Positions 1-64,000 of a DNA stretch of 64,000 nucleotides are shown in pieces. The stretch's first letter is position 1; the number at the start of each line of letters is the position of its first letter. Below the pieces are notes generated by a model that was not told the DNA's origin, did no database searches, and was given only the letters and a program-made list of their open reading frames with translations. The stretch is from assembly GCA_015065935.1 (NCBI GenBank), contig SVPI01000002.1:106548-170547 (forward strand), in the 5' to 3' direction. Origin of the DNA: Oscillospiraceae bacterium. Lineage in GTDB: Bacteria; Bacillota; Clostridia; Oscillospirales; Acutalibacteraceae. Both the position numbers and the translations under genes were made by a program.

Positions 1-3
1 AAA

Positions 4-447
4 ATGGAACAGTTTATATCACACTCACCCGAGCAAACCCGTGCCTTTGCCGAAAGGCTGGCGCAAACCCTTGAGAGCGGCTGTGTGGTGGCCTTCACAG
101 GCAATCTCGGAGCCGGCAAAACCTGTTTTACAGCAGGTCTTGCAAAGGGGCTGGGCTTTGGCGGAAGAGTGACCTCCCCCACCTTTGCTCTTATGAATGA
201 GTATGTTGGTGGCAGACTTAATGTCTATCATTTTGATATGTACCGCATCTCCTCTTGGGAGGACCTTTATTCAAGCGGTTTTTTCGATTTCCGCGATATG
301 GGCGGCGTTGTTGTTGCCGAGTGGAGCGAAAACATTGTGGGCGCCCTTGATGAGGGAACGATTTTTATTGATATTGAAAATATTGACGAAACCACCCGCA
401 AAATTACAGTGACAAGGGGAAAACCTTATGAAAATTCTGGCAATTGA
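4..447 (+). CDS. tsaE: tRNA threonylcarbamoyladenosine biosynthesis protein TsaE (P-loop ATPase)
   Basis: Walker A GNLGAGKT; TSPTF and Y-H-D-Y-R-like 'VYHFDMYRI' motifs; directly followed by tsaB. Confidence 0.93.
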   Translation: MEQFISHSPEQTRAFAERLAQTLESGCVVAFTGNLGAGKTCFTAGLAKGLGFGGRVTSPTFALMNEYVGGRLNVYHFDMYRISSWEDLYSSGFFDFRDMGGVVVAEWSENIVGALDEGTIFIDIENIDETTRKITVTRGKPYENSGN

Positions 448-1132
448 ATGTTCGGCAACCCCTGCCTCCTGTGCAATTTTTGAAGATAAAAGGCTTATTT
501 CCTCATCTTTTGCAAATGTAAAACTCACCCACTCCGAAACCCTTATTCCAATGGTTGAAGCCACCCTTAAAAACGCAAAGCTTAGTATTGATGATATTGA
601 CAGCCTTGCCGTTTCCTGCGGACCGGGCTCATTTACCGGAATCAGAATTGGAATAAGCGCAATAAAGGGCCTTGCCATAAAGGATAAAAAGCCCTGCTGT
701 GCCGTTTCAACCCTTGCTTCAATGGCATATAGGCTCCGCTTTTTTGATGGCGTTGTTTGCGCCGTTATGGATGCCCGCTGCAACCAGGTTTATAACGCTC
801 TTTTCCGATGTGAAAGCGGCGTTATCACCCGCCTTTGTGAAGACCGCGCTCTTATGGTTGATGAACTGATTTCAGAGCTTAAAACACTTGAAAATGACAG
901 CATTTTCCTCATTGGCGATGGTGCCGATATGTTTTATGGGAAGGCAAAACACCTGCCTAATGTTAAAAATGCAAGCGAAACACTTAAATACCAACACGCC
1001 GAGGGCGTTGCTCTTGCCGCGTTTGATATGATAAAAGAAAATAATACCGTTTCCCCTGAGGCGCTTTTGCCCTTTTATTTAAGGTTGCCCCAGGCCGAAA
1101 GGGAATTAAAACAAAAAAGGGGAGAAAACTAG
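428..1132 (+). CDS. tsaB: tRNA threonylcarbamoyladenosine biosynthesis protein TsaB
   Basis: N-term 'ILAIECSATPASCAIF', 'SCGPGSFTGIRIGISAIKGLA' signature; overlaps tsaE by 20 nt. Confidence 0.93.
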   Translation: MKILAIECSATPASCAIFEDKRLISSSFANVKLTHSETLIPMVEATLKNAKLSIDDIDSLAVSCGPGSFTGIRIGISAIKGLAIKDKKPCCAVSTLASMAYRLRFFDGVVCAVMDARCNQVYNALFRCESGVITRLCEDRALMVDELISELKTLENDSIFLIGDGADMFYGKAKHLPNVKNASETLKYQHAEGVALAAFDMIKENNTVSPEALLPFYLRLPQAERELKQKRGEN

Positions 1133-1133
1133 A

Positions 1134-1577
1134 ATGAAAATTGCAATCGGCTGTGACCACGGAGGCTTTGAACACAAGAATGCAATTATTGAGCATTTAA
1201 CAGCCCGCGGTTTTGAAATCTGCGATTTTGGTATTAAGGAGCTTGCTTCGGTTGACTATCCCGACATTGCAAAGCCCGTTAGCCTTGCGGTTACAAAAAA
1301 GGAATGTGACCTCGGCATCCTCGTTTGCGGAACAGGCATTGGAATGAGCCTTGCCGCTAACAAGGTAAAGGGCATTCGCGCCGCAGTTTGTTCCGACCAC
1401 TTTAGTGCTAAATACACCCGCCTTCATAACGACTCAAACATTTTGTGCCTTGGCGGCAGGGTTATAGGCATTGGAACAGCACTTGAGCTTGTTGACCTTT
1501 TTGTTGACACCGCTTTTGAGGGCGGAAGGCACCAAAAGCGAATAGATAAAATTACCGAAATTGAAAATATTCAGTAA
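1134..1577 (+). CDS. rpiB: Ribose-5-phosphate isomerase B
   Basis: '[14 protein letters not shown]', '[26 protein letters not shown]' RpiB/LacAB motifs. Confidence 0.95.
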
Positions 1578-1593
1578 AGAAAGGAATTTTAAA

Positions 1594-2226
1594 ATGAACG
1601 ACAATGTAGTAGTAATGGACCATCCCCTTATTCAGCACAAGCTCACAATTTTAAGAGACAAGCGTACAGGCTCAAAGCAGTTCAGAGAGCTGGTTAGCGA
1701 AATCGCAATGCTTATGTGCTATGAATCTACCCGCGATTTACCCCTTATGGATGTTAAGGTTGAAACCCCGCTTATGACCACCAAGGCAAAGGCATTAAAG
1801 GGCAGAAAAATGGCATTTGTTCCCATTCTCAGAGCAGGTCTCGGTATGGTTGACGGTGTTTTAAGCCTTATCCCCGCCGCAAAGGTCGGTCATATCGGTA
1901 TGTACCGCGACCCCGAAACCCATCAGCCTGTTGATTATTACTGCAAGCTGCCCAGCGACCTGCCCGAGCGTGATGTTTTCGTGCTTGACCCAATGTTGGC
2001 CACAGGCGGTTCTGCCATTGATGCCGTTGCAAGCATTAAAAAGCACAACCCCAAGCGCATTAAATTCCTTTGCATCATTGCCGCACCCGAGGGTCTTAAG
2101 GCCTTTACCGAGGCTCATCCCGATGTTCCCGTTTTCTGCGCAGGCCTTGATGAAAAATTAAATGACCACGCTTACATTCTCCCCGGCCTGGGTGACGCAG
2201 GAGATAGAATTTTCGGCACAAAATAG
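1594..2226 (+). CDS. upp: Uracil phosphoribosyltransferase
   Basis: '[22 protein letters not shown]', PRPP loop '[14 protein letters not shown]'; ATG at 1594 preferred over upstream TTG at 1561. Confidence 0.95.
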
Positions 2227-2247
2227 TAACTTAAATTAAAAAAGAAT

Positions 2248-2290
2248 AAAACCTCCTTCTCTGCTTAAAAATAAGATTGAAGGAGGTTTT
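2248..2290 (+). promoter_or_regulatory. 12-bp perfect hairpin whose 3' arm contains the Shine-Dalgarno of the next ORF (possible terminator and/or RBS-sequestering element)
   Basis: AAAACCTCCTTC (2248-2259) / GAAGGAGGTTTT (2279-2290), ATG at 2294. Confidence 0.6.
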
Positions 2291-2293
2291 AAA

Positions 2294-2482
2294 ATGCAAA
2301 AACAAGGCTCTGCAATGTCCTTTGTAAAGGGTATGGGCGCAGGTATGGCGGCGGGTATGGTTGCCTATGCCGCGGCCAAAATGATGATGGGCACAAACAA
2401 CCATAACCTTTCAAAGGGCTCCTCAAAAATTGTTCACGCCGTTGGCGACCTGGTGGATGGCGTTCAAACAATGTTTAAGTAG
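2294..2482 (+). CDS. Small Gly/Ala/Met-rich protein of unknown function (62 aa)
   Basis: Good SD (AGGAGG) 7 nt upstream of ATG; followed by hairpin 2489-2514. Confidence 0.65.
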   Translation: MQKQGSAMSFVKGMGAGMAAGMVAYAAAKMMMGTNNHNLSKGSSKIVHAVGDLVDGVQTMFK

Positions 2483-2488
2483 GATTTT

Positions 2489-2514
2489 TAAGCGGCTTTC
2501 AGAAAAGCCGCTTA
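2489..2514 (+). terminator. Hairpin, probable intrinsic terminator
   Basis: TAAGCGGCTT-tcagaa-AAGCCGCTTA. Confidence 0.55.
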
Positions 2515-2596
2515 AAATTTACAATTTCGCAATACATATTTTGGTAAAACAGTATATAATTAGAAAAAATACATTTATAGAAAAGGGTTACAAGCA

Positions 2597-5254
2597 ATGT
2601 TAACACTTAAAAACATCATTAAAACCTATAAAACGGGTGATGAAAAGGTTGATGCATTAAAAGGGGTCAATATCTCTTTCAGAAAAAACGAGTTTGTCGC
2701 TATTCTGGGCCATTCAGGCTGTGGTAAAACCACCCTGCTCAACATTATCGGCGGCCTTGATAAGTACACTTCAGGCGATCTTATCATCGACTCAAAATCC
2801 ACTAAAAATTTTAGTGACCACGATTGGGATACCTACCGAAACCATAGGGTTGGTTTTGTTTTCCAAAGCTATAACCTTATTGAACACCAAAGCGTTCTTG
2901 CCAATGTTGAACTTGCCTTAACCCTTTCGGGTGTGTCACGTAAGGAACGTAGAGAAAGGGCTAAAAATGCCCTTATAAAGGTTGGCCTTGGTGACCAGTT
3001 AAACAAAAAGCCCAACCAAATGTCGGGCGGTCAAATGCAGCGTGTTGCCATTGCCCGCGCCCTTGTTAATAACCCTGAAATTCTGCTTGCCGATGAGCCC
3101 ACAGGCGCTCTGGATTCTGCAACCAGCGTTCAGATTATGGAGCTGATAAAGGAAATTGCCAAGGACCGCCTTGTTATTATGGTTACCCATAACCCCGAGC
3201 TTGCCGAAAGCTATGCCACAAGAACGGTGCATTTGCTTGACGGCAACATTGTTTCCGACTCCGACCCCTTTAATGAAGAGCAGGAAATTAAGAGTGATGA
3301 AAAGAAAAAGAAGAAGAGCAAAAAGGATAAAAAGGTTTCAATGTCCTTTTTTACTGCTTTGTCACTTAGCTTTAACAACCTGCTAACCAAGAAGGCCCGA
3401 ACCTTTTTGACCGCCTTCGCAGGCTCTATCGGCATTATCGGCATCGCCCTTATTCTTGCCATTTCAAACGGAATTGACGCCTATATCAGCTCGGTTGAGG
3501 AGGACACCCTGTCCAGCTATCCCATTGAAATTCAGGAATCCACAATGAGTATGGGAGATATGCTCTCTAATATGTCCAGTGAAAACACAGGCAAAACGCC
3601 CCACGATATGGATAAAATTTATTCCAACAACATAATGGGCGAGCTGTTAAATGTTATGACAAGTTCTCTCAGTCAAAACAATCTTACCGCCTTTAAGGAG
3701 TTTTTAGATGGCGGAAAATCGGGCATTGAGGAGCTTACCAGCGGTGTTCAGTATAAATATTCAACAACCCTTAATGTTTATAAAGCCGACACCTCAAATT
3801 CCGTAACCCAGGTTAATCCCAACAAAATTATGGAAACCCTGGGCTTTATGCCCACCTCAAACCCTGCGATGTCAATGGGAATGCCCTCCTCTCAAATGAG
3901 CTCCACCGATGTTTGGCAGGAGTTACTTGATAACGAGGAGCTGCTCAAAAAGCAATATGACATTATAAAGGGCAGAATGCCCGAAAAATATAACGAGGTT
4001 GTTATCATTGCCGATAAGAATAACGAAATCAATGATTTTACAATCTATTCATTAGGTTTAAAGGATGCCTCGGTTCTCCCCCAGCTTATGGAGGATATTA
4101 AAAACGGCAAAGAGGTAGATACCGAGCAGACCAGCTACACCTATGATGAGCTTTTAGGCCTTGAATTTAAGCTCCTTTTAAACACCGATTATTATGAAAA
4201 GCAGGGCGATATCTGGGTTGATAAATCCAAAGATAACGACTATTTAAGGCAGAAGCTTAAAGACAGCGAAACCATTAAGGTTGTAGGTATCCTGCGCCCC
4301 AGCGACGAGGCTGTTTCCTCGACAATGAGGGAAGGCATCGGCTACACTGCCTCTCTTATGGAGCACCTTGTAAACGAGGTTAACAAAAGCGAAATTGTAA
4401 AGGCTCAAAAGGATAACGAGGAAATTGATATTTTCACAGGCAACCGCTTCCCCACCGAGGAGGACAAAAAGCTTAACGAACAGCCTATTACAATGGACAC
4501 AATAAACGCCTACCTTGAAACCCTGCCCGAAAAGGAAAAGGCCGAGTATAAGGGCGCCATCCAGCAAATGCAGATGATGGGAATGCCTGAGGAGCAAATT
4601 ATTGAAATGTTCAAAAAGGCAAAGGAGCAAAACTCTACCGATGCCACCTATTCGGGCAACCTTGCAGCCCTCGGTGTTGCTGATTTAAGTAAGCCCTCCT
4701 CCATTCTTATCTACGCCAAGGATTTTGCCTCAAAGGAGGAAATAAACGAACTCATTGCCGACTATAACGAAAGCGTTGTGGAGGAGGATGAAATTGAGTA
4801 CACCGATTATATCGGCCTGCTTATGTCCTCGGTTACCACAATTATCAACGCCATAAGCTATGTGCTTATCGCCTTCGTTTCCATTTCTCTGGTTGTTTCC
4901 TCAATTATGATTGGAATTATAACCTACATTTCGGTTTTGGAACGAACAAAAGAAATCGGCATCCTGCGTGCAATCGGCGCATCAAAGAAGGATATTTCCC
5001 GCGTATTCAACGCCGAAACCTTTATTATCGGCCTTACTGCGGGCGCCCTCGGCATTGGGCTCACATTGCTTATGAGTATTCCCATCAATGCAATAATTTA
5101 TCACTTCACCACCATTGCAAATGTTGCCGCACTGCCACCTGTTGCAGGCATAGCCCTTGTTATTATCAGTATGGTTTTAACCATGATTTCGGGCTTTATC
5201 CCCGCAAAAATTGCGGCTAAAAAAGACCCTGTTGTGGCATTACGCAGCGAATAG
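2597..5254 (+). CDS. ABC transporter, fused ATP-binding (MacB/LolD-like) and FtsX-like permease
   Basis: Walker A GHSGCGKTT, signature MSGGQMQRVAIARA, Walker B ILLADEPTGALD; C-term FtsX domain 'ISVLERTKEIGILRAIGASKKDI'. Confidence 0.93.
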   Translation: MLTLKNIIKTYKTGDEKVDALKGVNISFRKNEFVAILGHSGCGKTTLLNIIGGLDKYTSGDLIIDSKSTKNFSDHDWDTYRNHRVGFVFQSYNLIEHQSVLANVELALTLSGVSRKERRERAKNALIKVGLGDQLNKKPNQMSGGQMQRVAIARALVNNPEILLADEPTGALDSATSVQIMELIKEIAKDRLVIMVTHNPELAESYATRTVHLLDGNIVSDSDPFNEEQEIKSDEKKKKKSKKDKKVSMSFFTALSLSFNNLLTKKARTFLTAFAGSIGIIGIALILAISNGIDAYISSVEEDTLSSYPIEIQESTMSMGDMLSNMSSENTGKTPHDMDKIYSNNIMGELLNVMTSSLSQNNLTAFKEFLDGGKSGIEELTSGVQYKYSTTLNVYKADTSNSVTQVNPNKIMETLGFMPTSNPAMSMGMPSSQMSSTDVWQELLDNEELLKKQYDIIKGRMPEKYNEVVIIADKNNEINDFTIYSLGLKDASVLPQLMEDIKNGKEVDTEQTSYTYDELLGLEFKLLLNTDYYEKQGDIWVDKSKDNDYLRQKLKDSETIKVVGILRPSDEAVSSTMREGIGYTASLMEHLVNEVNKSEIVKAQKDNEEIDIFTGNRFPTEEDKKLNEQPITMDTINAYLETLPEKEKAEYKGAIQQMQMMGMPEEQIIEMFKKAKEQNSTDATYSGNLAALGVADLSKPSSILIYAKDFASKEEINELIADYNESVVEEDEIEYTDYIGLLMSSVTTIINAISYVLIAFVSISLVVSSIMIGIITYISVLERTKEIGILRAIGASKKDISRVFNAETFIIGLTAGALGIGLTLLMSIPINAIIYHFTTIANVAALPPVAGIALVIISMVLTMISGFIPAKIAAKKDPVVALRSE

Positions 5255-5284
5255 TTGACTAATTTGGTAAATTTTGGTATTATA

Positions 5285-5310
5285 AATGCGGCAAGGAAAC
5301 TTGCCGCATT
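5285..5310 (+). terminator. Intrinsic terminator
   Basis: AATGCGGCAAG-gaaa-CTTGCCGCATT followed by TTTT. Confidence 0.7.
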
Positions 5311-5330
5311 TTTTGTTTGAGGTGATTTAA

Positions 5331-5600
5331 TTGAAGGAAACAGGCATCATTCGCCCCGTTGATAAGCTTGGCAGAATAGTTATCCCAAAGGAACTGAGAA
5401 AACTTATGAATGTGGAAAACGAAAAGGACAGCTTTGAAATTTTTGTGGAGGGCGACTCCCTTGTCCTTAAAAAATACAAGGCAGGCTGTATTTTCTGTGA
5501 CAGCACCGAAAACTGCTTTAACTTCGAAGGTCACACCGTTTGCAAAAACTGCGCTAAAAACATTGTAACCGCCGCCCTTGTTTCAAATGATGATAATTAA
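5331..5600 (+). CDS. AbrB-family transcriptional regulator with C-terminal Cys-rich (zinc-ribbon-like) tail
   Basis: 'TGIIRPVDKLGRIVIPKELRKLMNV' AbrB swapped-hairpin motif; CIFC...CFN..HTVCKNC; TTG start. Confidence 0.88.
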   Translation: MKETGIIRPVDKLGRIVIPKELRKLMNVENEKDSFEIFVEGDSLVLKKYKAGCIFCDSTENCFNFEGHTVCKNCAKNIVTAALVSNDDN

Positions 5601-5631
5601 AAAAGACCGATGCGATGCATCGGTCTTTTTT
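5600..5631. terminator. Bidirectional intrinsic terminator between convergent genes
   Basis: AAAAAAGACCGATGC-GATGCATCGGTCTTTTTT. Confidence 0.8.
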
Positions 5632-5634
5632 CTT

Positions 5635-6393
5635 TTAACCAATAAGTGCTTCCCTTAAAGCCTTGTTCTTTTTAAGCTCGGGCAGGAAGTTGCGAACCAG
5701 GGGCACAAGATAGGAATCCTTGCCCTGAATTTCGCTGATTTTAGCGAGCAGGCCTTCATTTTGCTCGCAGGCAACGGAGACAACAGCGATAATAAGGGTT
5801 CCTGTTTCCTTATCGCCATCAATATAGCAACCGTTAAACAGGTCGATAAGCTTTTTAATCTGCTTATCGGTGCCGCCGCCCAGCACCGCTGAAATCTTCG
5901 GCGTTAGGGTCTCGCGGAAGAATTCAAGATAAAGGTACATTCCGTTTTTGGCAACGCTTTCCTTATAGGTTTCCTTAAATTCGGGGTAAACCGCCAAAAG
6001 CTTTGCGGTAAAGCCCTCAACATTCATTTGCGCGTTTTTCTTGGCTGTGGGCAGGTCAATTTCATTTGCATTGCCGCTTACCCTGGACCTTTTAATACCC
6101 AGCTCCTTTTTAAGAGAATCGGCAAAATCAAGTCCAACGCTTGCCGCATCACGCTTTGTCTGGGAATCATCAAAAAGATAGACCGAAAGCTCTCTGTCCT
6201 CGCCAATATTTCCATCGGTTATATCGGCAGTAAGCAGGCGGTAAACCTGCCTTGCCTCATCATAAACAACTTTTATCTGCTTATCGTTATTTGCAAAAAC
6301 GCCTTCCTCGGTTTGTTTAAAGGCCTTTTCATCCAAAATGCTCTGCATTTCGGCAACGACAAACTCTAAATAACGGTTATCCAACCAAATCAC
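5635..6393 (-). CDS. Uncharacterised protein (252 aa)
   Basis: Complete ORF downstream of a clear intergenic region; no family recognised. Confidence 0.7.
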   Translation of the reverse strand: MIWLDNRYLEFVVAEMQSILDEKAFKQTEEGVFANNDKQIKVVYDEARQVYRLLTADITDGNIGEDRELSVYLFDDSQTKRDAASVGLDFADSLKKELGIKRSRVSGNANEIDLPTAKKNAQMNVEGFTAKLLAVYPEFKETYKESVAKNGMYLYLEFFRETLTPKISAVLGGGTDKQIKKLIDLFNGCYIDGDKETGTLIIAVVSVACEQNEGLLAKISEIQGKDSYLVPLVRNFLPELKKNKALREALIG

Positions 6394-6524
6394 TCCTAAA
6401 TGATATTAAAACCATTTTATCATATTATTTCCAATTTGTCACTATAATTTTTAATTTATAAATACTTTAATTGACTTAAAAGATTTGTTATGTTAAAATG
6501 TGTTTTTAGTAAGAGGTGTTTTAA

Positions 6525-7532
6525 ATGAACAAAATCTTTATTCCCGAGGGTTATAAGCCCTCCCTTTCAAGCTATGACACACAGTTAGCTATCGAATTTA
6601 TTAAACACGGCTTTCAGAAGGCTCTATCACGTGCGCTCTCATTAAAGCGCGTTTCGGCGCCTCTTTTCGTTGTGGGCTCATCAGGCCTCAACGATAATTT
6701 AAGCGGCAGCGAGCGCCCCGTTTCCTTTGATGTCCCCGCCGTTAAAACCGATGCCGAGGTTGTTCATTCCTTGGCAAAATGGAAGCGCCTCGCCCTTAAA
6801 AAATACGGTTTTTCCCTACACGAGGGCCTTGTTACCGATATGAACGCCATCCGCCGCGATGAGGAGCTTGATAACATTCATTCGGTTTATGTTGACCAGT
6901 GGGACTGGGAAAAGGTTATTGAAGCTGATGATAGAAATTTGGAATATTTAAAGGATACTGTCAGAAAAATCGTTGGCGCTATCTGCGATGTAAATGTCGC
7001 CTTAAAGGCGCAGTTCCCTGCCCTCAACTGCAACATCTGCCGCGAGGTTACCTTTATAACCGCTCAGGAGCTGGAGGATTTATATCCGAAGCTCTCCCCA
7101 TCTGATAGAGAAACCGCTCTTGTTAAGGAGAAAAAGACGGTTTTTGTTATGCAAATCGGCGCCCCCTTAAAATCGGGTGAAACACACAGCAAGCGCGCTC
7201 CCGACTATGATGATTGGACCTTAAACGGCGACCTGCTTTTATATAACGAGGTGCTTGACAGCGCGCTGGAAATTTCCTCAATGGGAATCCGCGTTGATAA
7301 AAAGGCGCTTGACAGCCAACTTAAGGCCGCTAATTGCGACTATCGCCGCGAGCTGCCCTTCCACCAAATGCTGCTAAACGATGAACTGCCCCTAACCATT
7401 GGCGGCGGCATCGGTCAATCCCGCCTTTGTATGCTCCTTATGGGCAGGGCCCATATTGGTGAGGTGCAGTCGGGCATTTGGGACAGTGATACGGTTAGAG
7501 TCTGCGAAGAAAAGGGTGTTCCCCTACTTTAA
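6525..7532 (+). CDS. asnA: Aspartate--ammonia ligase
   Basis: 'SFDVPAVKTDAEVVHSLAKWKR', 'YVDQWDWEKVI', 'LTIGGGIGQSRLCMLLMGRAHIGEVQSGIW'. Confidence 0.95.
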   Translation: MNKIFIPEGYKPSLSSYDTQLAIEFIKHGFQKALSRALSLKRVSAPLFVVGSSGLNDNLSGSERPVSFDVPAVKTDAEVVHSLAKWKRLALKKYGFSLHEGLVTDMNAIRRDEELDNIHSVYVDQWDWEKVIEADDRNLEYLKDTVRKIVGAICDVNVALKAQFPALNCNICREVTFITAQELEDLYPKLSPSDRETALVKEKKTVFVMQIGAPLKSGETHSKRAPDYDDWTLNGDLLLYNEVLDSALEISSMGIRVDKKALDSQLKAANCDYRRELPFHQMLLNDELPLTIGGGIGQSRLCMLLMGRAHIGEVQSGIWDSDTVRVCEEKGVPLL

Positions 7533-8248
7533 TGAAGCTGTTTAAAAAAGGTATTATTGATGGCTTGCCCATTGGCATCGGTTATCTATCGGTTTCCTTT
7601 GCCTTTGGTATCTTTGCCGTTGCCGCAGGGCTTTCTTCATTTGAGACTCTGTTCATATCAATGACTAATTTAACCTCAGCGGGTCAGCTTGCCGCAGTGC
7701 CCATTATCGCCTCCGGCGGGCTTATGAGTGAGCTGATTTCGGCGCAGGCTATAATAAACCTGCGTTATGCTTTAATGTCTATTTCCCTTTCTCAAAAGTT
7801 TGATGGCAGCATAAAGCTTTTTGACCGCTTTTTCCTCGCCTTTTTCAACACCGATGAGGTTTTTGCCGTTGCCGCCTCAAAGGAGGGGCAGGTCAGCAAG
7901 TCCTATATGTACGGGCTTATTATAACCCCCTACCTCGGCTGGTCGCTAGGCACAATTATCGGCGCCACCCTTGGCAACATTCTGCCCGAAATCGTAACCT
8001 CGGCACTGGGCATTGCAATTTACGGAATGTTTATTGCCATTGTAACACCGATGGCAAGAAAAAGCCGACCTGTGCTTATTTGCGTTATTTTTTCGGCACT
8101 GCTTTCCTGCGCCTTTAAATTTTTGCCAATTTTAAACACAGTGCCCGGCGGCTTTGTAATTATTATCTGCGCCGTTATTGCGGCGGCCGCCTGCGCCGTT
8201 TTATTCCCCCTTGATGAAAAGGAAAAGGAGGGAACGGCAAATGAATAA
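7532..8248 (+). CDS. azlC: AzlC family branched-chain amino acid exporter subunit
   Basis: 'GLPIGIGYLSVSFAFGIFAVAAGLS', 'TNLTSAGQLAAVPII...INLRYALMS' typical of AzlC; followed by AzlD. Confidence 0.9.
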   Translation: MKLFKKGIIDGLPIGIGYLSVSFAFGIFAVAAGLSSFETLFISMTNLTSAGQLAAVPIIASGGLMSELISAQAIINLRYALMSISLSQKFDGSIKLFDRFFLAFFNTDEVFAVAASKEGQVSKSYMYGLIITPYLGWSLGTIIGATLGNILPEIVTSALGIAIYGMFIAIVTPMARKSRPVLICVIFSALLSCAFKFLPILNTVPGGFVIIICAVIAAAACAVLFPLDEKEKEGTANE

Positions 8249-8579
8249 TTATCCCTTTGTTGTTTACCTTCTGGCAATGGCAGGGGTAACCTACCTAATT
8301 CGAATGCTACCGCTGGTGCTTATTAAGAAAAAGATTGAAAATAAATTTATTTTATCTTTTCTTCATTACATTCCCTATGCCGTTTTAACGGTTATGACAA
8401 TCCCCGCGGTTTTTTCCTCAACCGCGCATATAATTTCGGCGATCTTCGGCTTTATTGCCGCACTTATCGCCGCCTGGCGCGACAAAAGCCTGCCCGTTGT
8501 CGCCGCCGTTGCCTGCGCCGCAGTGCTAATTTACGAGCTTGTAGGACAGTATCTGTTACCACAAATTTTAGTTTTCTAA
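8241..8579 (+). CDS. azlD: AzlD domain-containing branched-chain amino acid transport protein
   Basis: 'TYLIRMLPLVLIKKKIENKFILSFLHYIPYAVLTVMTIPAVF'; start MNNYPF at 8241, overlaps azlC. Confidence 0.88.
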   Translation: MNNYPFVVYLLAMAGVTYLIRMLPLVLIKKKIENKFILSFLHYIPYAVLTVMTIPAVFSSTAHIISAIFGFIAALIAAWRDKSLPVVAAVACAAVLIYELVGQYLLPQILVF

Positions 8580-8584
8580 AAGAA

Positions 8585-8612
8585 AAAAGCGTTCCTTTCG
8601 GAGCGCTTTTAA
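8585..8612. terminator. Intrinsic terminator shared by azlCD (+) and rnpB (-)
   Basis: aaaagcgttcc-tttc-ggagcgctttt. Confidence 0.65.
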
Positions 8613-8622
8613 TTTTTAATAA

Positions 8623-8952
8623 GCGAGTTGACCTGTAAGCCGAGTTCTGTCGTGAACGACCATCTATCTTGGCGCACCATTGCTGATGCGCTCCAGCCGC
8701 TTTTCCCGACACATCGGGCAAATGTGTTGTCGGAGTCAGCGTTGCTTCGGATAGGGTTTACAGGCTCTTTTAGTCTCCTAAAAGAGCGGTGAGCTCTTAC
8801 CTCGCCTTTCCACCCTTACCTGAAAAATCAGGCGGTATATCTCTGTTGCACTTTCCCTAAGGTCACCCTCGGCGGCCGTTAGCCGCTATCCTGCCCTGTG
8901 AAGCTCGGACTTTCCTCAGATGTTGCCATCCGCGGCCGTTCAGTCAACTCGC
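8623..8952 (-). ncRNA. rnpB: RNase P RNA component
   Basis: Reverse strand GCGAGTTGACTGAACGGCCGCGG...GAGGAAAGTCCGAGCTTCACAGGGCAGG...ending in ...GTCGTTCACGACAGAACTCGGCTTACAGGTCAACTCGC; 5'/3' ends pair. Confidence 0.93.
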
Positions 8953-9039
8953 AAGGATATTTTAACATAGAATTGCCTTTGTGTCAAAAGTAATTTCGCT
9001 GAATAAAATGTTAATGAATTACTTTTTTGGAGGCATTTT

Positions 9040-10110
9040 ATGGATTTTTCACTTTTTCCCAAATTTTTTCTTGCCGCAAATTCCTGTGAGGGCTTTGTGT
9101 CAAGGTTCGAGGATTGCTATAACATAAATGATGATATATCAGCCTACATAATTAAAGGGGGCGCAGGCTGCGGCAAATCAACACTTATGAAATATGCCGC
9201 CGCAAAATGCCGCGATAAGGGCTTTTTGCCCGAACTGCTCCTTTGCAGTTCCGACCCCGATAGTTTGGATGGCGTTTTCTTAAAGGATAAATTTGTTATG
9301 CTTGATGGCACCCTGCCCCACCCGGTTGAGCCGAAGCTTACAGGGGTAAGTGAGACCCTCCTTGACACAGGCCGCTTTTTAAACACCGCATTTTTAAGGA
9401 AAAACGCCGAGGAAATAAGATATATCAGCGCCAAAAACAAAGCAGAGCATAAAACTGCCGCACGCTATATAAAGGCGGCGGGCGAAATGCTTAAAGATAG
9501 TTTTTCTCTGCAGGAAAAATTTTTAAAACGGCAAAAGGCCCTCGCCTTTGCCGATTCCCTTTATAAAGCAAACCTGCCTAAAAAGCAAAATAGAAACGGC
9601 AAAATAGCCTACCGTTTTTTAAGCGGAATAACACCAAAAGGGGTCATTTTCCTATCCTCAACCATAGAAAAATTAAGCAATAAACAAATTATTATAAGCG
9701 ATAAAAACGGTGCCGCCGCAAATTTAATCTTAAATCGCATTTTAGATCAGGCGGCAGGCAGCGGTTATGATATTATCGCCGTTCCCTCTGCCTTTTTCCC
9801 ATTATCCAGAATAGAACATATTATTATCCCCGAACTGCGCCTTGCCTTTTGCACCGAAAATGATTACGCTCACCTTAAAAGCGATGCCCGCAGAATTCAC
9901 GCTCGCCGTTTTGAGGAAAACGGCTTTTCCTCCCACAGACAAAGGCTTAACTTTAATAAAAAAGCGGCAAAAGAACTGCTTTACTGCGCCGCAGCTACCC
10001 TGCAAAAGGCAAAACAAAGCCACGATGACCTTGAAGCCTTTTATATTAAGGCAATGGACTTTGATGAATATAATAAATACGCCGCAAAAATAGTTGGGAA
10101 ATTGTTATAA
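9040..10110 (+). CDS. P-loop ATPase, similar to the PRK06851-type Firmicutes ATPases
   Basis: 'IIKGGAGCGKSTLMKYAAAKC', 'ELLLCSSDPDSLDGVFLKDKFVMLDGTLPHPVEPK'. Confidence 0.75.
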   Translation: MDFSLFPKFFLAANSCEGFVSRFEDCYNINDDISAYIIKGGAGCGKSTLMKYAAAKCRDKGFLPELLLCSSDPDSLDGVFLKDKFVMLDGTLPHPVEPKLTGVSETLLDTGRFLNTAFLRKNAEEIRYISAKNKAEHKTAARYIKAAGEMLKDSFSLQEKFLKRQKALAFADSLYKANLPKKQNRNGKIAYRFLSGITPKGVIFLSSTIEKLSNKQIIISDKNGAAANLILNRILDQAAGSGYDIIAVPSAFFPLSRIEHIIIPELRLAFCTENDYAHLKSDARRIHARRFEENGFSSHRQRLNFNKKAAKELLYCAAATLQKAKQSHDDLEAFYIKAMDFDEYNKYAAKIVGKLL

Positions 10111-10112
10111 TA

Positions 10113-10141
10113 AAAAAAGAGGGCATAGCCCTCTTTTTTTT
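10113..10141. terminator. Intrinsic terminator
   Basis: AAAAAAAGAGGGC-atag-CCCTCTTTTTTTT. Confidence 0.8.
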
Positions 10142-10147
10142 GACATC

Positions 10148-10207
10148 TTGTAGGGGTCGATGCCCACATCGACCCGTTTATCGGTAGGGGAAACCCCTCC
10201 CCTACAA
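10148..10207. repeat. 60-bp palindromic REP/MITE-like element with TTGTAGGGG ... CCCCTACAA ends
   Basis: Terminal inverted repeats at 10148-10156 and 10199-10207; internal hairpin GGGTCGATG-ccca-CATCGACCC. Confidence 0.6.
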
Positions 10208-10377
10208 ATATAAATTTTTCTCCCGCCCTGCCGTAAACGGTTAATTGATAACCTGCACTCAGACAGGTGGGTGCCTTTAGTGCGGTTTCGCGCTCCCTTC
10301 TTCCGAACTCGGCACAGCCGCGGGAGGTCTGCAAACCCGCCGCACGAAATCAGGCTCCCTAAAAATAGCTTGTAGGG
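10200..10377 (-). ncRNA. ssrS: Putative 6S RNA
   Basis: Minus strand has 'GGGAGCCTGATTTCGTGCGGCGGGTTTGC...GTGCCGAGTTCGGAAGAAGGGAGCGCGAAACCGCACTAAAGGCACCCACCTGTCTGAGTGCAGGTTATCAATTAACC', 6S-like; ends close as CCCTACAA/TTGTAGGG over ~178 nt. Confidence 0.6.
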
Positions 10378-10420
10378 TTATAATAGGCCGCGGTCCGCGA
10401 ACAAGGCAGGATTTTAAAAT

Positions 10421-10717
10421 TTATTGCTCATCAATCTCGAATTTATCGGCCAAACGGTCAACAAAGGCATCGGCGATGGTATCATACTCATCGTCATCCT
10501 CAATCTCGCTGAAAAATTCCTCGCCGTTTTCCTCTTCTACCTTAACAATTACAAGCTCGCCTGAATCATCAAGCAGCTTTTGAGGGTCATCAAAAACAGG
10601 AAGCAGGGCAAGATAGCGGCCAAGGTCACATTCAATAGCATCAAGCACCTCAAAGGTATACTCCTTACCCTCATCATCAGAAAGGGTTACAATATCGGGA
10701 TTATATTCTTCGCTCAT
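10421..10717 (-). CDS. DUF1292 family protein
   Basis: 'DIVTLSDDEGKEYTFEVLDAIECDLGRYLALLPV' and acidic C-term characteristic of the DUF1292/YrzB family. Confidence 0.85.
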   Translation of the reverse strand: MSEEYNPDIVTLSDDEGKEYTFEVLDAIECDLGRYLALLPVFDDPQKLLDDSGELVIVKVEEENGEEFFSEIEDDDEYDTIADAFVDRLADKFEIDEQ

Positions 10718-10875
10718 TTATTTTTACCTCCGTAAAAGCAATTATTCTTTATCTTATTTTATCCTTTTTTTATCCTTTAGTCAACGGTTAAAATCATTTT
10801 TAATAAACCCATTGAAAAATTTTTAATTTATGGTAAAATATTGTTGTAAAAAACATTTTAAAGGAGAAAAGCAAA

Positions 10876-11448
10876 ATGAAACCCGTTTTAGTTGAAATTT
10901 CTGCACGCCATGTGCATGTTAGCCGTGAGGACCTTGACACCCTTTTTGGCAAGGGCTATGAATTAACCCCTAAAAAGGACCTTTCCCAGCCCGGTCAGTT
11001 CGCTTGTGAAGAGCGCGTTACCGTTGTAGGCACCAAAAAAGAGCTTCCCGGCGTTTCCATTCTCGGTCCCTGCCGCAAGGCAACTCAGGTTGAGCTTTCT
11101 TTAACCGATGCACGTTCCATCGGCGTTAAGGCTCCCGTTCGTGAGTCCGGTGACATTGAAGGCAGCGGCACCTGCAAGCTGGTTGGCCCCTGCGGTGAGG
11201 TTGAAATCCCCTGCGGTGTTATTGCCGCAAAGCGCCACATTCATATGACCAAGGCCGATGCCGAGAAATATGGTATCACCGATTCCCAGATTGTTAAGGT
11301 TAAAATCCCTACCGAGGGCAGAGCACTTATTTTTGATGATGTTGTAGCCAGAGTAAGCGATTCCTATGCTCTTGCAATGCATCTTGACACCGATGAAGCC
11401 AACGCTGCAGGTATCCCCGGCAGCTGCACAGGAGATATTCTTGACTAA
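10876..11448 (+). CDS. pduL: Phosphate propanoyltransferase / PduL-type phosphotransacylase
   Basis: 'VEISARHVHVSREDLDTLFG', 'PGQFACEERVTV', 'GVIAAKRHIHMTKADAEKYGI'. Confidence 0.93.
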   Translation: MKPVLVEISARHVHVSREDLDTLFGKGYELTPKKDLSQPGQFACEERVTVVGTKKELPGVSILGPCRKATQVELSLTDARSIGVKAPVRESGDIEGSGTCKLVGPCGEVEIPCGVIAAKRHIHMTKADAEKYGITDSQIVKVKIPTEGRALIFDDVVARVSDSYALAMHLDTDEANAAGIPGSCTGDILD

Positions 11449-12556
11449 TAAAAGTTTAGGTTTATACCTACATATTCCTTTTTGCGAGGCCAAATGCCGC
11501 TACTGCGATTTTTACAGTTTAGCGGGCGACCCTACAAAAAAGGAGCTTTACAAAAATGCACTTTTAAAGGAAATTAGAAAATGGGGCGAAAATATTTTTC
11601 GCCCCATTAGTTCCATTTATATCGGTGGCGGCACACCCTCTGCCCTGCCCGCCCATTTTCTTTGCGAGATTTTAGACTGTGTTAAAGAAAATTTTAAGGT
11701 TTTAAATAATGCAGAAATAACGGTTGAGGTTAACCCCCAAAGCGCCACCGAAGCCCTTTTTGCAGGGCTTATTAAGGCGGGTGTTAACCGCCTTTCCATT
11801 GGCGTTCAAAGCGGTAATGATAATGAGCTTAAAGCCCTTGGCAGACTGCATAACAGAAAAACCGCCGAGGAAACCTTTTTAAACGCCCGAAAGGCAGGCT
11901 TTAAAAATATTTCCCTTGATTTAATGCTGGCGCTCCCCGATTCAGATGAGCAAACATTAAAAAATACTTTAGATTTTTTTGTTTCCCTCTCCCCCGAGCA
12001 TATTTCGGCATACATTTTAAAAATTGAGGAAAACACCCCACTTTTTAAAATTAAGAATAGCCTTAATCTACCCGATGAAAATGAAATTTCAGAGCAGTAT
12101 TTGCTTGTATCACACACTCTGCAGAACGCAGGCTATGAGCATTACGAAATTTCAAACTTTGCGAGAAACGGCAAGGCCTCCCGCCATAATGTTAACTATT
12201 GGAAATGCGGTGAATATTTAGGCATTGGCCCCGCCGCCCACTCATTTTTAGGGGGCAAGCGCTTTTTCTACACTGCCGATATTACTAAATTTATCACCTG
12301 CCCCGAAACGGTTTTCGATAGTGAGGGTGGAGATGTTAACGAATTTATAATGCTTAATTTGCGCCTTAAGGAGGGGCTCAGTTTAAGCGAACTTAAAAAC
12401 GAATATAACATTGTGCCCAGCGCCGCTTTTATAAATAAAATTAAACTTTTTGAAAAAAACGGACTTTGCACATTTAACAATAACACAGTGAGCCTTACCG
12501 TTAAGGGAATGCTCGTTTCCAATGAAATTATTGCCCAGCTGGAGGAAAGCTTATGA
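11441..12556 (+). CDS. hemW: Radical SAM family HemW (coproporphyrinogen III oxidase-like)
   Basis: 'GLYLHIPFCEAKCRYCDFYS' CxxxCxxC, 'SIYIGGGTPSALP', 'INRLSIGVQSGNDNELKALGRLHN'; TTG start at 11441 overlapping pduL. Confidence 0.92.
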   Translation: MTNKSLGLYLHIPFCEAKCRYCDFYSLAGDPTKKELYKNALLKEIRKWGENIFRPISSIYIGGGTPSALPAHFLCEILDCVKENFKVLNNAEITVEVNPQSATEALFAGLIKAGVNRLSIGVQSGNDNELKALGRLHNRKTAEETFLNARKAGFKNISLDLMLALPDSDEQTLKNTLDFFVSLSPEHISAYILKIEENTPLFKIKNSLNLPDENEISEQYLLVSHTLQNAGYEHYEISNFARNGKASRHNVNYWKCGEYLGIGPAAHSFLGGKRFFYTADITKFITCPETVFDSEGGDVNEFIMLNLRLKEGLSLSELKNEYNIVPSAAFINKIKLFEKNGLCTFNNNTVSLTVKGMLVSNEIIAQLEESL

Positions 12557-13155
12557 TAACCTATAAAATTCATTTAATCCGCCACGGTATTACCGATGGC
12601 AATTTACAGGGAAAATATATCGGCGTAACCGACCTGCCCCTATCTCCCGATGGTGTAAATGAACTGCTTGAGCTTAAAGGGCTAATTGAATACCCCAATG
12701 TTCGCAAGGTTTACACCTCTCCCCTGCTTCGCGCAAGGCAGAGCGCCAACATTCTTTTTGGCGACACCGAGCAAATGGCGGTTGAAAATTTAAAGGAATT
12801 TAATTTCGGCATTTTCGAAAATAAAACTGCCGCAGAGCTTGAAAACACCCCAGAATATAAGGACTTTATTTCGGGTAAAATTTCCGCGCCCCCTGAGGGT
12901 GAGGACAATGCCGAATTTACAAAGCGCATTTGCTTAGGGCTTAACGAAATCGTTAACGATATGATGAAAAATAACATTACAAATGCCGCTGCTGTTATGC
13001 ACGGCGGCGCAATTATGATGCTCCTTGCCGCCACTGCGCTGCCCAGAAAACACCCTGCCGAGTGGACAAGCGATGCAGGCAGAGGCTACACCATTATGAT
13101 AACCCCCTCTCTTTATCACAGAACAGGCGCCGTTGAGGTTATTGATATTATCTAA
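12553..13155 (+). CDS. Histidine phosphatase family protein (phosphoglycerate mutase-like)
   Basis: 'IHLIRHGITDGN' RHG motif, 'VYTSPLLRARQSANIL', 'AAVMHGGAIMMLL'. Confidence 0.88.
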   Translation: MITYKIHLIRHGITDGNLQGKYIGVTDLPLSPDGVNELLELKGLIEYPNVRKVYTSPLLRARQSANILFGDTEQMAVENLKEFNFGIFENKTAAELENTPEYKDFISGKISAPPEGEDNAEFTKRICLGLNEIVNDMMKNNITNAAAVMHGGAIMMLLAATALPRKHPAEWTSDAGRGYTIMITPSLYHRTGAVEVIDII

Positions 13156-13169
13156 AGGAAGCGATTCTT

Positions 13170-15350
13170 GTGGGTGAATTTTTAAACCTTGCAAAAGAAC
13201 TTTGCGCAAAAATGACTCTGAAAGAAAAAATCGGTCAAATCGCCCAGACTGTCGGCGGCTACCGCGCCTACTGCAGAGACGGCGATGACATTGTTTTCAA
13301 TAACGAGTTTTGTGACACGGTCAAAGAGTTCGGTGGCATGGGTGGTTTAAGCGGACTGCTTCGTGCTGACCCTTGGACAAAGCGTGATTATAACACCGGC
13401 ATAACCTTGCAAATGCGCCAAAGTGCCGCTGCGAAACTGCAAAATTATCTTAAAAACAACACACGTCTCGGCATTCCCACCCTTATTGAAATTGAAGCAA
13501 GTCACGGAATGCAGTCACTTGACAGTGTTTCTTATCCTGTTAATCTTTGTGTTGGCGCAACCTTTAATCCTGAACTTTTTGAAGAGGAATGCGCCGCAAT
13601 CGGCAAAGAAATTGCCCTTTCAAAAAATCACGTTGCATTTTTTACCCTTCTTGATTTGTGTCGCGACCCCCGTTGGGGAAGAAGCGAAGAATGCTTTGGC
13701 GAAGACACCTGTTTAGCAAGTGCGTTAACCGCCGCCGCTACAAGAGGTGTTAAAAAAGGCGGCGCCTTAATGTGTGCCAAACACTTTGTTGGCGCGGGCA
13801 ACTGCCAAGGTGGCAAAAACATTGCCAATGTGTCGGTGGGTGAAAACGAACTTATGAATTTTCACATTCCCGTTGCAAAGGCAGCAGTGGATAACGGTGC
13901 CGACTTTATTATGGTAGCTTATAATAGCTTCGACGGTGTGCCTATGCACGCAAATCGGCGCTATTTAACCGATGTTTTAAAGAATGATTTGAAATTTGAC
14001 GGTGTCGTTATTTCCGACGGCTTTGGTGTTAACACTGCCGCCGATATGCTGGGCCTCTCAAAGGCCGAGGCGGCAAAGCTTTGCCTTAACGCAGGTATTC
14101 ATTTAAGCCTAGGTGACGGCGGAAACTTTGCCGCTCTTGAAGATGAGGTTTTAAAGGGCAATTTATCGGAAAGAGAAATTGACCAGGCCGTTATAAAGGT
14201 GCTTGAGAAAAAATTTGAAATCGGTCTTTTTAAAGAAAGCGAAATAGATAGCGTTAGCGATTTTCTCACAAGCGGAAGCTGCGAAAAGCTCGCCTACAAA
14301 ACCGCGTGTGAAGGCATCATTATGCTTAAGAACAACAACGTCTTACCCCTTAAAAAGGATACGAAGATTTTGCTTCTAGGTGAAAATGCCGATGATATTT
14401 ACTTTGCCCTTGGCGACTACACCTCTCCTAAAAAGGAAGGTTTGGGTACAACCGTCAAAGAGGCCTTCTCTGACACCTTCCAAAACTGTGTTTTTGAAAA
14501 AGGTTGGTCTTTCGGCGAAGAAAGCGACACTGAAAACGTAATAAGTAAAGCAAAAAACTGCGACGTCATTTGCCTTTGCCTAGGAGGCAGCAGTGTCAGA
14601 AACTTCGGTGCGAAATATCTTGATAACGGCGCAGTTGTTGAAAGCGAAGCTTTTATGGATTGCGGAGAAGGTTGCGACGTTGCAAGCCTTAAATTGCCCC
14701 AAAATCAACTTAATTTATTAAACGAACTTAAAAAGTTAAACAAGCCTATAATCAGCATTGTGATTGCGGGTAGGGCTTATGAACTTACCGAAGTTTCCGA
14801 AAAGAGTGACGGCCTTATTTTGGCATTTTATCCCGGCCAAGAGGGTGGAAGTGCCATCGCCCATATTTGTTCCGGCAAAATTAACCCCTCGGGTAAGCTC
14901 CCTGTAACCCTCCCGAGCGATTCCGCCGCACTTCCTGTTTGTTATAACTCGGTAACCGCTATTGGGGGTTACGTCAACTGTAAAAATCCCGTGCTTTACC
15001 CATTCGGTTTTGGCCTTTCTTATTCAAGGTTTGAAATTTCAAACATCAAGGTAACAAAACAAAAGGTTAATTTGGAAATTGAGAACAAATCTGAAATTTC
15101 AGGCAGTGAAGTTATCGGGGTTTACATCGGCCTTAAAAGCGGACCTTTGAAAATGCCCGAAAAGCAACTTAAAGCTTTTAAAAAGGTGTTCTTAAATGCA
15201 AAGGAAAAGAAAAAAATTGAAATTCCCATTCCCGTCGACAGCTACTGTGTTTGGACCGCTCAATCCGGATTTTCTGAAATCCACAAAAAAGCCAAAATTT
15301 ACGTTGGAACCGACAGCACTGCACAACTTATTTGCGAAATAGAAATATAA
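13170..15350 (+). CDS. Glycoside hydrolase family 3 (beta-glucosidase-like)
   Basis: 'SRDPRWGRSEECFGED'-type motif, 'GALMCAKHFVGAGNCQGGKN', nucleophile region 'GVVISDGFGV', GH3_C and Fn3-like C-term; GTG start. Confidence 0.92.
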   Translation: MGEFLNLAKELCAKMTLKEKIGQIAQTVGGYRAYCRDGDDIVFNNEFCDTVKEFGGMGGLSGLLRADPWTKRDYNTGITLQMRQSAAAKLQNYLKNNTRLGIPTLIEIEASHGMQSLDSVSYPVNLCVGATFNPELFEEECAAIGKEIALSKNHVAFFTLLDLCRDPRWGRSEECFGEDTCLASALTAAATRGVKKGGALMCAKHFVGAGNCQGGKNIANVSVGENELMNFHIPVAKAAVDNGADFIMVAYNSFDGVPMHANRRYLTDVLKNDLKFDGVVISDGFGVNTAADMLGLSKAEAAKLCLNAGIHLSLGDGGNFAALEDEVLKGNLSEREIDQAVIKVLEKKFEIGLFKESEIDSVSDFLTSGSCEKLAYKTACEGIIMLKNNNVLPLKKDTKILLLGENADDIYFALGDYTSPKKEGLGTTVKEAFSDTFQNCVFEKGWSFGEESDTENVISKAKNCDVICLCLGGSSVRNFGAKYLDNGAVVESEAFMDCGEGCDVASLKLPQNQLNLLNELKKLNKPIISIVIAGRAYELTEVSEKSDGLILAFYPGQEGGSAIAHICSGKINPSGKLPVTLPSDSAALPVCYNSVTAIGGYVNCKNPVLYPFGFGLSYSRFEISNIKVTKQKVNLEIENKSEISGSEVIGVYIGLKSGPLKMPEKQLKAFKKVFLNAKEKKKIEIPIPVDSYCVWTAQSGFSEIHKKAKIYVGTDSTAQLICEIEI

Positions 15351-15400
15351 AAAATCACCCACCCGCATTGTTCTAACCCAAAAAAGTTTTTCAGTGATAT

Positions 15401-15458
15401 TATATTCGCCTTTAAAACTCGCGAAGCGAATATAACTCGGCTAATGCCGAATATAACT
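15401..15458. repeat. Short palindromic repeat cluster (TATATTCG/CGAATATA, CGAATATAACT x2)
   Basis: Direct repeats CGAATATAACT at 15427-15437 and 15448-15458; inverted TATATTCG/CGAATATA. Confidence 0.5.
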
Positions 15459-15478
15459 GTTCTCAAAACGATAAACAA

Positions 15479-15508
15479 AAAATCCGCAACCAAAAGGTTG
15501 CGGATTTT
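15479..15508. terminator. Intrinsic terminator
   Basis: AAAATCCGCAACC-aaaa-GGTTGCGGATTTT. Confidence 0.75.
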
Positions 15509-15655
15509 GTTTTTGTGCAAATTCTCTCGACTAACGTTTTGAGTTTTCGGTGTACCGTTTATATCGTGTAATATCGTTGAAAATCGTGTATATTGTGGTG
15601 TTTTGTATTGCCAAAATTGAATATCGTTGCAGAATGTTTATGTTGTTTCATAAAG

Positions 15656-15678
15656 TTTTGCACCAAATTTGCACCAAG
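15656..15678. repeat. Doubled TTTGCACCAA motif, left boundary candidate of accessory island
   Basis: TTTTGCACCAAATTTGCACCAAG; matched by a similar pair at 18874-18896. Confidence 0.4.
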
Positions 15679-15693
15679 ATTTTTGCGCTATAT

Positions 15694-16656
15694 TTATTCT
15701 GATTGCTTGATGTTGTTTGCAATTTTACTCAATGAAGCTTTTAATTGTTTTTCTGCTTCTTCCTCTTTACGAATCTGCTCCCATTGACGTAAAATCATAA
15801 ATATAAAATCTCGTAACACAGGGAAATAGTCGATACATTCTTGCTCGCTTAATTCGTGTATTCCCTTGCTAACTATACCATAAAAAACTGGGCTCTCAAC
15901 CAATGTTTTTGGTAAATAGTTTGCTAGCATCTTTATTCTTTCATCAACATGGGCATCTTTATAAGTTTGCTCGTCAAAGACTCCGTCGCTAATCGCTTTC
16001 CCTTTTGCCGTATCTATAATTCGTTCAAAAATCCGACGCAGATATACAAAGGAGCCCACTCCTATTCCTTGTGCAAAAAGTCCGATTGCTCGCCTAAATT
16101 CTTTTAAATCATCCTTTGAAAGAATTTTATTATATTCTTTAAGTTCAGGGAAAGACAAATCTGCCACTGATGGAAACTGACCCACTTTTTTAAACTTATA
16201 ACCATCAGTTACTACGATATAATCCAATTTGTGAGACTCATCCATAGAACAGGAAAACCGAAATACCATTAATCTGCAATCCTCTTCAACTTGCCAATTT
16301 GTCCAATCCCACAGCGGAGTTGTAGAACCATCTTCTGTCTTAATAGTTTTACTAATGCCAAGTTGTTGTAAAAATTCCAACTCTTCTGCAAGCGAATTTG
16401 GGATGTGAAGATTTTCCTGTTCTAAATATTTATAAAATATAATAGGTTTTGCTTCAAAGACTCGTTTTTCTTTACAAGACGGACAAAACTCATCTATCTT
16501 TACTTTGCCATCAATTAAATCAATCAAATGGAATATATTGTCCTTTGTGATTTCTATTTCGTCATACAAACCACTTTTTTGCAAAAATTCAGCAAAGATA
16601 TTGTTTTTGCTATTAATCTTTCTTGGCTTGTTTTGGTCAAAAACATTCATTTTCAT
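15694..16656 (-). CDS. Uncharacterised protein with CxxC zinc-ribbon-like motif (island gene)
   Basis: ORF to 16731; MKMNVF start at 16656 preferred; 'DEFCPSCKEKRVFEAKP'; long helical C-terminal half 'VGSFVYLRRIFERIIDTAKG...FIFMILRQWEQIRKEEEAEKQ'. Confidence 0.7.
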   Translation of the reverse strand: MKMNVFDQNKPRKINSKNNIFAEFLQKSGLYDEIEITKDNIFHLIDLIDGKVKIDEFCPSCKEKRVFEAKPIIFYKYLEQENLHIPNSLAEELEFLQQLGISKTIKTEDGSTTPLWDWTNWQVEEDCRLMVFRFSCSMDESHKLDYIVVTDGYKFKKVGQFPSVADLSFPELKEYNKILSKDDLKEFRRAIGLFAQGIGVGSFVYLRRIFERIIDTAKGKAISDGVFDEQTYKDAHVDERIKMLANYLPKTLVESPVFYGIVSKGIHELSEQECIDYFPVLRDFIFMILRQWEQIRKEEEAEKQLKASLSKIANNIKQSE

Positions 16657-16744
16657 TAAAACACTCTTTTCATCATTAAGAATTTTATATTTAATTTTAA
16701 TTATTATATCAAAAAGCGACATTGTTTTCAATATAACACAAAAA

Positions 16745-16777
16745 ATAGCAGTGTGATTTTTGTTTCACACTGCTATC
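16745..16777 (-). terminator. Intrinsic terminator-like hairpin reading on the minus strand
   Basis: ATAGCAGTGTGA / TTCACACTGCTAT, followed on minus strand by TTTTTT. Confidence 0.55.
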
Positions 16778-16827
16778 TTCGTATTTAAGAAATGAGGTCA
16801 TCTTCAAGACACTTATATAAAGAAAAA

Positions 16828-16863
16828 GAGTCATAATGATTCTATTAAGAATCGTTATGACTC
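16828..16863 (-). terminator. Intrinsic terminator-like hairpin reading on the minus strand
   Basis: GAGTCATAATGATTCT-atta-AGAATCGTTATGACTC, followed on minus strand by TTTTTCTTT. Confidence 0.55.
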
Positions 16864-16892
16864 AAGAAGATTGCATAATTTTGTGAAAACCG

Positions 16893-16921
16893 TTGATAAA
16901 TGAAAGCCTTTGTGTTATACT
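16893..16921 (+). promoter_or_regulatory. Sigma-A-type promoter
   Basis: TTGATA - 17 nt - TATACT. Confidence 0.7.
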
Positions 16922-16926
16922 GTAGG

Positions 16927-17064
16927 GGCTACACATCTGAATATGCACAAGTTAGGGAATACTATTTGGTAAAAATGTATTCTCTCTTCCTGACTTTGTG
17001 CAGATGTGTAGCAACATTGAGGGAAGCATTTTTCGGTGCGCCCTTCGGGGCGCACTTTTTTATT
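16927..17064 (+). ncRNA. Candidate structured RNA / attenuator leader (long hairpin plus terminator)
   Basis: Starts just after the -10; GCTACACATCTG (16928-16939)/CAGATGTGTAGC (17001-17012), inner GCACAAGTTAGG/CCTGACTTTGTGC and GAATAC/GTATTC; ends in terminator at 17035-17056. Confidence 0.5.
17035..17062 (+). terminator. Strong intrinsic terminator upstream of the ANL ligase gene
   Basis: GGTGCGCCCTTCGGGGCGCAC then TTTTTTATT. Confidence 0.85.
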
Positions 17065-17081
17065 AAACAGGGGGTTCAAAA

Positions 17082-18824
17082 ATGGACAAAAAACAAATGA
17101 CGGGATATCCGTCAATAGATAAACCTTGGGAGTATTTTTATGAAGGTATAGAAAAGCGTAGCATATTTCTCAACACTACACCGTATCAAGGATTAATCAA
17201 AAACAATGCTGATTATCCTAGTGAAATCGCTCTTGAATATTTTGGGGCGAAAATCACTTTCGGTGAACTAATAAAGAATACCGATATTGTTGCCAAATCT
17301 ATGGTAGCATATGGTGTAAAGAAGGGCGATTATGTAACTATTTGCTCAACTACTACACCCGAAGTAATTTATGCCTTTTATGCAATAAGCAAAATCGGTG
17401 CGGTTGCCAATGTAATTTCACCTTTCTACACTCCCGAAGAACTTATGGCTCGTATTGACGAATGCAAAAGCAAACTTATCATTATAGTGGATAAGTTCTT
17501 GCCAAAGTTCAAGGAATCTCTTAATAAAGACACCGACAAAAAAGTTGTTGTTTTGCCAATGATGAACTCTACGGTTTTGCGATTTGTAACACCGAAGTAC
17601 AAAATCAACAATAGCACCAACGAAGTCGCATGGAAAACCTTTATCAAGAATGGTGCTTGCCAAAACGATGTAACTGCTGATTCTTACGAACCGAAAAAAG
17701 CACAAGCAATGGTTTATTCGAGCGGCACAACAGGTGCATCCAAGGGAATTGTGTTGTCTGTTGATAGTTTTCAAAAATTAATCAATGCTTATGGCAATTC
17801 AGGTTTTGACACTTCAAGGAAACAAAAGGTTTATCAAAACATCCCACCTTGGCACTCTACAGGACTTAGCTTAGGCATTAACTTTCCTCTTTCATTTGGT
17901 GTTCAAGTATGTATTGACCCAAGATTTGACCACACCATATTCGTGAAGAATGTCTTAAAGTTCAAACCCGAATACATATTAACCAACACATCAATGTACC
18001 AAGGTTTTACTTTTGAGAAGAGTTTAAAATTGCTTAAAGGCAAGTCTTTGGCCTTTTTAAAATATCCTGTTGAAGGAGGTGAACCGCTGACAGAGAAGGA
18101 TATAGCAAACATTGAGAATGTGTTTAAGACCCATGGTTCAAATGCTAGATTGCTCAATGGTTATGGTGAATGTGAGTGTGGTGCAACCGTAACAACGGAT
18201 ATTACATCGCACAAGTTTTCCAACACTGCATCGGGTATTCCTCTTCCTGACATTACAACTGTTGCTATTTTTAACGACAACTTTAAAGAGTTGAAATACG
18301 GTGAGCGCGGCAATATTTTGGTTAAAACCGAAATTGGTATGATTGAGTATTTCAATAACCCCGATGCCACTAATGAGTTTTTCTATATTGACGAAAATGG
18401 TGAACGGTGGAGCAAGACAGGCGACATCGGTTATATGAATGAAGATGGCAGCCTTGTTGTGTTAGGAAGAAAGAGCGATTTTTCCGTAATTGAAGGCAAG
18501 CAGATTTATAATTTTGATATCGAACGAGCAATACTCTCTTCTGACAAGGTAAAACTGTGTGAAATCCAAACTCACCCCGAAAACAGCAATCAGTTAGTAG
18601 CACATATTGTTTGGGAGAATGAAGTTAATACTCTGTTAAAGCAACAACCTGAAAAGCAAAAAGAGTTTTTCGTAGAGATTCAAAAAGCAGTTGCAAAAAT
18701 TATGGGTCACCCCGAAGCCGTACCCCATAGTTTTTGTGTGCGCGATAGTTTCCCAAGTGCTCATTCGGGCAAAAGAGATATCAAGTTCATCAAAGGCGAT
18801 ATTGATGGTCTAATTGAATTATAA
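17082..18824 (+). CDS. AMP-binding (ANL superfamily) acyl-CoA synthetase/ligase
   Basis: 'MVYSSGTTGASKGIVLS' P-loop, 'LLNGYGECECG', 'WSKTGDIGYMNEDGSLVVLGRKSD', C-term 'SGKRDIKFIKG'. Confidence 0.9.
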   Translation: MDKKQMTGYPSIDKPWEYFYEGIEKRSIFLNTTPYQGLIKNNADYPSEIALEYFGAKITFGELIKNTDIVAKSMVAYGVKKGDYVTICSTTTPEVIYAFYAISKIGAVANVISPFYTPEELMARIDECKSKLIIIVDKFLPKFKESLNKDTDKKVVVLPMMNSTVLRFVTPKYKINNSTNEVAWKTFIKNGACQNDVTADSYEPKKAQAMVYSSGTTGASKGIVLSVDSFQKLINAYGNSGFDTSRKQKVYQNIPPWHSTGLSLGINFPLSFGVQVCIDPRFDHTIFVKNVLKFKPEYILTNTSMYQGFTFEKSLKLLKGKSLAFLKYPVEGGEPLTEKDIANIENVFKTHGSNARLLNGYGECECGATVTTDITSHKFSNTASGIPLPDITTVAIFNDNFKELKYGERGNILVKTEIGMIEYFNNPDATNEFFYIDENGERWSKTGDIGYMNEDGSLVVLGRKSDFSVIEGKQIYNFDIERAILSSDKVKLCEIQTHPENSNQLVAHIVWENEVNTLLKQQPEKQKEFFVEIQKAVAKIMGHPEAVPHSFCVRDSFPSAHSGKRDIKFIKGDIDGLIEL

Positions 18825-18834
18825 GGACTCAAGA

Positions 18835-18867
18835 AAGGACTATGACATCTTGTGTGTCATAGTCCTT
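18835..18867. repeat. 13-bp perfect inverted repeat at end of island
   Basis: AAGGACTATGACA / TGTCATAGTCCTT. Confidence 0.6.
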
Positions 18868-18873
18868 AAAAAA

Positions 18874-18896
18874 CTTGCACCAAGTTTGCACCAAAG
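18874..18896. repeat. Doubled TTTGCACCAA motif, right boundary candidate of accessory island
   Basis: CTTGCACCAAGTTTGCACCAAAG. Confidence 0.4.
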
Positions 18897-18918
18897 CAAA
18901 AAACAAGGTAAAAAGAAA

Positions 18919-18949
18919 ACCCCGAAAACCGTGATGGTTTCGGGGTTTT
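18919..18949. terminator. Intrinsic terminator
   Basis: aaaaccccgaaaacc-gtgat-ggtttcggggttttt. Confidence 0.7.
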
Positions 18950-18972
18950 TGTTGTTCTTGAAATAATACAGA

Positions 18973-19371
18973 TTATCTCTTTGAGAACTGGGGTGCTCTA
19001 CGTGCGCCTTTAAGACCGTATTTCTTACGCTCTTTCATTCTGGGGTCACGAGTGAGTAAGCCTGCCTTCTTAAGGGCGGGGCGGAGCTCCTCGTTGAACT
19101 GAAGAAGAGCACGAGCAATACCGTGACGGATTGCACCTGCCTGGCCGGTAACACCGCCGCCTGCTACACGGCAAACGATATCGAACTTGCCGAGAGTATC
19201 GGTGATGTTAAGGGGCTGGCGAACGATGAGCTTCAAAGTCTCAAGACCGAAATAATCATCAATGTCGCGGTCGTTAATTGTGATTTTACCAGTTCCGTTA
19301 TAAACGCGAACGCGGGCGACAGAACTCTTTCTTCTGCCGGTACCGTAGAAATAAGGATTGCCTTCAAACAT
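18973..19371 (-). CDS. rpsI: 30S ribosomal protein S9
   Basis: '[24 protein letters not shown]...[20 protein letters not shown]...[25 protein letters not shown]'. Confidence 0.97.
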
Positions 19372-19389
19372 TGTTTCTGTCTCCCTTCA

Positions 19390-19818
19390 TTAAAATTCAA
19401 GTGCTTCGGGCTTCTGAGCAGCATGCTTGTGCTCTGCACCCTTGTAAACACGAAGTCTGGTTAATGCGTTTCTGCCGATTGTTGTATCGGGAACCATTCC
19501 CTTAACAGCAAGCTCCATTGCCTTTTCAGGGCGGGTGCTCATAAGAGTTGCATACTTAACCTCTTTAAGACCACCAACGAAGCCGGTGTGACGGCGATAG
19601 AATTTCTTTTCAAGTTTATTACCAGTGAGCACTGCCTTTTCAGCATTGATTACGATAACGTGGTCACCGCAGTCAACATGAGGAGTGAACTCGGGCTTGC
19701 CTTTGCCGCGAAGCAAATCGGCAACCTTAACAGCAACACGGCCAAGGGGCTTGTTTGCTGCATCAACAATGTACCACTTGCGCTGTACATTTTCTGCTTT
19801 TGCCATAAAAGTAGACAT
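19390..19818 (-). CDS. rplM: 50S ribosomal protein L13
   Basis: '[58 protein letters not shown]'. Confidence 0.97.
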
Positions 19819-19920
19819 ACTTTTTCCTCCATTCATATTTTCGTGAGCTTATCTATCATATCATAGGTAAAACCACTTGTCAACACTTATTTTTCAAAAT
19901 TTTAATTTAAAAAACAAATG

Positions 19921-19960
19921 CTCCGTTTTTCTCCGTTTTTCTCGTTTTTTCTCTTTTTTG
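19921..19960. repeat. Degenerate 10-bp tandem repeat (CTCCGTTTTT-like)
   Basis: ctccgttttt ctccgttttt ctcgtttttt ctcttttttg. Confidence 0.7.
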
Positions 19961-19974
19961 CTCACTTGTCATTT

Positions 19975-20724
19975 TTAAATTTTCTTTACAGGATAATAGT
20001 GATTTGTGAAAAACTTAATATTTTTAAACTCATTTTGGAGTATTTCCTTTAAAGGCTCAACGGCAATATCCTCGGTTTCAAAATGCCCTGCATCAAAAAG
20101 GCAAATGCCCTTTTCATCGGCCTCAATAAATACCGAATGCTTAATATCGGCGGCAACCAGCGCATCGGCGCCGAAAATTTCGGCGTCACCTAAAAAGCCG
20201 CCGCCTGCCCCGGAGCAAACCATAACCGTGTTTATTCGTTTTTTAGAATCGGTAAAACGAACGGTTGTGTTAAGAGCGGTTTTAAGAATCCCTGCAAACT
20301 CATCGGCCGTAAGGTTATCAACCTTGCCTACATTTAAAATATAACCATCCTGCGCGGTATAACGTTCAACATTTTGAAGCCCGATTTTTTGGCACAAAAC
20401 ATCGTTAACGCCATTTACCCCTTGGTCAAAATTTGTGTGCATTGAGATAACCGAAATTTTGTTTTCAAGGAGTTTTCCTATTTTTTCATCCGCATCAATG
20501 CTTTTTATCGGCTCAAAAATCACAGGGTGGTGGGTGATAATAAGCTGGGCGCCTATTTTAATCGCCTCATCAATCGCCGCATTTGTGCAATCGAGCGCTA
20601 CCAAAACCTTGGTAACGCTCCTGTTTTTATTGCCGATTAAAAGCCCCACATTGTCAAAATCACACGCGGTTGACACGGGAAATTTTTCATTTAAAAAATC
20701 AAAAATGCTTTTAATTCTCATCAT
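19975..20724 (-). CDS. Nif3-like dinuclear metal centre hexameric protein
   Basis: 'WSTAC DFDNVGLLIGN'-type N-term (CDFDNVGLLIGNKNRSVTKVLVALDCT), 'LIITHHPVIFEPIKSI', 'DAGHFETE'. Confidence 0.92.
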   Translation of the reverse strand: MMRIKSIFDFLNEKFPVSTACDFDNVGLLIGNKNRSVTKVLVALDCTNAAIDEAIKIGAQLIITHHPVIFEPIKSIDADEKIGKLLENKISVISMHTNFDQGVNGVNDVLCQKIGLQNVERYTAQDGYILNVGKVDNLTADEFAGILKTALNTTVRFTDSKKRINTVMVCSGAGGGFLGDAEIFGADALVAADIKHSVFIEADEKGICLFDAGHFETEDIAVEPLKEILQNEFKNIKFFTNHYYPVKKI

Positions 20725-20732
20725 TTTTTCCT

Positions 20733-21010
20733 TAGGGTAGAGCGAATAATCCGAACTCCGTTTTTAAAAGGCGGATTTTCGCTCATACTTTGTTAAAATA
20801 CTCGTTAATCCGTCAGGATTAACTGCGTTTTGTGCCGCGTCTGAACAAAAATTCGCTCTTTTAAAAATCTTTGACCTCAAAGAGAGAAGATTTCGAGTGA
20901 TTTTTATTCAGTACAGGCGCAGTAAGGCTGACGCCTTGCAAGAATGGAATGGGTAAAAAGCGCCGAAATAAGCCTCTTTGAGGCGGGTTTGGATTATTCG
21001 CTCTACCCTA
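20733..21010 (-). repeat. Palindromic intergenic element, copy 1 (same family as 61743-62017)
   Basis: 20-bp perfect terminal inverted repeats TAGGGTAGAGCGAATAATCC (20733-20752) / GGATTATTCGCTCTACCCTA (20991-21010); shares internal blocks with copy 2. Confidence 0.85.
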
Positions 21011-22693
21011 TTTCTTTGTAAAAGAATCTTTTAGGGCAACTGTACGGTTGATAATCAAATTATCCTCGCTGCTGTCCTTATCAATGCAGAAATAACCCTG
21101 GCGCATAAACTGGAAGGTATCCCCTACCTTGGCGTTCTTTAAATCTGCATCAATTTTGCAGTTTTCAAGAACGGTTAAGCTATCAGGGTTAAGGTTATCG
21201 GCAAAGGAGGAAACGCCCTCCTCATCCGAGGGATTTTCAACAACGAAAAGCCTATCGTAAAGGCGAACGGTGGCTGTGGCGCAGTCCCTTGCGTTAACCC
21301 AGTGGAGTGTTCCCTTAACCTTTCTGCCATCGGGGGTTTCACCGCCGCGGCTTTCGGGGTCATAGGTGCAGTGAACAACGGTTATGTTGCCCTTTTCATC
21401 GGTTTCGTGGGAGGCATACTTAATATAATAAGCGCCCTTTAAGCGAACCTCTTTTGCGGGACACAAGCGGAAATATTTTCCGGGCGGGTCCAGCATAAAG
21501 TCATCCTGCTCAATGAAAAGCTCATTTGAGAAGGTAACCTTTTTCTTACCAAGTTCCGGCTTATTGGGGTTAATATCAACCTCAATTTCCTCGATTAAAT
21601 CAGCGGGATAGTTATCAATAACAATTTTCAAGGGGCGCAGCACCGCCATAGCGCGGTCGGCCTCGATATTGAGATAATCTCTAACGCAGGATTCAAGTAA
21701 GGCATAGTCAATAACGCTGTGTGCCTTTGAAACGCCGATTTTTTCAACGAAGTTTCTGACTGCCTCGGCAGGGTAGCCCCTTCTTCTCATTCCGCAAAGG
21801 GTTGCCATTCTGGGGTCATCCCAGCCTGAAACCAAATTATCCTCAACCAGCTTTAAGCACTTTCTTTTACTGGTTAAAGTATAATTTACATTCATTCTTG
21901 CAAACTCAATCTGCCTTGGGGGCATAGGAATTTCCAGCGCCTCTAAAAACCAATTATAAAGGGGTCTGTGGTTTTCAAATTCCAAAGAGCAAAGGGAGTG
22001 GGTTACACCCTCCTTGGCATCGGATAAGGGGTGGGCGAAATCATACATAGGATAAACGCACCACTTATCCCCTGTTCTGTGATGGGGAACCTTCATAATG
22101 CGATAAATAATGGGGTCGCGCATATTAAGGTTTGAGGAAGCCATATCAATTTTGGCCCTTAAAACCCTTGCGCCGTTTTCAAATTCGCCCTCGGTCATTC
22201 TGCGGAACAGGTCAAGGTTTTCCTCGATAGAACGGTTTCTATAGGGGCTCTCTTTTCCTGCCTCGGTTAAGGTGCCTCTGTATTCCCTCATTTGTTCAGG
22301 TGTTAAATCGCAAACGTAGGCAAGACCTTTTTCAATAAGCTTTACGGCACATTCATAAATAAAATCAAAATAGTCCGAAGCGAAATAGATATTATCGGGG
22401 GTAAAGCCAAGCCATTTGATATCTTCTACAATGGCATCAACATATTCCACATCTTCCTTTGTGGGGTTGGTGTCATCAAGGCGCAAATTGCACTTGCCGC
22501 CGTATTTCTCAGCGGTGCCAAAGTCAATGCAAATAGCCTTTGCGTGGCCAATGTGAAGATAGCCGTTAGGCTCGGGGGGAAAACGAGTTTGAACATAAGG
22601 GTAAACGCCGCTTTCCAAATCCTCATCAATAAAATCGTGAATAAAGTTAGAGGGCTTTAGCTCCTCGTTTTCTATGGTTTTAATCTCGTCCAT
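21008..22693 (-). CDS. glnS: Glutaminyl-tRNA synthetase
   Basis: 'TRFPPEPNGYLHIGHAKAICIDFG', 'NLRLDDTNPTKEDVEYVD', 'LTSKRKCLKLVE'; terminal codon lies within the TIR of the adjacent element. Confidence 0.95.
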   Translation of the reverse strand: MDEIKTIENEELKPSNFIHDFIDEDLESGVYPYVQTRFPPEPNGYLHIGHAKAICIDFGTAEKYGGKCNLRLDDTNPTKEDVEYVDAIVEDIKWLGFTPDNIYFASDYFDFIYECAVKLIEKGLAYVCDLTPEQMREYRGTLTEAGKESPYRNRSIEENLDLFRRMTEGEFENGARVLRAKIDMASSNLNMRDPIIYRIMKVPHHRTGDKWCVYPMYDFAHPLSDAKEGVTHSLCSLEFENHRPLYNWFLEALEIPMPPRQIEFARMNVNYTLTSKRKCLKLVEDNLVSGWDDPRMATLCGMRRRGYPAEAVRNFVEKIGVSKAHSVIDYALLESCVRDYLNIEADRAMAVLRPLKIVIDNYPADLIEEIEVDINPNKPELGKKKVTFSNELFIEQDDFMLDPPGKYFRLCPAKEVRLKGAYYIKYASHETDEKGNITVVHCTYDPESRGGETPDGRKVKGTLHWVNARDCATATVRLYDRLFVVENPSDEEGVSSFADNLNPDSLTVLENCKIDADLKNAKVGDTFQFMRQGYFCIDKDSSEDNLIINRTVALKDSFTKK

Positions 22694-22703
22694 CTTAAAA
22701 CTC

Positions 22704-24359
22704 CTAAATATTGGAAATCATATCATCAATGCGCTTAAAGCACTCTGTTTTACCTAGCACCTGCATAATTGAGCAAAGGTCGGGTGTGTTGCGCCTGCCT
22801 GTTACGGCAATGCGAAGCACGGTGCTTAAATCTCCCGCGTGGCCCTTATAGGCATCGGGATTTTGCTTATAATCCTTGGTCTGCTCGGCAAAGCCAAGGC
22901 CAGGGCAAAGACCCTTAATTTTATCAAACCAGCCCTGTCTGTCATCAGCGGGGTCATAAACGCCCTTATAAAGCTCTAAAAATGCCTTGGCATCAGCCCC
23001 CGTAATATTTTCGGGCAGGGTGTAATCGGGAACAAACAGGTTATTAAAGAAAAATGCGAAATAATCCTTTGCCTCGTTCCACTTTGCAAGGTCTTTTCGG
23101 GGCTTTGCGGCATCATCGCGGTCAATGGCAAGCATCGCCTTTGTAAAGTCGGGGTCGGCAGTTAACAGCGAATAAAAATCGCTGTCAAATTCCTTCGCCC
23201 AGGCGGTTATTTTTTCATAAACCTCGCCGCTCTTCATTCGGCTGATGCGGTTTTTGCTTACATCGGTGAGTTTTACCTCATCAAAAAGGGCGCCCGAAAC
23301 GCTCATCTTCTTAAGATTAAATTTAAAATCCTTGTACGATGCATCGGGGTTGGCGCGGCGCCAGTCCTCAAAATCAGAGGAGGCAATTGTCATTAAATAT
23401 TCAATAACACTTTCGGCTTCGTAGCCCTGCTCTGCAAAGAAATGAACGGCGGCCTCGGGGTCTTTTCTCTTTGAAATCTTGCGCTTTGCGCCGTTGTCCA
23501 GCTTCATAATGGGAGAAACGTGGGCAAATTTAGGCACCTTAAAGCCAAGGGTTTTAAAAAGCTGAATGTGCTTCGGTACCGAGGAAATCCACTCATCGCC
23601 ACGAATTACGTGTGTTGTGTGCATAAGGTGGTCATCAATAGCGTGAGCAAAATGGTAGGTGGGTATACCATCAGATTTAAGAAGAACAAAATCCTCATCG
23701 TTTTCGGGCATCTCAATTTTGCCCTTAATGGCATCCTCAAAAATAACCTTGTTTTCCTCACTGCCCATTGATTTAAGGCGGATAACATAGGGCTTGCCCT
23801 CGTTTATAAGCTTTTCGGCTTCCTCGAAGGTTATATCCCTGTGTTTTGCCCACTTGCCGTGGTAGCCTGTCCTGATTTTGGCGGCCTCCTGCTGGTTTCT
23901 TACAGCCTCTAACTCCTCTGCAGTGCAAAAGCAGGGATAGGCAAGACCCTCCTTTATCAGCTTTTTAACAAAGGTCTGATAAATTTCGGCGCGGTGGCTT
24001 TGCTGATAGGGGCCGTAATCACCCTTTTCATTAGTGCCCGAAATAAAGCCCTCATCAATGGCAATGCCAAAGCGATTAAGGCCATCAATAATATTCTCAA
24101 TGCCGCCCTCAATTTCCCTTTTCTTATCGGTGTCCTCAATGCGGGTAAAGAAAACGCCGCCTGTTGAGGTTGCGGTAATGCGGTTTACAAGCGCCGCAAA
24201 AAGGGTGCCTAAATGAAGATATCCTGTGGGGCTGGGCGCAACACGAACAACCCTTGCCCCCTCGGGCAAATTCCTGGCGGGGTAAAGGTTTTCATAGAAA
24301 TCAGGTGTTTTGTTAATATCGGGCAGCAAAAGCTCTGCCATTTTTTCGTTTTGGGTCAT
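22704..24359 (-). CDS. gltX: Glutamyl-tRNA synthetase
   Basis: 'VRVAPSPTGYLHLGTLFAALVNR', 'FTRIEDTDKKRE', 'AKRKISKRKDPEAAV'. Confidence 0.94.
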   Translation of the reverse strand: MTQNEKMAELLLPDINKTPDFYENLYPARNLPEGARVVRVAPSPTGYLHLGTLFAALVNRITATSTGGVFFTRIEDTDKKREIEGGIENIIDGLNRFGIAIDEGFISGTNEKGDYGPYQQSHRAEIYQTFVKKLIKEGLAYPCFCTAEELEAVRNQQEAAKIRTGYHGKWAKHRDITFEEAEKLINEGKPYVIRLKSMGSEENKVIFEDAIKGKIEMPENDEDFVLLKSDGIPTYHFAHAIDDHLMHTTHVIRGDEWISSVPKHIQLFKTLGFKVPKFAHVSPIMKLDNGAKRKISKRKDPEAAVHFFAEQGYEAESVIEYLMTIASSDFEDWRRANPDASYKDFKFNLKKMSVSGALFDEVKLTDVSKNRISRMKSGEVYEKITAWAKEFDSDFYSLLTADPDFTKAMLAIDRDDAAKPRKDLAKWNEAKDYFAFFFNNLFVPDYTLPENITGADAKAFLELYKGVYDPADDRQGWFDKIKGLCPGLGFAEQTKDYKQNPDAYKGHAGDLSTVLRIAVTGRRNTPDLCSIMQVLGKTECFKRIDDMISNI

Positions 24360-24386
24360 TGCCTTAAAACTCCTATGGGAAATATA

Positions 24387-24842
24387 TTACTGATTTTTAA
24401 GCAGCTTATTAAGCTCACTCATAAAGGTGTTAATATCCTTAAACTGGCGATAAACCGAGGCGAAGCGAACATAGGCTACCTCATCAACAGCCTTTAATTT
24501 ATCCATAACAAGCTCGCCTATTTTTTCCGAGGTTACCTCGCGGTCTAAAGTGTTCTGAATGGTGGTTTCAATCTCGTCAATCATGCTTTCCATCTGGTCA
24601 ATGGAAACAGGGCGCTTTTCGCAGGCGCGAAGCATACCTGTTAAAAGCTTATCGCGATTAAAGGTTTCACGGGTTTTATCCTTCTTTATAACCATAATGG
24701 GCAGGGATTCAATCTGCTCATAGGTTGTAAAGCGCTTGGTGCAGTTAAGGCACTCTCTCCTGCGGCGAATTTTTTCGCCCTCATCGGTAGGTCTACTATC
24801 AATTACCTTGCTTTCTTCAAAACCGCAATATGGACATTTCAT
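24387..24842 (-). CDS. nrdR: Transcriptional repressor NrdR
   Basis: '[42 protein letters not shown]'. Confidence 0.97.
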
Positions 24843-24980
24843 AACATTTGGTCCACCTTTCAATAATTATTCATTTTATTTTACCATATATAGTATTAAA
24901 ACGCAAGAAAAAAGGGGAATTTTAACAAGTTTTAATTCATATAATTTAACAAAAACGCAAAAAGAAAGGAAGGAAAAACC

Positions 24981-25907
24981 GTGAACGCCTTTTTTCCTGA
25001 GGGTTGGCTTACCGCCTCCCGCCAAAACCGTAAAAACACCTTTACTCCATCTTTTTTAAGTGAGGCTGTAAAAACAGGGGAAATTTTAGAAAGTGTGGCC
25101 TATGTTTGTGACAGTGAACACAATTTGCTGGTTGATTTAGGCTCTGTAAAGGGCATTATCCCCCGCGAGGAGGGGGCCATTGGAATAAAGGAAAATTCCA
25201 CCCGCGATATCGCCCTTATCTCCCGCGTGGGAAAGCCTGTTTGCTTTGTTGTCGATGAGCTCGCAAGTGATGAAAACGGCAAACTTGTGGCAATGCTGTC
25301 AAGACGGAAAGCCCAGGAAAAATGTCGCGCAGAATTTTTATCAACCCTTATAAAGGGGGATGTTATCGGCGCTAAAATAACCCACCTTGAATCCTTCGGT
25401 GCCTTTTGTGATATCGGCTGCGGCGTGCCGGCGCTGCTACCTATTGATTCTATTTCGGTCTCCCGCATTTCTCACCCTAAAGACCGTTTTAAGGTTGGGG
25501 ATGATATTAAAGCGGTTGTTAAGGATATTTCCGCCGACGGTAAAATAACGCTGACCCACAAGGAACTCCTTGGCACCTGGCAGGAAAACGCTGATTTATT
25601 TTCCGTTGGGCAGACTGTGACAGGTGTTGTGCGCTCGGTTGAGGATTACGGCATTTTTGTTGAGCTTACCCCAAATCTCGCAGGCCTGGCGGAGCTTAAA
25701 AGCGGGGTTAAGGTGGGAGATTTGGCAGGGGTTTACATTAAAAACATAATGAGCGATAAAATGAAGGTTAAACTTATTATTATTGACTCTTTTTCGGGAG
25801 ATTATTCACCCGAAATAACATATTTTAATTTTGATAACCATATCGACCGCTTTGATTATTCCCCCGAAAGCTGCAAAAGAAAAATTTTCACTGATTTTAA
25901 TGCTTAA
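24981..25907 (+). CDS. S1 RNA-binding domain protein (two S1-like modules)
   Basis: 'GDVIGAKITHLESFGAFCDIGCGVPALLPIDSIS', 'GQTVTGVVRSVEDYGIFVELTPNLAGLAE'; GTG start. Confidence 0.85.
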   Translation: MNAFFPEGWLTASRQNRKNTFTPSFLSEAVKTGEILESVAYVCDSEHNLLVDLGSVKGIIPREEGAIGIKENSTRDIALISRVGKPVCFVVDELASDENGKLVAMLSRRKAQEKCRAEFLSTLIKGDVIGAKITHLESFGAFCDIGCGVPALLPIDSISVSRISHPKDRFKVGDDIKAVVKDISADGKITLTHKELLGTWQENADLFSVGQTVTGVVRSVEDYGIFVELTPNLAGLAELKSGVKVGDLAGVYIKNIMSDKMKVKLIIIDSFSGDYSPEITYFNFDNHIDRFDYSPESCKRKIFTDFNA

Positions 25908-25981
25908 TCATTGAAAATTTAGGTTTGAAGGAGTATAATAATAAAACAATACTGTAAGTTATTTTTTTGGAGATGTTTAAA

Positions 25982-26827
25982 TTGGCAGAAGAAAGAAAAT
26001 GTAACAGCACCTCCTGCGACGGTAATTGCGCAGGCTGCAAAAGTGCAAAAAAGGAGCCCGCTTCCCTTTTAGAGCCCACTAACGAGTTTAACAACATTAA
26101 AAAGGTTATCGGCGTTGTAAGCGGTAAAGGCGGCGTTGGTAAATCAATGGTTTCGGCATCTCTTGCCGTTTTAATGAAGCGAAAGGGCTATGAGGTCGGC
26201 CTTCTTGATGCCGATATAACAGGTCCCTCAATTCCTAAAATGTTCGGCGTTAACGCAAGAGCAAAATCCAACGATTATGGCATTATGCCCGAAATTACCG
26301 CCTCTGGAATAAAGCTTATGTCCATAAATCTGCTTATGGAAAATGCCGAGTCCCCCGTTGTTTGGCGCGGCCCTGTTATTGCGGGCGCCGTTAAACAGTT
26401 CTGGACCGATGTTATGTGGGGCGACCTTGATTACCTCTTTATCGACTGCCCTCCCGGCACAGGCGATGTTCCCTTAACCGTTTTTCAGTCCATTCCCCTT
26501 GATGGCATTGTTATTGTAACCTCCCCGCAGGACCTTGTTTCTTTAATTGTTAAAAAGGCCTATAATATGGCAAAAATGATGAACATTCCCGTTCTTGGAA
26601 TAGTTGAAAATATGAGCTATGTTAAATGCCCCGACTGCGGCAAGGAGTTCCGCATTTTTGGCAAAAGCGACGTGATGAGCATTGCTAAAGAACTTAGTGT
26701 ACCCCTCCTTGATAAAATGCCTATCGATACCTCCCTTGCGGCTTTAAGCGATGCAGGCGATATTGAAAAGCTTAACACAAATTACCTCGACAACACCGCA
26801 AATGTTGTGGAAGAGAAAATTAAATAA
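25982..26827 (+). CDS. Mrp/NBP35-family Fe-S cluster carrier ATPase
   Basis: 'GVVSGKGGVGKSMVSASLAVLM', 'DCPPGTGDVPLTVFQSIPLDGIVIVTSPQDLVSLIVKKA', CxxC 'VKCPDCGKE'; TTG start at 25982 inferred from SD GGAG. Confidence 0.92.
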   Translation: MAEERKCNSTSCDGNCAGCKSAKKEPASLLEPTNEFNNIKKVIGVVSGKGGVGKSMVSASLAVLMKRKGYEVGLLDADITGPSIPKMFGVNARAKSNDYGIMPEITASGIKLMSINLLMENAESPVVWRGPVIAGAVKQFWTDVMWGDLDYLFIDCPPGTGDVPLTVFQSIPLDGIVIVTSPQDLVSLIVKKAYNMAKMMNIPVLGIVENMSYVKCPDCGKEFRIFGKSDVMSIAKELSVPLLDKMPIDTSLAALSDAGDIEKLNTNYLDNTANVVEEKIK

Positions 26828-26831
26828 AATT

Positions 26832-26862
26832 AAAAGAGCCTGGCTTTCACCAAGCTCTTTTT
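26832..26862. terminator. Bidirectional intrinsic terminator
   Basis: aaaagagcctgg-ctttca-ccaagctctttt. Confidence 0.65.
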
Positions 26863-26863
26863 C

Positions 26864-28285
26864 TTATTCTTTATCCTTTTTCCTGGGCTTTTCGTCGGTT
26901 TCTTCCTCGGTTTCTTCTTCGGGGAGAAGCTCAACCTTAACCCGCTCTATTCTTCTTTCATCCACCTCTAAAACGGTAAATAAAAGGCGCTCGTAGGTAA
27001 CCTGAGGATGCTCATCTTCGCCGGGGATTCGGCCAAGCTCCGACATAATATAGCCGCCGATGGTGTCATATTCGCCCTCGGGAAGCTGAATTCCAAAGAC
27101 CTCGGTAAGTTCCTCAATATCGGTGGTGCCGTCGAAGGTGTAGGTGGTTTCATTCACCTGCTCAAACTCCTCATCCTCGTTATCATATTCATCCTGCATA
27201 TTACCAACAATGGATTCAAGCAGGTCCTCAATGGTAACAAGGCCGGCGATGCCGCCATACTCATCGCAGACAAAAATCATCTGAAGGCGCTTTTCGGTCA
27301 TTTCATTAAATAAATCGCCGCAGCGCTTTGACTCGGGAACAAACTCTGCCGAACGCATTAAATCGGCAATTTTTACTTCGCTTGGAACGCGCTTTCCAAC
27401 ATAGGGCAGTAAATCCTTAACATAGATAATACCCTTAATGTTATCAAGCTCTTCCTCAAAAACGGGGAGTCTTGAATAACCCGCCTCAACGGTCTTTTCA
27501 ATAACATCGGAAATTTTATCGTTAATTTCAACCGCCTCAATATCGGTTCTGTGTGTCATAACGTCGGCGGCAACAATATCATCGAATTCGAAAATATTGT
27601 TAATCATTTCCTTTTGGCTTTCCTCAATAACGCCCTTTTCCTCACCGGCATCAACCATCATTCGGATTTCTTCCTCGGTCATTGTTTCCTCGCTTGCATT
27701 GGGGTCAAAGCCAAAGAGGCGAACAACAAGGTTGGTTGAAAAGGAAAGAAGCTTAATAAAGGGCTTCATTGCGCTTTTAATAAAGAGCAAAATGCCCACA
27801 ACGGCAAAGGAAATTTTCTCTCCGCACTGCATTGCAATGCGTTTGGGAGCAAGCTCGCCCAGCACCAAAGAGAAAAACGAAATAATAATTGTTACAAGCA
27901 CCAGCGAAACGCCCGAAATAAGACTTGCGGGAACATTTGGCAGCCAGCCGCTTATAATATTTGCCAGGGGCTCTGAAAAGTTTTCGGCAGCCGAAGCAGA
28001 GGTTAAAAAGCCTGCTAAGGTTACGCCGATTTGAATAGTTGATAAAAAGCTTGAAGGATTTTCTACAAGGGCTAAAACCTTTTTGGCCTTTTTATTGCCC
28101 TCCTCTGCCATTTTTTGCAGCTTAACATCGTTTAGGGAAATTATGGCAATTTCACTCATTGCAAAAAATGCATTAACTAAAATAAGGCAGAACAATAAAA
28201 CAATTTTCCAAATTAAATCTGAGGGCTCACTGCCGGCTGCAGCTACCTCCATAATATAATTCGCAGGCCCGGGGTCATCTAACAT
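26864..28285 (-). CDS. Hemolysin-family/CNNM transmembrane protein with CBS pair and CorC-HlyC domain
   Basis: 'VNAFFAMSEIAIISLNDVKLQKMAEEGNKKAKKVL', 'DVMTHRTDIEAVE', 'GIAGLVTIEDLLESIVGNMQDEYDNEDEE'. Confidence 0.92.
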   Translation of the reverse strand: MLDDPGPANYIMEVAAAGSEPSDLIWKIVLLFCLILVNAFFAMSEIAIISLNDVKLQKMAEEGNKKAKKVLALVENPSSFLSTIQIGVTLAGFLTSASAAENFSEPLANIISGWLPNVPASLISGVSLVLVTIIISFFSLVLGELAPKRIAMQCGEKISFAVVGILLFIKSAMKPFIKLLSFSTNLVVRLFGFDPNASEETMTEEEIRMMVDAGEEKGVIEESQKEMINNIFEFDDIVAADVMTHRTDIEAVEINDKISDVIEKTVEAGYSRLPVFEEELDNIKGIIYVKDLLPYVGKRVPSEVKIADLMRSAEFVPESKRCGDLFNEMTEKRLQMIFVCDEYGGIAGLVTIEDLLESIVGNMQDEYDNEDEEFEQVNETTYTFDGTTDIEELTEVFGIQLPEGEYDTIGGYIMSELGRIPGEDEHPQVTYERLLFTVLEVDERRIERVKVELLPEEETEEETDEKPRKKDKE

Positions 28286-28553
28286 TTTGTCATTTCTCCA
28301 TTCGTTTTTAAACTTTTTTATTTTGAAAGGTGCAAAATAAGCACAATTTCAATAGTAACATATTATACCGAAATTGTAAAAATGTCAAGTTTTCCTTTAA
28401 AATGCCACGTTTTTATATGTAAAATATTGTTAAATTTTTAATAATTTCCTATTTACTTATGAAATCAAATATATTATAATATATTTGTATGATTTTGTCG
28501 TACGCTTTTTTGTTGTGCGCAAAACAGCGAATATAAAAGGAGGATAAAAATCC

Positions 28554-31500
28554 ATGGCAAGAAAATTCAAAACTATGGACGGTAACAACGCTGCGGCTTA
28601 TGTGTCCTATGCGTTCACTGAAGTAGCAGGTATCTATCCTATTACCCCGTCCAGCCCTATGGCAGACTATGTTGACCAGTGGTCAGCACAGGGTGTTAAA
28701 AACATTTTCGGCACAACCGTTAAGGTTTCCGAAATGCAGTCCGAAGCAGGTGCTGCAGGTACAGTTCACGGCTCTCTTAACGCCGGTGCTCTTACCACAA
28801 CCTACACCGCATCTCAGGGACTTCTTCTTATGATTCCCAATATGTACAAAATCGCAGGTGAGCTTCTCCCCAGCGTTTTCCACGTTTCTGCACGTTGCGT
28901 AGCAAGCCATGCTCTTAACATTTTTGGCGACCATTCCGACGTTTATGCTTGCCGTCAGACAGGCTTTGCAATGCTGGCTGAAACCAACACACAGGAAGTT
29001 ATGGACCTCGGCGCAGTTGCACACCTTGCAACCATTAAGTCCCGTGTTCCCTTCATTAACTTCTTTGATGGCTTCCGTACCTCCCACGAAATCCAGAAGA
29101 TTCAGGTTTGGGATTACGAAGACCTTAAGGAAATGTGCGATATGGATGCTGTTAACGCATTCAGAGCTCGCGCTCTTAACCCTGAGCACCCCGTAATGCG
29201 CGGTTCTCACGAAAACGGCGATATCTTCTTCCAGCACAGAGAGGCCTGCAACAAGTATTATGATGCAGTTCCCGAAATTGTTGAAGAATATATGGACAAG
29301 GTTAACGCTAAGCTTGGCACCGACTATAAGCTGTTTAACTACTACGGCGCTCCCGATGCTGAAAAGATTATCGTAGCAATGGGCTCTATCTGCGACGTTG
29401 CAGAAGAGGTTATTGACTATATGACAGCAGCAGGCGAAAAGGTTGGTCTTGTTAAGGTTAGACTTTACCGTCCCTTCTCTGCTAAGAAATTAGTTGAGGC
29501 TATTCCCGAAACCGTAAAGAAAATTGCTGTTCTTGACAGAACCAAGGAGCCCGGCTCCCTTGGTGAGCCTTTATTCCTTGATGTTGTTGCCGCTCTTGCT
29601 GCAACCGGCAGAAAGGTTGACACCGTTATCGGCGGTCGTTACGGTCTTGGCTCTAAGGATACTCCTCCTTCAAGCATTTTTGCAGTTTATAAAGAGCTCT
29701 CTAAGGATGCTCCCAAAGCTCAGTTCACCATCGGCATCAACGATGATGTTACCGGTCTTTCCCTCCCTGAGGAAGAGGCTCCCAACACCGCAGCCGAAGG
29801 CACAATTGAATGCAAGTTCTGGGGTCTCGGCGGTGACGGTACCGTTGGCGCTAACAAGGACTCCATCAAGATTATCGGCGACCACACCGATAAATATGTT
29901 CAGGCTTACTTCCAGTACGACTCCAAGAAAACCGGTGGTATCACCATTTCTCACCTTCGTTTTGGCGATAAGCCCATTAAGAGCCCCTACTATATTAACA
30001 AAGCTGACTTCGTTGCCTGCCACAACCCCTCCTATGTAATTAAGGGTTACAAGATGGTTAACGATGTTAAACCCGGCGGCGTATTCCTTATTAACTGCCA
30101 GTGGAATCTGGACGAGCTAAATGAGCATATGCCTGCTGAAGCAAAGCGTTACATTGCTAAAAACAACATTCAGCTTTACACCGTTAACGCTATTGACCTT
30201 GCCGCACAGATTGGTTTAGGTAAGCGTACCAACACTGTTTTACAGTCTGCATTCTTCTCCCTTTCCAAGGTTCTTCCTGCTGAGGAAGCAATCGGCTATA
30301 TGAAGGAAAAGGCCCAGAAGTTTATGAAGAAGGGTAAAGAAATTGTTGAAATGAACGAGAAGGCTATTGATGCCGGTGCTTCTGCTTATGTTAAGATTGA
30401 CGTTCCCGCTGACTGGGCAAACGCAACCGATGACGTTAAGGCAGAAACCAAGGCCGATGCTTCCAAGCTCATTAAGATGGTTGACGGCATTATGAAGCCT
30501 GTTGGTCTTATGGACGGCGATTCTCTCCCCGTTTCCGCATTTATAGACCACGCTGACGGTACCTTCGAGCAGGGCGCTTCCGCACACGAAAAGCGTGGCG
30601 TTGCTGTTATGGTTCCCGAATGGAATAATGAAACCTGTATCGGTTGTAACAAGTGCGCATTTGTTTGCCCCCACGCTACCATTCGCCCCTTTGCATTATC
30701 TGCTGAGGAAAAGGCAGCTGCTCCCGCAAACACCAAATACGCTGTTAAAGAAAAGCTTGCAACCAACAAGGGTTACTCTTATACAATGACCGTTTCTCCC
30801 CTTGACTGTATGGGATGCGGCGTTTGCGTAGGCGAATGTCCCACCAACTCTCTTAAGATGGTTGCACAGTCCACCCAGCTTGCTGAGCAGGATGTATTCG
30901 ATTACTGTGTTGCTAATGTTACTGAAAAAGAAGGTCTTGCATCTGATGCAAACGTTATCTCTTCTCAGTACAAAAAGCCTCTCCTTGAGTTCTCCGGCTC
31001 CTGCGCAGGTTGTGCAGAAACCGCTTATGCCCGCCTTGTTACCCAGCTCTTTGGTGATAAGATGTACATCTCCAACGCTACCGGTTGTTCTTCTATCTGG
31101 GGCGGTCCTGCTGCTACATCTCCCTACACCGTAAACGCTAAGGGTCACGGTCCTGCTTGGGCTAACTCCCTCTTTGAGGATAACGCAGAGCACGGCTTTG
31201 GTATGTACCTCGGCCAGAAGGCTCTCCGCGATGGCCTTATTGCACAGGTTAAGGAAATGGCCGCTTCCGACAAGGCAAGCGATGAATTTAAGGCTGCAGC
31301 TGAAAATTACCTTGCAACTCTTGATGATACTAACAAAAACGCTGCCGCTACCGAGGCTCTTATTGCTGAGGTTGAGAAGGCTGCTGCACAAGGCTGTCCC
31401 ACTGCTCCTGCAATCCTCGCAAAGAAAGAATACCTTGCTAAGAAATCTATTTGGATTTTCGGTGGCGACGGTTGGGCATACGACATCGGCTTCGGCGGTG

Positions 31501-32105
31501 TTGACCACGTTCTCGCTGCAGGCGAAAATGTAAACATTATGGTATTCGATACCGAGGTTTACTCCAACACAGGCGGTCAGGCATCTAAGGCTTCTAACAT
31601 TGGCCAGGTTGCACAGTTCGCCGCTGCAGGTAAGGCAATTAACAAGAAGAGCCTTGCTGAAATCGCAATGTCCTACGGCTATGTTTACGTAGCACAAATT
31701 GCAATGGGCGCTGATATGAACCAGACCCTTAAGGCAATTAAGGAAGCTGAAGCCTACAACGGTCCTTCCATCATCATCTGCTACTCACCTTGCGAAATGC
31801 ACTCTATTAAGGGTGGTATGGTTAACTGCCAGAACGAGATGAGAAAGGCTGTTGCCTGCGGATATTGGGACCTCTTCCGTTACAACCCCGCATTAAAGGC
31901 ACAGGGCAAGAACCCCTTCACTGTTGACAGCAAGCCTGCAACTGCTGATTATAAGGAGTTCATTATGGGTGAGGCTCGTTACTCATCCCTTACCCGCTCC
32001 TTCCCCGAGCGCGCAGAGCAGCTCTTTGATAAGGCTGCTGAGGCTGCAAAGGCTCGCCGTGCTCACCTTGAAAAGCTTGTTGCCCTCTACAGCAACGAAG
32101 ACTAA
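28554..32105 (+). CDS. nifJ: Pyruvate:ferredoxin (flavodoxin) oxidoreductase, single-chain
   Basis: 'MDGNNAAAYVSYAFTEVAGIYPITPSSPMADYVDQW', two CxxCxxCxxxCP motifs (CIGCNKCAFVCPH; CMGCGVCVGECP), TPP domain 'GGDGWAYDIGFGGVDHVLA'. Confidence 0.96.
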   Translation: MARKFKTMDGNNAAAYVSYAFTEVAGIYPITPSSPMADYVDQWSAQGVKNIFGTTVKVSEMQSEAGAAGTVHGSLNAGALTTTYTASQGLLLMIPNMYKIAGELLPSVFHVSARCVASHALNIFGDHSDVYACRQTGFAMLAETNTQEVMDLGAVAHLATIKSRVPFINFFDGFRTSHEIQKIQVWDYEDLKEMCDMDAVNAFRARALNPEHPVMRGSHENGDIFFQHREACNKYYDAVPEIVEEYMDKVNAKLGTDYKLFNYYGAPDAEKIIVAMGSICDVAEEVIDYMTAAGEKVGLVKVRLYRPFSAKKLVEAIPETVKKIAVLDRTKEPGSLGEPLFLDVVAALAATGRKVDTVIGGRYGLGSKDTPPSSIFAVYKELSKDAPKAQFTIGINDDVTGLSLPEEEAPNTAAEGTIECKFWGLGGDGTVGANKDSIKIIGDHTDKYVQAYFQYDSKKTGGITISHLRFGDKPIKSPYYINKADFVACHNPSYVIKGYKMVNDVKPGGVFLINCQWNLDELNEHMPAEAKRYIAKNNIQLYTVNAIDLAAQIGLGKRTNTVLQSAFFSLSKVLPAEEAIGYMKEKAQKFMKKGKEIVEMNEKAIDAGASAYVKIDVPADWANATDDVKAETKADASKLIKMVDGIMKPVGLMDGDSLPVSAFIDHADGTFEQGASAHEKRGVAVMVPEWNNETCIGCNKCAFVCPHATIRPFALSAEEKAAAPANTKYAVKEKLATNKGYSYTMTVSPLDCMGCGVCVGECPTNSLKMVAQSTQLAEQDVFDYCVANVTEKEGLASDANVISSQYKKPLLEFSGSCAGCAETAYARLVTQLFGDKMYISNATGCSSIWGGPAATSPYTVNAKGHGPAWANSLFEDNAEHGFGMYLGQKALRDGLIAQVKEMAASDKASDEFKAAAENYLATLDDTNKNAAATEALIAEVEKAAAQGCPTAPAILAKKEYLAKKSIWIFGGDGWAYDIGFGGVDHVLAAGENVNIMVFDTEVYSNTGGQASKASNIGQVAQFAAAGKAINKKSLAEIAMSYGYVYVAQIAMGADMNQTLKAIKEAEAYNGPSIIICYSPCEMHSIKGGMVNCQNEMRKAVACGYWDLFRYNPALKAQGKNPFTVDSKPATADYKEFIMGEARYSSLTRSFPERAEQLFDKAAEAAKARRAHLEKLVALYSNED

Positions 32106-32127
32106 TTAAAGGTTAAACCTAAAAATC

Positions 32128-32158
32128 CGTGGTAACGAAGGTTACCACGGATTTATTT
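32128..32158 (+). terminator. Intrinsic terminator
   Basis: aaatccgtggtaac-gaag-gttaccacggattta. Confidence 0.75.
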
Positions 32159-32200
32159 TTGTTTTTAAAATAATAAGCACCCTTTCGGGTGCTTTATTAT

Positions 32201-35200
32201 TTATGCCTTAACTTTAAGGGTTATAATTTCAAAGCCGCCAACCTTAAGACAAACCTTGCCATCTTTAACTTCCAGCTTTTCGGTTTCGTTTTCCATCATA
32301 TCGCAAATGTAAACCTCTTTTGCGGGTACACCAAGGGTTACCTCTAAATCGGTTCTGATATTTGCTGATTCATACAAACGAATAATGGTGTCCTGGCCAT
32401 ATTCAGCCTGCTTAACGGTTTCGCAGATAACATTCTCTTTGTTTACCGTTACTGCCGAGAATGCGGCGGGTAGGCTATCCTTTTCTCCCTTGGCGGGAAT
32501 AGCTACCATAGGATAATTCAGATAATAAGCCTGCTTTATAACATCACATTCGTTAAAGGAGCAGTTATGCGGCATAATTGAGTAGGTGCACACGCTTTCT
32601 CCCTGGTCAGCATCGGGATAGGGATAGGTTGGAGCGCGAAGGAGAGATAACTGCATAACGCCATCGTGGATATCGTGACCATACTTGCAGTCGTTCATAA
32701 TCGATACACCATAACCGCCCTCGGAAATGTCGGCATACTTATGGGCGCAAACCTCAAATCGGGCCGCATCCCAAGAGGTGTTCTTATGTGTCGGGCGCTG
32801 TACCGAGCCGAACTGAACATCAAAGGTTGCCGAATTTGTGTTAACATCAACAGGGAACGCCGTTTTGAGCATTTGGTGTTTGTTATGCCAATCCACCTTT
32901 GTATCGAAATCAATGCGGCAAACATTTTCATAAAACCAAATTGTTTGCTTTATTGTTGATTTCATAAAGGGGCGAACAATGGCAATACCAAGACGCACGC
33001 CATCATCAATAAATTCTACGCTTGAGCACTCTGTAACGGTTTTATATTCCTCGCAGGAATGGGGCTGCCATTCCCAAGCATCATAAACATCGGGATAATC
33101 GGCATAAACGCGAATTTCGTTGCCTACAGTTCCTGGCTTTAAAACCTCGCGGCTGGCACGCTTATCAAAAATAGAGATAATCTGCCAGCTATCATCAAAG
33201 GTAACCCGCAAATGGGGAGTTTCAATAACTTTGCCATCAACTTTAATGGTATTTGTGTCTACAAAGGCGCCCGTTGCAAGATAGCCCTTAGGCGAAATCT
33301 TTTCCTTTGTGTAAACGGTTTTGCCGTTTACTTGAACCAGACCCTCGGTGTTAAAGGAATGGGGGTTAAATACCACCCAGCCGCGTTTTGCATCAATTTT
33401 TTCGGCAATGCGGCCGCGAACGCCATCAGCAATGCTGTCGCCAATGCTCTTAATTTTAGCGTAATCAATGTCGCTTTGGTCGTAAACCTCTTTAATGGAT
33501 GAACCGGGGATAATATCGTGGAACTGGTTGGTTAAAATATCCAGCCAACCCTCGCGAAGCTTTGCCTTGGGGAAGGGCTCGTTCAAAAGTTTATCGGCCG
33601 TAATGCCAAGCAGCTCGGCATCCTGGAATAAAAACTCGCTCTTTCTGTTATTGCGCTTATTTTTGGCAATGGAGGTGTATGTACCGCGATGGAACTCAAG
33701 ATAAAGCTCGCCGTTCCAGCAAGGAACATCGGTGCGGCTTTCAAGATTTTTCTCCAGCCGCTTTAAGTAATCTCCCGCAAATTCAATTTTAAGGTTGGGC
33801 GAGCCGGGAACACCGCGGGCGGCACGCCTTGCAAGTTCAAGATGGCCCGGTGTAGGACCGCCGCCGCCATCACCGTGACCAAAGGTAAGGAGGGCTTCAT
33901 CGCTCAAATTCTTTTGGGTCATGCGCTTATATGTTCCGTTAACCATTTTAGCGCCTGTGTGTCCAACATAGGTGCAAAGGTTGGAGGATTTTCCACCCTC
34001 ATCATCGGTAGCGGTAATAAAATGAGTGTTTATGGCTGTGCCGTCAAGACCAACCCAGCGGAAGGTGTCGTAGGGCATACGGTTGGTATCGTTCCAGGAA
34101 ATCTTTTGGGTTACAAACCAGTCAACGCCGCATTTTTTAAGAATTTGTGGCAGCGCCGCAGTGTAGCCGAAAACATCGGGGAGCCAAAGCACCCTGTTAT
34201 CTACGCCGAACTCCTCTTTAAAGAAGTTCTTGCCGTAAAGCACCTGTCTTATAAGGCTTTCGCCGGAGGATAAATTGCAGTCGGCCTCAACCCACATTGC
34301 GCCCTCGCATTCCCAGCGACCTTCCTTAATGCGTTCTTTAACCTGGGCATATAGTTCAGGCTCTGCCTCTTTAAGATATTTATAAAGCAGTGCCTGGGAT
34401 GACATAAATTTATATTCGGGGTAGCGCTTCATAAGCTCAAGCACGGTTGAGAATGAACGCTGAACCTTCTCCCTTGTCTGCCTTAAGGTCCAAAGCCAGG
34501 CGCAGTCAATATGTGTGTGACCAATGCCCACCGTTGTAGCCTTTTGAGGACAGCAGTATTTGCCGTAAAACTCATCCTCTAAAAATTTATGAGCCTCACC
34601 GCAGGAAGCATAGAAATCATCAGAGCCTACCTCATAAAGGTCGAGTTTTGAAACGGCACGCCACAGATAGTCAACAATTTTTGCATACTCTATAGACTCA
34701 TCGTTTAAATAGGTCAGCATATCAAAAGGATAAGCAATGTCATAATAAAGGGCAAAAGCGTCATGGCTCAGCTCTGCAGTGCTTACAAAAAGCTTGGCCT
34801 TTTCAACGGTAAAGCTTGTGTAGGCGTAAATGGCAACATCGGCCTTTTCACCCTTTTTAAGGGGTACCTCCCTGTGGTTTACATCAAGGCCCTGCACCGT
34901 TTTGCCGTTTATATAGAGAATAAGCTGGGGGTTGCAGGCATCCCATCCGCTTTTATCGGTTTCTACAATAAGGTAGGGGTTATCGGTTTCAGGGGTAACG
35001 GTAAATCTGAACCAAGCGTGGGTGTCGTAACCCTCTCCCCAATCGCCGCCGTTTTCAAAGGGGGTCATGGTGCTTACATCGGGTATAGTATTATCGGTTT
35101 TATATCCACAAGAACAGGTCACAATGTTTTCAACCTGGCACTTGTTCTTGTAAATTTGTTCCTCAACTATTTTTTTATACTGGCGGATTTTGCGGAGCTT

Positions 35201-35209
35201 ATTTTGCAT
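32201..35209 (-). CDS. Alpha-mannosidase, glycoside hydrolase family 38
   Basis: 'TTVGIGHTHIDCAWLWTLRQTREKVQRSFSTVLELM', 'WVEADCNLSSGESLIRQVLYGKNFFKEEFGVDNRVLWLPDVFGYTAALPQIL'. Confidence 0.94.
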   Translation of the reverse strand: MQNKLRKIRQYKKIVEEQIYKNKCQVENIVTCSCGYKTDNTIPDVSTMTPFENGGDWGEGYDTHAWFRFTVTPETDNPYLIVETDKSGWDACNPQLILYINGKTVQGLDVNHREVPLKKGEKADVAIYAYTSFTVEKAKLFVSTAELSHDAFALYYDIAYPFDMLTYLNDESIEYAKIVDYLWRAVSKLDLYEVGSDDFYASCGEAHKFLEDEFYGKYCCPQKATTVGIGHTHIDCAWLWTLRQTREKVQRSFSTVLELMKRYPEYKFMSSQALLYKYLKEAEPELYAQVKERIKEGRWECEGAMWVEADCNLSSGESLIRQVLYGKNFFKEEFGVDNRVLWLPDVFGYTAALPQILKKCGVDWFVTQKISWNDTNRMPYDTFRWVGLDGTAINTHFITATDDEGGKSSNLCTYVGHTGAKMVNGTYKRMTQKNLSDEALLTFGHGDGGGGPTPGHLELARRAARGVPGSPNLKIEFAGDYLKRLEKNLESRTDVPCWNGELYLEFHRGTYTSIAKNKRNNRKSEFLFQDAELLGITADKLLNEPFPKAKLREGWLDILTNQFHDIIPGSSIKEVYDQSDIDYAKIKSIGDSIADGVRGRIAEKIDAKRGWVVFNPHSFNTEGLVQVNGKTVYTKEKISPKGYLATGAFVDTNTIKVDGKVIETPHLRVTFDDSWQIISIFDKRASREVLKPGTVGNEIRVYADYPDVYDAWEWQPHSCEEYKTVTECSSVEFIDDGVRLGIAIVRPFMKSTIKQTIWFYENVCRIDFDTKVDWHNKHQMLKTAFPVDVNTNSATFDVQFGSVQRPTHKNTSWDAARFEVCAHKYADISEGGYGVSIMNDCKYGHDIHDGVMQLSLLRAPTYPYPDADQGESVCTYSIMPHNCSFNECDVIKQAYYLNYPMVAIPAKGEKDSLPAAFSAVTVNKENVICETVKQAEYGQDTIIRLYESANIRTDLEVTLGVPAKEVYICDMMENETEKLEVKDGKVCLKVGGFEIITLKVKA

Positions 35210-35223
35210 GAGTCTACTCTCCT

Positions 35224-36021
35224 TTAGGGGATAAATTTTTCAAAAATAAAGGTTTTAAAACTATTTCTCGTTTTTAGGATTTGCTCTTTTTCGGTGTAGG
35301 TCCAGGCAACGGGAAATGCACCGAGAAGCGAGCATAAACGCCTGAAAAAATTGTTTTTATATTTATATTCGTAGGCTATAAAATCGGGGCGGGAAAGGAA
35401 ATTGAAAAATAGGGCTCCCGCCAGCTTTTGGTGAATGGGCTCATTATAAAAAGCTGAGGCCAACTGACCGCGCATAATGTCGGGGCGGTTTTTCCTATAC
35501 CACATCATCATAAGGGGATTAAAGGACTGAACGAAATATTTTCCCTTGTAATCCTTTAAAACCTCGTTTGCGGCAACGCAGAGAGGCTTATAATCGGTAA
35601 GAACAGGGCTTTTAAATTCAATAAGCAACGGAACCCTGCCGTCAATTAAATCGAGGCACTCTTTTAAAGTTGGGATTTTTTCGTTTGTCCCTGCCAAATT
35701 TAAAGTTTTAATTTCCTCAAGGGTTAAATTTTCGGGCTTTTCATCAACGCCGCACATTCTCTTTAAATTGTCATCGTGGAAAACAATAACAACATTATCC
35801 TTGGTTAAATGGATATCATTTTCAATGATATATCCCTTTTCTGCCGCTTTACCGAATGCCCAAAGGGAATTTTCGGGAACGCCGTTTAAACCGTGAAGCC
35901 CCCTGTGGGCAATGTATTTGCCCGAAATTACCCTTCTGTCGGGGTGGCGGCGAAGAGCGGGGAAAATAAGGAATAAAAGGAGCAGAATAAAAACTCCCAA
36001 AATAATTAAAGCTGCTATCAT
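35224..36021 (-). CDS. Glycerophosphodiester phosphodiesterase family protein
   Basis: 'YIAHRGLHGLNGVPENSLWAFGKAAEKGYIIENDIHLTKDNVVIVFHDDNLKRMCG'; N-terminal TM helix. Confidence 0.92.
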   Translation of the reverse strand: MIAALIILGVFILLLLFLIFPALRRHPDRRVISGKYIAHRGLHGLNGVPENSLWAFGKAAEKGYIIENDIHLTKDNVVIVFHDDNLKRMCGVDEKPENLTLEEIKTLNLAGTNEKIPTLKECLDLIDGRVPLLIEFKSPVLTDYKPLCVAANEVLKDYKGKYFVQSFNPLMMMWYRKNRPDIMRGQLASAFYNEPIHQKLAGALFFNFLSRPDFIAYEYKYKNNFFRRLCSLLGAFPVAWTYTEKEQILKTRNSFKTFIFEKFIP

Positions 36022-36024
36022 TGT

Positions 36025-37569
36025 TTAGTCCTCAATATCAAGTGCCTCAAGAGCATCCTTTTTGGGAGCAGGTCTTGAGTCACCGTGGCGAACAAGGGAC
36101 ATTGTCACAAAGGCAAGGGCCACGAAAACGGTAGCATAGGGGAACAAGGTTGTCATACCGAAATTGTCCATTAAAAGACCCGAAAGCATTGGGGTAACAA
36201 TTTGGGCCGCCATTGAAGCGGTGTAGTAAAAGCCGGTATATTTTCCAACATCACTGCCCGAGCACATTTCAACAACCATCGGGAAGGAGTTAACGTTAAT
36301 GGTTGCCCAGGCAACACCCGCTAAAACAAAGAATATATTCATAACAAGGGTGGGGCTGCCTGCCCTCATAAAGGAGGCGCCGAGGAAGGCACAGGCCAGC
36401 ATAACAACGCCCGCCATAATTGTTTTCTTGCGGCCGATTTTTGAAGCCACCATACCTGCAGGCAGATAGGAAACTATCGCCGCGGCTTGGGCTAAAAGCA
36501 GGGTTGAATTATAATCCATTTCCAAAACGCGCTGTGCATAAACAGAATATTTTGAGGTTATTGCGTTATAGCCGATATACCAAAGGGCGATGGATGCAAG
36601 AATGAAAACAAGGGACATTTTTTCTCCCCTTGTAAGGCCCCTCTTCTCCCCTTCCTCTTCGGTTTTCTCCTCAAGACCTAATCTAAGGCTCTCGGCTTGC
36701 TGTTCTTTGCTCCACTTAACCTCTCTAACGGTCAGCAGGAAAATAACAAGGGCTGTTATCATAAGGCCTGCAACAACGCCATAGAAGGTAAAATAATTCA
36801 TAAAGCTGTTTTTAACAGCCGAGGTTGCAAACACCATACCAAGCACTAAAACTATAATTCCGCCTGCGGTGCCCATAAGGTTGATAACGGCATTGGCCTT
36901 ACTGCGAAGCGGCTTTAAGGTAACATCAGGCATAAGGGCAACGGCGGGGGAACGGAAAATCGCCATAGCTATGAGCACTGCCAAAAGGAAGGCGATGAAA
37001 ATAAACAGATTTGCAGGATTTTTAGCCGTTACATCGCTGATGTAGGACTGTCTTGCAGGCACAACATAATTTGTATAAAGGTTTTCCTCTCCCTCGGCAT
37101 ATTTATCGGTGCTTTTAATTGCGGCGAATTCTTCTTTTGTCAGCTTATCCTCTAAAATAAACTTTGTGCCGTCGGGGGTCATAAGCTCGGTGTCGCTCTT
37201 TGCATCGTAAACTATCTGAAGTGCCGCGGGATTATCAATCTGAGCAACGTTTTCAATATTTTTAAACTGTGCGTTATCGGCAAAGGCAAGGCACATTATC
37301 ATTACGGCGGCAACAATTGTGCCGATAGTGATAAAGGGGGTGCGCCTGCCGTGACGGGACCGACATTTATCCGAAAGGGCGCCGAAAATAGGCAGCATAA
37401 AAACGGCAAGAATATTATCAAGCGCCATAATAACGCCCGACCAGGTTTGTGACATACCGAATTTGTTTGTTAAAATAACAGGGATTGTTGCGTCATAGGC
37501 CTGCCAGAATGCGCTGATAAGGAAAAAGGCAAAACCCACAAGAATAGTTCTCTTATAATTAAGTTTCAT
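36025..37569 (-). CDS. MFS transporter (SLC45/GPH-like sugar transporter type)
   Basis: 'PIFGALSDKCRSRHGRRTPFITIGTIVAA', multiple TM helices; MKLNYKR start at 37569 after SD. Confidence 0.87.
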   Translation of the reverse strand: MKLNYKRTILVGFAFFLISAFWQAYDATIPVILTNKFGMSQTWSGVIMALDNILAVFMLPIFGALSDKCRSRHGRRTPFITIGTIVAAVMIMCLAFADNAQFKNIENVAQIDNPAALQIVYDAKSDTELMTPDGTKFILEDKLTKEEFAAIKSTDKYAEGEENLYTNYVVPARQSYISDVTAKNPANLFIFIAFLLAVLIAMAIFRSPAVALMPDVTLKPLRSKANAVINLMGTAGGIIVLVLGMVFATSAVKNSFMNYFTFYGVVAGLMITALVIFLLTVREVKWSKEQQAESLRLGLEEKTEEEGEKRGLTRGEKMSLVFILASIALWYIGYNAITSKYSVYAQRVLEMDYNSTLLLAQAAAIVSYLPAGMVASKIGRKKTIMAGVVMLACAFLGASFMRAGSPTLVMNIFFVLAGVAWATINVNSFPMVVEMCSGSDVGKYTGFYYTASMAAQIVTPMLSGLLMDNFGMTTLFPYATVFVALAFVTMSLVRHGDSRPAPKKDALEALDIED

Positions 37570-37756
37570 CGCTTTTTTCTTTCCTTTCTTTTCCGTTTGA
37601 ATTCTACTAAAAGTATACCCTAAAATAAAGTAAAAAACAAGACAGTAATTACCAATATGGTTTTCATTTTTTGCAAAAAACAACTCCGCCCCAAGCTTTC
37701 GCTCGGAGCGGAGTTTAAATTTGTTTTAGAACCTGATAACTAAATTATCGGTAATT

Positions 37757-38650
37757 CTAGTTGAGGGAATCGAAAGCAGCTCTGATAGCTTCAATGTCGC
37801 CTGCAACCTTAGCATCCCAAAGAGGAATATTAGCACCACCATCTGAGGAACTATAATATTTATTATAAATATGAGTTCCGTTACACTCGTAGGTGAGATA
37901 CTCACTGGCGCCATTTGCGGAAATAAATGCGCTTCTCTTACCGGGCAAAGCAACGTGACCGTTTGCAGCCGAAAGACCTGCAACATTATTAACAATGGTG
38001 GTTAAGAATATGTGGCGGTCGGATGCCTTCTGGTTAGCGTACCAGGAGATTTCATCATAACCATAAACCGCATCATCACTGCCATCTGCCTCAAAGTTGT
38101 CAAACTCAAGGAGATAGGGGTAGCAACCGGTAACTTGATAACCCGAAGGAGTTGTATAACCGGTAAAGTTTGTGATATACGCTGCATCGCTGTCAGAAGA
38201 GGTGATAAGTCCAACATTCTGGAAGCTCTCTGAGTAAGCATCACTGCTATTGGCAGTCACAAGGCGCAAGGGAGATGCCGTAAAGTCAACGAGCATCTGA
38301 GTTGTATTTTCTTTTGCGAATGCGAAGGTATGGTTATGTCCGTTAACGAGAACGTAACCGCGGCGAGCGTGGGTTTTAGCGTAATCTCTTATCTTGGTTA
38401 AAACTGTTTCCCAAGAAGCAAGGCCGTTGGTACCAAAGTCGGTGCTACCAACATCCCAAACGCGGGTGTCGTTAATGCCGGTATCATTACCTAAGCCGTT
38501 AAGCACCTCCTCGTAATCATACGTTTTTGCTACAGCTTCAGCCTTTACGTTAGGCGCGAAATTTGCTGTAGGCAAAATGAGAGAAAAAATGCCCATTACA
38601 AGGACAACAGACAAAAAAATGCTAATCATTTTTTTTGAAAGTTTTCTCAT
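37757..38650 (-). CDS. Secreted protein, free-standing paralog of a domain of the 39093-44474 protein
   Basis: Signal peptide MRKLSKKMISIFLSVVLVMGIFSLILPTANF; shared 'ARRGYV.VNGH', 'SESFQ', 'YPYLLEFDN', 'YGYDEISWYANQ', 'NGHVAL.G.R.AFI'. Confidence 0.8.
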   Translation of the reverse strand: MRKLSKKMISIFLSVVLVMGIFSLILPTANFAPNVKAEAVAKTYDYEEVLNGLGNDTGINDTRVWDVGSTDFGTNGLASWETVLTKIRDYAKTHARRGYVLVNGHNHTFAFAKENTTQMLVDFTASPLRLVTANSSDAYSESFQNVGLITSSDSDAAYITNFTGYTTPSGYQVTGCYPYLLEFDNFEADGSDDAVYGYDEISWYANQKASDRHIFLTTIVNNVAGLSAANGHVALPGKRSAFISANGASEYLTYECNGTHIYNKYYSSSDGGANIPLWDAKVAGDIEAIRAAFDSLN

Positions 38651-38977
38651 ACTCTTCTCCTCCAATGAAAAAATTTTTTTGTGAAACAACTCGTAATGAA
38701 ACGCAAAATCACTAGGCTCACATTTTATTTTGCCAACTCTTCTTTTAGGCGATTTTTTAATAAAAATCGGCAAAAAAATGTGAAAATAATGACACAGCGC
38801 CCATTATTCATAGATAAATGTTATCAAATTTTTTCAGAAAAGTAAATAAATTCCGCCCAAGTTCGCAATAAATGTATAGTCACGATAGAATTACCCTCCA
38901 CTGCCGCCCACATTTTTATAAAAAGGCAAAAAACGGGCAACATAATTCGCCCGCCGGTTATACCACTCTTTATTAAG

Positions 38978-39015
38978 TTTGTGTCGGCTTCCCCTCAAGG
39001 GAAAGGCCCTTTGAA
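38978..39015. repeat. Possible fragment of a REP-like intergenic repeat
   Basis: ggcttcccctcaagggaaaggccctttg contains the imperfect palindrome CTTCCCCTCAAGGGAAAGG; resembles repeats common in gut Clostridia (from memory). Confidence 0.25.
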
Positions 39016-39046
39016 CCACGCGACTTTTCAAGTAGTTTTAATTATA

Positions 39047-39084
39047 AAAAAGCCACCCTGAACGCTAGGTTCAGAGTGGCTTTT
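39047..39084 (-). terminator. Intrinsic terminator for the large secreted protein gene
   Basis: aaaaagccaccctgaac-gctag-gttcagagtggctttt. Confidence 0.75.
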
Positions 39085-39092
39085 GATATATT

Positions 39093-42000
39093 TTATTGGT
39101 AGATGAATTTTACGCCCATAAGTCGCGCGTAATCATTACCGCGGGCGCCGTTTGTGCCCGAAAGCTTACCCTTTTGCGGGAAGGTTATCTTAACATAGTT
39201 ACAGTTATTAGGAACTGTGTAAAGAATGCTGAAGTTGGTAGCGGTATAGCTATCGGTAGTAACGGCATTCCCATAGGTGCCTGAAATGGTGGCGCAGGCT
39301 TCAATCTTGAAATCGAAATCGTGACCCGCATTTTCGAAGGCCTTCTTACCGGTTTGATACATATAGAAATCAGCGGTAAATTTACTGCCCGGTTTAACCT
39401 TATAAATAACATAGGGTGCCGTAGCGGAATCGTTCCAATCGGCGCCAAGGCTGCTGTAGCCCGGATGAATTCCGCGGAAGAGATTGCTTCCCGAACCCTC
39501 ATTGTTTAAAAGGGCAATTCCGCCAAGCTCGGTAATGCCGTATTTCGCTTTGTTAGCGGAGGTAACAGCGGTGTTAGAGCCTTCATCATCGGAGTAATCA
39601 TAATGTGTGCCATAGGAGCCGATTGCCTCCCAGGCGGCCTTAACGGAATCAACATCGCCTACATCACGGATATCCCAAATACCTAACTGGAAGCCGTGAG
39701 GATGGTGGGCATTATCTCCTGTAACGTTACCCTCTGAATCATAAAACTTTCCGGTTTCCAAAACCTTCTTGTAATATTCTTTTTCCAGATACTCACTGCA
39801 ACCCTGGGCGTGGATAAAGGCTGTTCTTCTGCCCACCAGTGCCACGTGGCCGTTTGGAGCAGAGGTCATATTCTTAATCTGTAGGCTAATATCGGTCAAA
39901 TACTGACGGCGGTCAGCAGCATTCTGGTTAGCATACCAGGAAATCTCATCATAGCCCCAGGAGCCTGAAGGTGTGTTAAGCTTATTAACATCATTCACAC
40001 CCCAGTTATCAAATTCAAGGAGATAGGGGTAGTTAGTGTAGGTGTAACCCGAGGGTGAAATCTTATTTGCAGCATTTGCCTGGCGTGAAGTAGTATACGG
40101 TGCATCTCCGTTCGTTGCAAGCATAACCTCCTGGAAACTTTCGCTCGGAGTGTGGGAGGTGGAGCCGGTTTTAGCAGTAATGCGTAAGGGGAACATATTG
40201 AAATCTACCAGCATCTTGCTTGAATCATCGCTTCTGGTAAGATTTTGAAGCGGATAGTGACCGTTAACGATAATATAACCGCGGCGAGCATTGGTTTTAG
40301 CATAGGCATTTATCTTATCAATAACCTTTGTCCAGGATGCACTGTCAACAACACTTGTATTACCATCTACGGCGCCGATAAGGTTCATTTGACCGAAATG
40401 GATTGCCTCAACGCCCATATCAATGTAGCAGCAGGCTCTGTAATAAGTAAACATCTGGAATTCAAGGGTTGAAATGCTGGGAACATGCAGCGCATCATTC
40501 CACAACTGATAGCCGTAGCCATCGGAATGGAGCATTTTTTCATGGTCAAAATTACGCTGTACAACAGGCTGGCCAAAGGCCTCGAACACCCAGGCGGGAA
40601 TGGGGATTTCATCCATTCCGGGGCCGCAGGTTTCAAAGATGCAGGCCTCCACAATAATTTCAGGGTCCATTTGGTGAACTGACGCTATATTACTCTTGTA
40701 GGTATTAAAGCGATTAACATCAGCAATACCGGGCTCCCAGTGACAAAGGGCGCGGGCAAAATATTTAGCGCCTGTTTGACGGATAACATCCTTTGCACCG
40801 TACTCTCCGCCATCCACAACGTGATAGGTTAGCGCACGGTCAAGATAACTGCTTAAAACATCGGGGGAAATGGAGCCATAGAAATCGAAATTGGATTCAA
40901 CGGCAGCGCCACCGCGGGTCTTAACCATATCGCCGTAAATAACAGCGCCGTTTGTCAGCCTTGCATAGGGTCTTGCTGCGCGAACCTTGTCGGCTGCAAT
41001 GTTCTTAACGGTGTACATTGTAGTCTTGTTAGCGGAAGCGTTGTTATGAACCATTTTAAAGGTGCCCGACTGAACTTTACCGTCCCAGAAAACGAGGCTT
41101 GCGCTATCAACATCGGTGCCGAGAATAATTCCCGACTCCTCTATCTTAACGTCCTTGGGCATTGCGGTTCTCCAAATAACCGACATATTCCAGGTGCCGT
41201 TATCATTTGCGGTTACAACAGCCTTATCGGTTGTGTAGATATAAGGAGTGATGCTTTCCTTTGCATCTGCATATACTGCGGTTAAATCAATATCGCCGCT
41301 GGCAAGGAAGGAGAAACTATGATTATCGGAAACGGTTGCTCCCTTGGCATCAATCCATTTTGAGAATACCTGGCCGCTGCTGTTTGTTTCGGGCGCAGAA
41401 ATTGTAATGCGGTCGTCAAACTTAACGCCGGCTTTAGTTGTTGTGTTACCGTTAACAGTGTAGGTAACGGTGTAGGTAACAGCATCGGTTTTGACATAAA
41501 TTGCCTCATAGGTGGTATCAATGTAAAGCTGCTCGGTGTCGCCCTCGTTGGTCCAGCCCTCAAAGGCATAACCGGGGCGGAGCATATTTGCGGTGGGAAC
41601 AAGGTTTGCCGCTGTGTCACCATAATTTTCAAGCTCAATCTGATAGGTTTTATCAAGATAAGGAACATGGAAATTAACGGTGGGAGGCAGAAGCTCGCAG
41701 TTGGCATAGGTGATAGCCTGACCGTTTGAAAGCATTACCTTAATGTAGTTTTTGCCGGAAACAGCGGGAATTTTATATCCGCCTAAAACCTTTGCGGCAT
41801 CAAACTTTTTATAGGTTTTATCATCTATACTATATTCAAAGGCAAGCTCATCATCTGTTTTAATGGTAAGCTCGGTTCCCTCTTTGATTTTATAAATAAC
41901 AAAGGCGTTATTCTTGTTTGCTTTAATACCGGCAGAGTTAACAACCGAAACACCGCCCGTGTGATAAAGCATAAGGTTGGGTTTCATTGTGCTTTCAATA

Positions 42001-44474
42001 TTAGAACTGTCAAGGGTGCCGTAATAAACGCCTGTCTGCTCACTGTTCTGGTCAACAAACTGAATGTTGTAAAGGAAGGCAGAGTCGTTACCGCCCATGG
42101 TGCCGTAGGAGGTTTTACCTGTGGGGTCAAAACGCTCAAAGGAGCCTGAGTTTGGGAATTCTACCTTAACCTGGTCAACATAATCAGGAAGATTAACGCT
42201 CATTGAGCTATAGCAAAGTACACTTTCAACAACGGTCAAATTATCCGACTCGGTTTTATGAAGCAGTGTCCAGGTTTCGCTTTTTGAGCTCTTGCCGTAA
42301 ACAAAGAATTCAAATTCAACCAAATCCTGGCGCGCACCTGCTACGCCGTTATTAACATTTTCCTGGGCATCGGTTTCGGAGAAGCCCTTATCGTAGTAAC
42401 GCATTTTGTAATCGGCCTTAAAGATAGTGCCGGGCTTTACATTGTAAACAACATAAGGCCTTTCCTTTGTACCCGCATAAATGCCTTGTACGCCGTTGGA
42501 TTTAATAAGATAATCCCAGTTACCCGTAAAGGCTGTTGAGCCATCGGGGGTTGCGGTGGAGGTAGCAGTTTTATATTTGGTTGTTGCAAGTGTTGCGGTA
42601 GAATCGGTTGTGTAGCTGTAAATCTTGTTATCCGCAACATTATTAGCATCGGCAACCGACACCTTGCGAATATACATTGCATCGTTAAAATAGCGCTGGT
42701 CGCTACCTGTTCCGATAAAACCGTTACCAAGAAGGTCAAAGGAGACTCTTACATACTTTGCGTTTTCGGGAACCAAATAATGAACATCAAAAGCTCGCCT
42801 GTTAGATGAAACTGCTGTGGTTTCGGCGAAGCCCGATTCGGTTTCATAGAAATTGTACCAGTTTGTGCCATCATTCGAGGCACTGATTTCAAATTCCATT
42901 CTTGAACCCGTTGTGCCAACATTGGCTTCATAGGTGCCCTTGCCGTAGTTATTGGTTGCAGTATTGTTTCTGAGAGCATAATCAAGGGAGAACATTTTGC
43001 CGCCCTCAACCTCATAGGTTACGGAATAAAAGCCCTTGGGATGCACAGTGCCTGTGTTTTTTGCGTTGCCGTTAGGCAGGTTGTTATATAATCTATCGGA
43101 AACCTTAAGACCGAGAGTGTTGGTTGTAACGTTAGAAACACTGCTCCAGCCCTTGGTTGTGGTATCGGTGTAATCATAGCTTACATCGGCTTCCCCTTCC
43201 TCGTAGGGCGTAAACACCATATCGTTAAAGAAGCAGCCCGTGTTACCGCATTCACCTGTTGGGGCAGAACCGTTTTCCATAGTAAGGGTTGCAAAGGAGC
43301 CCTTGTGGGGGTAAACAATTTTTACATAAATATGATTTTCGGGGAGATAGAAGTTAAAGGTGGGGGTGTAGGTTGCCGAAGGCATACAGTAGGGCATAGG
43401 ATTATGCTCGGTCCACTCAGCATCATCGGACAAGGTTGCAGAGGAATAAACACGAATTCTGGCCTGGTCGGCTGATTCAAGCTCGCCCATGTTGACCAGT
43501 GCCTTACCCACATTTTGCATATAAGCCTGGTTAGCTGTTTCAAGATAGAAATGGGTGCCGGGTTTTACCATTGTAATAAGGCTGCGACGCTTCTCATCCT
43601 CATAAGTGCCCCAAGGCTTGTTATTAAGCATACTATATTCCAAGGTACCTGCCTTGTAAGCATTATTTATATCCTCAGCAGCGTTGCAGATTGCATCGGG
43701 ATAGGCAATGAAATATTTTTCCCAAAGATCCCTCTGCTGGCCAAGGGTTCTGGCCTGGAACAAGGTCTGACCGCCTACATTGTAGGACTGAGAGAAGGTG
43801 CCGGCAACCTTGCAAACCAGCATGCTTTCGTTGGGATAATAGGCGGTGGTGCGAGAGGCCATGCTGATGGAATATTCAATCTTGACAAAGTTGGTAAGAG
43901 CGCCAACATTATCAATAGTGTAAATATATTCATCATAGCCTGTGTTAACCGACCAGGTTCCATTGTTTTCCGACTTTGTATCAACGGGAATCCAGGTAAC
44001 ACCGTCCTCAGACACATAGAAATTAAAGTGCCTTTCACTTTCGGGAATACTCTGAGTATCCATACCGGTAGGCTTATAGCGAACGGTTGAAGCCTTAAAG
44101 GAGGTTCCGCTTACAACATTATAAACGAGGTAAGGGTGAATTTCCTCAGGGTTTGCACCAACGGCAACGGCGCCGTTACCCGCAAAGAACTTGTCGGAAA
44201 CGCCAAGGTGACCCGACTGTCTTACGGCAACGCCATGAGCACTAAAAATTCCGTATTGATCAATGCCCTCAACCATGCCGATAACTCGGGTGTCGACAAT
44301 CTGTGCGCCTGCGGCCTTATCGGCAAGCAGGGTGCCATAGTTGTAGGTCCAATCAGTGGTTTCTGCCTTAACCTTTGAGGATAACTCGAGGCTGGGCAAA
44401 ACCGCGGAAAACATACCTAAAACCAGTACGAATGCCACAGCTACGCTTAAAATTTTCCTAGAAACCTTCTGCAT
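39093..44474 (-). CDS. Very large secreted multidomain protein; multiple beta-sandwich (CBM-like) repeats, InlB-like repeat, glycosidase-like C-terminal region
   Basis: Signal peptide MQKVSRKILSVAVAFVLVLGMFSAVLPSL; recurring 'PYVVYNVKPGT.FKA' modules; 'YTVTYTVNGNTTTKAGVKFDDRITI..PET' InlB-like; start MQKV at 44474. Confidence 0.85.
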   Translation of the reverse strand: MQKVSRKILSVAVAFVLVLGMFSAVLPSLELSSKVKAETTDWTYNYGTLLADKAAGAQIVDTRVIGMVEGIDQYGIFSAHGVAVRQSGHLGVSDKFFAGNGAVAVGANPEEIHPYLVYNVVSGTSFKASTVRYKPTGMDTQSIPESERHFNFYVSEDGVTWIPVDTKSENNGTWSVNTGYDEYIYTIDNVGALTNFVKIEYSISMASRTTAYYPNESMLVCKVAGTFSQSYNVGGQTLFQARTLGQQRDLWEKYFIAYPDAICNAAEDINNAYKAGTLEYSMLNNKPWGTYEDEKRRSLITMVKPGTHFYLETANQAYMQNVGKALVNMGELESADQARIRVYSSATLSDDAEWTEHNPMPYCMPSATYTPTFNFYLPENHIYVKIVYPHKGSFATLTMENGSAPTGECGNTGCFFNDMVFTPYEEGEADVSYDYTDTTTKGWSSVSNVTTNTLGLKVSDRLYNNLPNGNAKNTGTVHPKGFYSVTYEVEGGKMFSLDYALRNNTATNNYGKGTYEANVGTTGSRMEFEISASNDGTNWYNFYETESGFAETTAVSSNRRAFDVHYLVPENAKYVRVSFDLLGNGFIGTGSDQRYFNDAMYIRKVSVADANNVADNKIYSYTTDSTATLATTKYKTATSTATPDGSTAFTGNWDYLIKSNGVQGIYAGTKERPYVVYNVKPGTIFKADYKMRYYDKGFSETDAQENVNNGVAGARQDLVEFEFFVYGKSSKSETWTLLHKTESDNLTVVESVLCYSSMSVNLPDYVDQVKVEFPNSGSFERFDPTGKTSYGTMGGNDSAFLYNIQFVDQNSEQTGVYYGTLDSSNIESTMKPNLMLYHTGGVSVVNSAGIKANKNNAFVIYKIKEGTELTIKTDDELAFEYSIDDKTYKKFDAAKVLGGYKIPAVSGKNYIKVMLSNGQAITYANCELLPPTVNFHVPYLDKTYQIELENYGDTAANLVPTANMLRPGYAFEGWTNEGDTEQLYIDTTYEAIYVKTDAVTYTVTYTVNGNTTTKAGVKFDDRITISAPETNSSGQVFSKWIDAKGATVSDNHSFSFLASGDIDLTAVYADAKESITPYIYTTDKAVVTANDNGTWNMSVIWRTAMPKDVKIEESGIILGTDVDSASLVFWDGKVQSGTFKMVHNNASANKTTMYTVKNIAADKVRAARPYARLTNGAVIYGDMVKTRGGAAVESNFDFYGSISPDVLSSYLDRALTYHVVDGGEYGAKDVIRQTGAKYFARALCHWEPGIADVNRFNTYKSNIASVHQMDPEIIVEACIFETCGPGMDEIPIPAWVFEAFGQPVVQRNFDHEKMLHSDGYGYQLWNDALHVPSISTLEFQMFTYYRACCYIDMGVEAIHFGQMNLIGAVDGNTSVVDSASWTKVIDKINAYAKTNARRGYIIVNGHYPLQNLTRSDDSSKMLVDFNMFPLRITAKTGSTSHTPSESFQEVMLATNGDAPYTTSRQANAANKISPSGYTYTNYPYLLEFDNWGVNDVNKLNTPSGSWGYDEISWYANQNAADRRQYLTDISLQIKNMTSAPNGHVALVGRRTAFIHAQGCSEYLEKEYYKKVLETGKFYDSEGNVTGDNAHHPHGFQLGIWDIRDVGDVDSVKAAWEAIGSYGTHYDYSDDEGSNTAVTSANKAKYGITELGGIALLNNEGSGSNLFRGIHPGYSSLGADWNDSATAPYVIYKVKPGSKFTADFYMYQTGKKAFENAGHDFDFKIEACATISGTYGNAVTTDSYTATNFSILYTVPNNCNYVKITFPQKGKLSGTNGARGNDYARLMGVKFIYQ

Positions 44475-44501
44475 TTTTTCTCCTCCGAAAGAAATTAAAA
44501 A

Positions 44502-44534
44502 ATGATAGTATGGCAAAGAATACGCCATACTATC
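44502..44534 (-). terminator. Intrinsic terminator after the hydrogenase operon
   Basis: ATGATAGTATGGC / GCCATACTATCAT followed on minus strand by TTTTTAATTT. Confidence 0.75.
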
Positions 44535-44571
44535 ATTTTACCATAGTATTACATTTTTAGCAAGGATTATT

Positions 44572-46317
44572 TTACTTGCCGCGTTTTACATAGGTTGTAT
44601 GCAAAATCTCGTGTGCCTTGTGGCTTCCGGGCTCGCCGAAGAACTCCTTGTAAATCATTTTGATATCAGGATTTTCGTGAGATTTTCTAACGGGAAGCAT
44701 AGCGTCGGCGTCATAAAGAACCTTTGCACGAACCTTGGGCAGGTCGATTTCTTCTCTAATGCTCATAGGCTGAACAGGCTGACCGCCGCCGTTTACACAG
44801 CCGCCGGGACAGGCCATAATTTCAACAAACTGAACATCAAGCTCGCCGTTTCTTATCATATTGAGAAGCTGGTTTGCCTTGGAGGTGGAGGAAGCAACAG
44901 CAACCTTAACCTCTAAATCGCCAAGCTTGTAAGCGGCAGTTTTAATACCCTCGGTGCCGCGAACATCATTGAATTCAAGCTTTTCAAGGGGTTTTCCGAG
45001 AATGGTTTCGGCAGCAGTACGAAGGGCTGCTTCCATAACACCGCCGGTAGCGCCGAAGATAGCGCCGGCACCCGAGCCTATAGCAAAGGGATTGTCAAAC
45101 TTCTCATCAGGCAGTTTATTGAAGTTGATGCCTGCGCGCTCAATCATTTTGCCAAGCTCGCGGGTGGTAAGAGCATAGTCAACATCGTAAATGCCTTCGC
45201 CTGCGGCAGACTCATCTGCGCGCTTGCACTCAAATTTCTTTGCGGTACAAGGAATTGCCGAAACGAACACGATATCTTTGGGGTCAAGACCGTTTTTCTC
45301 AGCTAAATAGGTCTTAACAACTGCGCCAAACATCTGCTGAGGAGATTTACAGCTGGAAAGATTATCGGTGAAATCGGGATGATAATGCTCGCAGTATTTA
45401 ACCCAACCGGGGGAGCAGGAGGTGATAAGGGGCAGTTTTCCGCCGTTCTTAATGCGCTCCATAAGCTCGTGAGCCTCTTCCATAATGGTGAGGTCGGCTG
45501 TGAAGTTCATATCAAACACGCCATCAAAGCCAAGGCGTTTTAAAGCGGCAACCATTTTGCCCTCAACGTCAGTGCCGGGGGCATTGCCGAAGCACTCGCC
45601 AAGGGTAGCGCGAACAGAAGGAGCAGTACAAACAAATACCTTTTTGCTGGGATTATTGATTGCTTCAAAGATTTCGTCGGTTTCATCCTTTTCGGTTAAA
45701 GCACCTGTGGGGCAGGCAACAATACACTGACCACAAGCGATACAGGGGTTGTCCTTTAAGGGAGTTTCAAAAGCGCAACCGATGTGGGTGTCAAAGCCAC
45801 GGTCGTTAGCGCCGATAACGCCAATGCCCTGGGTGTGCTTACAAACAGCAACGCAGCGGCGGCAAAGGATACATTTTTCGTTATCGCGAACGAGGAATGC
45901 TGTGCTTTCGTCCTTTTCATATTTATTAACCTCGCCCTTAAAGGCATACTGGTCATAAATACCGAAGTCTTTAGCCATTTTCTGAAGCTCGCAGTTCTGG
46001 TTGCGCAGGCAGCTTAAACAATCCATCTTGTGGTCGGAAAGAATAAGCTCCAAATTGGTTTTTCTTGCCTTTAAAACGGCAGGAGAATTTGTGAAAATTT
46101 CCATTCCCTCGTTAACCGGCTGAACGCAGGATGCAACCAGAGAACGAGCACCCTTAACCTCAACAAGGCAGATTCGGCAGGCGCCGATTGCGTTGATTTC
46201 TTTCATATAGCAAAGGGTAGGAATGTCAATAGAAGCGGCCTTACAAGCCTCTAAAATTGTGGAACCGCTTTCTACCGCGTAGTCGCGGCCGTTAATTTTA
46301 ATGTTTACAGTAGCCAT
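44572..46317 (-). CDS. hydA: [FeFe]-hydrogenase catalytic subunit (HydA/HndD type)
   Basis: N-term 2Fe-2S, His-Cys 4Fe, two 4Fe-4S clusters; H-cluster loops 'TSCSPGW', 'IPCTAKKFE', 'EIMACPGGCVNGGGQP'. Confidence 0.94.
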   Translation of the reverse strand: MATVNIKINGRDYAVESGSTILEACKAASIDIPTLCYMKEINAIGACRICLVEVKGARSLVASCVQPVNEGMEIFTNSPAVLKARKTNLELILSDHKMDCLSCLRNQNCELQKMAKDFGIYDQYAFKGEVNKYEKDESTAFLVRDNEKCILCRRCVAVCKHTQGIGVIGANDRGFDTHIGCAFETPLKDNPCIACGQCIVACPTGALTEKDETDEIFEAINNPSKKVFVCTAPSVRATLGECFGNAPGTDVEGKMVAALKRLGFDGVFDMNFTADLTIMEEAHELMERIKNGGKLPLITSCSPGWVKYCEHYHPDFTDNLSSCKSPQQMFGAVVKTYLAEKNGLDPKDIVFVSAIPCTAKKFECKRADESAAGEGIYDVDYALTTRELGKMIERAGINFNKLPDEKFDNPFAIGSGAGAIFGATGGVMEAALRTAAETILGKPLEKLEFNDVRGTEGIKTAAYKLGDLEVKVAVASSTSKANQLLNMIRNGELDVQFVEIMACPGGCVNGGGQPVQPMSIREEIDLPKVRAKVLYDADAMLPVRKSHENPDIKMIYKEFFGEPGSHKAHEILHTTYVKRGK

Positions 46318-46337
46318 AACTTAATTCTTCTCCCTTC

Positions 46338-48131
46338 TTACTGTTTTACGATAGCGCCGAACTTACATTTTGCCATACAAGCGCCGCACTTAATACATTT
46401 AGATGCATCAATAACGTGGGGTTCCTTAACTGTGCCGGAAATTGCACCAACAGGGCAAACTCTGGCGCAGGCAGTACAGCCCTTACATTTATCTTCAATA
46501 ATAGAATACTGAAGCAGGTTCTTACAAACGCCTGCAGGGCACTTCTTGTCAACGATATGAGCAATGTACTCATCTCTGAAGTAGCGAAGGGTTGAAAGAA
46601 CGGGGTTGGGAGCAGTCTGGCCAAGGCCGCAAAGGGAGGCCGACTTAATGTGGTGGCAAAGCTCCTCCATCTTATCAAGGTCTTCCATTGTTGCGTTGCC
46701 GTCGGTAACCTTGTTAAGAAGCTCTAAAAGTCTCTTTGTACCGATGCGGCAGGGTGTACACTTACCGCAGGATTCATCAACGGTGAACTCAAGGAAGAAC
46801 TTGGCGATGTCAACCATACAGGTGTCCTCATCCATAACGATAAGACCGCCGGAGCCCATCATTGAGCCGATAGCGATAAGGTTGTCATAGTCAATGGGAA
46901 CGTCAAAATGTTCTGCAGGAATGCATCCGCCGGAGGGACCACCGGTTTGGGCAGCCTTGAACTTTTTACCATTAGGTACGCCGCCGCCGATTTCCTCAAC
47001 AACCTCGCGGAGGGTTGTTCCCATGGGAACCTCAACAAGACCTGTGTTGGTAATTTTGCCGCCAAGAGCAAATACCTTTGTTCCCTTTGAACGCTCGGTA
47101 CCCATTGAATTAAACCAATCTGCACCAAGTAAAATAATGCGGGGAATGTTAGCGTAGGTTTCAACGTTGTTTAAAACGGTAGGCTTTCCGAAAAGACCCT
47201 TAACTGCAGGGAAAGGAGGACGAGGTCTGGGCTCGCCACGGTTACCCTCAATAGAGGTCATAAGAGCAGTTTCCTCACCGCAAACGAATGCACCGGCGCC
47301 AAAGCGGATATGCATATCGAAGTTGAAGCCTGTGCCTAAAATGTCTTTACCGAGAAGTCCGTATTCTCTTGCTTGGTCAATAGCAATTTGGAGACGCTGA
47401 ATAGCAATAGGATACTCAGCGCGAACATAAACGTAGCCTTCGTCAGCACCAATTGCGTAGCCTGCGATAGCCATTGCTTCAATTAAAGCGTGGGGGTCGC
47501 CTTCAAGAATGGAACGGTCCATAAATGCACCGGGGTCACCCTCGTCAGCGTTACAGGCAACATATTTCTTGTCGCTTACAGATTTAGAAGCAAACTCCCA
47601 TTTTTTACCTGTGGGGAAGCCACCGCCGCCGCGGCCGCGAAGACCGGAATCGGTAACGGTCTTAATAACGTCCTCAGGGGTCATTTCGGTAAGAACCTTA
47701 CCGAGAGCCTGATAACCGTCCATTGCTATGTACTCATCAATAACCTCGGGGTTGATAACGCCGCAGTTACGAAGAGCAACACGCTTCTGCTTTTTATAGA
47801 ACTGTGTTTCATTAAGAGAGGTAACGCGATTTTCAGCGTCAGCCTTCATTTCGTGGTGAACGAGGCGGTCAACGATACGACCCTTTAAAAGATGCTCGCT
47901 GACAATCTCGGGAACATCCTCGGCTGTAACGCAGCTGTAGAAGGTGCCTTCAGGGTAAACAATCATAACAGGGCCCAAAGCGCAAAGACCGAAGCAGCCT
48001 GTTGTAACGATTTTGATTTCCTCGGTAAGACCCTGTGCCTCCAGCTCATTTTCAAGAGCCTTTCTTACAGCAAGACTGCCCGAAGAGGTACAACCTGTAC
48101 CGCCGCAAATAAGAACGTGTGAACGAATCAT
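46338..48131 (-). CDS. hydB: NuoF-like hydrogenase subunit (HydB/HndC type)
   Basis: Trx-like 2Fe-2S N-term, 'GLRGRGGGGFPTGKKWEF', 'ESCGKCTPCRIG', C-term dual 4Fe-4S. Confidence 0.94.
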   Translation of the reverse strand: MIRSHVLICGGTGCTSSGSLAVRKALENELEAQGLTEEIKIVTTGCFGLCALGPVMIVYPEGTFYSCVTAEDVPEIVSEHLLKGRIVDRLVHHEMKADAENRVTSLNETQFYKKQKRVALRNCGVINPEVIDEYIAMDGYQALGKVLTEMTPEDVIKTVTDSGLRGRGGGGFPTGKKWEFASKSVSDKKYVACNADEGDPGAFMDRSILEGDPHALIEAMAIAGYAIGADEGYVYVRAEYPIAIQRLQIAIDQAREYGLLGKDILGTGFNFDMHIRFGAGAFVCGEETALMTSIEGNRGEPRPRPPFPAVKGLFGKPTVLNNVETYANIPRIILLGADWFNSMGTERSKGTKVFALGGKITNTGLVEVPMGTTLREVVEEIGGGVPNGKKFKAAQTGGPSGGCIPAEHFDVPIDYDNLIAIGSMMGSGGLIVMDEDTCMVDIAKFFLEFTVDESCGKCTPCRIGTKRLLELLNKVTDGNATMEDLDKMEELCHHIKSASLCGLGQTAPNPVLSTLRYFRDEYIAHIVDKKCPAGVCKNLLQYSIIEDKCKGCTACARVCPVGAISGTVKEPHVIDASKCIKCGACMAKCKFGAIVKQ

Positions 48132-48145
48132 TTGTTTTTCCTCCC

Positions 48146-48511
48146 TTATTTGTTAGCACCAATGGTGTATTCTTCAACAATTTTGCCGCCTTTAATATGC
48201 TCGGCAACAATGCGAGCTGCCTTTTCAGCGGTCATTTTAACATAAGTAACCTTATCCTTGCCCTCTTCAAAAACCTCAACAACCGGCTCATACTGGCAAA
48301 TACCGATGCAGCCTGTCTGGGTAACAACGGTGTCGGTAATTCCGGCCTTGGCGATTTCCTCTGTGAAAGCGTTTAGAACGGGGCGGGCGCCTGCTGCGAT
48401 GCCGCAGGTTGCCATACCAACAACAACCCTCTTGGTTTCCTCCTGCTCACGAAGGCTTACATTCTTTTGTAATTTATCTCTGAGTGCAGTAAGTTCAGCC
48501 AAACTTTTCAT
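48146..48511 (-). CDS. Thioredoxin-like [2Fe-2S] ferredoxin (HndB type)
   Basis: 'VVVGMATCGIAAGARPVLNAFTEEIAKAGITDTVVTQTGCIGICQYEPVVEVF'. Confidence 0.9.
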   Translation of the reverse strand: MKSLAELTALRDKLQKNVSLREQEETKRVVVGMATCGIAAGARPVLNAFTEEIAKAGITDTVVTQTGCIGICQYEPVVEVFEEGKDKVTYVKMTAEKAARIVAEHIKGGKIVEEYTIGANK

Positions 48512-48532
48512 ATTCTTTTCCTCCAAATCAAG

Positions 48533-49096
48533 TTAATTTGTCTTTAAAACGTTGTATTGCTCGGTTAAATATTCCTCTAACCACTTTATAACCTCAAAGG
48601 AATTAAGCGGGATATCGGCGCCAAGCATCTGCCGCATCTCACGAGTGCTTAAAGCCACCTCGCCCTTTGGGGTTTTGTGGGAATATTCAAAATCCACATC
48701 TCCGCCTCGTTGCACAAGACAACTGACGGTTGACACCATATCCCCGATAGGGGTAAAGTCAATGCTCCTTGTGTCAAAGGTGGCGGTTATAACTGTTCCG
48801 TGGTCATCAGTGCCCTCTTTTTTCTCCTTTGAAGCAATGGTAACACAGCCACCGGTTTGCTCCGCCGCTAATTTCAGAAGGGGGATTCCCAGCCCCACCT
48901 TGCGGGTTGTCCGCGTGGTGTAAAACGGATTGGTAACACCCTTTAAAATCTCCTCGCTCATCCCCTTGCCATCATCGGCAACGCTTAAGGTCAAAATTCC
49001 CTGCTCGTTTTCGGTGAGACTTATTTTAACAAGGGATGCGCCTGCAGTTAGAGAGTTTTGCACAATGTCAAGAACATTAAGGGACAGTTCCTTCAT
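48533..49096 (-). CDS. ATP-binding protein, HATPase (histidine-kinase-like) domain
   Basis: 'IVQNSLTAGASLVKISL', 'DDGKGMSEEIL', 'TRTTRKVGLGIPLLKLAAEQTGG'. Confidence 0.88.
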   Translation of the reverse strand: MKELSLNVLDIVQNSLTAGASLVKISLTENEQGILTLSVADDGKGMSEEILKGVTNPFYTTRTTRKVGLGIPLLKLAAEQTGGCVTIASKEKKEGTDDHGTVITATFDTRSIDFTPIGDMVSTVSCLVQRGGDVDFEYSHKTPKGEVALSTREMRQMLGADIPLNSFEVIKWLEEYLTEQYNVLKTN

Positions 49097-49102
49097 TTGA
49101 AC

Positions 49103-49600
49103 TTAACCTAAATACTTTTCAAGAATTTTGTCAACGTCTTCCTTTTTAAGACGGCCGTAAACCTCATCGTTAATTGTGAGAACGGGAGCAAGGCCGCAAG
49201 CACCAATGCAGCGGGTTGCTTCTAATGAAAACTTTCCGTCGGAAGAGGTTTCGCCGGACTTAATGCCGAGTCTTTCCTCAAGACGCTCTAAAATATCGCC
49301 GGAGCCCTTAACATAGCAAGCGGTACCAAGGCAAACAGCAATAGCAACCTCGCCGTTGGGGTTGAGCTTAAACTGCGAGTAGAAGGATGCGATGCCGTAA
49401 ACCTCCTCAAGAGCGATTCCCATGCCGTCGGCAATCATTTTCTGAACTTCAATTGGAAGATAGCCGTAGATTTCCTGCGCTTCCTGCATAACAGGCATGG
49501 TAGCGCCGGGAACGCCTTGATATTTGGCGATAACGGCCTTTAGCTTCTCTTCTTGTTCAGGAGTGCCTTTAAACATTACGGTAGTCAACTTTTTCTTCAT
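49103..49600 (-). CDS. hydC: NuoE-like hydrogenase subunit (HydC/HndA type)
   Basis: 'QEAQEIYGYLPIEVQKMIA', 'CLGTACYVKGSGDILERLEERLGI', 'CIGACGLAPVLTINDEVYGRL'. Confidence 0.93.
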   Translation of the reverse strand: MKKKLTTVMFKGTPEQEEKLKAVIAKYQGVPGATMPVMQEAQEIYGYLPIEVQKMIADGMGIALEEVYGIASFYSQFKLNPNGEVAIAVCLGTACYVKGSGDILERLEERLGIKSGETSSDGKFSLEATRCIGACGLAPVLTINDEVYGRLKKEDVDKILEKYLG

Positions 49601-49690
49601 AAAATTTATACCTCCCGCGCGGATTTTACCGCGATTTTGTTATCTTTTTAATTATACAACACCGTCTTACAAATTTCAACGGTTTTTTGT

Positions 49691-50407
49691 TTATTTTTTA
49701 ACAAAAAAAGTTTCTATCAAACATTTGGCGGAATTTTCTTCCAGCTCAACATAATTTTCCCTTTGATTAATATCAAGCAGTGTGTGGGCATCGGAGGAGG
49801 AAAAAAGGGTGTAATCCTTAAGCTGGGGGAACCTTTTTATAAACTCCTCTTCCCTGCTTCTATCGTGAATTTCAGCAATGTTAAAATCATAATCGGCGGG
49901 TATATCACCAAGCATTGCAACAATACCGCCAGAATCCCTGTCAATATGGGCGGGGTAGCAAATGCCGCCAAGTTCTCTTACTTTATCTACCGCCTGACCG
50001 ATGTCAAGTTGCGCCGCGGCAATAAGCAGATTTTCCACTTCTCCTACCGTTTCGCCATCGGCATTTACAATATTTTGTCTGCCGAAAATAGCCGCCTTGT
50101 TTTTAACGGGAGATAACCTGCTTTCCACAAACCTATCAAACTCCAGCGCCTTGGCAAGCGTTCCGAAAAGGCAGACAATATGCACATCCTCAGCAGTTGT
50201 AAGCTCCATTCCCGCAATGGGGGTAACGCCGTAAAACTCGCAGGCCTCAAAAAAGGCAGGGCAATTTTTGGCGGTGTTGTGGTCGGTCAGCGCCACCATA
50301 TCAAGGCCATTAAGCTTTGCCATTCCCGCAATGTCGGCGGGCAGCATTGCATCATCCCCACAAGGAGAAAGACAGGAATGAATGTGAAAATCATAATAAA
50401 GTTTCAT
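49691..50407 (-). CDS. PHP-domain metal-dependent phosphoesterase
   Basis: 'YDFHIHSCLSPCGDDAMLPADIAGMAKLNGLDMVALTDHNT', 'GGICYPAHIDR', 'SSSDAHTL'. Confidence 0.9.
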   Translation of the reverse strand: MKLYYDFHIHSCLSPCGDDAMLPADIAGMAKLNGLDMVALTDHNTAKNCPAFFEACEFYGVTPIAGMELTTAEDVHIVCLFGTLAKALEFDRFVESRLSPVKNKAAIFGRQNIVNADGETVGEVENLLIAAAQLDIGQAVDKVRELGGICYPAHIDRDSGGIVAMLGDIPADYDFNIAEIHDRSREEEFIKRFPQLKDYTLFSSSDAHTLLDINQRENYVELEENSAKCLIETFFVKK

Positions 50408-50441
50408 TTTCCATTCCTCCTGTCTTAAAATTTAATGTTTA

Positions 50442-50771
50442 TTATTTTAAAAGCTCTGCTATTTCTCCGCAAAGGGTAAAGGTATCCTTTTCGCTTTGCA
50501 AAAGGTTTATTTCCTTTTGCCCTGATACGGACAGCATCTGCTCATCGGGCGACGCATTTTCCGATATGATTACGCAGGCTACATCGGCAAGGCTTGCAAC
50601 GGCTATAACATTTATATTGGTCATAATAGTAACCCAGGCGCAGTCTTCCTTTGCCCTGCCCATAACCCAGCTTAAAAGGTCGCCTGCATAGCCGCCCTTT
50701 ATTTCACGGTCGCCATCGGCAAGGTTTAATACCTTTAAATTCAGTTTTTCGCTTAAATCTTTAACCGTCAT
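50442..50771 (-). CDS. DRTGG-domain protein
   Basis: MTVKDLSEKLNLKVLNLADGDREIKGGYAGDLLSWVMGRAKEDCAWVTIMTNINVIAVASLADVACVII; start at 50771. Confidence 0.8.
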   Translation of the reverse strand: MTVKDLSEKLNLKVLNLADGDREIKGGYAGDLLSWVMGRAKEDCAWVTIMTNINVIAVASLADVACVIISENASPDEQMLSVSGQKEINLLQSEKDTFTLCGEIAELLK

Positions 50772-50772
50772 T

Positions 50773-52020
50773 TTATTTACCTCTGTTAACAAAAACGCAG
50801 TCGCTAAGCTCCGCTCTTCCCTGCACAACATCCTCCGCAAAGGCATGGCAGGAGGGGGCGCCGCAGGCGGCACAGTCCTTACCGCAAAGGCTTTCCTCAA
50901 GCTCGGCAATTTTTGACATTTTCTTAAGGGCAACACCCATATCCTCATCCAGTTTTAAAACCGAGGAGCCCTTTAATTCATTTTCCCAAAGGCAGCTGCC
51001 AAAATGGGCGCGGTTTTCCTTGGCGGTGGCCAAGGCAGAAACAGGCAGATAGCGGCGCAGAATGTGAAGCCTTGCCCTTGCAACATAAGGGTTTTCAACA
51101 TTAAGGCTGCCGCCAACACAGCCGCCCTGGCAGGCGTTAAGCTCAACAAACTCAAGGCGACCAAAGGTTTTGTTATCAATTTCCTCCAGTACCTTAATAA
51201 CATTTTCAATACCATCGGCGGCAATGTACTGGCTATTGTAAAGGGCCGATGCCTCGCCGCCTGAGCCCGCCCAGCTAATGCCTATTCTACCCGACTCACT
51301 CATAGGCTCGGGGTTTTTCATTTTGTTCATTATGGGAAGCAGTTTAAAGTACATTTCCTTAATTGAAATTACCCCGTCAATTTCACTCTTTTTAACGCCG
51401 ATGGGGTTTTTAACATAGCTTACCTTTGCAGGGCAAGGGCTGATAAAGAATACGCCAATGTCTTCCCTTTTTAAATCCTTGTGCTCGCTTAGTGCCTTAT
51501 CCTTAGCTATGCGCGCGGCATATTCAACAGGTGCTAATATAGGCAAAACATTTTGGCAAAGGGAGGGAAAGCGCACCGAAATAAGCCTTACCACTGCAGG
51601 GCAGGCAGAGGAAATTACAGGGCGAGGGATATTTTCACCCTTTAAATATTCCCTTGTGTATTCGGTTACAAGCTCGGCGCTTTTTGCCACCTCGAAAACA
51701 TCGTCAAAGCCACAGCTTTTAAGGCCGTTTAGTATGTAATCAATGTCCTCCATATGGTCAAACTGACCGTAAAGCGCAGGGGCAGGAAGGGCAATTTTAT
51801 ACTTGTAATTATTTATGATTTCAAGTTTATCCGAGAATGCCTTTTTCGCCTTTTTAGGGCAAACTCTAATGCACTCTCCACAGTCAATACACTTTGCCGT
51901 TTCAATAACCGCCTTGCCGTTCTTAACACGAATTGCCTCGGTTGGGCAACGGCGAACGCAGGTGGTACAGCCTGTGCATTTATCTTCATCAAGAAAAACC
52001 GAATGTAAAAATTCAGTCAT
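50773..52020 (-). CDS. [FeFe]-hydrogenase-like iron-sulfur protein (putative sensory type) with dual 4Fe-4S N-term and C-terminal Cys cluster
   Basis: CTGCTTCVRRCP and CIDCGECIRVCP; loops 'SSACPAVVRL', 'ISPCPAKV', 'NACQGGCVGG'; C-term 'CGKDCAACGAPSCHAFAEDVV'. Confidence 0.88.
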   Translation of the reverse strand: MTEFLHSVFLDEDKCTGCTTCVRRCPTEAIRVKNGKAVIETAKCIDCGECIRVCPKKAKKAFSDKLEIINNYKYKIALPAPALYGQFDHMEDIDYILNGLKSCGFDDVFEVAKSAELVTEYTREYLKGENIPRPVISSACPAVVRLISVRFPSLCQNVLPILAPVEYAARIAKDKALSEHKDLKREDIGVFFISPCPAKVSYVKNPIGVKKSEIDGVISIKEMYFKLLPIMNKMKNPEPMSESGRIGISWAGSGGEASALYNSQYIAADGIENVIKVLEEIDNKTFGRLEFVELNACQGGCVGGSLNVENPYVARARLHILRRYLPVSALATAKENRAHFGSCLWENELKGSSVLKLDEDMGVALKKMSKIAELEESLCGKDCAACGAPSCHAFAEDVVQGRAELSDCVFVNRGK

Positions 52021-52036
52021 TATTTCACCTCTTGAA

Positions 52037-52462
52037 TTATTTAATATTAACCGCCATATAAACCTTTGTGCCTACACCGACAGTTGATTCGATTTTCATT
52101 TCATCTGTGTATTTTTTCATATTGGGAAGTCCCATTCCCGCACCAAAGCCCAAGGCGTGAATATTATCGGGGGCGGTTGAATAGCCCTCCTGCATGGCAA
52201 GCTCAACATTTTCAATACCGGGACCCGAATCGGAAAGCAGAATTTCTACCTTTTCGGGAGAAACGGTAACCTCGGCTGTGCCGCCATCGGCGTGGATAAC
52301 CATATTTATTTCGCCCTCATACATTGCAATGGCAACACGGCGAATAATTTCGTTGTCAAGTCCTAATTGGCGAAGTTTTTTCTTAACATTTGCCGAAGCC
52401 TCACCTGCAGAGGAAAAGTTATCACCATCAATTTGGTAGCTGAGTTTTAAAAGCTCGCTCAT
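52037..52462 (-). CDS. Anti-sigma-factor-like ATP-binding protein (HATPase)
   Basis: 'RRVAIAMYEGEINMVIHADGGTAEVTV', 'LSDSGPGIENVELAMQEGYSTAPD...GFGAGMGLPNMKKYTDEM'. Confidence 0.87.
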   Translation of the reverse strand: MSELLKLSYQIDGDNFSSAGEASANVKKKLRQLGLDNEIIRRVAIAMYEGEINMVIHADGGTAEVTVSPEKVEILLSDSGPGIENVELAMQEGYSTAPDNIHALGFGAGMGLPNMKKYTDEMKIESTVGVGTKVYMAVNIK

Positions 52463-52812
52463 CGTGCCCCTCCTATTCCGCAAAGGCCCTTTTCATAAAG
52501 CCTGCCACAGGAAACAAAAAGTCTGCATTCGGTAGAAAGCACGGCAATGCCGCATTCCTTTGCTAAAGTTACAATTTCCTCGGTAGGCTTTTTGCCACGA
52601 ACAAATACAATGCACTTTAAATCCAGCATTGCCGCAGTTCTTACAACCTGGGGGTTTAAAAGTCCTGTTAAAAGCACGGTCTGGTCATCAACAAATGCCA
52701 GCACGTCACTCATCATATCACTGCCGAAGGCCGATTTAACCTCAAAGCTGAAAAGCTCTTCCCCGCAGTGAACCTCCGCATTCAGAATTTCTTTAACGTC
52801 ACTTATCTTCAT
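52459..52812 (-). CDS. DRTGG-domain protein
   Basis: 'MKISDVKEILNAEVHCGEEL...FGSDMMSDVLAFVDDQTVLLTGLLNPQVVRTAAMLDLKCIVFVRGKKP'. Confidence 0.82.
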   Translation of the reverse strand: MKISDVKEILNAEVHCGEELFSFEVKSAFGSDMMSDVLAFVDDQTVLLTGLLNPQVVRTAAMLDLKCIVFVRGKKPTEEIVTLAKECGIAVLSTECRLFVSCGRLYEKGLCGIGGAR

Positions 52813-52888
52813 AACTAAACACCCTTTTTCCGAAAGTAGAATATACTTTCTTTAATTATATTACATAACGGAGCAAAAATCTACAAAA

Positions 52889-52916
52889 AAATAAAGACCG
52901 ATAAAATCGGTCTTTA
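52889..52916 (-). terminator. Intrinsic terminator
   Basis: aaagaccgat-aaa-atcggtcttt. Confidence 0.6.
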
Positions 52917-52919
52917 AAT

Positions 52920-53624
52920 TTATTTTGTTAAATGCTCAACCGCCTTGCTTGCGGCGGCAATTCCTGCGGCGGCAGGAACAAATACAGCGCTTGCAGGGCA
53001 GGGCCTGCCGGTCTCGCGGTATTCCCCAAAATCCTCCGCTTTAACGGGGGCCTCGGTGGAATAAATAACCGTAAGCTTTTTAACTCCCCTTTTTTTAAGG
53101 GCCGTTCGCATAGCGCGGGCAAGGGGGCAACCCTCGGTTTTATAAATGTCGGTGACGGTAAGCTTTAAGGGGTCTAATTTATTAGCTGTTCCCATAACGC
53201 TGATAATGGGAATGTTTAAATCCGAAGACCGAGCAATAAGCTCGGTTTTGCAGGTTACGGTATCAATGGCATCAATTATAAAATCAAACTGCGTTAAATC
53301 AATGCTGTCGGCAGTGTCAGGAGAATAAAAAATTTCGTGGGGAATAACGGTAACACTATCACTGATTTCCTTTGCCTTTTCCTTTAAAACTGCAGTTTTG
53401 CTTTTGCCCACTGTGCCTTTAAAGGCAACGGCCTGGCGGTTTAGGTTGCTGACGGCAACGGTGTCGCTATCAAAGGCGTGAATAGTGCCTACTCCGCTTC
53501 TGATAAGCGCTTCGGCGGCAGCGCCGCCAACGCCGCCAATGCCAAAAACGGCAACGGTTGCGTTTTGCAGCTTTTTAAATTTTTCCTGCCCCAAAAGGGC
53601 AGCTATACGGATAAATTCTTCCAT
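52920..53624 (-). CDS. tcdA: ThiF/E1-like tRNA threonylcarbamoyladenosine dehydratase
   Basis: 'VAVFGIGGVGGAAAEALIRSGVGTIHAFDSDTVAVSNLNRQAVA', 'KRGVKKLTVIYSTEAP'. Confidence 0.9.
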   Translation of the reverse strand: MEEFIRIAALLGQEKFKKLQNATVAVFGIGGVGGAAAEALIRSGVGTIHAFDSDTVAVSNLNRQAVAFKGTVGKSKTAVLKEKAKEISDSVTVIPHEIFYSPDTADSIDLTQFDFIIDAIDTVTCKTELIARSSDLNIPIISVMGTANKLDPLKLTVTDIYKTEGCPLARAMRTALKKRGVKKLTVIYSTEAPVKAEDFGEYRETGRPCPASAVFVPAAAGIAAASKAVEHLTK

Positions 53625-53631
53625 AATAAAT

Positions 53632-54468
53632 TTACTCCAATGCCTTTATAAGGTCAAAAAGGCAGCTTTCAAAATTAACGCCGTATCTTCGGTCACCGTT
53701 TTCGGCAAGGGTTTTCTTTATACATAAAACCGTAAAATCTACCGCAATTTTTGCGGCATCGAAAACCGTTTTGTCTGATAAAAGTGCGGCGGTTAGGGCA
53801 CTTGCGAAAACATCGCCTGTGCCGTGGAAAACGGCATCCTCACGGTTTGTTATGTAGTGAAAAATTTCGCCGTTTTTATAAACGCTGGCGCCAATTTCAT
53901 TTTTCTTAAAGCAAACGCCGGTTAAAACAACCTGTGCGCCTGTGGTGGCGGCCAGCCTTTTAATTAAATTCTCAACATATTCCTTTGTGTAGGGTGGCTC
54001 AAGATATTCTTCCCCCAGCATAAATGCCGCTTCGGTAAAGTTGGGCACAATTATATGAGCCTCTTTGCAAAGGGTTAACATTTCCTTTGGGAAATCGGAT
54101 GAAAAGCCTGCGTAAAGCCTTCCGTGGTCCCCCATAACAGGGTCAACTACAATAAGGGTGTTTTCATCCTTTAAAAGGTTTATAGTTTCCTTAACAAGGC
54201 CCACCTGCTCTTTTGAGCCGAGATAGCCTGTGTAAATGCCGTCAAATTTTAAATTTTCACTTTTCCAGTGCTTTGCTATGGGCAAAATATCCTCGGTTAA
54301 ATCCCTAAAGGTGTAGCCCGTAAAGCCACCTGTGTGGGTGGAAAGCACCGCTGTTGGAATAACCGCAGTTTCAATTTTTGCAGCCGAAATTATAGGCAGG
54401 GCTACCGTTAAGGAGCACTTGCCAAAGCCCGAAATATCGTGAATTGCGGCAACTCTTTTTTGAGGCAT
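53632..54468 (-). CDS. pdxY: Pyridoxamine/pyridoxal kinase
   Basis: 'VAAIHDISGFGKCSLTVALPIISAAKIETAVIPTAVLSTHTGGFTGYTFRDLTEDI', 'VVDPVMGDHGRLYAG'. Confidence 0.9.
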   Translation of the reverse strand: MPQKRVAAIHDISGFGKCSLTVALPIISAAKIETAVIPTAVLSTHTGGFTGYTFRDLTEDILPIAKHWKSENLKFDGIYTGYLGSKEQVGLVKETINLLKDENTLIVVDPVMGDHGRLYAGFSSDFPKEMLTLCKEAHIIVPNFTEAAFMLGEEYLEPPYTKEYVENLIKRLAATTGAQVVLTGVCFKKNEIGASVYKNGEIFHYITNREDAVFHGTGDVFASALTAALLSDKTVFDAAKIAVDFTVLCIKKTLAENGDRRYGVNFESCLFDLIKALE

Positions 54469-54470
54469 AA

Positions 54471-55106
54471 TTATTTTTTCTCCAATTTCTTTTTGCAAAT
54501 TTCATTTAAAACGCATTTTTCGCAAAATGCCGTTCTTGCGGTGCAAACCGCCCTTCCGTGAAGCACGGCGCGGTGACAAAAATCGTTTGATTCATTGGGC
54601 GGCAGAATTTTAAGCATTTCCTTTTCTACCTTTAAGGGGTCCTTTGCCGAAACAAAGCCTAATCTGTTGCATAAACGGATAAAATGAGTATCGCACACAA
54701 TGGCAGGCAGGCCGAAAATATCGCCGCGAACTAGGTTTGCGGTTTTTCTGCCAACACCCGAAAGGGTTAAAAGGTCATCCATTTCTCTTGGCACTTTTCC
54801 TTCGTAAACCGAAACAATTCTTGTGGCAATTTCCTTTAAATCCTTGGCCTTTGTTTTGTAAAGACCGCAGGTTTTAATAAGCTGTTCTATTTTTGTCACA
54901 GGTGCTTCGCTCATCTTTTCGGCTGTGGGATAATTCCTAAAAAGCTCAGGGGTTACAAGGTTAACCCTGGCATCGGTACACTGCGCCGAAAGGCGGGTGG
55001 CGATAAGGAGCTGGAAGGCATCGGTGTAATTAAGGGAACAAATCGCATCGGGATATTCTTCCTTTAAAAGCTCTACCGCTTTTTTTGCGCGTTCTTTAGC
55101 CGTCAT
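54471..55106 (-). CDS. nth: Endonuclease III
   Basis: 'LIATRLSAQCTDARVNLVTPELF', 'LSGVGRKTANLVRGDIFGLPAIVCDTHFIRLCNRLGF', C-term CTARTAFCEKCVLNEIC Fe-S. Confidence 0.94.
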   Translation of the reverse strand: MTAKERAKKAVELLKEEYPDAICSLNYTDAFQLLIATRLSAQCTDARVNLVTPELFRNYPTAEKMSEAPVTKIEQLIKTCGLYKTKAKDLKEIATRIVSVYEGKVPREMDDLLTLSGVGRKTANLVRGDIFGLPAIVCDTHFIRLCNRLGFVSAKDPLKVEKEMLKILPPNESNDFCHRAVLHGRAVCTARTAFCEKCVLNEICKKKLEKK

Positions 55107-55109
55107 AGC

Positions 55110-56153
55110 TTACACATCAAGGCGCATATCGCCATTTTTAATTAGGTTTAGCTTTCTCATAGCTTCGCTTACACCAAGGGAAATAACTGCAGGAAGCACA
55201 AAGTGCATAACTAAAATTTCAATTAAAGCAATCTGCCAGGCAAAGCCATCAACGTTAACCATTGTTTCAAAGGACATTAAGGGCCCTACAAGACCAGCTG
55301 TTCCCATACCTGAGCCTGTTGCATTACAGGTCATTTTAAGCACTGCCGAGGAAATGGGGCCTAAAATTGCCGAGGAAATTATTGCAGGCAGCCAGATAAG
55401 GGGCTTTCTTACAATGTTGGGCATTTGAAGCATTGAGGTACCAATACCCTGTGCAATTAAACCGCCGAATTTATTTTCTCTATAGCTTGCAACGGCAAAG
55501 CCAACCATATTGCAGCAGCAGCCAACAACAGCGGCACCTGCGGCAAGACCTGATAGGTTCATTGCAATGCCGATTGCAGCTGAGGAAATGGGAAGGGTTA
55601 AAAGGATACCCATAACAACCGATACAATTATGCCGCCAAGAATTGGGCTCTGCTCAACGTTGAAGTTTACAATGGCGCCAACCCACTGCATAAATTTAGA
55701 AATGGGAGGTCCTACAAGGAAGCCTGCGGCGGCACCTGTTAAAATACAGCAAAGAGGGGTCAAGATAATATCAATTTTGGTTTTTCCTGCAATAAGCTGA
55801 CCAATTTCAATGGCAACATAGGCTGCAACAAAGGCGCCAAGGGGCTCACCCGGTGCGCCAAAGGCAATTTGACCTGTTACCACTGCACCGGGAAATGCAC
55901 CGATTAAACCTGCAACGGCAGCCGAAACGGCGGTTAAGGGCTTTGCGCCAAGCTTTGCGGCAACGCCAACACCAATTCCCGCGCCTGTAAGCGCCTTAGC
56001 GGCTTTACTTATGGCAATAAGGTAGGTGCCAACCGTTCCGGGAATAAAGGAAGCAATTTGGGCAATAATCGTACCGATTATAAGGGTTGAGAAAAGTCCC
56101 AACGCCATACCCGAAAGACCATCAATAAACAGGCGGTTTAAAAACTTTTTCAT
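55110..56153 (-). CDS. PTS EIIC-like membrane protein (PfoR/COG3641 type)
   Basis: 'FLNRLFIDGLSGMALGLFSTLIIGTIIAQIASFIPGTVGTYLIAISKAAKALTGAGIGVGVA', ~10 TM. Confidence 0.82.
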   Translation of the reverse strand: MKKFLNRLFIDGLSGMALGLFSTLIIGTIIAQIASFIPGTVGTYLIAISKAAKALTGAGIGVGVAAKLGAKPLTAVSAAVAGLIGAFPGAVVTGQIAFGAPGEPLGAFVAAYVAIEIGQLIAGKTKIDIILTPLCCILTGAAAGFLVGPPISKFMQWVGAIVNFNVEQSPILGGIIVSVVMGILLTLPISSAAIGIAMNLSGLAAGAAVVGCCCNMVGFAVASYRENKFGGLIAQGIGTSMLQMPNIVRKPLIWLPAIISSAILGPISSAVLKMTCNATGSGMGTAGLVGPLMSFETMVNVDGFAWQIALIEILVMHFVLPAVISLGVSEAMRKLNLIKNGDMRLDV

Positions 56154-56283
56154 GCTAAATCTCTCCTTTTTTGAGAATAAAGTATAAATTAAATAAATTA
56201 TACACCCTTTTTAAAAATTTGACAAGTATGCTCTGTTACAATATTTATTAACCGATACTGCGTGTGGTTTGTAAAAAAGCAAT

Positions 56284-56321
56284 AAAAAAAGGACCGTGCA
56301 AAAGCACGGCCCTTTTAAAGC
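56284..56321 (-). terminator. Intrinsic terminator of rplJL
   Basis: aaaaaaaggaccgtgc-aaaa-gcacggcccttttaaa. Confidence 0.75.
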
Positions 56322-56331
56322 TTGAAACAAA

Positions 56332-56727
56332 TTATTTAATTTCAACAGTTGCGCCAACTTCGGTAAGCTTAGCCTTAATTTCCTCAGCTTCCTCTTTGGA
56401 AACTGCTTCCTTAAGGGTCTTAGGAGCGCTGTCAACAAGAGCCTTTGCCTCAGCAAGGCCAAGACCTGCAAGGTCCTTAACAACCTTGATAACCTTGATT
56501 TTCTCTGCGCCTGCAGAAGCAAGGATAACGTCGAACTCGGTCTTTTCTTCAGCGGCTGCTGCTGCGCCACCTGCTGCGGGAGCTGCTACTGCAACTGCTG
56601 CTGCAGCGGATACGCCGAACTCCTCTTCAACTGCTTTAACGAGCTCAGAAAGCTCAAGAACGGTAAGAGTCTTTAACTCTTCAACAATAGCTGTAACTTT
56701 TTCGGATGCCATTTTATTTTCCTCCAA
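56332..56727 (-). CDS. rplL: 50S ribosomal protein L7/L12
   Basis: '[69 protein letters not shown]'. Confidence 0.97.
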
Positions 56728-56763
56728 TAAATATTTTTTGTTTAAATTTTTGTGTCGCTTTAA

Positions 56764-57267
56764 TTATTCAGCGTCACCATTTTTGTCAACAATGGCCTGT
56801 ACGGCACGAGCAAATGCTGCGATAGGTGCTTGGAATGCTCCAAGAACGGTTGCAAGAAGAACCTCGCGGCTGGGTAGCTTTGCGAGAGAATCAACCATTT
56901 CAAGAGAGATAACCTTGCCATCGAGATAACCCGATTTAATAGAGAAGTTATCGTGCTCATCAGCAAATTTCTTTAAGATTCTTGCTGCTGCAACGTAATC
57001 CTCCTTGGAAATAGCAATAGCGGTAGTGCCCTCTAAAACGGAATTCATTTCCTCAAGGTCGGTTCCTGCGATTGCGCGGGAAAGAATGGTGTTCTTAACT
57101 ACGAAATATTCAACACCTGCTTCACGAAGTTCCTTACGGAGCTTGGTGTCATCAGCAACGGTAATACCCTTGTAGTCAACAACAACGCCGGTGCAAGATT
57201 CTGCGATTTTAGCAGAAAGCTCTGCAACCTGCTTTTGCTTTTGTTCTAATACTGCTGCGTTCGGCAA
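56764..57267 (-). CDS. rplJ: 50S ribosomal protein L10
   Basis: 'CTGVVVDYKGITVADDTKLRKELREAGVEYFVVKNTILSRAI'. Confidence 0.96.
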   Translation of the reverse strand: MPNAAVLEQKQKQVAELSAKIAESCTGVVVDYKGITVADDTKLRKELREAGVEYFVVKNTILSRAIAGTDLEEMNSVLEGTTAIAISKEDYVAAARILKKFADEHDNFSIKSGYLDGKVISLEMVDSLAKLPSREVLLATVLGAFQAPIAAFARAVQAIVDKNGDAE

Positions 57268-57302
57268 TGTAATTTCACCTCCGAATGAAAAATAAATAAT
57301 TT

Positions 57303-57437
57303 GTCAATAAAAATCGCCTATCCCGAAAGACACGAGATAGGCGGAATAATACTTTAAAAATTAAAGAATTGTTCGCACACCTCGGTAGGCCATTTCTTTA
57401 CACCGTTTAAACGGAACCTACTGTCTTCGGATTAGCA
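57303..57437 (-). promoter_or_regulatory. Ribosomal protein L10 leader
   Basis: Minus strand 'CCGAAGACAGTAGGTTCC...TAAAGAAATGGCCTACCGAGGTGTGCGA...CTCGTGTCTTTCGGGATAGGCG' upstream of rplJ. Confidence 0.85.
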
Positions 57438-57443
57438 TAAAGG

Positions 57444-57472
57444 ATTTTACCACGAAATTTATCCGTTGTCAA
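57444..57472 (-). promoter_or_regulatory. Sigma-A promoter of rplJL
   Basis: TTGACA - 17 nt - TAAAAT on minus strand. Confidence 0.8.
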
Positions 57473-57493
57473 CCCTTTTTTTGTACTTATAAA

Positions 57494-58189
57494 TTAAGCA
57501 CCAAATTTTGCAACGTTAAGCTTAACGCCGGGGCCCATTGTGGTAGCAATAACGCAGGACTTAATGTACTGACCTTTAGTTGCTGCGGGCTTAGCCTTAA
57601 CGATAGCGCCCATTAAAGCATCAAAGTTTTCCTGAAGCTTTTCTGCTCCAAAAGAAACCTTGCCGATGGGGCAGTGAATGATGTTGGTTTTGTCAAGACG
57701 GTACTCAATTTTACCTGCCTTTGCTTCGGTAACAGCCTTAGCAACATCAGGGGTAACGGTACCGGCCTTAGGAGTAGGCATTAAACCACGGGGGCCTAAA
57801 ACCTTACCAAGACGACCAACAAGGCCCATCATATCAGGTGTTGCAATAACAACATCGAAATCAAGCCAGTTTTCATTCTGAATCTTTGCAACAAGCTCTT
57901 CTGCGCCAACAAACTCAGCACCTGCTGCCTTAGCAGCATCGGCCTTGTCGCCCTTTGTTAATACGAGAACGCGAACGTCTCTACCGGTTCCGTTGGGAAG
58001 AACAACAGCGCCGCGAACCTGCTGGTCAGCGTGGCGAGAGTCAACGCCCAAACGAACGTGGATTTCAACCGTTTCATCAAATTTTGCTGTACCGGTTTTT
58101 ACAGCAATCTCCAAAGCTTCTGCGGCATCATAAAATTTTCCTGCCTCAATAAGCTTGGCACTTTCATTATACTTTTTACCGTGTTTCAC
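57494..58189 (-). CDS. rplA: 50S ribosomal protein L1
   Basis: '[43 protein letters not shown]...[12 protein letters not shown]'. Confidence 0.97.
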
Positions 58190-58245
58190 TTTCTTTTACC
58201 TCCCAATAAGTGGTTAAATCGGAAATTTCCTCCCACGAGAGAGAA

Positions 58246-58671
58246 CTAATCGACTACTGTGATGCCCATGCTGCGTGCAGTACCGGCAATCATGCTCATT
58301 GCTGTCTCGATGGTTGCTGCATTAAGGTCGGGCATTTTCTGCTCGGCGATTTTTCTCACTTGCTCGCTTGTAATCTGTGCTACCTTTGTCTTGTTAGGAA
58401 CGCCGGAACCACTTTCAATACCGCAAGCCTTCTTAATGAGAACTGCTGCCGGAGGAGTTTTGGTGATGAAGCTAAAGGAACGGTCTGCGTAAACAGTGAT
58501 AACAACAGGAATGATAAGACCTGCGTCGTTCTTTGTGCGTTCATTGAACTCCTTTGTGAACGCCATGATGTTAACACCATGTTGTCCGAGTGCAGGACCA
58601 ACAGGGGGAGCCGGTGTGGCCTTACCTGCGGGAATCTGCAATTTAATGTAACCTGTAATTTTCTGAGCCAT
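58246..58671 (-). CDS. rplK: 50S ribosomal protein L11
   Basis: '[46 protein letters not shown]'; start at 58671. Confidence 0.97.
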
Positions 58672-58824
58672 TATTTGCACCTCCAAAATTCGTGGTAGTG
58701 GTGATTATTCACCTTGTCGAAGCGGTACGTTATTCCCGCCTCTCCCACCGTGGCACTTAAAATTTGTGCCGTTCGGCAAAATAGCCGTTTTTAAACAAAT
58801 GCTTAAAGCATCTATTTACATAAA

Positions 58825-59352
58825 TTAGTCTGCGAGTTTAATCTGGTCAAGCTCCATTTGAACAGGGGTTTCCCTGCCGAACATGGAAAGAACAACACAA
58901 ACGTTATTTGCGGGAATGTCAATTTCTTTAACAACGCCGCTGTATCCCTCAAGAGGACCGCTGATAATATTAACTGTGTCGCCAACCTGATAGCCAACCT
59001 CAACAGTGTGTTTTTCAACACCTAACGCCGCAACCTCACTATCAGTAAGGGGAACGGGCTTAGAGGCAGGGCCGACAAAGCCTGTAACGCCTCTTACATT
59101 GCGAACAACGTACCATGAGTCGTCGGTCACAATCATTTTGATAAGAACATATCCGGGGAAAATTTTTCTTTCAACTTCCCTTTTCTTGTCGTCCTTAATT
59201 TCGGTTACGGTTTCGGTAGGGATTTTAATGTCAACAATTAAATCCTGCATACCGCGGTTTTCAACCAGCTTTTCAAGGTCGTTAGCAACCTTGTTTTCGT
59301 AACCTGAATAGGTATGAATTACATACCACTTTGCTTCATTAGTTTCAGACAT
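58825..59352 (-). CDS. nusG: Transcription termination/antitermination protein NusG
   Basis: 'KWYVIHTYSGYENKVANDLEK', 'IFPGYVLIKMIVTDDSWYVVRNVRGVTGFVG', KOW 'GDTVNIISGPLEGYSGVVKEID'. Confidence 0.97.
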   Translation of the reverse strand: MSETNEAKWYVIHTYSGYENKVANDLEKLVENRGMQDLIVDIKIPTETVTEIKDDKKREVERKIFPGYVLIKMIVTDDSWYVVRNVRGVTGFVGPASKPVPLTDSEVAALGVEKHTVEVGYQVGDTVNIISGPLEGYSGVVKEIDIPANNVCVVLSMFGRETPVQMELDQIKLAD

Positions 59353-59378
59353 TGCTCTTTACCTCCTTTAATACAGCT

Positions 59379-60059
59379 TTATGCGCCGATGTTAAGGATT
59401 AGTTTAAGCAACTGACCAAGACCAAAATCCCAGAGCCAGATGAAAGCTCCGATAATAAGGCAGATAACGAGCACTACAATGGTGTTCTTTACAACATCCT
59501 TTAAGGTTGGCCAAACGATTTTCTTTGCTTCGCTCTTGTAATCGCGGAAGAAAAGAACAATGCGCTTTAAAAGAACAACCTTTCCCTTTGTTTCGCTTAC
59601 CTCAATAGCATCGGCAAGGAGCAGATGTGCTACTGCAGCGGCACAGCCCAAAAACAGAGCGATGCAAACTGCGGGCACTGCCCACTCATAGCTAACTGCG
59701 GAAACAGCCTTTAAAGGACGGGTGTCAACAAAAAATGTTGCATTGCTTAATGTGACAACCAGCATATAAATAGCGCCAAAAAGCATAAAAGCAGGAGCTG
59801 TATAGCGAGAAATTTTTGCCTTCTTGGTGAAGGTTACGCCTGCGGCAACGGCTGAAAGTGCTGTTACAATCATGCATAAAAGCAAATCAGCAGATTTTGC
59901 AAGACCAAATTCTCCGCCGCCCCAGCCAAGCTGTGCGCCGTTAAATGCTATGTCTTTACCATCAGAAACAATTGTTGCAAAGGGACAAAAGAAAAGTACT
60001 AGTGCTGCTACGCTGAGAACCAGCGCCAAAATGCGGCAAATATTGTTTACTACTTTCAT
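59379..60059 (-). CDS. secE: SecE preprotein translocase subunit with long N-terminal multi-TM extension
   Basis: C-term 'FFRDYKSEAKKIVWPTLKDVVKNTIVVLVICLIIGAFIWLWDFGLGQLLKLIL' is SecE; between nusG and rpmG; ~165 aa upstream membrane region in the same ORF. Confidence 0.88.
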   Translation of the reverse strand: MKVVNNICRILALVLSVAALVLFFCPFATIVSDGKDIAFNGAQLGWGGGEFGLAKSADLLLCMIVTALSAVAAGVTFTKKAKISRYTAPAFMLFGAIYMLVVTLSNATFFVDTRPLKAVSAVSYEWAVPAVCIALFLGCAAAVAHLLLADAIEVSETKGKVVLLKRIVLFFRDYKSEAKKIVWPTLKDVVKNTIVVLVICLIIGAFIWLWDFGLGQLLKLILNIGA

Positions 60060-60069
60060 TTTGCGCCTC

Positions 60070-60219
60070 CTACTTTGTTTCCTTGTGTACGGTGTGCTTT
60101 TTGCAGAACCTGCAGTACTTGTTCATCTCAAGACGGTCAGGGTCGTTCTTCTTGTTTTTCATGGTGTTGTAGTTGCGTTGCTTGCATTCTGTACAAGCTA
60201 AAGTGATTTTTACTCTCAT
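60070..60219 (-). CDS. rpmG: 50S ribosomal protein L33 (not in ORF track, <60 aa)
   Basis: Translated by hand: [49 protein letters not shown]. Confidence 0.95.
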
Positions 60220-60417
60220 TTTTCGGCACCTCCCGTTTTACGGAAATATTTTTTCCCGCCTTATGAGAACGGCGGGCAAAGAGCCTCCCTCAGACCTTTT
60301 CGCCCTTGGCAAACCCGATTCCACAACATTTTGTTGAGGGCGGGAAAAGCACATACCAAATAGGCAAAAAGCCTTTCATTTGGACTTTTTTTGCAAAAAA
60401 AAAGAACCTACAGAGGT
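60220..60417 (-). promoter_or_regulatory. ~200-nt structured 5' leader of rpmG-secE-nusG
   Basis: Hairpin CCAAATGAAAGGC/GCCTATTTGG; alternative partners TTTTCCCGCC (early) vs CCCGCC (late) for GGCGGGAAAA. Confidence 0.45.
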
Positions 60418-60423
60418 AGTATG

Positions 60424-60452
60424 ATTATATCACAGTACCTCTGTAAAGTCAA
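60424..60452 (-). promoter_or_regulatory. Sigma-A promoter for rpmG-secE-nusG
   Basis: TTGACT - 17 nt - TATAAT on minus strand. Confidence 0.82.
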
Positions 60453-60460
60453 CAGTTTTT

Positions 60461-60943
60461 TTATTTATGATATTCTCCGCCCGAGCTTATCATAAATGCT
60501 CTGTAAATCTGCTCTAAAAGCATAACGCGTGCAAGCTTGTGGGGGAATGTCATTTTAGACATTGAAAGGCGAACACGTGATAGAGCCTTTATCCTGTCGG
60601 CAAGGCCATAGGAGCTACCTATTATAAATACAAGACTTCCGCTGCCGAAATCGGCAACCTCCATAATCTTTTGGCTCAGCTCCTCGCTTGAAAGCTGTTT
60701 TCCCTCAATGCAAAGGGCAAAAACCTCGGCGTTTTGGGGGATTTTCTTTTCTATCAGCGCCGCCTCGGCCAAAAGGGCGTTTTCAATTTGGGAGCGTGAC
60801 GGATTATCGGGCAAAGCGGCAGGGTTTATTTCCACCGTTTTAAGCTCGCAAAAACGGGAAAGCCGCTTTTCATATTCCTTTGCGGCATCAATAAAAAACT
60901 TTTCCTTTAACCCGCCAAGAACAATAAGCGTTACCTTTATCAC
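60461..60943 (-). CDS. rlmH: 23S rRNA (pseudouridine1915-N3)-methyltransferase RlmH
   Basis: 'LVFIIGSSYGLADRIKALSRVRLSMSKMTFPHKLARVMLLEQIYRAFMISSGGEYHK'. Confidence 0.96.
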   Translation of the reverse strand: MIKVTLIVLGGLKEKFFIDAAKEYEKRLSRFCELKTVEINPAALPDNPSRSQIENALLAEAALIEKKIPQNAEVFALCIEGKQLSSEELSQKIMEVADFGSGSLVFIIGSSYGLADRIKALSRVRLSMSKMTFPHKLARVMLLEQIYRAFMISSGGEYHK

Positions 60944-61725
60944 AGCACAACCTCCCCGCAGCCATACTGCCCCGCGCAGAAAATCAGGTAATCCTCCCCT
61001 GCTACGGCGCCGATATCCATAAGGGCGGCCTTGGCGCAGGAAAGGGCAACGGCGTGGGTGTTGTTCTGGCGGCTTATGTGACCTAAAATAAAGCGGGTGG
61101 TGCCGCTTTTAAAAAGTGTCGGCAAAACCGCGGCGCAGGCATTGTTGGATAAGTGTCCGTGGTCGGAGCCAACGCGGAGTTTCAACTCGTGTGGATAGGG
61201 CCCGTCGCGCAGCATCTTTAAATCGTGGTTTGATTCAATAACCATTCCGCGGCAGCCCTTTAGGTTTTCCAAAACCTCATCGCTTACAAAGCCTAAATCG
61301 GTGCAAACGGCCACCGAGCAGGTGCCGCTTAAATTAAAGCGGTAGCCGCTGGAGCCCTCGCAGTCGTGGCTGGTGGCAAAACGGGTAACCTTTATGTTTT
61401 GAACTTCAAACTCACCATCCACCGCAATTAAGGTGTGGCTACCATCAAGAATTTCCTTTTCGGTGAGCGCCGCAAGTGTTTTTTCACTAGCGTAAACGGG
61501 AACGTTAATTGTTTTAAGCAAATTTTTAAGACCTTTAACGTGGTCGGTGTGCTCGTGGGTTATAAAAATACCTTTAACGGCTTCCTTTTTATAACCTCGT
61601 TTTTCAAGGGCATTTAAAATGCTTCTTGCGCTTACCCCTGCATCAACCAAAAAGGCAACGTTTCTTATACTTATATATGTACAGTTTCCATCACTGCCGC
61701 TAAACAGTGAACAAAGCTTTGCCAT
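60940..61725 (-). CDS. MBL-fold metallo-hydrolase (YycJ/WalJ-like)
   Basis: 'LCSLFSGSDGNCTYISIRNVAFLVDAGVSARSI', 'GIFITHEHTDHVKGLKNL', 'LGHISRQNNTHAVAL'. Confidence 0.92.
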   Translation of the reverse strand: MAKLCSLFSGSDGNCTYISIRNVAFLVDAGVSARSILNALEKRGYKKEAVKGIFITHEHTDHVKGLKNLLKTINVPVYASEKTLAALTEKEILDGSHTLIAVDGEFEVQNIKVTRFATSHDCEGSSGYRFNLSGTCSVAVCTDLGFVSDEVLENLKGCRGMVIESNHDLKMLRDGPYPHELKLRVGSDHGHLSNNACAAVLPTLFKSGTTRFILGHISRQNNTHAVALSCAKAALMDIGAVAGEDYLIFCAGQYGCGEVVL

Positions 61726-61742
61726 AAATTAAAAACCTCTTT

Positions 61743-62017
61743 AAGTTGGCGAGAGTCAAACCCGATACGGTTTCGCTCACCGCCTTTAATCATCTAACTT
61801 TGCGTATTTTTTTGCAAGGCGGCAGCCTTGCGGCAAAATTACGCTTCGTAAGCTTAATAAATTCGTTGGCAGAAACTCTTCGACCTTTCAAAACTAAAAT
61901 TTTCGTGTCAGAGGAAGCCGACAAAACGCAGAAATACCGGCGTATTTCAAGTTTTGAGGCAAACTATTACCGAAAATTTTGTTTTGAAGGCGTAACGCGT
62001 TCGACTCTCGCCAACTT
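61743..62017 (+). repeat. Palindromic intergenic element, copy 2 (same family as 20733-21010)
   Basis: 15-bp perfect terminal inverted repeats AAGTTGGCGAGAGTC (61743-61757) / GACTCTCGCCAACTT (62003-62017); shared blocks GCAAGGCG-CAGCCTT and ACAAAACGCAG-hairpin. Confidence 0.85.
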
Positions 62018-62019
62018 GG

Positions 62020-62046
62020 AAAAAGGGCGAACAGTGTTCGCCCTTA
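62020..62046 (-). terminator. Intrinsic terminator of murA
   Basis: AAAGGGCGAACA-g-TGTTCGCCCTT. Confidence 0.65.
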
Positions 62047-62064
62047 TATATTATAATGTATAAC

Positions 62065-63360
62065 CTATTCCGCTTTCAGAATTTCGCCGCCCTCAAAATA
62101 GGTAACCCTCTTAATGTCACCGCCAAGGGAAGAAAACTTCTGGACAACATCCTCATAGCCTCTGTCAATATGGCCAATGTCGGTAATTTCGGTGGTGCCC
62201 TCAGCCATAAGGCCTGCAATTATCATTGCGGCGCCTGCCCTTAAATCGGTTGCCTTAACGGGAGCGCTATTAAGCTTTTCAACACCCGTTATAACAGCCA
62301 TTTTGCCATCCACCTGAATGTCGGCACCCATAAGGGTTAATTGGTCAACATAACGGAAACGGTTATCCCAAACGCCCTCGGTAACAATGCTTGTGCCTTC
62401 ACACAAGGTCAGCATAGTGGCAATTTGGGGCTGCATATCGGTAGGGAAACCCGGGTGGGGCATCGTTTTAACATTGCAGCGCTTCGGGCGCTTGTCCATC
62501 TTTATGCGAACAGCCTCATCAAACTGCTCAATTTCGGCGCCCATTTCCGAAAGCTTTGATAAAATTGATTCAAGGTGCTTGGGGGTTACATTGGTAATTG
62601 TAACATCACCCTTTGTGGCTGCCGCCGCAGCAAGGTAGGTTCCCGCCTCAATCTGATCGGGAATAATGCTGTAGGTGGTGCCCTCAAGGTGTTCAACACC
62701 GCGAATTTTAATAATATTGGTACCTGCGCCCATAATGTTGGCGCCCATAGAGTTTAGGAAGTTGGCAAGGTCAACAATGTGGGGCTCTCTTGCGGCGTTT
62801 TCAATAACCGTCATACCCCTGACCTTCGTTGCGGCAAGCATAATGTTAATGGTGGCGCCAACCGACACAACGTCAAGGTAAATGGAGCAGCCGCCAAGGC
62901 GCTGTGCCCTGGCATCAACCATGCCGTTTTCAATGGTAACCTTTGCGCCCAGCGCTTCAAAACCCTTAATGTGCTGGTCAATGGGGCGAACGCCGAAATC
63001 ACAGCCTCCGGGAGGGGCCACGCGGGCGTGCTGCATGCGGCCAAGCAAAGCGCCTAAAAAATAACTAGATGCGCGCATTCCCTTTGCCATATCCTGGGTA
63101 ACAATAAAGGAGTTAACCCCTGTGGGGTCAATTTCCACCGTAGCAGAATCAATAACCTTTACCTTTGCGCCAAGGGCCGATAAAACCTTGTAAATTGCCG
63201 AAACATCGGAAATGTTTGGTAAATTTTCAATGCGACAGGGGCTGTCGGCAAGTAACACTGCGGGTAAAATGGCAACTGCGGCATTCTTTGCGCCGCTTAT
63301 GCGAACGCTGCCAACAAGCCTTTTCCCTCCGTTAATTACTATCTTCTCCAATTTCGGCAC
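62065..63360 (-). CDS. murA: UDP-N-acetylglucosamine 1-carboxyvinyltransferase
   Basis: 'GGKRLVGSVRISGAKNAAVAILPAVLLAD', 'PPGGCDFGVRPIDQHIKGFEALGA', 'HPGFPTDMQPQ', 'DLRAGAAMIIAGLMAEGTTEI'. Confidence 0.96.
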   Translation of the reverse strand: MPKLEKIVINGGKRLVGSVRISGAKNAAVAILPAVLLADSPCRIENLPNISDVSAIYKVLSALGAKVKVIDSATVEIDPTGVNSFIVTQDMAKGMRASSYFLGALLGRMQHARVAPPGGCDFGVRPIDQHIKGFEALGAKVTIENGMVDARAQRLGGCSIYLDVVSVGATINIMLAATKVRGMTVIENAAREPHIVDLANFLNSMGANIMGAGTNIIKIRGVEHLEGTTYSIIPDQIEAGTYLAAAAATKGDVTITNVTPKHLESILSKLSEMGAEIEQFDEAVRIKMDKRPKRCNVKTMPHPGFPTDMQPQIATMLTLCEGTSIVTEGVWDNRFRYVDQLTLMGADIQVDGKMAVITGVEKLNSAPVKATDLRAGAAMIIAGLMAEGTTEITDIGHIDRGYEDVVQKFSSLGGDIKRVTYFEGGEILKAE

Positions 63361-63462
63361 TCCAAATCTTTAAGATTTAAAAAGCATCGCTGCTTTTTGT
63401 TTACATAATCCAACGACTACATTATATATCTTTTAAGTGCTTATGTCAATTGTTTTGTTTTT

Positions 63463-63990
63463 TTAGTCCTCAAGCTGTTTGCCTAAAAATGCGGCGGCAA
63501 CTCGGGCTAAATTAACATCGCTCTCCCCTGCTGCGCCACCCTCATCAGAGCAAAGCAAAACAACTGCACCGCAAACATCCCCGGCCGATAAAATCGGTGA
63601 AATGGCGGCCGTTGCCCGCTCAACCCCCTCAAGGGTGGAGTTCTCATCAAAAAGCACCGTTTTTCTCTCCTCCATAACGCTCTCTAAAAAGGGCGTCACC
63701 CTGCGCTCAATAACCTCTTTTTTGGAAATGCCCGCCGCCGCAATGCAGTGGTCACGGTCACATATTATAATAGGAAGTCTGGTACCCACCGATAAACTCT
63801 CGGCATAAATCGCCGCTGTCTCTCCCAGCTCGCCAATGGGGGAATATTTTTTAAACACAACCTCCCCATTAGCCCCTGTAAAAATTTCTAAAGGGTCCCC
63901 GTTACTGATAACATTGACACTATAAACCTTGTTCAGATGCTTATTGCTCGTCTGAACTATTTCAGTAGATAAGATATTTATAGTGTCCAA
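63463..63990 (-). CDS. spoVT: SpoVT-like protein: GAF region recognisable, N-terminal AbrB region not recognisable
   Basis: 'GDPLEIFTGANGEVVFKKYSPIGELGETAAIYAESLSVGTRLPIIICDRDHCIAAAGISKKEV' matches SpoVT from the end of the AbrB domain onward; TTG start near window edge. Confidence 0.7.
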   Translation of the reverse strand: MDTINILSTEIVQTSNKHLNKVYSVNVISNGDPLEIFTGANGEVVFKKYSPIGELGETAAIYAESLSVGTRLPIIICDRDHCIAAAGISKKEVIERRVTPFLESVMEERKTVLFDENSTLEGVERATAAISPILSAGDVCGAVVLLCSDEGGAAGESDVNLARVAAAFLGKQLED

Positions 63991-64000
63991 GTTAAAATTT

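Follow-up and report, generated by a model that had tools for sequence, protein, structure and literature searches.

Two segments of a 64,000-nucleotide stretch of an Oscillospiraceae genome (the whole stretch is called the window here) share a series of sequence blocks, and each folds back on itself through terminal arms of its own. One of them, A1, lies between a metallohydrolase gene and murA. The locus raises the question of what kind of element this is, and why its pairing is kept as its sequence changes. The reading favored below is that A1 and its relatives probably form a previously undescribed MITE-like, non-autonomous family, in which the folded core is conserved and the ends diverge in step between subfamilies.

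Two copies in the window

The features of A1, its neighbors and the second copy, C1, are as follows.

60940 to 61725, minus strand: MBL-fold metallohydrolase gene; the near end of A1 is about 17 nt upstream of the start codon, adjoining the Shine-Dalgarno sequence
61742 to 61743, no strand: left TA of the target duplication of A1
61743 to 61757, plus strand: left terminal arm of A1, AAGTTGGCGAGAGTC, the first base of which is part of the TA
61744 to 62016, plus strand: element copy A1 (family A), 273 bp excluding the target duplication
61814 to 61831, plus strand: tip hairpin of arm 1, GCAAGGC-GGCA-GCCTTGC, loop centre about 79 nt from the left end
61931 to 61948, minus strand: tip hairpin of arm 2, GAAATAC-GCCG-GTATTTC, the arm 1 motif on the minus strand, loop centre about 77 nt from the right end
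62003 to 62017, plus strand: right terminal arm of A1, GACTCTCGCCAACTT
62017 to 62018, no strand: right target duplicate of A1, reading TG
62065 to 63360, minus strand: murA, separated from A1 by a terminator-like hairpin at 62023-62045
20735 to 21008, minus strand: element copy C1 (family C), 274 bp, with TA on both flanks (20733-20734 and 21009-21010)

The bounds of A1 proper were set by the TA duplication, and the TG of its right duplicate is presumed to be a point change from TA. The A1 arms are exact complements over 15 bp and extend to 32 nt at 84% complementarity. In C1, which lies between genes for a Nif3-like protein and glutaminyl-tRNA synthetase, the arms TAGGGTAGAGCGAATAATCC and GGATTATTCGCTCTACCCTA match exactly over 20 bp. 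Folded as single-stranded DNA, A1 and C1 reach z scores of -8.6 and -10.5, and none of 200 shuffles of either copy was equally stable. The sole open reading frame overlapping A1 (105 aa) matched no family.

An earlier note on this DNA had described perfectly self-complementary arms, a shared order of blocks and an internal hairpin that differs between the copies and yet stays paired. All of these are present in A1 and C1 as it said, and the fold statistics exclude chance as their source. It had also taken the arms of the two copies to differ completely; they are not wholly unrelated, intermediate forms being present in copies from other genomes.

A family of mobile elements

The window's own genome (G000) is a draft of 1.48 Mb in 23 contigs, 87.5% complete. 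Each known copy was searched against it, and a profile search followed once the genome had been assembled from stretches; all copy counts are lower bounds. The census stands at 13 full-length copies plus fragments. Searches with the individual copies gave families A (four copies, A1 and three more), B (two) and C (two, one of them C1), along with fragments and the related C' and D. The profile search added three copies, two of family F on contigs C17 and C7 and one of family H on C23. Nearly all two-armed elements are 269-278 bp long, and a one-armed relative measures 160 bp. The family H copy (C23:39437-39747) is longer, at 311 bp, with interrupted arms AAAAGCACAGGA and ACGGAACGTACC.

The six longest exact inverted repeats in assembled G000 (scan for at least 13 bp, spanning 0.1-4 kb) are all copies of this family. 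Seven G000 copies carry perfect terminal inverted repeats of 15-28 bp, the best-preserved ones of 20-28 bp. Arm sequences fall into about ten types, each paired with its own partner, and at least five unrelated end types coexist in this one small genome. Beyond it, an exact scan for the hairpin motif hit 43 stretches in drafts of other Clostridia, whose sources include goat, sheep, deer and horse. The family occurs in several genera, and the further genomic copies called for by the earlier note do exist, in G000 and in other gut Clostridia. Searches of phages, plasmids and viral contigs for the family gave no match, the motif scan of viral contigs likewise gave none, and searches of a literature collection found no description of these elements. 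In one genome (G247) two elements are nested, a B-type copy lying within the hairpin stem of a C/D-type copy (L082, 1315-1592).

The joined flanks of the copies in G000 were used to search the congeneric genome G001, which lacks the element at the orthologous sites of six copies (A1, A2, B1, C1, C' and D). The TA duplication is clean in three of them. C1 reads TTCCT[TA]GGGTAGAG..CTCTACCC[TA]TTTC against the empty site TTCCTTATTTTTTTG (L171), C' reads CCAACT[TA]AGCAAACACG..CGTGTTTGCT[TA]AAATATT against CCAACTTAAAATATT, and D reads CATA[TA]AGCAAAGG..CCTTTGCT[TA]AAGGAG against CATATAAAGGAG. B1 and A1, the latter with the empty site CTCTTTATAAAAAAGGGCG (L175), are compatible with the same duplication, and A2 differs from its empty site by two extra bases. 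Because six copies have empty sites and three show a clear TA duplication, the elements are mobile, as the earlier note had suggested among other options, and they presumably move in trans. At the B2 locus, G000 carries a pure B element and G001 a mosaic (L180 / L075, G001:C73), of type B on the left and type C on the right, with the junction in the hairpin and the ends unpaired.

Short length, multiple copies, the lack of a transposase gene, terminal inverted repeats and a target-site duplication against an empty site are all found here, and assignment to the MITE class is well supported.

Hairpin tips at a fixed distance

Both arms of the element end in the same tip motif, CTTG-stem-GNCA-stem'-CTGCG. 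Since the copy in the second arm lies on the opposite strand, the element amounts to one half duplicated in inverted orientation. Nine different tip stems were found, nearly all fully paired and all set in a single loop frame. The distance from loop centre to the nearer end is 76-81 nt in nearly every copy that was placed, including families that hardly align otherwise, and in the one-armed 160-bp element of the genome G323 it is 80 nt on both sides. Exceptions are A4, gA1, L136, C', F and H, where one or both tips are decayed, misplaced or were not placed by the script, and the one-armed L115 and L131, which depart from the distance rule on one or both sides. With ends that change and hairpin tips and a tip distance that stay the same, the family offers a natural experiment for asking if transposition can rely on the shape of DNA.

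Covariation in the stem and both arms

Twenty-three elements were aligned, with some uncertainty for the most distant members (E, L103 and L113), and each strand of the alignment gives a fold with one terminal stem and two long arms. In the 14 sequences of families A and B, both sides have changed at 40 of 84 pairs, and 93.0% of cells are paired versus 84.8% in shuffles. The covariation score of this set was reached by none of 500 shuffles, and slid structures give 3-15 pairs. A tree-aware test, with each column simulated on the tree, took its structure from the fold of A1 alone, which lessens circularity. Of 95 variable pairs, 43 reached significance at p<=0.05 and 16 at 0.01, while shifted controls gave 4-12 at 0.05. 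The strong pairs fall in the terminal stem and in each of the two arms. A strict all-pairs test, underpowered with 20 sequences, returned one significant pair, which lies inside the structure. Compensatory change with pairing kept, which the earlier note had read from two copies, is found in the terminal stem and internal hairpins of up to 23 elements and withstands shuffled, shifted and tree-aware controls.

Any MITE with a transposase that binds both ends is expected to have identical ends, and for this reason covariation of the outer arms alone is no proof of a selected fold. Covariation inside the arms is stronger evidence, and it suggests that selection acts on the folded shape. Pair-breaking mismatches at conserved pairs comprise 45 G-T and 60 A-C overall, and 15 of each in family B. 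As they show no strand bias, an RNA read from a single strand is disfavored; a lack of strand preference is expected where selection acts on DNA, or on RNA of both orientations, and also where inserted copies are free to decay. Of the proposal that a folded RNA or single-stranded DNA is under selection, the fold is supported by the covariation inside the arms, and a non-coding RNA read from one strand is opposed by the unbiased mismatches, the mixed orientation of the copies and the lack of an Rfam match.

Pairing could also be a by-product, with template switching at quasi-palindromes or recombination between copies writing one arm onto the other and no selection on the fold. Several copies with perfect arms, the existence of mosaics such as the B/C element in G001 and the balance of G-T and A-C mismatches are in line with this explanation. 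It is nevertheless regarded as quite unlikely, for it leaves unexplained the conserved unpaired GNCA, CTTG and CTGCG and the fixed tip distance in families that can barely be aligned.

Other origins were considered and rejected. The segment GGGTTCGACTCTCG in the A and B arms resembles a T-arm, with GGTTCGACTC of tRNA-Pro as the best sharing with G000 tRNAs, and is absent in other families. On inspection by eye, the core sites do not agree with an integron attC, and no known structured RNA family in Rfam was matched.

The mobilizing enzyme

The DDE_3 (IS630-type) domain was found in none of 14 carrier genomes, which are incomplete drafts, and Y1_Tnp, DDE_Tnp_1, rve and Transposase_mut domains are absent from the drafts of four carriers (G000, G001, G011 and G115). 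Tyrosine recombinase matches number one to four in each of these four genomes, and also occur in 14 of 14 control genomes. In G000, copy searches and the genome-wide inverted-repeat scan revealed no autonomous partner with matching ends, and an all-against-all BLASTP made no multi-copy transposase gene evident. Because drafts lose repeats, the absence of transposases is weak evidence.

These searches bear on the REP- or BIME-type repeats mobilized by a RAYT or other HUH transposase, a possibility raised in the earlier note together with a look-up of the cognate enzyme. Imperfect palindromes with conserved loops do recall such repeats. The look-up found no Y1_Tnp domain in the four carriers, however, and long terminal inverted repeats, TA duplications and GNCA loops on opposite strands contradict the idea, the probability of which is close to negligible.

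A different possibility is that transposition is guided by structure, such that an enzyme would read the GNCA loop and CTTG/CTGCG internal loop of the extruded hairpins and cut the TA about 79 nt away, leaving the ends free to vary as long as they pair. The integron integrase, which reads folded attC sites, offers a likeness. This would account for the five or more unrelated end types of one small genome in which a search for five transposase domain families detected none, for the tip loop at 76-81 nt from each end across families, and for the covariation seen in both arms as well as in the terminal stem. On the other side, the candidate enzyme is only hypothetical, and the two loops occupy opposite strands, unlike those of single-strand HUH systems. 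This explanation is held to be possible, if unlikely, and the G323 relative speaks against it as well.

The G323 draft (the L098 genome; e.g., L109, L112, L185 and L197) harbors about 77 copies of the 160-bp one-armed relative, which is tied to the family by its hairpin core and by 50 bp of similarity to L103 extending past the searched motif. Its target duplication is of 3 bp, TAA or TTA. The ends, GAGCCTGTTTAGGATCTC, resemble the end GAGCCTATTCAAGATCTT of a resident IS5-family insertion sequence, with a match at about 14 of 18 bases, and would point to end recognition of the ordinary kind. The two-ORF IS (NF033580; L294:1477-2376) adjoins one copy of the element and the end of another, and DDE_Tnp_1 is present in G323. 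This genome also contains internally deleted forms of about 110 and 50 bp, with both ends retained, together with many single ends, some of them at contig ends.

In one survey most IS5/IS427 elements made 2-bp duplications (PMC3281130), and enzymes of this type could therefore also account for the TA. In the tested genomes carrying TA-flanked families, no DDE_Tnp_1 transposase was found. For the IS630 / Tc1-mariner type, the TA duplication is found, and DDE_3 is found in 0 of 14 hosts. Membership in an IS630-, IS5- or REP-type group is not supported by these tests.

For the MITE-like family favored here, the following mechanism may be envisaged. Each copy carries long terminal inverted repeats, and a duplicated TA typically flanks it. 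Either strand, when single or in a cruciform, can adopt a Y shape with a terminal stem made of the arms and two long hairpin arms. A transposase acting in trans, possibly IS5/IS427-like, would bind and cut at the two ends. The terminal repeats have diverged in step, and tracking of the transposase might be the cause. A folded or cruciform state may be important for mobility, or else for staying in operons without harm, and this may be why arm pairing and the fixed place of the tips are preserved.

Some observations sit uneasily with this reading, among them the single significant pair of the strict all-pairs test and the decayed or unplaced tips of some copies. The outermost bases are the most variable within one genome. 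For a single transposase these bases are usually the most conserved part, and the ends of ordinary MITEs are conserved because the transposase reads them. Copies also persist without paired ends, as in the B/C mosaic of G001, and G000 has no autonomous element with matching ends, while the five transposase domains are lacking in the four carriers searched. With an insertion polymorphism between two species, many end types and an apparent lack of the usual transposases, the question of the mobilizing enzyme is directly testable.

Relation to known elements

RUP and other small bacterial MITEs (Correia/NEMIS and ERIC) are similar to the family in being small, gene-less, mostly intergenic and strongly self-folding, with terminal inverted repeats. 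RUP, the repeat unit of pneumococcus, has TA as its insertion site, and its presumed mobilizer in trans is IS630-Spn1 (PMC2229807). RUP, Correia and ERIC measure 100-160 bp, whereas the new family is longer, its ends vary by subfamily, its tips and their distance are conserved, and 14 carriers lack DDE_3. TIMEs, the Tn3-derived miniature elements, share a near-constant length (262 bp) despite core divergence and similar folds (PMC4133298). Their 38-bp ends are conserved and their core is variable; in the new family the ends are variable and the core tips conserved. CIR, the Caulobacter CerM-associated intergenic repeats, also have two long inverted-repeat arms with a conserved tip motif (PMC2229807), but these arms are joined by a linker, without closing paired ends, and GANTC is present. 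BOX elements of pneumococcus are likewise repeated and folded, with mutually paired ends (PMC3049150). Their length varies with module number, in contrast to the nearly fixed length and tip distance seen here.

Insertion setting

In G000, 12 of 17 insertions have an end 0-7 nt from a Shine-Dalgarno sequence, versus 21% of intergenic TA sites (binomial p = 2e-5). Orientation relative to neighboring genes is mixed. This adjacency may merely reflect where insertions are tolerated, a survivor bias, or else a target preference. The elements, mostly beside ribosome-binding sites and some within operons such as murF-mraY, may shape expression in uncultured gut Clostridia.

The same setting could be attributed to a structured RNA, either a small RNA or a cis-regulator, repeated by chance and acting on neighboring operons. 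The abutment on Shine-Dalgarno sequences and the copies inside operons would suit such a role. Against it stand wobble-type mismatches free of strand bias, mixed orientation, the insertion polymorphism between two species and the lack of an Rfam match, and the adjacency may simply mark tolerated sites; this role is thought very improbable.

The copy between murF and mraY (G000 C11:36858-37132; L002) supplies part of the murF stop codon by its insertion. Elsewhere in the window, Rfam matches correspond to RNase P class A RNA (8620-8951), 6S RNA (10216-10415) and an L10 leader (57300-57448, minus strand).
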